From positions 1 through 34,033 of the forward strand of contig CANJPT010000045.1 of the NCBI GenBank assembly GCA_947476195.1: 34,033 nt of DNA. Direction: 5' to 3'. Origin of the DNA: Lewinellaceae bacterium. GTDB lineage: Bacteria; Bacteroidota; Bacteroidia; Chitinophagales; Saprospiraceae. Shown here piece after piece: positions 1-34,033 of the stretch (position 1 is its first letter; every line of letters starts with the position of its first letter). The translations under genes were made by a program, and so were the position numbers. Under the pieces are notes generated by a model that worked only from the letters and a program-made list of their open reading frames with translations, was not told the origin of the DNA and ran no database searches.

Positions 1-98
1 ACGATATGGCTGCCCAGTTTTTCATACAGGCGAAAGTGTTTGCCGCTTTTAAAAAGGGCGATATCGTAATCGGTAAGAAGAGAGTGTGGCTTTACCAT
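1..98 (-). CDS. glgB: 1,4-alpha-glucan branching enzyme, N-terminal fragment cut by the window edge
   Basis: Reading leftward from an ATG at 98, 32 codons are open to the window edge. The peptide begins MVKPHSLLTDYDIALFKSGK and continues with HFRLYEKLGSHI. This matches what I know of the start of Bacteroidota GlgB proteins, where a short leader is followed by 'DxxLFxxGKHxRLYEKLGSH' just before the N-terminal CBM48 domain. GlgB transfers short alpha-1,4 chains to make alpha-1,6 branches in cytoplasmic glycogen. Nothing catalytic is visible because only the first residues are present. The identification rests on this motif alone but the motif is characteristic. Confidence 0.75.
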   Translation of the reverse strand, partial: MVKPHSLLTDYDIALFKSGKHFRLYEKLGSHI

Positions 99-101
99 TG
101 G

Positions 102-139
102 CGGTTGACGGTGGACGGTGCACCGTCAACCGTGAACCG
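102..139. repeat. Imperfect 38-bp dyad, CGGTTGACGGT-type
   Basis: Two 19-nt arms (102-120 and 121-139) are inverted copies with 17 of 19 positions matching. The centre, GACGGTGCACCGTC at 114-127, is a perfect palindrome. It lies 4 bp upstream of the glgB start codon. The sequence is itself built of repeated CGGTTGACGGTG-like words, as in interspersed repeats of Bacteroidota intergenic DNA. It could be a repeat element or affect glgB expression; the sequence does not decide. Confidence 0.6.
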
Positions 140-426
140 TTGGCGAAAGGTAAGACGTGTGGAGTGTTTTCTGCAAAAATAAAAATCTGGAGGGGGATGG
201 AACACGGATTGCGCAGATGAGACACGGATTTAGCGGGGATATAATTTACGAATGCAGATTACATGAATTAAGATTTTAGAGGGTGATCCCGCGTTTAATA
301 TTCCGAAAACCGCGTTCCATCCTAAGGATTCCATCCCTAAATTCACGGCCCCTACTACTTGGCACAGTTTTGGCTAAAAATCCCTTGCCTCCCGCATGTT
401 CTCATATACAACCACAGACATTCTCC
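140..426. other. Non-coding gap between glgB and the Crp-family gene
   Basis: No credible gene is visible here. At 198-240 the word ACACGGATT occurs twice 22 bp apart within short GCAGAT/GCGGGGAT contexts, resembling the iterated 'ACACGGATT' intergenic repeats I recall from Bacteroidota genomes. The reading frame of the downstream regulator stays open back to 283, but that extension has no similarity to the family and is taken as untranslated. No clear TAnnTTTG box was found. Confidence 0.4.
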
Positions 427-1107
427 ATGAACAGACAACCCTTACATGCTGTGCTTCAACAATTTCCCATGTTGGCATCGCTTTCGGAGGCTGAATTGCA
501 ACGTCTTGCACTCATGGCCGAGCGTCGCACAGCACCCCTTCACTCATTTATATATCTGGCCGACGAACCAAGTGAATATATATATCTGCTCGCGAGGGGG
601 GCGGTAAAAATTGGCATTTTTTCGCTTGATGGCCGCGAGATAATCAAGAATATCCAACATCCATTCACCGTATTCGGCGAATTGGGCCTGACTGGTGAAG
701 TAACCCGCGTAGAATTTGCGTCTGCCATGAGCCGTGACGTAGACTATTTTGCGGTGCGTGTAGAAGATTTCAAGTCCATGATGCAGCAGAATTTTGGCCT
801 TTCGCAGTCTGTAATGCTTTACCTTGGAGAGCGGCTTCGTCGTGCGGAACGGCATTGGGAGTCCTTGATTCTCAAGGATGTACGCACTCGAATCGTAGAG
901 TTTTTAAAAGAAAGTGCTGGAGAACGGGGTCGTCAAGTCGGTTTTGAAACGCTCGTAAAACACGGACTAACCCAACAAGACATCGCCAACCTGGTAGGTG
1001 CAAGCCGCCAAACGGTGACTGCGATCCTCAACGAACTAAAAAAATCTAATTTAATACACTTCAATCGAAACACCATTCTGATCCGGGATATGGACAAATT
1101 GAATTGA
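427..1107 (+). CDS. Crp/Fnr-family transcriptional regulator
   Basis: This 226-residue protein has the Crp/Fnr layout: a cyclic-nucleotide-binding-like beta-roll (about residues 10-125, with the 'GxVKIGIFSLDGREIIKN' strand-turn and 'FGELGLTGE' segments), a long dimer helix, and a C-terminal winged helix-turn-helix (about 150-222) with recognition segment LTQQDIANLVGASRQTVTAI. There are no cysteines, so it cannot carry an FNR-type iron-sulfur cluster. The phosphate-binding RxS of true CRP is not evident, so the effector is unknown. I chose the ATG at 427 because it gives the normal family length; the open frame reaches 283 but that part is not family-like. It ends in an intrinsic terminator and is not obviously co-transcribed with a neighbour. 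Confidence 0.9.
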   Translation: MNRQPLHAVLQQFPMLASLSEAELQRLALMAERRTAPLHSFIYLADEPSEYIYLLARGAVKIGIFSLDGREIIKNIQHPFTVFGELGLTGEVTRVEFASAMSRDVDYFAVRVEDFKSMMQQNFGLSQSVMLYLGERLRRAERHWESLILKDVRTRIVEFLKESAGERGRQVGFETLVKHGLTQQDIANLVGASRQTVTAILNELKKSNLIHFNRNTILIRDMDKLN

Positions 1108-1129
1108 ATCAAAACCATTCACGAAATCG

Positions 1130-1166
1130 AAAAAGGCTTCTGGCATTATGCTGGAAGCCTTTTTTC
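1130..1166 (+). terminator. Intrinsic terminator of the Crp-family gene
   Basis: An 11-bp perfect stem (AAAAAGGCTTC at 1130-1140 with GAAGCCTTTTT at 1154-1164) encloses a 13-nt loop and runs into a T-tract. It begins 23 bp after the stop codon. The A-tract on the left arm could make it work in both directions, and the gene on the other side is convergent. Confidence 0.85.
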
Positions 1167-1213
1167 ATTTTCCTGTTCTCCCGTTTTCCTGTTCCCCCGT
1201 TAAACAAAAAAAA

Positions 1214-2356
1214 CTACCCTCCAAAAGTAAGTACCGTAACCTCCACCCGCTGATTTCTTTTTCTGCCTTCTGGCGTTGTGTTGGGCTCCACGGGTTTAGT
1301 CCAGCCATATCCTTTGTACTGCACGCGTTCTGAAGATACTCCTTTTGAAATGAGCCAGTCTGCGACAGACTTCGCCCGGCTGGTGGATAATTCGAGTGCT
1401 CTGGACTCATTTGGGTAGAGCAGATTATTAGTATGTCCCCCGATTTCTATGCTGATATCTGTATCATTTTTGAGCATGTCGTAAAGTTCTTCCAGTCCTT
1501 TTTCGCTACTCCCTGGATCAAAGGTGTACTCATTCGCTCTAAAATATACGTCCAGGCGGAAAGATTTGCCGCGCTTAGGCTTTTTTTGTTCGAGCGAATT
1601 TGCTGGGTTGGGCTTTGCGCCAGTTGCCATCGTTGGCTTCTCCGGTCCTTTTTTTGCGGCCACTGGTTTTTTCTTGGCATCAGGCATTTTATCTGGAGCA
1701 CAGACGACCTGTTTGATTGGAGTTGCGTTGTCAATGAGCACATTTCCATTGGTATAGAGTGGAAGCGTGGGATTAAATGGGTCTGCTGATCCGTAATATG
1801 CCTCAATGATAATATGCGTCCAGGTTCCTTTTTTAGGGCTAAGCCGGCAATTATAGGTTAGCCACCTTGGGTGGATGATCACAGCAGACTGATACAGCAT
1901 CTCGCCCTTGTCACAATAGCCATTTCCACCCCAGATAAGGACTCTGACAGGCGTTGTAAATTTATAGAGGGATTGAGCATCTGTTACTTTACTGACGTAC
2001 GAAGTATCCCTGCGGAAATCAAGGTTAAACTCATAGCATTGATTCACTTCTAATGGTTGGGGCAGGCGTTGACCGACACTTTCCCAAGTGCCAGATTGAC
2101 GGACAACAAGACCCAGGTAGGTATTCCCGTTACGTGCTGCGGAACTGACCCCAAAGAATCCGGGTTGAATATCGGGCGGAGTTTGATCTGCCGGACCACA
2201 ATTGCTCCAGCCAGGGATTCCACCCCGATCGCCACTATGAGGAAAATCCTCAAAAGAAGGGTTTGTTAAAAAGATCTGGTTGCCTGGTTGCCCCCAAGCC
2301 GCAAGCGGTATGGTGAGCAGAATGGCAGCCCGGACAATTTTTGATTCAAAAAACAT
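1214..2356 (-). CDS. Secreted OmpA-family (peptidoglycan-associated) envelope protein
   Basis: The 380-residue product has a signal peptide (ending near the AAWG at residues 19-22), a beta-sandwich N-terminal part starting 'NPSFEDFP' that resembles the ligand-binding modules of Bacteroidota surface proteins, a Lys/Pro-rich linker (about 235-265), and an OmpA C-terminal domain from about 266. In the OmpA domain the usual GHTD motif reads GHTN (Asn310), so the Asp that normally contacts diaminopimelate is missing, while the partner Arg in 'STSRAKSV' (Arg327) is present. The frame is open upstream to 2626, but that extension translates the GAGTGAAT repeat and is not protein-like; the ATG at 2356 is followed directly by a good signal peptide. 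It probably anchors the outer membrane or an exported module to the cell wall. Confidence 0.85.
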   Translation of the reverse strand: MFFESKIVRAAILLTIPLAAWGQPGNQIFLTNPSFEDFPHSGDRGGIPGWSNCGPADQTPPDIQPGFFGVSSAARNGNTYLGLVVRQSGTWESVGQRLPQPLEVNQCYEFNLDFRRDTSYVSKVTDAQSLYKFTTPVRVLIWGGNGYCDKGEMLYQSAVIIHPRWLTYNCRLSPKKGTWTHIIIEAYYGSADPFNPTLPLYTNGNVLIDNATPIKQVVCAPDKMPDAKKKPVAAKKGPEKPTMATGAKPNPANSLEQKKPKRGKSFRLDVYFRANEYTFDPGSSEKGLEELYDMLKNDTDISIEIGGHTNNLLYPNESRALELSTSRAKSVADWLISKGVSSERVQYKGYGWTKPVEPNTTPEGRKRNQRVEVTVLTFGG

Positions 2357-2450
2357 AGCAGTAACTATTTTGATTAATCCTTGCAAATAATACGAGACAA
2401 AGCGTGTGCCATTTGCATAATAACTGACACATGAGCCGGTCATTCGCCTC

Positions 2451-2458
2451 CAAATATA
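2451..2458 (-). promoter_or_regulatory. -7 box (TATATTTG) for the OmpA-family gene
   Basis: On the minus strand the sequence TATATTTG matches the Bacteroidota -7 consensus TAnnTTTG exactly. It would start transcription around 2444 and give a leader of roughly 88 nt. No convincing TTG -33 element is present at the usual spacing. Confidence 0.5.
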
Positions 2459-2504
2459 CATTAACGCCAAATATTGCGTTTTTAATATCTCTTTTCTACG
2501 AAAA

Positions 2505-2555
2505 ATGAGTGAATGAGTGAGTGAATGAATGAGTGAGTGAGTGAATGAGTGAGTG
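2505..2555. repeat. GAGTGAAT low-complexity tandem repeat, left arm
   Basis: The stretch is built wholly of GAGT and GAAT tetramers (period 4). Its reverse complement recurs at 2618-2650, so the two can pair as a large imperfect hairpin between the fabH-like gene and the OmpA-family gene, both on the minus strand. Confidence 0.75.
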
Positions 2556-2617
2556 TTGGTGCCTAAGCCTGGCATTTTTAAAGTTTTCTCAGTGAAAGTC
2601 CATACCAAGCTTAGCCC

Positions 2618-2650
2618 TTCATTCACTCATTCATTCACTCATTCACTCAC
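2618..2650. repeat. CATTCACT low-complexity tandem repeat, right arm
   Basis: This is the inverted counterpart of 2505-2555, made of ATTC and ACTC tetramers. It runs into the fabH-like gene: the TGA stop at 2647-2649 is formed by the repeat itself, so repeat expansion here touches the end of the coding region. Confidence 0.75.
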
Positions 2651-3717
2651 CACCGAATCAGAGCGCTAGCCCAAGTAAAGCCGCTGCCAAATGCAGCCAG
2701 GCATACCAGGTCGCCTTTATTTATTTTTCCAGCCTCCCATGCCTCGCAAAGTGCGATGGGAACAGAAGCTGCAGTGGTATTGCCGTATTTTTGGATGTTG
2801 TTCCACACCTGGTCGTCGCGGAGCCGAAGCAAACGCTGCACCATCTGACTGATACGGAGATTTGCCTGGTGGGGAATAAACATATTGATATCCGTGGTTT
2901 CAAGCCCGACTTCATGGAGAGCCTCGTGTATAACTTCCGGAAATTTCTGAATGGCGAGTTTAAAAACGAACTGTCCATCCATATTGGGGAATAGCAGGCT
3001 GTCTTCCACCATCTTGGGCGTAATAAAAATTTCGCCATAGGTATCTGCAGGCGGGTAGCCGAGATCAGTGGTGTCCCCTGTTCTTTTTTGATGATATCCA
3101 CCATGTGCCCCGGGGTTGATGAAGGCAAGTTTTTCAGCGTAGGTGCCGTCTGAATGTAGTTTGGTAGTCAGGATACCCTGGTTTTCGTCGTCCGTAGGTT
3201 GGATGATAGCCGCCCCTGCACCGTCTCCGAAAATGACGGTTACATTCCGGCCTCGTGTGCTGAAGTCAAGCCCCATAGAGTGCATTTCAGCGCCAACGAC
3301 CAGCACATTTTTATACATCCCGGTCTTCACAAACTGGTCAGCAATGCTAAGCGCGTACAAAAATCCGGTACATTGATTTCTGATATCAAGTGAACCGACC
3401 TCTTTGTGGGTAATGCCCAATTCACGTTGCATGAGTACACCACAACCGGGGAAATAATAGTCTGGACTGAGGGTAGCAAAGATGATGAAGTCAATTTCAT
3501 CCGGCAATATCCCTGCCCGTTCGCAGGCAACCAGTGCGGCTTTCGCCCCCATACTGGAAGTTGTTTCTTCGTGCTTTTTGCCATAGTGACGGGTCTGGAT
3601 ACCTGTGCGCTCCTGTACCCATTCATCGGTGGTATCCATTACTAAGGAAAGGTCGTGGTTTGAAACGATCCGTTCTGGTAAGTAGGAGCCGATTCCGGCA
3701 ATTTTGCTGCGTTTCAT
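2647..3717 (-). CDS. 3-oxoacyl-[acyl-carrier-protein] synthase III family (FabH-type ketoacyl synthase)
   Basis: The 356-residue cytoplasmic protein has the thiolase fold of FabH: the start MKRSKIAGIGSYLPERIVSN, then 'TDEWVQERTGI', and the full catalytic triad Cys116 (DIRNQCTGF), His283 (FIPHQANLR) and Asn313 (YGNTTAAS), ending with the typical 'FGSGFTWASALIRW'. KASIII condenses an acyl-CoA primer with malonyl-ACP to start fatty-acid synthesis. The length is somewhat above the usual 317-335 because of an insert near residues 205-240 (HGGYHQKRTGDTTDLG). Such longer paralogs can start branched or specialised acyl chains, so I do not give a firm symbol. The ATG at 3717 gives the canonical N-terminus. 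It stands alone. Confidence 0.92.
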   Translation of the reverse strand: MKRSKIAGIGSYLPERIVSNHDLSLVMDTTDEWVQERTGIQTRHYGKKHEETTSSMGAKAALVACERAGILPDEIDFIIFATLSPDYYFPGCGVLMQRELGITHKEVGSLDIRNQCTGFLYALSIADQFVKTGMYKNVLVVGAEMHSMGLDFSTRGRNVTVIFGDGAGAAIIQPTDDENQGILTTKLHSDGTYAEKLAFINPGAHGGYHQKRTGDTTDLGYPPADTYGEIFITPKMVEDSLLFPNMDGQFVFKLAIQKFPEVIHEALHEVGLETTDINMFIPHQANLRISQMVQRLLRLRDDQVWNNIQKYGNTTAASVPIALCEAWEAGKINKGDLVCLAAFGSGFTWASALIRW

Positions 3718-3823
3718 GTGTTGTAGCGAAAGGTTTTTTCAATTAAGGCCTGAAATTACCTACAAATAACGGCCAAATTAGTCAAAGGTTCTGACGAAAT
3801 TTTTATGTGCATCCTTATTCCGT

Positions 3824-3914
3824 CAATGACAAATGACCCAATGACAAATGACCCAATGACAAATGACCCAATGACAAATAACCCAATGACCCAATGACGA
3901 ATAACCTAATGACC
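3824..3914. repeat. 15-bp tandem repeat, CAATGACAAATGACC
   Basis: Three identical 15-mers (3824-3868) are followed by one variant with TAACC (3869-3883), a truncated 8-mer (3884-3891), another 15-bp variant (3892-3906) and a final 8-mer (3907-3914). It fills the gap just downstream of the EamA permease gene. The 8-bp remainders suggest the basic unit is a shorter CAATGACC/AAATGACC word. Confidence 0.85.
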
Positions 3915-3926
3915 GAACACAGCCAC

Positions 3927-4811
3927 TTACTCCCTTTTCGAATTCACAATCCAGACGCCAACAATGGTAATGGACATACCGGCCACTTCCCAGACAGTCA
4001 ATGCTTCACCCAGTAAGGCCCATCCCAACAAAATAGCGACTACTGGATTGATGTATGTATACAGCGACGAAACGGTGGCACTCAGGTGTTTGAGTACAAA
4101 CATATACAGAGAAAAAGCCAATGCAGAGCCAATTAAAGCCAGGTATCCCACAGCCATCCAGCCTTGGGTGGTATGGTGAATGGTATGGTTGGTATCAAAA
4201 AAGAAACTCACTACAAAACCACCTAATCCTCCTGAGGTGATCTGTAATCCCGCATTCAGGAGTGGAGAAACACCAGGAGAATTCCATTGTTTTGCCATTA
4301 CGGTTCCCAGCGACCAGGTAAAACAGGAGGCAAAACACCCCGCAATGCCCCAACGATATTCCGGGCGGATAAAATCCTGCCAGCCTTCTCTAAAGATAAG
4401 TGCCAGCCCACCAAATCCCAGCAGTACGCCCAATACCATGCGACCGTGAATGCGCTCTTTGCCATGCCAGGCCAAAGAAAGCAGTACGACCAGTACAGGG
4501 GTAAGCGACCCAATGATAGCTGCCAGACCAGAGGATACATATTGCATACCCCAGGTCACGAAGCCATTGCCGCCGGTAATGGTTGCGACCCCTGTAATGG
4601 CCTGCAGTCCTATGTACTTACGATTGGGTATTTTAAATTTTCCACTGCCATAAGCCAGGCTCAAAAGCAGCAGTCCTGCAGCTGTTTGTCGGATACCAAC
4701 CAGTAAAAAAGGTGGAAAATCCATAACCGCGTACTTAATCGCGGCGTAAGTAGTACCCCAAATAATACAAATAAGGGCAAGGAAGAGATAGGCTCGGCGG
4801 ATAACTGACAT
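3927..4811 (-). CDS. EamA/DMT-superfamily permease
   Basis: This 294-residue membrane protein has about ten hydrophobic segments arranged as two EamA repeats (about residues 8-140 and 155-290), beginning MSVIRRAYLFLALICIIWGT with the usual 'IWGTTYAAIKYAV' of the first helix and ending in a short basic tail (NSKRE). DMT-family carriers export metabolites, amino acids or drugs across the inner membrane; the substrate cannot be read from the sequence. The ATG at 4811 is 4 bp from a perfect -7 box on the same strand, which supports it. It is divergent from the TetR gene at 4991, sharing a 179-bp control region, so it may be co-regulated with the efflux operon. Confidence 0.92.
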   Translation of the reverse strand: MSVIRRAYLFLALICIIWGTTYAAIKYAVMDFPPFLLVGIRQTAAGLLLLSLAYGSGKFKIPNRKYIGLQAITGVATITGGNGFVTWGMQYVSSGLAAIIGSLTPVLVVLLSLAWHGKERIHGRMVLGVLLGFGGLALIFREGWQDFIRPEYRWGIAGCFASCFTWSLGTVMAKQWNSPGVSPLLNAGLQITSGGLGGFVVSFFFDTNHTIHHTTQGWMAVGYLALIGSALAFSLYMFVLKHLSATVSSLYTYINPVVAILLGWALLGEALTVWEVAGMSITIVGVWIVNSKRE

Positions 4812-4815
4812 GGCT

Positions 4816-4823
4816 CAAAGATA
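4816..4823 (-). promoter_or_regulatory. -7 box (TATCTTTG) for the EamA permease
   Basis: On the minus strand TATCTTTG matches TAnnTTTG exactly and lies only 4 nt before the ATG, so the mRNA would be leaderless or nearly so. No strong -33 element is visible. Confidence 0.55.
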
Positions 4824-4943
4824 ACTGCTCAGCTAAACTTTGACAGCTTTTCATTGTTCAGCTTTCTTTTTGTTCTGTTTGATGGAACTTTTAAGGTGCT
4901 TTTTGGAATTTTATTTGACGTTCGTCGAAAAACATTAAAAACA

Positions 4944-4975
4944 ATGGAAACGTTTTACCCGTAAATTGTTTCCAT
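4944..4975. promoter_or_regulatory. Candidate TetR operator
   Basis: A perfect 8-bp dyad, ATGGAAAC (4944-4951) and GTTTCCAT (4968-4975) with a 16-nt spacer, ends 3 bp before the -7 box of the TetR gene. Its position over the promoter fits autorepression by the adjacent TetR protein, with possible reach to the divergent permease. This is inference from location and symmetry. Confidence 0.4.
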
Positions 4976-4978
4976 AAG

Positions 4979-4986
4979 TACCTTTG
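4979..4986 (+). promoter_or_regulatory. -7 box (TACCTTTG) for the TetR-efflux operon
   Basis: TACCTTTG matches the TAnnTTTG consensus exactly and lies 4 nt before the ATG of the TetR gene, again implying a leaderless or near-leaderless transcript. Confidence 0.55.
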
Positions 4987-4990
4987 CGGT

Positions 4991-5626
4991 ATGTTTACAG
5001 AACAGCAGGAAAAATGGTTGAAAAGGGTGGAAGAGTTGTTTTTCAAACTCGGCATCAAAAGCATCACGATGGATGACGTGGCGCGAGAGCTGGGCATTTC
5101 TAAAAAAACGCTTTATGCCTTTGTAGAAAGCAAGGATGATCTGGTAAGCAAGGTCATGGATCGGCATATGGCGGAACAATGCAGGATAGACGAGGCCGTT
5201 CATGCCAAATCAGCCAATGCAATCGATGAAATGGTGCGCCTGATCCAACAGATTATGACTGATTTGGGCCAAATGAAACCAAATGTTGTCCATGAAATGC
5301 AAAAGTATCACCGTGATGTCTGGGATCGGATCCATGATTTTCAGCAGTCTTATATTCTAAATCTCGCCCGACAAAACCTGGAATGGGGCTGCCGGGAAGG
5401 TCTATATCGGCTTGATTTTGATGTGGAAATAGCCGCTCGATTTTACATTGCCGGTGCGATGTCTATATTTGATGAGCAGTATTTTCCGAAGCCGCCTTAC
5501 ACTTTTGATGGTCTGTTCAAAGAGTTCATAACCAATTACCTGTATAGCTTAGTTTCCGAAAAAGGCTTGAATGTCTTGAAAGAAAAATTGGAGACTGACT
5601 CAAACGCAACGACCCACAAAACCTAA
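4991..5626 (+). CDS. TetR/AcrR-family transcriptional regulator
   Basis: The 211-residue protein has an N-terminal TetR helix-turn-helix (about residues 8-57; motif ITMDDVARELGISKKTLYAF followed by VESKDDLV) and a variable all-helical ligand domain. It is the first gene of a plus-strand operon with a TolC-like protein, an adaptor and an RND pump, the usual arrangement of a ligand-relieved repressor of drug efflux. The next gene follows by 55 bp. The ATG at 4991 gives a normal N-terminus and is placed just after a -7 box. The inducing ligand is unknown. Confidence 0.92.
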   Translation: MFTEQQEKWLKRVEELFFKLGIKSITMDDVARELGISKKTLYAFVESKDDLVSKVMDRHMAEQCRIDEAVHAKSANAIDEMVRLIQQIMTDLGQMKPNVVHEMQKYHRDVWDRIHDFQQSYILNLARQNLEWGCREGLYRLDFDVEIAARFYIAGAMSIFDEQYFPKPPYTFDGLFKEFITNYLYSLVSEKGLNVLKEKLETDSNATTHKT

Positions 5627-5681
5627 ATTTCAATCCATGCAAATGAGTTTGCTTGTTTCGCGTGACAAATCAACATATAAC

Positions 5682-7142
5682 ATGCTCAATAAATATTCAC
5701 AAAAACTCCTGCTGATCGGTATCCTACTCACGTATGGAGCCATCGCTCAAGCTCAAAACGGACAGGCCATGAGTCTGAACGACTGTATTCAGTTCGCCTT
5801 GCAAAATCACCCGGATGTTAAGACGGCACAGTTACAGATAAAAGATGCGGACTGGCGCGTGAAGGAAAACTTTGCTACTGGACTGCCCCAGATCGCGGCA
5901 GGCGCTTCTTACTCGGGCTTCATTCAGCGTGGGGGATTGCCCAGTGGAGCCTTGTCCTTTGGCGGCGGTGGCGGATCCATTGATCCGAACGCTGCCTATT
6001 ATCAAACCCTTCAGAACGAACTGGGTGGAAGTGATGGTGTAAAGGCACTGGGGCAGTTTTTAGGGGCTGCATTTGCCTCTGACCCGAACTCTAAAATATA
6101 TTTCAATCCGGTGCATAGTATATCCGGAACCCTGGGGGTCAATCAACTGATATTTAACAATTCTTACCTTGTTGGCCTACGGGCAGCACGCTACTATCGC
6201 CAGTATGTTGACAACCAGCTTGTAGTGGCCCGCCAAAACGTGCGCAACCTGGTAACCGATGTTTATCTGCCAGCCTTGCTGATCTCAGAAAATCTTTCCA
6301 TACTGGATAAGAATATCGGAAATCTGGAAAAGCTTTTTTCTGACACCAAAGCCATCAATAAAGCAGGATTTGCCGAACAGTTGGACGTGGACCGTCTCGA
6401 GCTTTCGCTCTCAAATCTGCGCAGTGAGCGTGGCAACCTGGCCCGCCAACGTGAGATAGTGGTCAATGCCCTTAAGTTTAACATGGGTATGCCAGTGGCC
6501 AATGAAATTAGTCTTTCAGATGATGTCCCCACATTACTTGCAGCTTCCGGTGAAGCAGATCTGAGTTCTGCCCCCAATTTTATGGCCCGTCCGGAATATC
6601 TGCTTTTGCTCAAAGGCCGCGATCTTAGCAATGTTCAGATAGACCTGTACCGCAAACCCTGGATGCCTACCGTAGCCGGTTTTGCTCAATGGCAACCTGG
6701 GTATCAGGGAGGATTCGGAGCCAAAGGGTCTGACAGCTTCAAAGATTGGTATTACATCGCATCGGCAGTAGCCGGCGTTTCTGTAAGCCTGCCTATATGG
6801 GACGGCGGTGGTTCAAAAGCCAGAAAAGAACGCGCCATAATTTCTGCCCAGACGATTGACATTCAAAAGCAAATGCTCGAGAATGCCATCTCCCTTGAGC
6901 TTGACGCGGCCCGTAAACAATATCTCAATGCGCTGGAACGGGTAGCAAACCAGGAAAAGAATCTCTCGCTGGCTCAACGGATCTACGATACTACCCAGAC
7001 TAAATACAAGGCCGGTGTAGGTAGTAGCTTTGAAGTCACTCAGTCGGAGTCGGGCCTTTATTCGGCACAACAAAGTTTATTGCAATCTAAATATGATCTG
7101 CTGGCCGCCAAAGTAGCCATCAAAAAAGCGCTGGGGCAGTAA
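5682..7142 (+). CDS. TolC-family outer membrane efflux protein
   Basis: This 486-residue protein has a signal peptide cleaved near 'AIAQAQ' and two OEP repeats with the long helical hairpins of TolC: one around residues 30-240 (starting 'MSLNDCIQFALQNHPDVKTA') and one around 300-480 with 'YLNALERVANQEKNLSLAQ', then 'KYKAGVGSSFEVTQSES'. Residues 95-155 hold a Gly-rich insert (FGGGGGS) in the first beta/loop region. As the outer membrane channel it would complete a tripartite pump with the next two gene products. The frame is open from 5637, but the ATG at 5682 puts the signal peptide at the N-terminus. Confidence 0.92.
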   Translation: MLNKYSQKLLLIGILLTYGAIAQAQNGQAMSLNDCIQFALQNHPDVKTAQLQIKDADWRVKENFATGLPQIAAGASYSGFIQRGGLPSGALSFGGGGGSIDPNAAYYQTLQNELGGSDGVKALGQFLGAAFASDPNSKIYFNPVHSISGTLGVNQLIFNNSYLVGLRAARYYRQYVDNQLVVARQNVRNLVTDVYLPALLISENLSILDKNIGNLEKLFSDTKAINKAGFAEQLDVDRLELSLSNLRSERGNLARQREIVVNALKFNMGMPVANEISLSDDVPTLLAASGEADLSSAPNFMARPEYLLLLKGRDLSNVQIDLYRKPWMPTVAGFAQWQPGYQGGFGAKGSDSFKDWYYIASAVAGVSVSLPIWDGGGSKARKERAIISAQTIDIQKQMLENAISLELDAARKQYLNALERVANQEKNLSLAQRIYDTTQTKYKAGVGSSFEVTQSESGLYSAQQSLLQSKYDLLAAKVAIKKALGQ

Positions 7143-7149
7143 TTACAGC

Positions 7150-7193
7150 CCGGAACCTTGTTCCGATAATTTAATGCTGGAACTGTGTTCCGG
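7150..7193. repeat. Paired GGAACnnnGTTCC dyads, copy 1
   Basis: Two short palindromes, CGGAACCTTGTTCCG (7151-7165) and GGAACTGTGTTCC (7179-7191), lie in the 70-bp gap between the outer membrane and adaptor genes. The same double structure recurs at 11786-11827 at the end of the operon. Confidence 0.65.
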
Positions 7194-7212
7194 CTTACAC
7201 CAAAATAAAAAA

Positions 7213-8358
7213 ATGATTTTTAACATGACAAGTAAAAACCTTCTCCAATATTCATCCTTCGCACTGATATTGACACTGCTCGCTTCCTGCGGAGGTGCAG
7301 GCTCTAAAGATCCCGCTACCGAACTCGCTTCTCTGAAAGATAAAAAAGCCAAACTCGAAACCCAGATCGCAGATCTCGAGAAACAGGTCAATGCCAGCAA
7401 CCCTGCCACAAAAAAGGTAAAGACCGTTGGACTTTCTGAGATCACAATCGCTCCATTCCACCACTACATTGACCTGCAAGGCAAGGTAGACGCCGACGAG
7501 AGTGTGATGGCAACGGCTAAAATGCCCGGCTCGCTCAAACGGGTCCTCGTGAATAATGGCGATAATGTGCGCAAGGGCCAGCTAATTGCCGAAGTAGATG
7601 ATGCCGTGATGCTCAAAAGCCTGGCTGAACTCGAAGGTCAACTCGTAACTGCTACCGACATCTACAATCGCCAAAAAAGCCTTTGGGATCAAAAAATCGG
7701 CACAGAAGTCGCCTACATTCAGACTAAAAACGGCAAAGAAAGTATTGAACGTAGCATCAATACCGTAAAAGAGCAGTGGGGTATGACCAAGATATACGCG
7801 CCGCAAAGTGGCACGGTCGATGTGGTACTGCTCAAGCAAGGCCAGGCCATTGCCCCCGGCATGCCACTCTGCAATATCCTGAATATGAGCAATCTGAAGA
7901 TCAAAGGCGCGGTAACCGAAGCCTACGCTTCCAAAGTGCGCAAAGGCGACCAAGTGCAGGTATTCTTCCCTGACTTAAACAAAGAGATTACAACCCGCGT
8001 CACTTATGTGAGCAAAAGCATCAGCCCAATGACCCGCACGTTTGTAGTGGAATGCGCCATTCCAAGTACAAAAGACGGATACAGCGCCAATCAGATTGCC
8101 GTTATGAAGATCGTAGATTACCAAAGCGCCAAAGCAGTAACTATCCCTGTCAACCTCATCCAGACCGCTGATGATGGAGACTATGTACTCGTCGCTGAAA
8201 AAACGGGCGAAAAGCAGGCTACCGCCAAAAAGGTAGTGGTGAAGCAAGGCCAGAATTACAATGGACAGGTAGAGATCCTGAGCGGCCTGAAAAAAGGCGA
8301 TTGGGTGATCTCTACGGGTTTTCAGGATGTGAATAATGGGGAAGTGGTGGCTTTTTAA
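7213..8358 (+). CDS. RND efflux periplasmic adaptor (HlyD/membrane fusion protein), lipoprotein
   Basis: The protein of about 381 residues begins with a lipoprotein signal ending in LLASC (Cys26), so it should be anchored by lipid. A charged heptad stretch follows (about 36-65, 'ELASLKDKKAKLETQIADLE'), then the split biotinyl-lipoyl domain ('GSLKRVLVNNGDNVRKGQLI' and 'IYAPQSGTVDVVLLKQGQAI'), a helical hairpin between them, and beta-barrel and membrane-proximal domains to the C-terminus. It would bridge the RND pump and the TolC-like channel. The ATG at 7225 is an alternative; 7213 is preferred because of the A-rich stretch before it. Confidence 0.92.
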   Translation: MIFNMTSKNLLQYSSFALILTLLASCGGAGSKDPATELASLKDKKAKLETQIADLEKQVNASNPATKKVKTVGLSEITIAPFHHYIDLQGKVDADESVMATAKMPGSLKRVLVNNGDNVRKGQLIAEVDDAVMLKSLAELEGQLVTATDIYNRQKSLWDQKIGTEVAYIQTKNGKESIERSINTVKEQWGMTKIYAPQSGTVDVVLLKQGQAIAPGMPLCNILNMSNLKIKGAVTEAYASKVRKGDQVQVFFPDLNKEITTRVTYVSKSISPMTRTFVVECAIPSTKDGYSANQIAVMKIVDYQSAKAVTIPVNLIQTADDGDYVLVAEKTGEKQATAKKVVVKQGQNYNGQVEILSGLKKGDWVISTGFQDVNNGEVVAF

Positions 8359-8428
8359 GCACGTGCCCTGAATTGATCTTCAAGTACTTTAAACCACCAA
8401 ATCAACAGATACCAGAATCAACAATATC

Positions 8429-11400
8429 ATGAAAGAATTCAAACCCACCAGTTGGTCTATTGACAACCGCGCCTCGATCTTTATCATCACGGTGATCATA
8501 ACCCTTGCAGGCATCATGTCTTACAATGCCCTGCCTAAAGAACAGTTCCCGGACGTGGTGGTACCGACCATATTCGTCTCTACCATTTATCCCGGCGCCA
8601 GCCCAAGTGATATAGAGCAGCTCGTCACCAAACCCATCGAAAAACAACTGAAGGGAATCAGTGGCGTAAAAAAGGTCAAATCAAATTCAATTCAGGATTT
8701 TTCCAGCATCATCGTAGAATTCAATACCAATCTCGATGTGCCGATTTGCAAACAGAAGGTAAAAGACGCTGTAGATAAAGCTGCCCGAGACCTGCCTACT
8801 GACCTTTTGCAGGATCCGACCATTACGGAATTTGACATCTCTGAAGTTCCAATTATGAACGTCAACATCGCAGGTGATTTCAGCCTCGATAAATTAAAGG
8901 ACTATGCCGATGCCTTGAAGGACCGGATCGAAGAAATGCGCGAGATCACCCGTGTAGATCTGGTTGGAGCACTTGAAAAGGAGGTTCAGGTAGATGTTGA
9001 CAAGTATAAAATGGCTGCAGCCAGTCTCACGTTCCGCGATATTGAAAATGCATTGGCCTACGAAAATATGACCATTTCTGCGGGCAACGTAGACATTGGA
9101 AATATGACCCGCTCCGTTTCTATACGAGGTGATTTTAAAGACGTGGAGCAGATCAAAAATATCCTGATATCTTCTCAGTCAGGTGCAATGATGGCGCTAA
9201 AAGACCTCGCAGAGGTACGCATGGGCCATAAGGAGCAGGAAAGTTTTAGCCGCCTCAATAGCCGCAATGTAATCTCGCTCAATGTTGTCAAGCGTACGGG
9301 CGAAAACCTGATAGATGCTTCTGATAAGATCAAAGTAATCGTAGCCAAAATGAAGGCCAACGAATTCCCGTCCAATCTCGAGGTGAGCATCACCGGCGAC
9401 CAAAGCCGGGCTACCCGTACTACGCTGCACGATCTGATCAATACGATCATCATTGGTTTTATTCTGGTCACCTTCGTATTGATGTTTTTCATGGGCGCCA
9501 CCGATGCACTTTTCGTTGCCATGTCGGTGCCGCTTTCGATGTGTATCGCCTTTATGGTATTGCCGGCATTTGGCTTTACCCTCAACTTTATTGTACTGTT
9601 CGCCTTTTTGCTGGCACTTGGTATCGTGGTGGATGATGCAATCGTGGTAGTGGAAAACACCCACCGAATCTATCATGAGGAAAAAAAGCTGACCATCATT
9701 CAGGCTGCCAAGAAGGCTACTGGTGAGGTATTCCTCCCCGTACTTTCTGGTACGGTTACGACCCTCGCGCCATTTTTTCCGCTGGTTTTCTGGGGTGGTA
9801 TTTTTGGTAAATTCATGCACTACCTGCCAGTTACAGTCATTATTACCCTGACAGCGTCACTGGTAGTAGCATATATTGTGAACCCGGTATTTGCGGTATG
9901 GTTCATGGGGGATTCTAAACGGGAAGGCACGGCGTTGCCACCTGCTAAAAAACGTCGTCGTACTATTTTCGGCTATGCACTTTTTGTCCTGTCGACCTTG
10001 TATTTCTACTTCAATGGAAACTTTTTCATGGGCAATTTGCTCGTTTCCATTGCCCTTTTTGTAGTTTTTTATCGTTTTGTATTGGAAAAAGCGGTGCGCT
10101 GGTTCCAAACCAAAGGTTGGCCTGCTGCACAACGCGGATATGCAAGGTTTCTCAATTTTGCCCTGGATCGCGCATGGGCAATGATGGGGGGCGTTATAGG
10201 TCTGTTGATCTTTTCTGTCATGTTCTTTGCATCAGGCAAACACAATATTGTGCTGTTCCCTAAGGCTGATCCGAACTTCATCTACGTTTACCTGAGCCTC
10301 CCTGTTGGCACAGATGTGAATACCACCGACTCACTCACCGGTGTGATGGAACGTAAGGTTATGGAAGTGGTTGGTAAGGACAACCCCATTGTAGAGTCTG
10401 TGATCTCCAACGTTGCATTGGGTGCTTCTGAAGATAATTTTGACCGCACAGCAACTTCCAATAAAGGCAAAGTAGGCGTAGCATTTGTTGAATACGGCGA
10501 GCGAAACGGTGTAAGCACCAAAGCCTACATGGATAAGATCCGAGAAGCCACCAAAGGGATCATTCCAGGCGCAGAGATCGTCGTAGACCAGGAAGCTGGT
10601 GGCCCGCCTTCTCCCAAACCCATTTCTGTAGAGATACGAGGCGATGACCTCAAACAACTCATATCGGTTTCCAGCGCTGTAAAACGTTATCTCGACTCGC
10701 TCAATATCCAAGGTGTAGAGGAATTGCGCACGGATATGATCGTGTCAAAACCCGAGATCAACATTAATATTGACCGAGACCGTGCCAACCGTGAGGGAAT
10801 TTCTACCGCACAAATCGGTGGTGAGTTCCGGACTGCCATCTTGGGCAAAGAAGCCACCAAATTCAAAGACGGCGAAGACGAAATTCCGGTCAACATCCGC
10901 CTACGCCCGGAACAACGGGAGAATATCAACGCGGTTGAAAATCTGAACATTACCTTCCGTGACATGAACATGGGTGGGGTATTACGCTCAGTTCCGATGG
11001 CCTCACTGGCAGATGTGAAGTATACCACAACCTATGGCGGCATTCGGCGCCTCGACCAATCACGCATCGTGACGATCTCTTCAAATATTACTTCTGAATA
11101 TCAGCCCCGCCAAACTGATGTAGTAAACGCAGTCAAAGCCGCCGTAGCTGCCTTGCCAACTACCGATGGGGTGACGGTCGGGTTCGCTGGCGAAGACGCG
11201 GAATTCCTGGATGCCGCTTCATTCCTGGGCAAATCACTCCTGATCTCCATCTTCATCATTCTGCTTATCCTGATGGTGCAGTTCAACTCTTTTGGCAAAA
11301 CGCTGATCATCATGTCAGAAGTGGTCTTTAGTATCATTGGGGTATTACTTGGCATGGCGATCTTCCACATGGATTTCTCGGTCATCATGTCGGGGGTAGG

Positions 11401-11785
11401 GATTGTGGCCCTGGCGGGTATTGTAGTCCGAAACGGTATCCTACTCGTTGAATACACGGATATTCTGCGGGAAAGGGGCAGTGAAGCACGAGATGCGATC
11501 GTGGAAGCTGGTCGAATTCGTATGACGCCTGTATTGCTAACCGCAACAGCTGCAATTCTTGGCCTGATCCCGCTGGCCGTTGGCTTCAACATTGACTTTT
11601 ACAGCATGTTCGCGACCGGCGATCCAAAGATCTATTTGGGTGGAGACTCGGTGGCTTTCTGGGGACCACTTTCCTGGACGATCATTTTTGGGCTTAGCTT
11701 CGCGACATTCATTACGCTCATTATTCTGCCCGTCATGTATTTGTTGGGTTGGAAGATGAAGCACTGGTGGGTGAATAAAGTATAA
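8429..11785 (+). CDS. RND-family multidrug efflux transporter (AcrB/HAE-1-like)
   Basis: The 1118-residue inner membrane protein has the RND layout: TM1 after the N-terminus (IFIITVIITLAGI), two large periplasmic loops, and two sets of membrane helices. The proton-relay Asp pair of TM4 is present (GIVVDDAIVVVEN, Asp402-Asp403). In the TM10 motif, where AcrB has Lys940, this protein has Arg1001 (VVRNGILLVEY). It is longer than AcrB (1049) because the linker between the two halves holds an extra basic and hydrophobic segment (about residues 500-560, KKRRRTIFGYALFVLSTLYF and following) that could add two membrane helices, and because of an insert before the last helix. It uses the proton gradient to drive export through the adaptor and outer membrane protein of the operon. 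Substrates are unknown. Confidence 0.95.
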   Translation: MKEFKPTSWSIDNRASIFIITVIITLAGIMSYNALPKEQFPDVVVPTIFVSTIYPGASPSDIEQLVTKPIEKQLKGISGVKKVKSNSIQDFSSIIVEFNTNLDVPICKQKVKDAVDKAARDLPTDLLQDPTITEFDISEVPIMNVNIAGDFSLDKLKDYADALKDRIEEMREITRVDLVGALEKEVQVDVDKYKMAAASLTFRDIENALAYENMTISAGNVDIGNMTRSVSIRGDFKDVEQIKNILISSQSGAMMALKDLAEVRMGHKEQESFSRLNSRNVISLNVVKRTGENLIDASDKIKVIVAKMKANEFPSNLEVSITGDQSRATRTTLHDLINTIIIGFILVTFVLMFFMGATDALFVAMSVPLSMCIAFMVLPAFGFTLNFIVLFAFLLALGIVVDDAIVVVENTHRIYHEEKKLTIIQAAKKATGEVFLPVLSGTVTTLAPFFPLVFWGGIFGKFMHYLPVTVIITLTASLVVAYIVNPVFAVWFMGDSKREGTALPPAKKRRRTIFGYALFVLSTLYFYFNGNFFMGNLLVSIALFVVFYRFVLEKAVRWFQTKGWPAAQRGYARFLNFALDRAWAMMGGVIGLLIFSVMFFASGKHNIVLFPKADPNFIYVYLSLPVGTDVNTTDSLTGVMERKVMEVVGKDNPIVESVISNVALGASEDNFDRTATSNKGKVGVAFVEYGERNGVSTKAYMDKIREATKGIIPGAEIVVDQEAGGPPSPKPISVEIRGDDLKQLISVSSAVKRYLDSLNIQGVEELRTDMIVSKPEININIDRDRANREGISTAQIGGEFRTAILGKEATKFKDGEDEIPVNIRLRPEQRENINAVENLNITFRDMNMGGVLRSVPMASLADVKYTTTYGGIRRLDQSRIVTISSNITSEYQPRQTDVVNAVKAAVAALPTTDGVTVGFAGEDAEFLDAASFLGKSLLISIFIILLILMVQFNSFGKTLIIMSEVVFSIIGVLLGMAIFHMDFSVIMSGVGIVALAGIVVRNGILLVEYTDILRERGSEARDAIVEAGRIRMTPVLLTATAAILGLIPLAVGFNIDFYSMFATGDPKIYLGGDSVAFWGPLSWTIIFGLSFATFITLIILPVMYLLGWKMKHWWVNKV

Positions 11786-11827
11786 CGGAACGCGGTTCCG
11801 TTTTAAGCGTCGGAACCGCGTTCCGGC
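11786..11827. repeat. Paired GGAACnnnGTTCC dyads, copy 2
   Basis: CGGAACGCGGTTCCG (11786-11800) and CGGAACCGCGTTCCG (11811-11825) form two perfect short palindromes starting right after the RND stop codon. Size, spacing and outer sequence match the pair at 7150-7193. Confidence 0.65.
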
Positions 11828-11833
11828 GAACGC

Positions 11834-11877
11834 AAGCAGCGCGTTCTGGAGAAATCCGGGACGCGCTGCTTTTATTT
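11834..11877 (+). terminator. Intrinsic terminator of the efflux operon
   Basis: An 11-bp perfect GC-rich stem (AAGCAGCGCGT at 11834-11844 with ACGCGCTGCTT at 11861-11871) has a 16-nt loop and is followed by TTTATTTT. It closes the TetR-TolC-HlyD-RND transcript. Confidence 0.85.
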
Positions 11878-11911
11878 TCATTCTACCTCTTCCCGTTTTG
11901 GGAAGAATGTT

Positions 11912-11919
11912 TACCTTTG
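11912..11919 (+). promoter_or_regulatory. -7 box (TACCTTTG) for higBA
   Basis: TACCTTTG is an exact TAnnTTTG match 6 nt before the HigB ATG at 11926. It supports that start over the upstream TTG at 11917, which lies inside the box. The short leader is like those of the permease and TetR genes. Confidence 0.5.
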
Positions 11920-11925
11920 TACATC

Positions 11926-12222
11926 ATGAGAATATTTTCCAAAGGAACACTTCGAACATTTTGGGAGGATTACCCGGATGCCCGATCGGCCTTGGAGTTT
12001 TGGTATGATACGGTGGAAAATATTGATTTTGAAACCCCAAATGAAGTTATTGCCCATTTCAATAATACCGATACCTTGGGGAATGGGCGTTTCGTTTTTA
12101 ATATCGCCCGTAACAAGTACCGATTGATTGCAAAGTTTCAATATGAAAAGCAGTTTGTTTTTGTCCGTTTTATCGGAACCCACAAAGAATACGATAAGAT
12201 AGAAACGATTGAAACCATTTGA
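11926..12222 (+). CDS. higB: HigB-family type II toxin (RelE/ParE fold mRNA interferase)
   Basis: This 98-residue protein matches the HigB family of the RelE fold: 'MRIFSKGTLRTFWEDYPDAR', the central 'GNGRFVFNIARNKYRLIAKF', and the C-terminal 'VFVRFIGTHKEYDKIE'. HigB toxins cleave mRNA on the ribosome, and the basic residues and the terminal HxxYD motif are the conserved family features. It precedes its antitoxin by 18 bp, which is the reversed order typical of higBA. I take the start at the ATG at 11926 because a -7 promoter box ends 6 nt before it. Confidence 0.9.
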   Translation: MRIFSKGTLRTFWEDYPDARSALEFWYDTVENIDFETPNEVIAHFNNTDTLGNGRFVFNIARNKYRLIAKFQYEKQFVFVRFIGTHKEYDKIETIETI

Positions 12223-12240
12223 TTTTAAAAAATACTCAGC

Positions 12241-12633
12241 ATGAATCTGACAAGCATTCAAATTAAGCCCATAACGAATCAACAGGAATTTGAAGAAGCC
12301 TGCGTACTCATCGATGCGCTCGTGGATGTCGACCTAATAACAGACCCAGCCGAACGGAAAAAAGGGCTCGATCTGCTGGAAGCTATTGCGCTCCTCGCAC
12401 ACGAGTACGAAAAGAAGCACTTCACAATCCCAAAGCCTAATCCTATAGAAGCCATCAAAGAGCGTATGGAGCAATTAAGTCTCAGCCAAAAAGATGTTGC
12501 TACTTATTTTGGTGGTGAAAATCGAGTATCAGAAGTGTTGAGCGGGAAAAGAAGCCTGACTATGAAGATGGTACGTGCACTGTATAAGCACTTGAAAATA
12601 CCGGCAGAGACTTTGTTGCGGGATCCCGCATAG
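12241..12633 (+). CDS. higA: HigA-family antitoxin with XRE helix-turn-helix
   Basis: This 130-residue protein has an acidic helical N-terminal half (toxin-binding in the family) and a C-terminal XRE domain (about 73-127) with 'LSLSQKDVATYFGGENRVSE' and 'VLSGKRSLTMKMVRALYKHL'. It follows the HigB gene by 18 bp. HigA proteins neutralise HigB and repress the shared promoter, so the -7 box before higB is the likely target area. The pair could stabilise this region or act in stress or phage defence; nothing here tells which. Confidence 0.9.
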   Translation: MNLTSIQIKPITNQQEFEEACVLIDALVDVDLITDPAERKKGLDLLEAIALLAHEYEKKHFTIPKPNPIEAIKERMEQLSLSQKDVATYFGGENRVSEVLSGKRSLTMKMVRALYKHLKIPAETLLRDPA

Positions 12634-12710
12634 AAAACAGTTTAGAAGTAGCCGATAGTGATTCTTGAAGAAATTCTGGGTATCGCTGCTTTTGAGTCTC
12701 TCGAACCGCC

Positions 12711-12718
12711 CTACCTTC
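12711..12718 (+). promoter_or_regulatory. Candidate -7 box (TACCTTCG) for murA
   Basis: TACCTTCG has one mismatch from TAnnTTTG and lies 47 bp before the murA ATG, within a 132-bp gap that otherwise shows no feature. Confidence 0.3.
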
Positions 12719-12765
12719 GCCCACTGCTATCCATCTAAATCCCCTCCTAAAACAGCACACTTTAC

Positions 12766-14082
12766 ATGCAACTCGACAGTTTTGAAGTCATCGGCGGACA
12801 ACCGCTTAAAGGAGAACTCCAGCCGCAAGGCGCTAAAAACGAGGCCCTGCAGATTATCAGCGCAGTGCTACTCACCAACGAATCCGTCACAATCTCAAAT
12901 GTGCCGGACATTCTCGATGTAAATAAACTCATTGAATTACTACGCGGGTTCGGCGTAACAGTCGAAAGACTCGCTCCAGACACCTACCGGTTTTGTGCCG
13001 GTACAGTTGATATTGAATACCTGCGCTCAGACGAATTCATGCGTGACGCCGGGCGTTTACGCGGCTCGGTAATGCTCATTGGTCCCTTGCTTGCACGTTT
13101 CGGGCGGGCTACCCTGCCCAAACCCGGAGGCGACAAGATCGGCCGTCGGCGTCTGGACACTCACTTTCTGGGCTTCCAGAAGCTGGGTGCTGAATTCAAA
13201 TACGACGACGCAAAGGATATCTATTATGTAGAGCAGCCCAAAGGCGGACTTCAGGGCGCCTACCTGCATATGGACGAGATCTCTGTGACGGGTACTGCCA
13301 ACGTGGTCATGGCTGCGGTGCTGACCAAAGGAAAAACCACCATATACAATGCTGCGTGTGAGCCATACTTGCAACAACTCTGCCGGATGCTCCAGCGTAT
13401 GGGCGCGAAAATTGAAGGGTTAGGCTCAAACCTTCTGCATATCGAAGGCGTAGAACATCTGGGCGGAACGGAGCACCGCTGCCTGCCCGACATGATCGAG
13501 ATCGGCTCATTCATCGGACTGGCCGCCATGACCCAAAGCGAGATCACGATCAAAAATGCGGGCGTTGAACATCTGGGAATCATTCCACACACCTTCGAGC
13601 GCCTGGGAATCAAGATAGATATACAAGGGGACGACCTGCATATTCCTGCGCAGGAAAACTACGAGATCCAGACTTTTATTGATGGTTCTATACTCACGGT
13701 TTACGATGCGCCCTGGCCAGGTTTTACGCCTGATCTAATGTCGATCGTACTGGTAGTAGCGACGCAGGCACGTGGCTCGGTACTCGTGCACCAGAAAATG
13801 TTTGAAAGCCGGCTTTTCTTCACAGATAAATTGATCGACATGGGTGCACAGATCATCCTTTGCGATCCACACCGCGCCACGGTCATTGGGTTAGACCGTA
13901 AATATCAACTTCGGGGCATTGAAATGACCTCACCGGATATCCGGGCGGGACAGGCGCTGCTCATTGCAGCACTTTCGGCCAAAGGCAAAAGCGTGATCCA
14001 CAATGCCCACCAGATCGATCGGGGATATCAGCATATTGATGCGCGACTGAATGCTATAGGGGCGAAGATTACCCGGGTGTGA
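12766..14082 (+). CDS. murA: UDP-N-acetylglucosamine 1-carboxyvinyltransferase
   Basis: The 438-residue cytoplasmic enzyme makes the first committed step of peptidoglycan synthesis, transferring enolpyruvate from PEP to UDP-GlcNAc. Family features include the Lys24-Asn25 pair ('GAKNEALQI') and the mobile loop 'GPLLARFGRATLPKPGGDKI'. In that loop the residue equal to Cys115 of E. coli MurA is Asp123. This is the Cys-to-Asp form known in several lineages, which keeps activity and is not alkylated by fosfomycin. The C-terminal half is complete ('SPDIRAGQALLIAALSAKGK'). It ends 3 bp before a strong terminator and seems to be a single-gene transcript. Confidence 0.97.
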   Translation: MQLDSFEVIGGQPLKGELQPQGAKNEALQIISAVLLTNESVTISNVPDILDVNKLIELLRGFGVTVERLAPDTYRFCAGTVDIEYLRSDEFMRDAGRLRGSVMLIGPLLARFGRATLPKPGGDKIGRRRLDTHFLGFQKLGAEFKYDDAKDIYYVEQPKGGLQGAYLHMDEISVTGTANVVMAAVLTKGKTTIYNAACEPYLQQLCRMLQRMGAKIEGLGSNLLHIEGVEHLGGTEHRCLPDMIEIGSFIGLAAMTQSEITIKNAGVEHLGIIPHTFERLGIKIDIQGDDLHIPAQENYEIQTFIDGSILTVYDAPWPGFTPDLMSIVLVVATQARGSVLVHQKMFESRLFFTDKLIDMGAQIILCDPHRATVIGLDRKYQLRGIEMTSPDIRAGQALLIAALSAKGKSVIHNAHQIDRGYQHIDARLNAIGAKITRV

Positions 14083-14084
14083 TT

Positions 14085-14123
14085 TAGCGAGGGTGCGACT
14101 TGTAGTCGCACCCTCGCTATTTT
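14085..14123 (+). terminator. Intrinsic terminator with a perfect 16-bp stem after murA
   Basis: The arms 14085-14100 (core GAGGGTGCGACT) and 14104-14119 are perfect inverted copies, 16 bp with only a 3-nt loop (TGT), followed by TTTT. It starts 3 bp after the murA stop. Its core GGTGCGACT/AGTCGCACC resembles the palindrome at 15513-15549. Confidence 0.8.
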
Positions 14124-14139
14124 GAAACAGATTCAACTA

Positions 14140-15444
14140 ATGACCTACCGCAACGCACCCATTCACCCGATTCTGCGGCTGATCTATACCCTATTCCGTA
14201 TAACCTGTTGGGTAGGGCTGTCCGTTTTTTATCGCCGCCGCCTCGTAATAGGGCGTGAACATCTACATTTTGATGGCCCAGCTATTGTGGTCTCCAACCA
14301 CCCAAGTACCCTGATGGATCCACTCAATACAGGACTTCACATCCCGCAGGAAATGTTCTTTCTGGCCAATTATGGCCTGTTCAAAAACACGATAAGCAAC
14401 TGGATCCTGACACGCCTTTTTTGTATTCCAGTCAAACGAAAAGAAGATGTGGCCGAAGGCGAAGCCCGTGACAATGAAGCGGCCTTTGAACAGTCTTTTC
14501 ACCATCTGGAAAAACATGGGGTGCTATACATTGCAGCTGAAGGCGTAAGCTGGATGAATCGATACGTACGCCCTTTCAAAACCGGCACAGCCCGTATCGC
14601 ATTTGGCGCAGAATGCCGGAATAACTGGCAACTTGGTGTGAAAATCATCCCCGTAGGCATCAGTTACGATGCCCCCAGACTTTTCCGCAGCAGAACCACG
14701 ATAGAATACGGTATCCCGATCGACGCAAAACCATGGGCTACCACTTTTCAAAAAGATCCGGAAAAAGCTGTGGAAGATTTTACAATCAAGATCCGTAAAA
14801 GTGTCGCCGCCTTGACCCTGGATTCCGGCAGCGAAGCCGATGATACGTTTGTGAACCAGACCGAGATCATGGTTCGAAATAACCGATCAGATCTTTCTGA
14901 GCAGGACAAGTATTTGTTTCTAAAAGACTTTTTGTCAAAAAATATCCACAATAAGGGGTTAAAAACCCAAATAGACACTTATTTCACTGCTCTTGAAAAA
15001 GCCGGCCTTACTGATGCCGGTCTGTCCAAAGTCAAAGGTCTAACGTCCATTATCCAGGGTTCAATATCCCTGCTTCTGCTCTCCCCGTTTTTTCTGTTGG
15101 GCTACGGGTTTTGGTTTTTGCCCTGCTGGCTGCCCTGGTTGCTCTGCAAACACCTGAACCTTTATCCGGGGTATGATAGCAATGTGAAGATGTTGGCCGG
15201 ACTTTTCACTTTCCCGCTGGCCATGTGGGGAGGCTGGAAACTTTCTTTCTGGCTTTTCGAAAGTAGCCTTTGGGCCTGGGTCACGATCGCCGTGCTTGTT
15301 TGCTGCGGGTATCTGGCAGAAGTATTTATGGAAATTGCAAAAAGCTGGCGGGAAAGGCGGGCGGTACGTGATTTTCAAAAGAATGATCCTGCAGGATGGA
15401 GGAATCTACGTGAAATGCGCGCCGAAATTTTAACGGCAATGTGA
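14140..15444 (+). CDS. PlsC-like 1-acylglycerol-3-phosphate acyltransferase (membrane)
   Basis: The 434-residue protein has an N-terminal membrane-associated segment, the acyltransferase block I as 'VSNHPSTLMDPL' (His54 and Asp60, five residues apart rather than the usual four, as in the long PlsC-like/GPAT branch of Bacteroidota), and block III 'AAEGVSWMNRYVRPFKTGTA' with Glu134-Gly135. The C-terminal 130 residues hold three or four hydrophobic helices. It probably acylates (lyso)phosphatidate or a related phospholipid precursor at the inner membrane. The frame extends to a TTG at 14122, but that lies against the terminator; the ATG at 14140 is used. What it does beyond acyl transfer is not certain. 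Confidence 0.85.
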   Translation: MTYRNAPIHPILRLIYTLFRITCWVGLSVFYRRRLVIGREHLHFDGPAIVVSNHPSTLMDPLNTGLHIPQEMFFLANYGLFKNTISNWILTRLFCIPVKRKEDVAEGEARDNEAAFEQSFHHLEKHGVLYIAAEGVSWMNRYVRPFKTGTARIAFGAECRNNWQLGVKIIPVGISYDAPRLFRSRTTIEYGIPIDAKPWATTFQKDPEKAVEDFTIKIRKSVAALTLDSGSEADDTFVNQTEIMVRNNRSDLSEQDKYLFLKDFLSKNIHNKGLKTQIDTYFTALEKAGLTDAGLSKVKGLTSIIQGSISLLLLSPFFLLGYGFWFLPCWLPWLLCKHLNLYPGYDSNVKMLAGLFTFPLAMWGGWKLSFWLFESSLWAWVTIAVLVCCGYLAEVFMEIAKSWRERRAVRDFQKNDPAGWRNLREMRAEILTAM

Positions 15445-15761
15445 AGCGGAAAGTAGGATGAATCAATAGTCTACCCGACGGAAAATAGTTTGCGAAAATG
15501 GGAATCTGGAGTTTATTCACCGGGTGACTCAAAGTCACCCGGTGAATAACGCGAGCACCTCTCTTTTTACGCAAACCACCTTCCGTCGAGTATACTTCCA
15601 GGGTTTTGTGGGGGCTACTTCAGCATTTGTAACAAAAAAAAGGCATAGATTGGATTTTCGGAATATTAAGCTCTGGTCCTCCATCAAAAATCGTAAATCA
15701 TGTAATCGGCATTCGTAAATACTTACGTACCAAAGTCGGCACAAAATCAATTCAACCACTG
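15445..15761. other. Intergenic stretch of 317 bp with a nested inverted repeat
   Basis: The gap contains no credible gene. It holds a perfect 17-bp palindrome (15513-15549) flanked by a second, imperfect pair of arms (15472-15498 and 15566-15592). The part from 15593 to 15761 shows no clear promoter; the next gene begins at 15762. Confidence 0.6.
15472..15592. repeat. Nested inverted repeat of about 120 bp
   Basis: The outer arms (15472-15498 and 15566-15592) are reverse complements with roughly 80% identity, sharing CGACGGAA and GTTTGCG. The centre (15513-15549) is a perfect 17-bp inverted repeat with a 3-nt loop (CAA), core CACCGGGTGACT. No T-tract follows, so it is not a standard terminator. 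A degraded MITE-like element and a structured RNA are both possible. Confidence 0.65.
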
Positions 15762-16949
15762 ATGCTAAAAATTGCTCAACTCCGCGCCGACACTCCGGCC
15801 TGTGCCCACAAAATCCACCTGAACAATGCCGGAGCAAGCCTACAGCCCAACCCGGTGCTCAAGGCCGTATATCGCCACCTCGAATTGGAATCTCAGCTGG
15901 GTGGCTACGAAGCAGCGGATGCCATGGCCGCTGAAATCGCAGGCTTCTACACATCGGTTGCCCTTTTGCTGCATACCCAGCCCCGAAATATTGCCTTCAC
16001 AGCCAGTGCTACCGATGCCTATGCCAAAGCACTTAGTTCCATTCCCTGGCGAGCCGACGAGGTGATCCTCACCACCGAAAACGATTACGCCTCCAACCAG
16101 ATCGCCTTCTTGTCGCTTCAAAAACGCCTGGGCGTACGGCTCTTGCGTGCCCGCGATCTTGCTTCCGGTGGGGTGGATGTGGACGACTTTGAGCGTCTGA
16201 TGCGTCAGCACCATCCTGTCCTGGCCGCTGTGACCCACGTGCCGACCAACAGCGGCCTGGTTCAGCCCGTCGAAGCGATCGGCAAGATCTGCCGGGAATT
16301 GGGGAGCTGGTACCTCGTAGATGCCTGCCAATCCGCGGGACAAATGGACCTGGATGTAGCACAGATCGGTTGTGATTTCCTTTCGGCTACGATGCGCAAA
16401 TACCTGCGTGGACCGCGGGGAGCGGGTTTTCTGTTTGCTTCTGACCGGGTGCTGGACGCTGGATTGGAATTGCTGCTGCCTGATATGCGCAGCGCGGATT
16501 GGTCCGGAGCAGATGAATACAATACTGCGCCTACTGCACGTCGGTTTGAATATTGGGAAACGCCCATCGCCCTGCTGCTGGGTAGCAAGGCTGCAGTGGA
16601 TTATGCGCTTGAGGTCGGCTTAGACCTTGCAGCGGCCCGCATCAACCAACTTGCTGAACTTACCCGCGAACTGCTTGCAGCACTGCCAGGGGTGAGGGTA
16701 CTGGATGAAGGCGCGCGTCTGTGCGGCATTGTTACGGCACAGGGCGACCATTGGGAAACAAAGGCTTTGATGGAAAAATTGTACGCTGCTAACATCAATT
16801 GCAGGATATCGCCACGAACGGCTGCCCAGATCGATTTTGGCCGAAAAGGGGTTGAATGGGCCATTCGGGTGTCGCCACATTATTACAACACGGAAGAGGA
16901 GATCAGGGAATTTGTGGAGGTCTTGCAGGATACACCTGGACATTTTTGA
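15762..16949 (+). CDS. Class-V aminotransferase-fold PLP enzyme (cysteine desulfurase/lyase-like)
   Basis: The 395-residue protein has the class-V (NifS/CsdB-like) PLP fold: 'HLNNAGASLQPNPVL' at the N-terminus, the cofactor-binding 'VDACQSAGQMDLD' (Asp187, Gln190), and the PLP lysine in 'LSATMRKYLRGPRGAGFLF' (Lys213). The C-terminal region lacks the Cys-bearing loop of IscS/SufS, so it is unlikely to be a housekeeping desulfurase. The 'RKYLRGPRG' motif is also seen in EgtE-like lyases and isopenicillin-N-epimerase-like proteins, so the reaction could be a beta-lyase, epimerase or transaminase. The ATG at 15762 starts 'MLKIAQLRAD'. It converges with the ACMSD gene across a large palindrome. 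Confidence 0.85.
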   Translation: MLKIAQLRADTPACAHKIHLNNAGASLQPNPVLKAVYRHLELESQLGGYEAADAMAAEIAGFYTSVALLLHTQPRNIAFTASATDAYAKALSSIPWRADEVILTTENDYASNQIAFLSLQKRLGVRLLRARDLASGGVDVDDFERLMRQHHPVLAAVTHVPTNSGLVQPVEAIGKICRELGSWYLVDACQSAGQMDLDVAQIGCDFLSATMRKYLRGPRGAGFLFASDRVLDAGLELLLPDMRSADWSGADEYNTAPTARRFEYWETPIALLLGSKAAVDYALEVGLDLAAARINQLAELTRELLAALPGVRVLDEGARLCGIVTAQGDHWETKALMEKLYAANINCRISPRTAAQIDFGRKGVEWAIRVSPHYYNTEEEIREFVEVLQDTPGHF

Positions 16950-17438
16950 TTTACCCGAAGACCTATAAGGTTTTTAGAAACCTACAGGATGTACAAAAGT
17001 TACAAAGTAGATTGGAAAAAGGATTTGACTATTTTTTTGACAGGATTTACAGGATAAACTGGATATGTCGGCTTCGCCGACTCCGTAGCCTAGTGCCGCG
17101 CCCGGCTATTAAGGTATGAATTGGGGAGGCAAATTTTTTCTTTATCAAGGCTTGAGAAGGGCGCAATGCGGGACATTTTAACCGACGAACAACGCAGAGA
17201 AAGGAAAAATTAGACCGCCATATTCACACCTTAATGGCCGGAGGCGGCATTAGATGATCTTTGCAGATAATTCTTAACAGGCATATTAAATCAAGGGTCG
17301 AAGCAAGTCGGCGAAGCCGACTCCATCCTGTTTATCCTGTAAATCCTGTCAAAAAACATATCGCATCATGTACAAGAAAAGATGTGTATACACTATAGGT
17401 TTCTAAAAACCTCATAGGTCTCGTACTCGAAAATGTCC
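16937..17438. repeat. Concentric palindromic element of about 500 bp between convergent genes
   Basis: At least three pairs of inverted arms are nested in strict order. Outer: 16937-16987 with 17392-17438, sharing GGACATTTT and AGGTTTTTAGAAACCT. Middle: 17032-17082 with 17305-17357, about 90% identical, sharing GACAGGATTTACAGGATAAA and GTCGGCTTCGCCGAC. Inner: 17093-17121 with 17222-17250, 24 of 29 positions matching. A weaker fourth pair lies at about 17124-17145 and 17198-17219. The left outer arm includes the last codons of the aminotransferase gene; the right one stops about 19 bp short of the ACMSD stop codon. No protein-coding gene is credible in the 507 bp between the two genes. It may be stacked interspersed repeats or one large folding RNA/DNA element. 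Confidence 0.75.
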
Positions 17439-17456
17439 ATCACTAAAGTCCTGAAC

Positions 17457-18458
17457 TCAGGCTTTTTTTTCTCCAAACAGCCATTCCAGACTGTTTTTGA
17501 AAAAAACACGCTCCAGGGTTTCCTCCGGCAAGCCCATTTCTTCAATAAATTTTCCAATTTCAAGATCTCCCAGTGGAAATGGATAATCTGTGCCCAGGCA
17601 AACTTTCTCTTCCCCTACCACCTCCAAAATATAGCGGAACAGTTGCACATCGTGGGTAGCCGAATCGTACCAAAACCGCCGGAGATACGCGCGTGGGGAC
17701 ACTGGATTGTCCACCGCCACCAGATCTGGCCGGCAATTGAACCCGTGTTCAATACGCCCAATGGTGGGCACAAACGAGCCGCCGGAATGCGCCAGACAAA
17801 CGCGCAACTTAGGCAGTCGCTCCAAAACGCCACCAAAAATAAGCGAACAAGCGGCCCGACTGGTTTCAGCCGGCATCCCAACCAGCCAGGGCAGCCAGTA
17901 TTTGCGCATTTCGGCCTCACCCATCATTTCCCAGGGGTGTACAAATACGGCCATGTGCAGGCGTTGACAAGCTTCGAAAATCGGGAAGAACTGAGCCTCG
18001 CTCAGGTTTTTCTGGTTTACGTTAGACCCGATCTGGATACCTGGAAAACCAAGACCATGTAAACGTTCCAGCTCTTTAATGGCCAGATCCGTGTCTTGCA
18101 TCGGGATCGTACCCAGCGCCAGATAGTGCTCGGGATAATCATCCACGATACCGGCCAGATGATCGTTGAGATACCTAGAAAGGTCGAGGCAGTCGGCAGG
18201 CTTGGCCCAATAACTGAACATGACCGGGATGGTACAAACCACTTGTACGGGCGTTCGGAAATGCGCATATTCGGCGATGCGTACCTGCGGATCCCAGCAG
18301 TTGGAGGCAATTTCCCGAAAAAAGGTATCCCCTTTCATCATCCGCGCAAATCCGGGGATATGGTGCTGCAGGTGTATAAATTCTCCGTAGCCGAACTTCT
18401 CCGCGAAATTCGGAAGCTTCTCCGGCAGGAGGTGGGTGTGCATGTCTATCTTTTTCAT
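17457..18458 (-). CDS. 2-amino-3-carboxymuconate-6-semialdehyde decarboxylase (ACMSD), amidohydrolase superfamily
   Basis: The 333-residue cytoplasmic zinc enzyme removes CO2 from 2-amino-3-carboxymuconate semialdehyde in the kynurenine/2-nitrobenzoate route, directing the carbon away from quinolinate. It keeps the whole ACMSD active site: HxH at His7 and His9 (KIDMHTHLLPE), His174 (VFVHPWEMM), His224 (CLAHSGGSF) and Asp291 (LGTDYPFPLGD). Further signature stretches are 'VMFSYWAKP', 'MPAETSRAACSLI' and 'FGYGEFIHLQHH'. Length and spacing match both bacterial and animal ACMSD. No other kynurenine-pathway gene is adjacent. The ATG at 18458 is the only start giving the HxH at the usual distance. 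Confidence 0.93.
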   Translation of the reverse strand: MKKIDMHTHLLPEKLPNFAEKFGYGEFIHLQHHIPGFARMMKGDTFFREIASNCWDPQVRIAEYAHFRTPVQVVCTIPVMFSYWAKPADCLDLSRYLNDHLAGIVDDYPEHYLALGTIPMQDTDLAIKELERLHGLGFPGIQIGSNVNQKNLSEAQFFPIFEACQRLHMAVFVHPWEMMGEAEMRKYWLPWLVGMPAETSRAACSLIFGGVLERLPKLRVCLAHSGGSFVPTIGRIEHGFNCRPDLVAVDNPVSPRAYLRRFWYDSATHDVQLFRYILEVVGEEKVCLGTDYPFPLGDLEIGKFIEEMGLPEETLERVFFKNSLEWLFGEKKA

Positions 18459-18459
18459 C

Positions 18460-18521
18460 GGGGCAATGATAAGGAATCAGTGCCACTTTCTTCCTTTGAC
18501 TTTTGTCAATATTATTGCCCC
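18460..18521. promoter_or_regulatory. Dyads upstream of the ACMSD gene, possible operators
   Basis: A perfect 8-bp dyad GGGGCAAT (18460-18467) and ATTGCCCC (18514-18521) brackets the start of the ACMSD leader, and inside it TTGACTTTTGTCAA (18496-18509) is a perfect 5-bp dyad with a 4-nt spacer. Either could bind a regulator. No TAnnTTTG box for this gene was found. Confidence 0.3.
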
Positions 18522-18547
18522 ACAGCTGTGATACCCAAATAAATGCC

Positions 18548-18566
18548 TTTGCCTAAATTAGGCAAA
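18548..18566. promoter_or_regulatory. Perfect 8-bp dyad in the divergent control region
   Basis: TTTGCCTA (18548-18555) and TAGGCAAA (18559-18566) flank a 3-nt centre. It overlaps a weak -7-like word (TGCCTTTG, 18544-18551) on the plus strand and lies between the divergent ACMSD and metalloprotease genes. The dyad is certain; a role as an operator is a guess. Confidence 0.3.
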
Positions 18567-18602
18567 AAGATAATTTCTCCCCACTTCCTCGTTTCGGCTG
18601 AT

Positions 18603-18610
18603 TACCTTAG
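18603..18610 (+). promoter_or_regulatory. Candidate -7 box (TACCTTAG) for the metalloprotease gene
   Basis: TACCTTAG differs from TAnnTTTG at one place and lies 45 bp before the ATG at 18656, giving a plausible leader. Confidence 0.3.
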
Positions 18611-18655
18611 CCACCAGGACACAATTTTGTGTTCTTTTACCTAAAACCTTGTGCC

Positions 18656-21149
18656 ATGATGTCTAAACTTTCGTTTTTTGTTCGGTGCTCGGTGCTGATT
18701 ATTTTTTTCCTCAACTTTAACCGACTTTCTGCCCAAAATTTTGAACCGTGTGGTGCCGTTGATTTATCTAGCGCAGAATATCAAGAACTTTTTAATAATT
18801 TAGGGCCTTTGCCTGCCGGAAGTGGTTCCATTACTTTCAACCTTCCAATTTGGATTAATGTTGTCCAATCCGTTGACCCCGGATGGGTAGTATGGCCAGG
18901 TTTTATTAATTGGAGGACCGAAATTGCCCCAATGCAACTGTTGGGCGAACTGAATGGATACTTCAGTACAACGAATATTCAATTCCATCTATGTGGAGTC
19001 AGTGTCATTAAAAATGATGACCTTCTCGATTGTGATATCACAACTGAAAAGGGTGCTCTTTTATCCCAAGCGCAACAACAAAACCCAGACTATGAATAAT
19101 GTTATAAATCTTTTTCTGGTAAGTAGACTTAGACTTGGTATAACTGATATTGATGGTACTTTTGACCCGCCATTTCTTTCAAGCCCAGGTGGGATTTTCG
19201 CAGATGTGTCAGATAATTCAATTGCTCATGAAATGGGACATTACTTTAGCCTACCTCATACCTTTCTGGGAGGTCCTACAGTAAAAGATCTTTTACATCC
19301 AGAAAAAGCCCAATATGTTAATGATGAGGTTAGTTTATTGGTAGGAGGGAATTTTAAGACATTTTATTGTGATGGGATGGATGCAACGGGTGATGGGTTT
19401 TGTGACACCCCTGCTGACCCTGCAAAGGGAGGGAATGAATATTGCAACTTTGGATCTGATTGCATATTAAGCCACTGTAGTCCTATCAACGACCCCTTAG
19501 GAGTTCCATATAACCCTGACCCTTCATTGTTAATGAGTTATTTTGGTGAATGCAGGAATCGGTTCAGCAACATGCAAGGTGATCAAATGGAATTGATGGT
19601 AATGGCCCAACCCAATTGGGCGTTTTTAACCGACAATGACGAGCCTATTTGCCAGGAATTACCTTATGATATAGGTTTGTTAATAAGAAACTGTGAAGGT
19701 GTTAATATTAATGAAAATCAACTTGCACCTGCGCAAACTCCTATGGAGGAAGTTGGGCTTTCCATGCAAAATAGTGGGAACTTTTTTTGCGGTGAGATAA
19801 CAAATAATAATGGAATTTACAAGACTTTTCAATGCCTTAATAGTCCACCTTATAGTAGTTCAGATTTACTTTCGCTCCTACCTGATGTAGAATATATTGG
19901 CCCGCTCGAAGGGGTTTCCATTTATGATTTAGTTCTGATATCCAAGCACATATTAGGAATAGAGTCATTTATAAATCCATTTCAAATTATTGCTGCAGAT
20001 GCTAACAATAGCGGTAGTGTTACCACTTTTGATATCGTTGAACTGAGAAAACTTATCCTTGGAATTTATAATAAATTGCCCAATAATAGTAGTTTTCGAT
20101 ACGTGCCAGACTATTGCTTTGAGGATAATGCATTCTACTTGAATTTTTACGATCCAAACAGTATTGGGGTGAACCCATTTGATGCTAAATGGACTAATCC
20201 AGACGAACCACCAGCCATCCCACCTGCGACAAATGAGAGGTCATATAAAGGATCTGGAATGGTGCCCAACGCCAATTCGTGGATGGATCATATTAGCATA
20301 AATCCTTATGCTCCTGTCGCAAGAAACAGTTCAATACCATGGTCATTCACGGGTATAAAGGTTGGTGATGTAAACTGTAGTGCCATTTTGCCTTTTGCTC
20401 CTGAAGGTCCAGATAAATATTTTGCAGCTTTAACGTCTACTCCGCTTAGCACTAATCAGATATTTACGCTTCAGATTAAAGCGTTAGGTAATACGCCTGT
20501 ATGTGCATGGCAGTTGGGTATAGATTTTGCCGAAGATTCTTTAGAAATCTTGCAAATTCAATCAGGAAACACCTCCGGGGCTTTTTCGCTCGAAAATATT
20601 GGACTTAGTGAAGCGGAATCGGGCAAGCTTAGAGCTATCAATTTCTCTGAGACGGGGACCGGCCAAAATTTGAATAATAAAACGCTTTTTAAGATTGTAA
20701 TAAAGGCACTCAAGCCTATTGCTAATGTAAGCCAGCATTTCCGTTTAAAAAACTCAGTTTTGCCTGAAAAATTTTATTCCTCCGATGGAGATGAGTTGGA
20801 AAACATAGACTTATATTTAGAAGTGCTGAATGGAATTGAAGGATTTGGCATGACTGACAAATCAGGAATGATACAAAAGGGAAATTCAAATGATGCATAC
20901 CATCTTACGGCTTATCCCGTTCCATTTACTTCCGAAATTTTGTTTGATTTCTTTTTGCCTAAGAATGACCAAGTTCATCTTTCAATATTTGATAGTTATG
21001 GTCGCTTGATATCTGAGCGAATCGAAGCCTTTCCCAAAGGTTCTAATTCGTTGAAGGTTACAGACCTTGCCAAACTTCCCAAATCATTGTATTGGTATTC
21101 TTTTGAGGCTAACGGACAGACCATTTTTGGCAAAATTGTCAAAAATTAA
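18656..21149 (+). pseudogene. Frameshifted M43/pappalysin-type metalloprotease with dockerin-like repeats and T9SS sorting domain
   Basis: The gene is split over two frames. Frame one (18656-19099) gives a signal peptide (cleaved near 'RLSAQ') and 146 residues ending '...QQNPDY' before a premature TAA at 19097. Frame two continues the same protein from about 19095 to 21149; an ATG at 19092 could also start it. Removing one base near 19094 (TAT-G-AAT) joins them into about 830 residues. The catalytic motif HEMGHYFSLPH (His191, Glu192, His195, His201 of the joined protein) and a later Met-turn (LLMSYFGECRNRF) fit the M43 family. Next come dockerin-like repeats (about 415-475; DANNSGSVTTFDIVELRKLI), a cohesin-like beta-sandwich (about 586-720) and a T9SS type A sorting domain (about 751-830; 'AYPVPFTSEILF'). 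Intact, it would be an exported protease. Programmed shift or sequencing error cannot be excluded. Confidence 0.85.
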
Positions 21150-21166
21150 CTCCTGCTTTTCATTCT

Positions 21167-21205
21167 CCCCGCAAGAGCTCATTTGGGCTCTTGCGGGGCT
21201 TTTTA
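21167..21205 (+). terminator. Intrinsic terminator after the metalloprotease gene
   Basis: A perfect 12-bp stem (CCCCGCAAGAGC at 21167-21178 with GCTCTTGCGGGG at 21187-21198) with an 8-nt loop leads into CTTTTT. It starts 18 bp after the stop codon, so the next gene needs its own promoter. Confidence 0.9.
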
Positions 21206-21227
21206 CATTCTTATAATTTCACTACTA

Positions 21228-23288
21228 ATGAGAAATATCCTCACGCTTGCCATATTTATACAAAGCCACTGCTTGCTCTCTCAAACCACTTTTTATGTAA
21301 ACCAAAACGTGCAAGGTGGTTTGCAAAATGGCAGCACTTGGGCAGACGCATTCTTAGATTTGCAACAAGCATTAGCTATATCTACCAATGGCGATGCTAT
21401 ATGGGTTTCCATTGGTACTTACTACCCAACTACTACAACCAATCGTTCTATCTTTTTTATCCTGAAACAAGGGGTAAGGATTTATGGCGGTTTCAACGGC
21501 ACAGAAACTAATCTATTGCAGCGTGACATCGCTACAAACGAAACAATTCTTTCCGGAAACATCGGAGATTCACAGAATTCTGACAACACTTATCATGTGC
21601 TCTATGGAACAGCCTTAGATAGTACAACCCTTGTAGATGGGTTTACTGTAAAAGGAGGCATGGCTACGGGTGATGGTCTTCCATCCTCCAATGGTTGGGG
21701 CGGTGGATTACTTTTAGAGCCCTCATCAGAAGTGTTCAATACTTGCCCAATCATTCAAAACTGTCGTTTTGAAGAGAATTATGCCCTCATTGGAGGGGCT
21801 ATTCATTGTCCTTGGGAAATTGGGAATTATGTCAATCCGATTATTCGCAACTGCCAGTTTATTTCGAATAGGGCACAACAATTCGGAGGCGGGATTTATA
21901 AAAGCGGTCCGGCAGTACCAAGTTTGCCGTTTGTACTGGAACATTGTACGTTCTCGAAAAATTCAGCTTTTTACGGGAATGGTGGTGCATTGTTTCTGAC
22001 ATTTATGGCAAATACAAACATAATAAGAAATTGTCTATTTGAAAAAGATACATCCAGGTTTTCCTGGGGTGGAGGTGTTTTTTGTGACCACATGCGTGAG
22101 AGCCACCTGTTATTAGACGGCTGTAATTTTGATGAAAACTATGCTACAGAAGGTGCGGCCATTTGCACTGATTATGAGTTTGGCTCCAGCTTACTCTTTG
22201 AAATAGAAGCTATTAATTGTAATTTTCAAAAAAATAAGGCATCAAACGGCCTTGGGGGGGCAATTTTGTTGTTCGGTAGGGCAGAAAGCAAGATGATCGC
22301 TAGATTCCTGAATTGCAATTTTTTAAACAATCGTTCAGCGTCTTACGGCACAGCTTTATTAATGGGTGGAAAGGAACAGACCCTTGACTTCGATCATTGT
22401 GTCTTCCGTGATAATATTGGAGTAACACCCAACCCTAACGGATCAAGGTATGCCGTTTACTTAGGTGGATTACTTACTGAAACCAAGTTCAATAACTGTC
22501 TTTTCTCCAATAATGAATCTGCCTTAGGCTTTTTTTCTCCAGAAAATGCAATAGCAACTCATCGGATTACAAATTGCACTTTTTATCAAAATGGGAAGTA
22601 TGTCATTGATAAAACGAATTTTCCGATCAATCCTGGGTATAACAATTGCTATATCACCAACTCTATTATAGAAGATGATGCCACATACGATAGAATGTTT
22701 TCAGATAATAGCCTGACTTCAGCGAGTATGAGAGGGTATTTTATTGATTATTCATTTGTAAGTTTGGATTCTAATGTGACACCCCTGGATGCATTTGGTC
22801 CCCATACTGTATTTAAGGCCATGCCCTTCTTTGTTGCTCCCGGCAAAAATGATTTCCACATCCTCCCCTGCTCCTCGGCGGTTAATGCTGGCGATAACCT
22901 GATCGTGGACACCCTTGGCATCCTCACCGACCTTGACGGCAACCCGCGCATCACCTTCGATACCGTTGACATCGGTGCCTACGAATCCCAAGACTCCTGC
23001 TTCACCATCGGCAGCAAAGAACCGAACACAGCATCTGTAAGCACCATTCTTTCCCCCAACCCCGCAAGTCCGGGCAGCGCCTTGGATATTCAGTTCATTG
23101 GATTGGAACATCCCAAAATCGAATGGGTGATAAGGGATGCCTATGGTAAGACAATGTCCTCCGGCAATTCATTGCTTATCGAAAAAGAACATTTTTCTGT
23201 ATTATCTCCGGCTGCTCCCGGCATATATTTTATCGAACTGCGTGCTGGTCAGCAATCTGTTTGGTTGAAATTTGTGGTACAGCAGTAG
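21228..23288 (+). CDS. Secreted parallel beta-helix protein with choice-of-anchor-Q and T9SS sorting domains
   Basis: The 686-residue protein has a signal peptide (ending near 'CLLSQ'), then the start of a right-handed beta-helix ('TFYVNQNVQGGLQNGSTWAD', typical of Pmp-like/DUF1565 proteins), many short turns with the pattern NCxFxxNxAxxGGAI (about residues 170-470), a choice-of-anchor-Q type module (about 547-587; 'DLDGNPRITFDTVDIGAYE') and a T9SS type A domain from about 605 ('ILSPNPASPGSAL'). It should be exported and held at or released from the cell surface; beta-helix proteins of this kind bind or cleave polysaccharide or act as adhesins, with no catalytic residues I can assign. The ATG at 21228 is chosen over the 21183 frame start because it begins the signal peptide. 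Base composition changes sharply near 22850. Confidence 0.9.
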   Translation: MRNILTLAIFIQSHCLLSQTTFYVNQNVQGGLQNGSTWADAFLDLQQALAISTNGDAIWVSIGTYYPTTTTNRSIFFILKQGVRIYGGFNGTETNLLQRDIATNETILSGNIGDSQNSDNTYHVLYGTALDSTTLVDGFTVKGGMATGDGLPSSNGWGGGLLLEPSSEVFNTCPIIQNCRFEENYALIGGAIHCPWEIGNYVNPIIRNCQFISNRAQQFGGGIYKSGPAVPSLPFVLEHCTFSKNSAFYGNGGALFLTFMANTNIIRNCLFEKDTSRFSWGGGVFCDHMRESHLLLDGCNFDENYATEGAAICTDYEFGSSLLFEIEAINCNFQKNKASNGLGGAILLFGRAESKMIARFLNCNFLNNRSASYGTALLMGGKEQTLDFDHCVFRDNIGVTPNPNGSRYAVYLGGLLTETKFNNCLFSNNESALGFFSPENAIATHRITNCTFYQNGKYVIDKTNFPINPGYNNCYITNSIIEDDATYDRMFSDNSLTSASMRGYFIDYSFVSLDSNVTPLDAFGPHTVFKAMPFFVAPGKNDFHILPCSSAVNAGDNLIVDTLGILTDLDGNPRITFDTVDIGAYESQDSCFTIGSKEPNTASVSTILSPNPASPGSALDIQFIGLEHPKIEWVIRDAYGKTMSSGNSLLIEKEHFSVLSPAAPGIYFIELRAGQQSVWLKFVVQQ

Positions 23289-23311
23289 GATCGTGCCCAT
23301 TTACTATCGAT

Positions 23312-23319
23312 ATCTTTGT
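23312..23319 (+). promoter_or_regulatory. -7 box (TATCTTTG) for the choice-of-anchor-B gene
   Basis: TATCTTTG is an exact TAnnTTTG match 21 bp before the ATG at 23341. It shows that this gene can be transcribed apart from the preceding beta-helix gene. Confidence 0.55.
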
Positions 23320-23340
23320 GCATTCAAAAATAAAATTTAC

Positions 23341-24726
23341 ATGAAAAAGCTACTTTTCTCGCTAATAATATCTGCCCTTACCCTTCAGCTTGCTCAAAGC
23401 CAAAGCCCCTATGAATTTACGTTTTTAGGTCATTGGGATGATGATGCGCTACCACTCGCTTCCCCTGGAAACTTAAATCTCCAATACAGCGGCTGCTGGG
23501 GTCTGGCCGTCAACGGGCGTGAATACGCAGTGCTCGGTGGGGCCGCACACATCCTTTTCTTTGATGTAACTGACCCTACCACCCCGAAGTTGGTGGGCAA
23601 ATTTCAGGGGACGGCAACTACGATCTGGCGCGAATTCAAATCCTACAAAAACCGAATTTACGCCGTATCCGATGGTGCCGCAGAAGGACTGATGATCTTT
23701 GACCTGAGCCATGCACAGGACTCGATTGTGCGTACTTATTGGAGCACCCAGCTGTTTGAAAAAGCGCATACGATCACCTTGGACACCGTTTCTGGACGCA
23801 TTTACCTGAATGGCGGAAATGCCACGCAGGGCATCATCGTCCTTGATGTAAGCCAAAATCCCGACCTGCCGACCTTCATTACGCATGCCACTTTTCAGGG
23901 CGGAGGCTTGCACGATTCGTATGTGCGCAATGATACCATTTATGCTTCTTCCGGTTCTGAAGGATACTATATCTACGCAATGAAAGACCCTTTCAATCCG
24001 GTCTTGCTTGCCCAGGTCAATACAGGCGGCTATAACCACAATTCCTGGCTGAACGCAGCGGGAACCTACGCCTATTATACCGAGGAGATCCCGGTTGGCC
24101 GGCCGATCCAGATTGTCAATCTGCAAAATCTTGCCTTGGGTGAGATCGAAAGTGCCGGCTACTTTTTAGACAAATTTTCGGTGGACACCGGAGACAAGAC
24201 AGCCATACCGCACAACGTGTATATCCGCGACAATATCCTGTTCGATTCTCAGTACGAGGACGGCCTGATCGCTTACGACATCAGCAACCCAACGCAACCC
24301 GTGTTGATGGCAGAATACGATACACACCCGGAAAACGCCACCTATTCGGGCTATTTTGGCAACTGGGGCAACTATCCCTGGCTTCCATCCGGCAATATTA
24401 TCGCTGGAGACATGCAGAATGGCCTCTTTATGGTAAAACTCAAGAACAATGCTGTGGGCACCCAAACCCCTGAAGATCAATTAAGTGTTCAGATCTCTCC
24501 CAACCCGGCCCATGATCAGTTGAACATACGGCTGCAAACCAGCGCTGCCGGCGCCTGGTCCTGGAAACTCTGCAACTTGGCTGGACAAATGATCTCCAAT
24601 GGAAATCAATTGGAGGGCTCATTGGAGACTACCCTTCTACTTACTGGTGTACCTCAGGGCGTATATTTTTTGAAAATAGACAATACAGAAGGGAAAAAGG
24701 TCATTCGGAAAGTGGTCGTTGAATAG
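23341..24726 (+). CDS. Choice-of-anchor-B family secreted protein with T9SS sorting domain
   Basis: The 461-residue protein starts MKKLLFSLIISALTLQLAQS, a signal peptide, and then shows LVIVD-like repeats of a beta-propeller. Diagnostic segments are 'CWGLAVNGREYAVLGGAAHI' and 'FDVTDPTTPKLVGKF', 'SHAQDSI', and 'HNVYIRDNILFDSQYEDGLI' (the H-N in 'HNSW' and 'PHN' is usual for the family). A T9SS type A domain starts near residue 383 ('VQISPNPAHDQLNI'). The family is exported and of unknown activity. The open frame goes back to 23272, but the ATG at 23341 follows a -7 box by 21 bp. Confidence 0.92.
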   Translation: MKKLLFSLIISALTLQLAQSQSPYEFTFLGHWDDDALPLASPGNLNLQYSGCWGLAVNGREYAVLGGAAHILFFDVTDPTTPKLVGKFQGTATTIWREFKSYKNRIYAVSDGAAEGLMIFDLSHAQDSIVRTYWSTQLFEKAHTITLDTVSGRIYLNGGNATQGIIVLDVSQNPDLPTFITHATFQGGGLHDSYVRNDTIYASSGSEGYYIYAMKDPFNPVLLAQVNTGGYNHNSWLNAAGTYAYYTEEIPVGRPIQIVNLQNLALGEIESAGYFLDKFSVDTGDKTAIPHNVYIRDNILFDSQYEDGLIAYDISNPTQPVLMAEYDTHPENATYSGYFGNWGNYPWLPSGNIIAGDMQNGLFMVKLKNNAVGTQTPEDQLSVQISPNPAHDQLNIRLQTSAAGAWSWKLCNLAGQMISNGNQLEGSLETTLLLTGVPQGVYFLKIDNTEGKKVIRKVVVE

Positions 24727-24827
24727 CTTTGAATCTTGGCGGGTTTAGATCATTTTTTGGAAGTGCCAACAACCCAAATAATAATCCAAAGCATAAAAAT
24801 CATTCAAAACGTTTACGTAAAACGAAT

Positions 24828-24870
24828 AGGGGGGAAGAGCAAATTCCCTATTTTGCGGCCCTTCCCCCCT
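24828..24870. terminator. Hairpin between two convergent genes, overlapping coding sequence
   Basis: AGGGGGGAAG (24828-24837) and CTTCCCCCCT (24861-24870) form a perfect 10-bp stem with a 23-nt loop. The right arm is part of the last codons of the unknown gene at 24848-26455 (its C-terminus is GGRAAK), so the stop of that gene sits inside the loop. It probably terminates one or both convergent transcripts. Confidence 0.6.
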
Positions 24871-26455
24871 GATCTTCCGTCAGCAAAGTATTGTTAATCA
24901 CTTTCACCTCCCCCATCTGAAACCACCCTGGCATTTCACTTTTATGCCCCCGGCGTCGATTAAGTTGCCCAGCGATTGCGTGCACCAGATGTTCATAGGG
25001 GACTATCTCCAATTCATGAGCCTGGTTGCTTAGCTGTAGGGGTGATTTGTGCATCTCAGATAGATAAGGCGCCGCTTTTTCGAGAAATTTATCGCAGCTA
25101 TAATTGTACCTGGATAGGATGCTCAGAATCTTAATGAAAAGCTGAGAGCGATGGGTTTGTTCATTGTTGCGGAGGTAGCGTTCGCGATATTTTTCGAGCG
25201 CGGCGATTCTGTCCCAGAGCACATCATCTTTTTCTTCTACAAAATTCAATAACACCTCGGCAGCTAAAATTGCAACGTTCATGCCCATTTTGTCTTGAGT
25301 AAAGTCTTTAATCTCATTTCGGAATCTGCTGCTTTTAACCTTCGGCACCATGCCTTCCGGGAGTACTGCGCTAGTCATTTTTTGCATAATATACAAATAG
25401 GCACCAAGGATATACCAGATCTCACGCTTGGTATCTCTCAGCACGTTGAAGCGCTTGTGCTTGGTGGCCGTATGGTAGATCATGGCAGCAGCAGACCAGT
25501 GCTGTTCATGCATGCGTAGGTAAAAACCAAGTTCCAGGGTATTGAACCAATTGTCGCTCCCGATCAATGCCTGCCCAATAGCTTTTTGAAAATATTCTCC
25601 ACCACGTTCATATTGGGCGAGATAGACACAATTAGCGATCTCAAAATAGTAGAAGATATTGAGTGCGGCACTGCAGGAGTATGGACGGGTATTAAAGTAC
25701 GTGATGGCTTCTTCATGTGTTTTTGCAGCTTCCTTATACGATGCCCCGATCATGTACATTTTTGATTTAAGGCTATAAAAAGCAATGTGAAATGCATGGG
25801 AGGGAATTACCTCGACATACTGCTCAAACTCACTTACAGATTGTTGCGCAAACGCTATATTTTCATAGCTAAGGACTTTTTTCTTGATATAGGGCAATTT
25901 AACCTTGTTCAGATAGATAAGAATCCGTTCTTCCACTAACCTCCATTCACTATATGTCTGATAAAGTGACAGATAGTGATTAAATATTTCAGGATCATCG
26001 CTGGCAATAGAGGCATGATCCATCAATACTTTAGCAGCTTCTACGACAAACTCCGGGCGGGCGTATTGCTGTCCTATTTTAAGCAATTCTTCAGCAGCTC
26101 TTTTAGCACCGTTTTTACAGGCAAACGGCGCCAGTGACTTCACCGTTGCCATCAACTGGAACCCTCTGATACGGGCATGGTTTAGTTCATCCAACAGCTG
26201 TTTATCGAAATCTATCATCAAAACCATTTGTTCCAGGCAGCGCAGGAGCTCCCGTGCTATCTGCCTGAATTTCGTGCGGGCTCCCACTTTAGCCTTATCC
26301 ACGGCCTCGGCTTCTGTCCGAAAACTATTGGCTTGCACAGCATGGAATAGTTTCAATACATCGCGGTTCTGCTTGGATAAGAAGTTGAGTAAATTTTCAT
26401 GATTGGGGATAGCATTTTCAGTCAGCGTTACCAATTCTGTTAATTCCTTGATCAT
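24848..26455 (-). CDS. Large all-helical protein of unknown function (TPR-like)
   Basis: The protein is 535 residues, starts MIKELTELVTLTENAIPNHE, has no signal peptide and is rich in Leu, Ala, Lys, Glu and aromatic residues in a helix-turn-helix pattern. Segments such as 'AFYSLKSKMYMIGASYKEAA' with 'KTHEEAITYF', and 'NCVYLAQYERGGEYFQKAI', look like tetratricopeptide repeats. I recognise no catalytic motif or DNA-binding domain. It stands alone, is divergent from the long AT-rich gap, and ends in a hairpin shared with the convergent T9SS gene. It may be a soluble scaffold; beyond TPR-like helices I give no function. The ATG at 26455 is the start of a complete reading frame. Confidence 0.88.
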   Translation of the reverse strand: MIKELTELVTLTENAIPNHENLLNFLSKQNRDVLKLFHAVQANSFRTEAEAVDKAKVGARTKFRQIARELLRCLEQMVLMIDFDKQLLDELNHARIRGFQLMATVKSLAPFACKNGAKRAAEELLKIGQQYARPEFVVEAAKVLMDHASIASDDPEIFNHYLSLYQTYSEWRLVEERILIYLNKVKLPYIKKKVLSYENIAFAQQSVSEFEQYVEVIPSHAFHIAFYSLKSKMYMIGASYKEAAKTHEEAITYFNTRPYSCSAALNIFYYFEIANCVYLAQYERGGEYFQKAIGQALIGSDNWFNTLELGFYLRMHEQHWSAAAMIYHTATKHKRFNVLRDTKREIWYILGAYLYIMQKMTSAVLPEGMVPKVKSSRFRNEIKDFTQDKMGMNVAILAAEVLLNFVEEKDDVLWDRIAALEKYRERYLRNNEQTHRSQLFIKILSILSRYNYSCDKFLEKAAPYLSEMHKSPLQLSNQAHELEIVPYEHLVHAIAGQLNRRRGHKSEMPGWFQMGEVKVINNTLLTEDQGGRAAK

Positions 26456-27699
26456 AAGCGTATTAGGATAGAGGATTATTGAATCACTTTAGGTAGCTAA
26501 GGTCACCGAGGTGCGATCAATAAATCAATAACACTTTTAAAGGATTATTCCCAAGGTTAATTGGCCGGAGCTGATACAAAGGCTTGTACGGATTTATCTA
26601 AAACCTAAACAGCCATCATACTAATTTTTTGAGCCGTAACCGACAAAAAACGCTAATAATTGGCATAAAACAGTATATAACCTGTTGGGTACCCTTGGCA
26701 AAGGCTAATATTCATTGGCTAATCCACAAAATTATTCCTGTTGGACCGTTCCGAGATACATGGCGACAATACCCGCCAATGTTTGACCGCTATAGGGCTT
26801 AGGAAAAGCCTCTCGTGCACTATTAAATGAAATCTACGCTTGCAAGTGGCTGATTATAAGACACTATGCAGAGCATATAAGCAGTATGCACCAGCTCCAA
26901 ATCAAAGCTTCAAAATTTGTAACGGTTTTTCACGATCATTTCAGGTTTTTCATCCTCAAAAATAGCCAAAATTGCGACATTTTTAGACTATAAAGACCTA
27001 AAATACGAACATTTATTGGTTGTACAATTTTCATTTTGATGATTGATTGTCAAATATTTACCATTAAATATCAAATTAAAATATGGTCATATTTCGCTCA
27101 AATTTTCCCTCCAACTGTCGTAACCAGTGCAGTAGGGTGCCCTGACATTTGTGTCGTAATCAAATCACTTTTCACTTTTAAAAAACCATTGCCATGTCAC
27201 AACCCACGCTTACAAATTACATCAACAGCAGACTAAATACCTCCTTGCTACTATGGCGACGAGCCACTCTTTCTTCCAGGGGTAATCGCACTAGAGGTAT
27301 CATTATTGATGATGTGAACGCAGGATAGCAAGATTCACGAATTCCAATATCCAGGTTCTGATTGAATTATAAACTGGGTTTAACACAAGAAAACTTTGCA
27401 TTTGTTTAGAAAACAGCAAGCCATGCCTTTAAAAGCGCATACCCAATGCATAGATCGCAATTCAAAATTAAATATTGGAAATCGTAAGTCAGCTATCAAA
27501 TTAAAATGAACAACAAATGAACAGGTTCTAATAAATTCAATTGCGAACACTTAAATAAAATTCTACGCTTTGAATTTCAATTATTTACGCGATTATTTAT
27601 CCTCTTTTCGGTGCAAAAAAACATCAAAAACCCTGCTCAACTGTCGGTACATCTAAGAATCCAACATCGCCAACTTTGTCTCATCAAAAACTAAACAAC
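26456..27699. other. AT-rich gap of about 1.2 kb with no convincing gene
   Basis: No long reading frame in either strand looks like a protein. A 44-codon frame at 27194-27328 is the only start-to-stop unit with a plausible position. I found no tRNA or rRNA-like stretch and no strong hairpin. A weak -7-like word (CAACTTTG, 27671-27678) precedes the gene at 27700. The gap may hold decayed genes, a small RNA or control DNA for the secreted cluster. Confidence 0.5.
27194..27328 (+). CDS. Possible 44-residue small ORF in the long gap
   Basis: ATG at 27194 opens a 44-residue frame starting MSQPTLTNYINSRLNTSLLL and ending in IIIDDVNAG. It is basic in the middle, has no signal peptide and resembles nothing I know. 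It is kept only because it has an ATG preceded by an A-rich stretch (TTTTAAAAAACC), the usual context here. It may well be chance. Confidence 0.2.
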   Translation: MSQPTLTNYINSRLNTSLLLWRRATLSSRGNRTRGIIIDDVNAG

Positions 27700-28107
27700 A
27701 TGACACGCTTCGACCCTCAACCATTGACTGGACCCAATAGAACACCAACACCGCCGACAGCCTGGGTAAAAACCCTATTTGAAGGTACTGATAAATACAG
27801 CCTGACCATTATGGAGAAAACAAAAATGACGAAAGTCAACAACGCTAAAGAATACTCAGGTTGTGCCTATGCTAAACTATCACTACTGGAAAGCGGTGCA
27901 GTTATGGCCTCATTCCCGGTAATGGGAATGGTATCCGGCACAATCCGCAGTATGCTGGGTGCGACCTCTTTCGAATTGGCCTCCCCTTTGAATCTCCCGC
28001 GATTTGTATTCGGCCATGATATTGAGATCCCTGCAGGACAGCACCCTATCGTTTTTGTGCTGGAAAGTTGGGTCGTATTATTCAGGCCTAAAATCAAACC
28101 AGGGTAG
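27700..28107 (+). CDS. Hypothetical protein, first gene of the secreted cluster
   Basis: The 135-residue product begins MTRFDPQPLTGPNRTPTPPT. It has no signal peptide; residues 1-35 are Pro/Thr-rich, and residues 55-130 are a beta-rich, fairly hydrophobic domain ('YAKLSLLESGAVMASFPVMG' and 'HPIVFVLESWVVLFRP'). I do not recognise the family. The frame extends to a TTG at 27676, but the ATG at 27700 after an A-rich run is preferred. It is followed by a hairpin-rich gap and the subtilase gene. Confidence 0.7.
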   Translation: MTRFDPQPLTGPNRTPTPPTAWVKTLFEGTDKYSLTIMEKTKMTKVNNAKEYSGCAYAKLSLLESGAVMASFPVMGMVSGTIRSMLGATSFELASPLNLPRFVFGHDIEIPAGQHPIVFVLESWVVLFRPKIKPG

Positions 28108-28120
28108 ACACCTTGAGTCA

Positions 28121-28293
28121 CTCGCGGGCTTGTCCCGCGAGCTGACCAAGGAAACCAAAGCACATTTCATCTGACCAACTAACCAAATGGACCAACCCTT
28201 TACGCACCTAGCCCCGATGATCGGGGCTAGGTTGGCGGCCGGGCCTACCTCAAACGAAGACACCCATTCGGAATCCCGAATAATCGGGATTCC
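28121..28293. repeat. Three successive perfect palindromes
   Basis: CTCGCGGG with CCCGCGAG (28121-28128 and 28134-28141, loop 5). ACCTAGCCCCGA with its inverse (28206-28217 and 28221-28232, loop TGA). GGAATCCCGA with TCGGGATTCC (28270-28279 and 28284-28293, loop ATAA). All have perfect stems and tiny loops, like the palindromes at 14085 and 15513, and none has a T-tract. Confidence 0.8.
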
Positions 28294-28353
28294 ATACATG
28301 GGCAGCAAGTTGGTACTGCATTGACAAACAGTAACCCACCAAATGGAGACCTC

Positions 28354-28411
28354 CGGAAAATCCACAAGAGTACGGACGCGGATGCCGAAAAGCGATCAGA
28401 GTAGGCACAAA
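28354..28411 (+). promoter_or_regulatory. Leader element, copy A (upstream of the subtilase gene)
   Basis: This roughly 58-bp stretch reads CGGAAAATCC, then GAGTACGGACGCGGATGCCG and AAAAGCGA, then AGAGTAGGCA, ending 20 bp before the subtilase ATG. A copy with a few changes lies at 29684-29744, 23 bp before the ATG at 29768. It is not in frame with the subtilase start, so it is not part of its protein. Both placement and conservation suggest a cis-acting 5' leader or promoter element. Confidence 0.6.
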
Positions 28412-28431
28412 ACCAGATCTTAATAATTACC

Positions 28432-29661
28432 ATGAAAACACGTTTTTTAATGCTTCTATTAGGCCTGTTAGCTGCAGTGCATCTTTTTGCACAGACAGAT
28501 GGGCCCATTCCCGAACAGTACATTGTATTGATCAGGGAAAGTTACGCAAGTCCTGTTGCGCTGCAGGAAGTTACCACCGAGGATCGCGAATCAGCCTTTA
28601 ACCTGAACGATGGCAAACGAACACAAAACCTACAGTTTTTGGCAAGTGTGCGCAATGCCGCCGCTATTAGCAATACGCAGGTCTTGGCCGAATATGCCGA
28701 CGCCATTGTGGGCTTCAGCGCTAAACTTACATCAGAACAAGTTAGTATGTTACGCCAAAACCCTGCCGTAGAAGGGGTTTTTCAGGACTATTATGTCAGT
28801 ACTGAGCCCGAGGCCATCGAGAGAGTCCCAGCGGAATTTTCTCCTGAAGGTCAGACAACTCCCTGTGCCATCACCAATGCCGGAGGTTTTGTCGATGCGG
28901 CTGCAAAAACCAATTGGATCTGGATTCTGGACACCGGAATTGACTTTGATCATCCAGACTTAAATGTTCAGGCATCTTTGCCTTATGCACAGTCATTCAT
29001 ATCCGGACAAACGGCCGACGATGGTAATGGACACGGCACCCATGTAGCTGGAATTGCTGCAGCCAAAAACAACGGAATCGGAATTGTGGGTGTATCAGCC
29101 GGGGCGAAGGTGGTACCAGTAAAGGTTTTACCCAATTCAGGTGCCGGTGGCTCTATATCTATCATTATTCAGGGACTAAACCATGTAGCCTCCTTTGACA
29201 AGCAAAATGATGTGGTCAATCTAAGCATTGGTGCCTATCCAATTACCAACTGTGAAAACTCAAATCTTCCACTGCGAGATGCGATCAAAAACCTGGGTAT
29301 ATCAGGCACTTGGGTTTGTATAGCCTCTGGTAACAACGCAGCAAATGCAGCCTTGTGCTCGCCTGGTTGTATCAATGGCATAAAGGTTTTAACAGTGGGA
29401 GCCATAACCTGCGCGCAGGGCTGCTATTCAGGCCCAAACTGGGGCACTCCAGTGGTTGATTGGGTAGCTACTGGCCAAAGTGTTTATTCAACCTACAAAA
29501 ACGGAGGCTATGCTACCCTGACAGGTACCTCCCAGGCCAGTCCAGTGGTTGCCGGAATCATTCATGCACGGGGAGGACTAGCACCTGTCAGTGGCGGTAC
29601 CATCAGTTGTGGAAACGCATCTGTTCCACCCGCAGCATATAAAAAAGCAAAGCGGGCTTAA
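28432..29661 (+). CDS. Subtilisin-family (S8) secreted serine protease with I9 propeptide
   Basis: The 409-residue preproenzyme has a signal peptide (MKTRFLMLLLGLLAAVHLFA), an inhibitor-I9-like propeptide (about 29-125, 'PEQYIVLIRE' and 'VEGVFQDYYV') and an S8 catalytic domain. All active-site residues are present: Asp167 (WILDTGIDFDHPDL), His201 (GNGHGTHVAG), oxyanion Asn301 (ASGNNAAN) and Ser367 (TGTSQASPVVAG). Several Cys residues in the catalytic part (145, 274, 296, 309, 313, 327, 331, 393) could form disulfides. It ends soon after the domain (KKAKRA) and has no T9SS tail, unlike the cargo proteins at 18656-24726. The ATG at 28432 follows the shared leader element by 20 bp. Confidence 0.95.
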   Translation: MKTRFLMLLLGLLAAVHLFAQTDGPIPEQYIVLIRESYASPVALQEVTTEDRESAFNLNDGKRTQNLQFLASVRNAAAISNTQVLAEYADAIVGFSAKLTSEQVSMLRQNPAVEGVFQDYYVSTEPEAIERVPAEFSPEGQTTPCAITNAGGFVDAAAKTNWIWILDTGIDFDHPDLNVQASLPYAQSFISGQTADDGNGHGTHVAGIAAAKNNGIGIVGVSAGAKVVPVKVLPNSGAGGSISIIIQGLNHVASFDKQNDVVNLSIGAYPITNCENSNLPLRDAIKNLGISGTWVCIASGNNAANAALCSPGCINGIKVLTVGAITCAQGCYSGPNWGTPVVDWVATGQSVYSTYKNGGYATLTGTSQASPVVAGIIHARGGLAPVSGGTISCGNASVPPAAYKKAKRA

Positions 29662-29683
29662 GCACTTAGATATAAGGAGAACT

Positions 29684-29744
29684 CGGAAAATCCTGATAAA
29701 AGAGTACGAACGCGGATGCCGAAAAGCGAATAGAGTAGGCAAAA
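29684..29744 (+). promoter_or_regulatory. Leader element, copy B (upstream of the gene at 29768)
   Basis: This is the second copy of the element at 28354-28411, with the same CGGAAAATCC, GAGTACGAACGCGGATGCCG, AAAAGCGA and AGAGTAGGCA words in the same order. A small insertion (TGATAA) separates the first two words. It lies 22 bp after the subtilase stop codon and 23 bp before the next ATG. Confidence 0.6.
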
Positions 29745-29767
29745 TAAGCTTTATTGAACCATTTATT

Positions 29768-30223
29768 ATGAAAACACTTGTTTATTTATTGCTGGCCTGT
29801 GCCTTTATATTGCCAGGTTTTGCAACAAAGGCTTCTACAACACCTTCAGTTGATGAAGTAGGCCCTAAATTCACTTTTACTTTCGAGTTGGGAAGAAAGT
29901 CTAAGAACTGTGAAAGAATTGGCCTATGCAACTTTAGCTTTGGTAGCGCCGAACGCCCATCCGGTCCTATAAGCGAAAATATAGTCACTGGTACGGCCTG
30001 GATTGATAATGGCAAATTACAAATCGAGTTCAACCGCGCGTCTATGACCGATGCTACTTATCAGACCCATTTTGGCAGTGGCAAGTTTCAACTCGAAGAA
30101 GATTTTACCCTGCCGGCTGACATTGCCTTTGCCTTAGGCGTTCGCTCCTACACGATCAAAACAGGTAAATATCCACTTCCTCTATCCACCGGCAAATACG
30201 ACGTTATACCCGTGACTTTCTAA
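29768..30223 (+). CDS. Secreted small protein of unknown function, family 1 (paralog of 33339-33809)
   Basis: This 151-residue protein has a signal peptide (MKTLVYLLLACAFILPGFAT) and a beta-rich mature part. Its core 'FTFTFELGRKSKNCERIGLC' aligns with 'FFASVELGSPEADCAHFGIC' of the product of 33339-33809, and a later block 'GKLQIEFNRASMTDATYQTH' aligns with 'GLLRFEFSLKGMRTDTRTQF', followed in both by an LPxxI and a GxYxL segment. The two are clear but diverged paralogs with a conserved Cys pair. I do not know the family. The frame is open far upstream, into the subtilase gene; the ATG at 29768 gives the signal peptide. Confidence 0.82.
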   Translation: MKTLVYLLLACAFILPGFATKASTTPSVDEVGPKFTFTFELGRKSKNCERIGLCNFSFGSAERPSGPISENIVTGTAWIDNGKLQIEFNRASMTDATYQTHFGSGKFQLEEDFTLPADIAFALGVRSYTIKTGKYPLPLSTGKYDVIPVTF

Positions 30224-30232
30224 TTCTCATTG

Positions 30233-30262
30233 CTTGCGGCAGGTAGAGTTGCCTGCCGCAAG
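30233..30262 (+). terminator. Strong hairpin after the gene at 29768-30223
   Basis: An 11-bp perfect stem, CTTGCGGCAGG (30233-30243) with CCTGCCGCAAG (30252-30262), loop 8 nt, starts 10 bp after the stop. No T-run follows, so it may be an RNA end or processing hairpin rather than a full terminator. Confidence 0.6.
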
Positions 30263-30279
30263 TATTAAATCAATTAAAA

Positions 30280-30906
30280 ATGAAGTACTTGACCTTATTG
30301 CTATTGTTTTCAACCCTGATGCTTACCAGCTCTTGCAAATACATCCTTATAAAATATGAGCGCGTCAAGCAACCAACGCTGGAAAACCATGAATCGTTAT
30401 CCAGATTTTTATGTTCCAAGGGAATAGACACTTCTGAAATCCTTTGTTTTAAAGATACTACAGCATTGAATACCTTTTATAAGCTTCATCTTTCAGTACC
30501 GGAGGCAAGGTTTTTCAATAAAGAAAAAAAACTGGTTGATTATCGAAATTCTATTTTCGATTGCAATGGGATGGTCTCAGTATTCATTGAAAAAGTAGAC
30601 TCTATAAATCTAGTAACCCCTATAGAGGGGGAATATTTAGACAAATACCTGGAGTCTGTTGTGGTAGAAAGCACAGGCAATCCATTCACCTTAGAAAACC
30701 AAAAATACGAGGTGTATATGGTCGTTTATTGGGCAAAATATTTAGGAAATGTAAGTAAGCGCAAAGTATACGACTGGCAGGAACATGTCAAAAAAGCAAA
30801 TCAAGACGGTACAAGAATCCGGATGATTTTAGTCGATATTGATTATCAGAAATTCTGGGGTATTTCAAAAGATGTGTTGCCCGAGTTTATTTTTAGTTCA
30901 TTCTAA
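30280..30906 (+). CDS. Putative lipoprotein of unknown function
   Basis: This 208-residue protein has a lipoprotein signal (MKYLTLLLLFSTLMLTSSCK, Cys19) and so would be anchored in a membrane. The mature part alternates charged helices and beta strands; Cys residues occur near 44, 56 and 94. I recognise no domain. It lies in the same direction as its neighbours, 56 bp after the preceding stop. The ATG at 30280 is set by the signal. Confidence 0.85.
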   Translation: MKYLTLLLLFSTLMLTSSCKYILIKYERVKQPTLENHESLSRFLCSKGIDTSEILCFKDTTALNTFYKLHLSVPEARFFNKEKKLVDYRNSIFDCNGMVSVFIEKVDSINLVTPIEGEYLDKYLESVVVESTGNPFTLENQKYEVYMVVYWAKYLGNVSKRKVYDWQEHVKKANQDGTRIRMILVDIDYQKFWGISKDVLPEFIFSSF

Positions 30907-30983
30907 TTCAATAATTATAGATCGGCCTATTTCGAATTTTAAAACACTCAGATCATTAAAATTACGGTTTAAATCATTAAGCT

Positions 30984-32216
30984 ATGAAAACCAAAACGTT
31001 CCTCCGGAGCGCAGGACTGCTTTTGGCCCTGCTTTACTTCCCTTTGCCTGCTATGCAGGCCAACAACCCCAATGACTCGCTCGCCTGCTGGATTCAGCCC
31101 CTGATCGAAACCACGCATATTGATCTTGATAAACTGGAACGCGATTATTCCGAACGGGCCAAACCGCTCCGGGTGCGTCTCTATGACGTAAACAAAACCC
31201 TTGCTGACCCGCGCAACCGCACCCCCGAATGTAGTTTTCAGCTGTTGTTGGAAAAAATTCAACTAGAAGAAACCCTCGATGCCATACAAGAGGAGCATGA
31301 ACTTAAATTGCTAAAGGTCCGCTACCGAAAAAGCATAGAGATCGTAAAAATGCTCTATGAAAAAGTACTCAGTATGGATCATCACCTGAGCAGCTTAAAA
31401 GCACAACAGGGCCTTTCTAATTTATCCAATCCGCACAACTACCCAGAATTTAAAGAAGCCAAAGGGATTCTCGAAGACCGTATGAAGAAGAAGTTAAACT
31501 TCCAGATGCCCTTACTTTTCCAAACCAACCCTTTCCTTTCAGCCACATATTCCATCTTAGGAATGGCGTTGAGCGGCGGCGAAGACAAAGACAAAAAGGA
31601 AAGCCTGGATAAAATAACCTGCATCCTGGATTTCACAGTCAGAATGCATGCTGACCTCAATGTGATCTACTACGAGACCGGCTATCTCCGCGATGCAAAC
31701 CTGACCCTCAAAAAAGAGTGTGAAGCACTTTTTTCTGACTGCGCCAGGCAGGTGGGTTATACCATTCCACTCACCAGTTGTCGCGATGGGGATGATTGGG
31801 AACGGCTATATACTATGCTCGACAACTATGTGGCCAAGGCACTCGGCGAAACCCTTAACACGACTATCCAACAGAGCAACTTTTTACCAGCAAACAACGG
31901 TATATCCACAGTTCTAGATCCGCATTTGCTACCACGTGCTACCACCAACCTTCAATTCTCAATCGACCGCGTTGGCGTATTTATTGAAAAATATAGCAAC
32001 TTCGTTGGTCAGGGAGGCGAATATTATAAGAAATTTTCCAAGATAGCAGGCAGTTATGAAAATGAAAAAACCTGTATCAACGCTCTTCCCGATCAATTTA
32101 AACAACTCAAAAACGACATTGACGAAACCCTAGAAAAATTCAATAGTGCATACAAAATGCCTGAAGTCCAGGGCTCTAAGCTTAAGGATATGCTCTATGG
32201 AACTGCTTTGGATTGA
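30984..32216 (+). CDS. Secreted helical protein of unknown function
   Basis: The 410-residue protein starts MKTKTFLRSAGLLLALLYFP with a signal peptide (likely cut near 'AMQANN'). Residues 50-160 are a strongly charged helix region that could form a coiled coil ('LLLEKIQLEETLDAIQEEHE' and following). A short hydrophobic segment (about 175-195, MPLLFQTNPFLSATYSILGM) may insert in a membrane or be buried. Paired Cys are near 215, 243, 250 and 262. The family is unknown to me. It follows the lipoprotein gene by 77 bp and precedes the two Cys-rich proteins by 33 bp, so it is likely in the same operon. Confidence 0.85.
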   Translation: MKTKTFLRSAGLLLALLYFPLPAMQANNPNDSLACWIQPLIETTHIDLDKLERDYSERAKPLRVRLYDVNKTLADPRNRTPECSFQLLLEKIQLEETLDAIQEEHELKLLKVRYRKSIEIVKMLYEKVLSMDHHLSSLKAQQGLSNLSNPHNYPEFKEAKGILEDRMKKKLNFQMPLLFQTNPFLSATYSILGMALSGGEDKDKKESLDKITCILDFTVRMHADLNVIYYETGYLRDANLTLKKECEALFSDCARQVGYTIPLTSCRDGDDWERLYTMLDNYVAKALGETLNTTIQQSNFLPANNGISTVLDPHLLPRATTNLQFSIDRVGVFIEKYSNFVGQGGEYYKKFSKIAGSYENEKTCINALPDQFKQLKNDIDETLEKFNSAYKMPEVQGSKLKDMLYGTALD

Positions 32217-32249
32217 ACCATAAATTGCTACCTAAAAACACCCATAACC

Positions 32250-32744
32250 ATGAAAAACCTTTTTCTACTGCTCCTACTCCTTGCCGGCATGCGTATAAGT
32301 GCGCAAGTCAATTCAGGCGGCAGCGCCCAGATCATTTTTTTTGACCCGGAACATGACGCTGTTGCTATTAGAAACGATACTACCCTACAACTATTAGTAA
32401 GCGAATATATCCTCGCCAAATCTGTCAAGGCCGGCTTGGGACAAGACTATCAAGTACGTAAAATATACAAAAGCCGGTCTTCTCAAGGGGATGAAACGCT
32501 GATTTTCGAGGGTGAATTCAACCTAAGGATCAGGCAACGATTTACGCTCAGTATTCCAATGATTCCCGACACTCTGGGTCTGCTATACTATGCTTCTAAC
32601 CAGGCCCTTTTATGCTCCCAGCCGGGCTGCAATAACTGTAGTATCGTCAATGGAAGCTGTGTAGGTTGCTGTTCAAGTGGCACAGCGAGTGCCATTGGCT
32701 TGCCTGCACCACTCCTCAAAGTCCCTATGAGCATTGAACAATAA
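32250..32744 (+). CDS. Secreted Cys-rich small protein, family 2, first copy
   Basis: The 164-residue protein has a signal peptide (MKNLFLLLLLLAGMRISAQ) and a mature part beginning 'GGSAQIIFFDPEHDAVAIRN' and continuing 'LQLLVSEYILAKSVKAGLG'. Its C-terminal Cys cluster reads C-x4-GC-x2-C-x6-C-x2-CC ('LLCSQPGCNNCSIVNGSCVG'). The next gene encodes a clear paralog with the same layout. Function unknown. The gene's last codons (IEQ-stop) lie inside a 37-bp tandem duplication that also carries the next gene's start. Confidence 0.85.
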   Translation: MKNLFLLLLLLAGMRISAQVNSGGSAQIIFFDPEHDAVAIRNDTTLQLLVSEYILAKSVKAGLGQDYQVRKIYKSRSSQGDETLIFEGEFNLRIRQRFTLSIPMIPDTLGLLYYASNQALLCSQPGCNNCSIVNGSCVGCCSSGTASAIGLPAPLLKVPMSIEQ

Positions 32745-32806
32745 CCAACCATGAAAACTAAAGTCCTTTATTGAACAATAACCAACCATGAAAACTAAAG
32801 TCCTTT
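32733..32806. repeat. Perfect 37-bp tandem duplication across a gene junction
   Basis: The unit 32733-32769 is repeated exactly at 32770-32806. It starts with the last codons and stop of the first Cys-rich gene (ATT GAA CAA TAA), spans the spacer and takes in the first codons of the next gene. The first copy therefore also holds an ATG (32751) that opens a 7-residue frame, MKTKVLY, closed by TGA at 32772. The true start is the ATG at 32788 in copy two. Confidence 0.97.
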
Positions 32807-33303
32807 TATGCCTACTATTGCTTACACAACTAGCACGGGGGCAAGAGTCCCGCCCAATGGAAGATGGCTTTTTCGATCCAACCCGAGATCCCATCGCCAA
32901 CCTGATTAATAACCGCATTCGACTGCTTGTATGTGAAGAGGTCTTATTGCGATCTGTAGCAGCCGGTTTTCCGCGTGTTGGAATGATCGAACGAATGGCT
33001 GGTCAAAAAATAGAAGGGTACTGGTGGATCACACTCGAAAGCCGCCATGCAGAAGATATGGAGCAATCCGTTTTTGTAGCTGTTCGGCTCAAACCTCACC
33101 TGAACGGACAATATTTCGCTGATTCCTTCTGGACTGCCTGCACGGGCGAAGGATGCGGCGGCTGCGATTTTAAACTTCAGATGGACGGCTGCTTTTGCAA
33201 ATTTGACAAACCCGGTGAACCTGGCACACCAGGTGCTTGCTACCAGACTACCAGCGATGAACCACTTTTGGTCAGGGTGCCGCTTCAATCACCCCGCGAA
33301 TAA
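32788..33303 (+). CDS. Secreted Cys-rich small protein, family 2, second copy
   Basis: The 171-residue protein has a signal peptide (MKTKVLLCLLLLTQLARGQ). It aligns with the product of 32250-32744: 'DGFFDPTRDPIANLINNRIR', then 'LLVCEEVLLRSVAAG' against 'FFDPEHDAVAIRN' and 'LLVSEYILAKSVKAG', and the Cys cluster 'TACTGEGCGGCDFKLQMDGC' against 'LLCSQPGCNNCSIVNGSCVG'. Such a conserved pattern in an exported protein suggests disulfides or metal binding. Function unknown. A 37-bp duplication has left an abortive start codon 37 bp upstream, which could lower its translation. Confidence 0.87.
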   Translation: MKTKVLLCLLLLTQLARGQESRPMEDGFFDPTRDPIANLINNRIRLLVCEEVLLRSVAAGFPRVGMIERMAGQKIEGYWWITLESRHAEDMEQSVFVAVRLKPHLNGQYFADSFWTACTGEGCGGCDFKLQMDGCFCKFDKPGEPGTPGACYQTTSDEPLLVRVPLQSPRE

Positions 33304-33338
33304 AAATTAGACTGCTTAACTTTCAACTATTTCCCCTA

Positions 33339-33809
33339 ATGATGACAAATCCAATACATCCCATAAGATTCTTCGCTTCCGTCGAACTAGGTAGCCCTGA
33401 AGCTGATTGTGCACATTTTGGAATTTGCTCCGTGGAGCTAATCTCATCTAATCAATGGGCCGAATTTCATCCCCTGAACAGTCGTCAGGTAAGGGCTGTA
33501 CTTTCAAAAACCCGGGAAGGACTTCTTCGCTTCGAATTTTCACTGAAAGGAATGCGGACCGATACCCGTACTCAATTTTTTCCAGCAGAGGGGTTTCGAA
33601 TAGATTCAGCTTGTGTTTTGCCTGATTCAATTACTATAAAGCTGGGATTTAAGTCAGGTATATCCACGGTACCAGGGGTATATGCTCTGAAATATTTAAA
33701 AAGTGGAATAGTGGTTAAATTGAGCACTACTCAAAAGGAGGTCCAATTAGATATTCATGATTTTGGCAATTTCCCCTCATTAAACATACCCTACCTCCCC
33801 AAAAAGTAA
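33339..33809 (+). CDS. Small protein of unknown function, family 1, without a signal peptide
   Basis: The 156-residue protein begins MMTNPIHPIRFFASVELGSP and is the diverged paralog of the product of 29768-30223, with the conserved 'VELGxxxxxCxxxGIC' block close to its N-terminus. Unlike the paralog it has no signal peptide. The frame stays open upstream to 33261 but has no ATG, GTG or TTG before 33339, so an export signal would need a CTG start at 33312 or another non-standard codon. Its stop codon is part of the following hairpin. Function unknown. Confidence 0.78.
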   Translation: MMTNPIHPIRFFASVELGSPEADCAHFGICSVELISSNQWAEFHPLNSRQVRAVLSKTREGLLRFEFSLKGMRTDTRTQFFPAEGFRIDSACVLPDSITIKLGFKSGISTVPGVYALKYLKSGIVVKLSTTQKEVQLDIHDFGNFPSLNIPYLPKK

Positions 33810-33844
33810 GCGCCCCGACACCGTAGAAACGGGTCGGGGCGCTT
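33808..33844. terminator. Bidirectional hairpin closing the secreted cluster
   Basis: AAGCGCCCCGAC (33808-33819) and GTCGGGGCGCTT (33833-33844) form a perfect 12-bp stem. The left arm starts within the TAA stop of the gene at 33339. It lies between convergent genes, so it can serve both. Confidence 0.75.
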
Positions 33845-33871
33845 GTTATAAACTCTCTTTCAAAGAGACTT

Positions 33872-34033
33872 TTACTTCGCCTGAATCATCTTCTTCGTTG
33901 CGCTGTCCGTAGCTGTTTCCAACTTGTAGTACAGCAATCCTGTCGTATTGATCAGGGCACGATCCAGCTGAATGTTGTTCTCGCCCTTGGCGAACTGACC
34001 TTTTTGCTGGTACACTACCCTACCTGCTTCGTC
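33872..34033 (-). CDS. T9SS-cargo protein, C-terminal fragment cut by the window edge
   Basis: On the minus strand 53 codons run from the window edge to a TAA at 33872. The end, 'GLLYYKLETATDSATKKMIQ' plus AK, with upstream 'VVYQQKGQFAKGENNIQLDR', is typical of T9SS type A sorting domains (Por_Secre_tail), in which the last strand carries a GxYxY/KxE...K pattern. The rest of the protein, and so its function, is outside the window. Confidence 0.75.
   Translation of the reverse strand, partial: DEAGRVVYQQKGQFAKGENNIQLDRALINTTGLLYYKLETATDSATKKMIQAK

Follow-up and report, generated by a model that had tools for sequence, protein, structure and literature searches.

How does a concentric palindrome of about 500 bp, with several different repeats stacked in mirror image, come to lie between two convergent genes? 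The window (the whole stretch of 34,033 nucleotides of the Lewinellaceae bacterium contig that was analysed) contains such a structure, hereafter the nest. It very probably arose by successive insertions, in which element A was followed by element T(R) at the axis of A's hairpin and then by element C. The features on which this account is built are as follows.

15762..16949, + strand: aminotransferase class V gene (PLP enzyme; Pfam PF00266, 5.6e-48), which we take to be kynureninase-like
16920..16928, + strand: left 9-bp target-site duplication of A, GTCTTGCAG; register taken from the A consensus
16929-17447: whole span of element A, a member of a 91-bp palindromic MITE family
16929..16983, + strand: left part of A, with most of its central hairpin P
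16968..16983, + strand: left copy of the hairpin core AGGTTTTTAGAAACCT, duplicated by T
16984..17396, + strand: element T(R), which consists of palindrome R flanked by the T ends (consensus ACGGTATGTACACAAGTT and its inverse) and is split by C
17033..17064, + strand: left arm of R, with ACAGGAT units
17067..17082, + strand: GTCGGC hairpin within R, left copy
17090..17093, + strand: CTAG, left target duplication of C
17094..17249, + strand: element C, a 156-bp MITE, TGCCGC...GCGGCA
17250..17253, + strand: TTAG, right target duplication of C, with one substitution
17306..17321, - strand: GTCGGC hairpin within R, right copy
17325..17356, - strand: right arm of R
17397..17412, + strand: right copy of the hairpin core; matches the left at 14 of 16 positions directly and 16 of 16 as reverse complement
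17397..17447, + strand: right part of A
17448..17456, + strand: GTCCTGAAC, the decayed right-hand 9-bp target-site duplication of A, which agrees with the left one at 6 of 9 positions
17457..18458, - strand: convergent Amidohydrolase_2 gene (Pfam PF04909, 1.7e-32)

Geometry and folding of the nest

A sequence-only reading of this DNA had described nested inverted arms around a common centre, with arm identities of 80 to 92%. The palindrome is present at that place, and five arm pairs nest between 16937 and 17439: 16937-16949/17427-17439 (92% identity), 16959-16995/17385-17421 (86%), 17033-17064/17325-17356 (97%), 17067-17082/17306-17321 (100%) and 17090-17146/17197-17253 (77%). The identities thus span 77 to 100%, a wider range than the one described. 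The nested order stands, but the single centre does not: the innermost pair has a centre of its own (coordinate sum 34343), about 20 bp from that of the others (sums 34376-34389), which was an early hint of a separate element. In a dot-plot, the check that the same reading had proposed, one anti-diagonal dominates, with 80 of 101 inverted 8-mer matches falling within a single 20-nt band (sum 34380-34399); the largest band in 200 mononucleotide shuffles had a mean of 3.5 matches and a maximum of 11.

The expected fold-back on either strand was borne out against shuffled controls, with folding energies of -222 kcal/mol (z -16.3) on one strand and -219.7 kcal/mol (z -16.4) on the other, and none of 100 shuffles folding as well on either strand. 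So stable a fold, placed between convergent stop codons, would fit a structured non-coding RNA or a double terminator selected as such, an option that had also been raised. Equal stability on both strands is, however, a property of any DNA palindrome, no Rfam family reaches its gathering score in the nest, and a pattern scan found no promoter-like or terminator-like site inside it, the one terminator-like site lying outside at 17516-17535. Three relatives, moreover, manage with only one or two bases between the same stops (see below). Selection for an RNA or terminator function is therefore very improbable, although the nest may possibly affect transcript ends as a by-product.

Element A and the uninterrupted gene junction

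The outermost layer is a MITE, as indicated by terminal inverted repeats, small size, many copies and a target duplication of fixed length. Copies of the A family are mostly 91 bp long and read CATACTACTGGACATTTT...GTCCAGTAGTATG around the central hairpin P (AGACCTATAAGGTTTTTGGAAACCTTATAGGTCT). The outer arms (approximately query positions 1-54) recur in at least 36 other places in this genome among the 40 of 145 candidates scored, and the A end word has 140 matches. The flanking 9-mers are identical at 8-9 positions in 18 of 22 end pairs, compared with a shuffled mean of 2.8, and shifting the register lowers the mean match from 8.0 to 2.0-2.6 of 9; among these 22 pairs, one (L055) reuses the end of a neighbouring copy and one comes from a copy that lacks P. 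Once T and one core copy are removed, 74 of the 91 columns aligned for the A copy of the window carry the base found in most of seven copies. Outside this genome, the P hairpin (with up to two mismatches) was found in three others among 395 genomes of the phylum.

The state of this junction before any insertion is preserved in relatives. Fifteen of 76 loci with relatives of the PLP enzyme were examined, and three of them (L096, L097 and L098, all from Saprospiraceae metagenome assemblies) have kept the amidohydrolase neighbour, at 91-94% protein identity. In these three, the stops are 2, 2 and 1 bases apart with no insert, and in L096 the left 9-mer of A, GTCTTGCAG, is present at the gene end. 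In the window, as had been noted from the sequence, the left outer arm includes the end of the PLP-enzyme gene: the last six codons and the stop (16947-16949) lie inside A. The insertion has thereby rewritten a gene end, and the PLP enzyme now closes in codons within A.

Element T(R) at the axis of A's hairpin

The second layer, T(R), is located in the central hairpin of A, and A copies without T provide its empty state. The T ends surround palindrome R, whose ACAGGAT arm pattern has 46 matches in this genome (at most one mismatch, the two of the window included). Excluding C, positions 16959-17421 agree with a copy on contig 77 in 284 of 304 aligned columns. The T(R) copies on contigs 77 and 3 both lack C; in the contig 77 copy, the middle arms are present and the matching halves join with a 3-bp overlap. 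On contig 79, T is found in a different hairpin. This genome yielded no T copy that has both ends but lacks R, R itself being the route by which most of its T copies were located; a single lone T end without R occurs at L177.

These copies bear on the idea that the nest is one large, decayed inverted duplication in which islands of arm identity remain. Its shared centre and nested order would fit such an origin. Against this, the outer, ACAGGAT and inner arm pairs come from different dispersed multi-copy families, the innermost pair does not share the centre of the rest, the middle layers occur on contig 77 in the absence of C, and the three relatives have no arms at all; the empty site on contig 77 and the independent copies already refute a single duplication, which retains next to no credibility. 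On the refuting condition that the sequence-only reading had set for itself, arm pairs do recur independently elsewhere, and no second full-length match was seen among the 40 of 191 candidates scored in this genome. Since the outer, ACAGGAT and middle parts recur separately, the arms do not move as one block. The nearest of the origins offered by the sequence-only reading was a cassette of REP-like elements. The nest is made up of separately mobile palindromes.

It had further been argued that mirror-image stacking of different repeats is not what random insertion gives. This fails as a general rule, because a palindromic element inserted in the loop of another always yields mirror-image order, but it holds for the T layer, which is targeted to palindrome axes.

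Element C

The innermost layer is also a MITE, with a 4-bp duplication that differs by one base in the window copy. The region of C (about 17090-17253) recurs in at least 38 other places at 93-99% identity among the 40 of 191 candidates scored in this genome, in addition to one partial copy at 85%. The length of a complete copy is 156 bp, with one exception of 151 bp, and the 4-bp flanks are identical in 13 of 16 cases (12 CTAG and one CTAA). The empty site of C, an uninterrupted GCCTAGATGA, is found in the T(R) copies on contigs 77 and 3. MITEs of IS5-type elements have a YTAR duplication, and C resembles them in its short length, its inverted ends and its 4-bp CTAG or CTAA duplication; no full-length partner was found among the loci examined.

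Excluding C, the 359 bp of the nest contain a single CTAG, in the spacer between the arms of R, so the near-central place of C needs no special explanation. Palindrome targeting by C was considered and ruled out, given that its position is set by this only CTAG; the flanks of other copies were judged by eye. Because insertion leaves CTAG at both ends, C renews its own target. By eye, the C copies at L013, L010, L040, L022 and L028 abut the apparent ends of older C copies, and the copy at L011 adjoins a copy of A. Fifteen contigs of the present assembly (G000) begin in a C copy (12, 41, 42, 47, 51, 115, 125, 129, 136, 159, 174, 201, 212, 215 and 222) and nine end in one (14, 25, 32, 40, 41, 91, 104, 184 and 195). 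C thus breaks the assembly of this genome, and its true number is probably higher.

The T family in sister genomes

When 40 genomes were searched with the nest region, 14 gave matches, this genome included. G021 and G017 have the same outer arms as the nest around quite different cores. The T end word is present in 9 of 42 genomes of the genus, with 33 and 34 matches on the two strands of G021. Paired T copies were analysed from G021, G017, G045 and G041 only, so that this genome contributes none. The 49 end pairs were reduced to 45 copies by counting L265, L268 and L298 once and dropping L278, which is cut by the end of a contig or of the extracted stretch; L281, cut by a contig end, was also dropped for the within-copy pairing statistics, which cover 44 copies. 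Loci with a single T end or with ends more than 1200 bp apart (L220, L222, L289, L291-L294 and L299) were left out of the counts. Among the 44 copies, L215/L285, L221/L288 and L274/L284 each represent the same insertion in two species, and L223/L225 represent one site with different cargo.

In 40 of the 45 copies, a palindromic core resembling AGGTTTNNNNAAACCT directly adjoins both T ends (at most two substitutions per core). In direct orientation, the paired cores of a copy are more alike than those of shuffled pairings (11.83 compared with 9.32 +/- 0.34, 0 of 3000), and in inverted orientation there is no such excess (9.36 compared with 9.42, p 0.57). Considered individually, 28 copies fit better directly, 13 fit better inverted and 3 are ties; over 16 bp, eight pairs are identical directly and three as reverse complements. 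The outer arms are complementary within copies (11.76 compared with 7.65 +/- 0.56, 0 of 3000 shuffles). The direct core and arm signals persist, at 0 of 3000 each, in 40 copies without orthologous doubles, in 22 that also lack A-like arms and in 16 that also lack the shared D-type flanks of G021, and the inverted core has no clear excess in any of these sets (377-909 of 3000). A looser filter on a single exact A-arm word, which left 30 copies and kept some altered A arms, had the same outcome. This pattern is the one expected if T inserts at the axes of numerous distinct palindromes and duplicates the core.

By eye, the T copy at L272 has a direct duplication of about 31 bp instead of 16, with a complete hairpin on one side.

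It could be argued that T does not insert into hairpins and that the cores are its own inverted repeats, the mobile unit being P-T-P or A-P-T. The presence of the core at both ends of 40 of 45 copies would agree with this, as would several A+P+T copies in sister species that have near-identical A arms and, in some cases, A-type 9-bp duplications (by eye), features which imply that those particular copies can move as a unit. As a general account this is unlikely, given that the sequence outside T, in arms and core alike, differs from copy to copy but agrees within each copy, even in copies without A-like arms, that a different hairpin hosts T on contig 79, and that the core is uninterrupted at four T sites in sister species.

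Intact T sites in sister species

For these comparisons, eight T insertions were joined without T and searched in the 42 genomes of the genus, and an uninterrupted counterpart was found in a sister species for four of them (L264, L269, L275 and L286). The L275 site is intact in G045, where it forms a palindrome whose 30-bp arms match perfectly around a loop of 4 bases. L269 is also intact in G045, and its site in a third species, G050, has no such hairpin. L264 is intact in G045 and more diverged in G017 and G050. L286 is intact in G021, and its counterpart in G017 holds other DNA. By alignment with G045, the duplicated stretch is 16 bases at L275 and 15 each at L269 and L264, with 11 bases at L264 by comparison with G017 and G050. 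At L286 the alignment gives only 6 bases because the right core is the reverse complement of the left.

The other four sites had no intact counterpart among the 42 genomes: for L261, the G045 site holds other DNA; for L277 and L279, the flanks were found too far apart; and for L214, only the hairpin part was matched outside its own place.

Folding of the intact sites gave z -0.74 at one, no better than shuffles, and z -4.31 at another. The sister site of L264 scarcely forms a hairpin and the targets share the core AGGTTTNNNNAAACCT, so that recognition of sequence and recognition of structure are inseparable here. Within that limit the T family is palindrome-targeting: one and the same element is found at the axes of various palindromes that were there before it, and relatives have intact sites.

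At L354 and L355, the place where another species has T is taken by a palindromic insert of another kind, whose arms abound in GGAGAG and GCAGAG words.

Cargo of T and the search for enzymes

The cargo of T is hairpin-rich and varied, consisting of R in this genome and G041, of K (ACATCTAGCATCTT...) in G021, G017 and G045, and of a third kind at L225, L263 and L277. The copies L225 (in G017) and L265 (in G021, at the same place as L223) occupy one chromosomal site by both flanks (87-90% identity), and both have T ends, but the cargo differs and is 461 and 233 bp long, respectively.

Exchange of cargo at one site, together with the several cargo types and the minority of copies with reverse-complement cores, would be compatible with a stack that grows without any transposase, other repeats being captured when hairpin tips break or the template is switched at a palindrome. 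The constant junctions, the 9-bp and 4-bp duplications and the directly repeated cores point instead to enzymatic insertion, and growth without a transposase is accordingly a highly unlikely account of the nest. Successive enzymatic insertion is preferred here.

No transposase gene is present in most of the T copies that were read. Two copies differ: at L270, K has a Y1 transposase gene (PF01797, 6e-26) at its centre, and at L289 (409-2180) an IS110-family transposase gene is located between T ends among K hairpins. Both genes look like passengers of T, and the one at L289 is a further layer of nesting. None of the loci examined yielded a transposase for A, T or C, and no full-length insertion sequence among them shared the ends of these elements.

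Y1 enzymes are not known to make a target duplication. An origin of R from Y1 transposases, as in REPINs, was considered and found no support in this genome: pairs of ACAGGAT units at a 2-base spacing are absent from all seven of its Y1 loci. In sister genomes, Y1 transposase genes lie between inverted K-type hairpins in a REPIN-like manner at L307, L309 and L321. At L304, L305 and L306, such genes have long inverted tandem-hairpin arrays on either side, and the array sequence differs among the three genomes concerned. The nest shares paired inverted hairpins with the REPINs and their REP-associated Y1 transposases, as excerpts of PMC3116915 describe them, and so do the three loci with Y1 genes between K-type hairpins; R differs from REPINs in the missing paired units at the Y1 loci of this genome.

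Mechanism and relation to known systems

On the successive-insertion account, A would have landed first, at the 3' end of the PLP-enzyme gene, duplicating 9 bp of the target; T(R), with its ACAGGAT palindrome R, would then have entered the axis of A's central hairpin, leaving the core on both sides; and C would have entered the single CTAG in the spacer between the arms of R. All three are palindromic and each sits in the loop of its predecessor, hence the concentric mirror images. The order is suggested by the nesting and agrees with a divergence that falls inwards (74/91, 284/304 and 93-99%), and movement was presumably catalysed by transposases encoded elsewhere. For T, the most likely route would be a DDE-type enzyme acting in trans that links the element to both strands at the base of the core's stem-loop, after which repair would double that stem-loop.

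Some details fit this account less well. The cores of the window fit better inverted (16/16) than directly (14/16), the target duplication of A in the window matches at only 6 of 9 positions, the search for a transposase of A, T or C came up empty, and the step of R into T has no proper empty site. The inverted fit, which 13 of 44 sister copies share with the window, requires later arm conversion or flipping; such conversion, taking place in a long palindrome, would account for reverse-complement cores.

Insertion at fixed points of palindromes is already known. According to excerpts of PMC1525189, ISPsy8, ISPa11, ISPpu9, ISPpu10 and ISRm22 target REP palindromes at a fixed point, in the case of ISRm22 at the axis of palindromy, with direct repeats that are absent or 2, 3 or 6 bp long. 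T shares with these elements a fixed insertion point in a dispersed palindrome but differs in a repeated core of about 14-16 bp that spans the inner stem-loop. Insertion of an IS into a palindromic MITE is likewise known, from the two-layer nesting of IS1111 inside QMITE2 of Coxiella (PMC10969869, in the part consulted). That case involves a full insertion sequence in one MITE, whereas the nest comprises at least three gene-free palindromic elements.

IS1272, which is placed with the IS1182 family, also targets an inverted repeat, but replaces the stem-loop with no duplication (excerpts of PMC5678879), in contrast to the core duplication of T. The same excerpts draw hypothetical side pathways in which the stem-loop or the loop is duplicated at both ends, and the T family looks like the remains of the stem-loop-duplicating one. 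Since IS1272 targets stem-loops, IS1182 was tested as a partner of T and rejected: a transposase above the cut-off was found in one of eight genomes (G054), which is not listed with a T-end match. The weaker IS1182 matches had no flanking pair of T ends, one of them having a single T-like end nearby (L361).

A broader proposal, which we hold tentatively and at somewhat less than even weight, is that T represents a class of transposons whose enzyme recognises a DNA stem-loop (cruciform), attacks its two feet and duplicates the complete stem-loop. The target would then be doubled, not consumed, hairpins would serve as permanent landing pads, and layered palindromes would accumulate inside gene-end hairpins across a genus. 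No description of T or of the nest was found in the open-licence literature searched. Judged against that literature, a duplication the size of a stem-loop is new, and so is the finding that, in a single bacterial genus, palindromes have repeatedly been stacked concentrically around cores that can be exchanged. A puzzling 500-bp palindrome thereby becomes a readable insertion history, and the sister genomes supply natural before-and-after pairs for palindrome-targeted transposition.

Elsewhere in the window, two + strand matches to the DUF805b RNA score above the gathering threshold, at 28375-28407 and 29709-29741; the first ends 25 bp upstream of a reading frame that starts at 28432.
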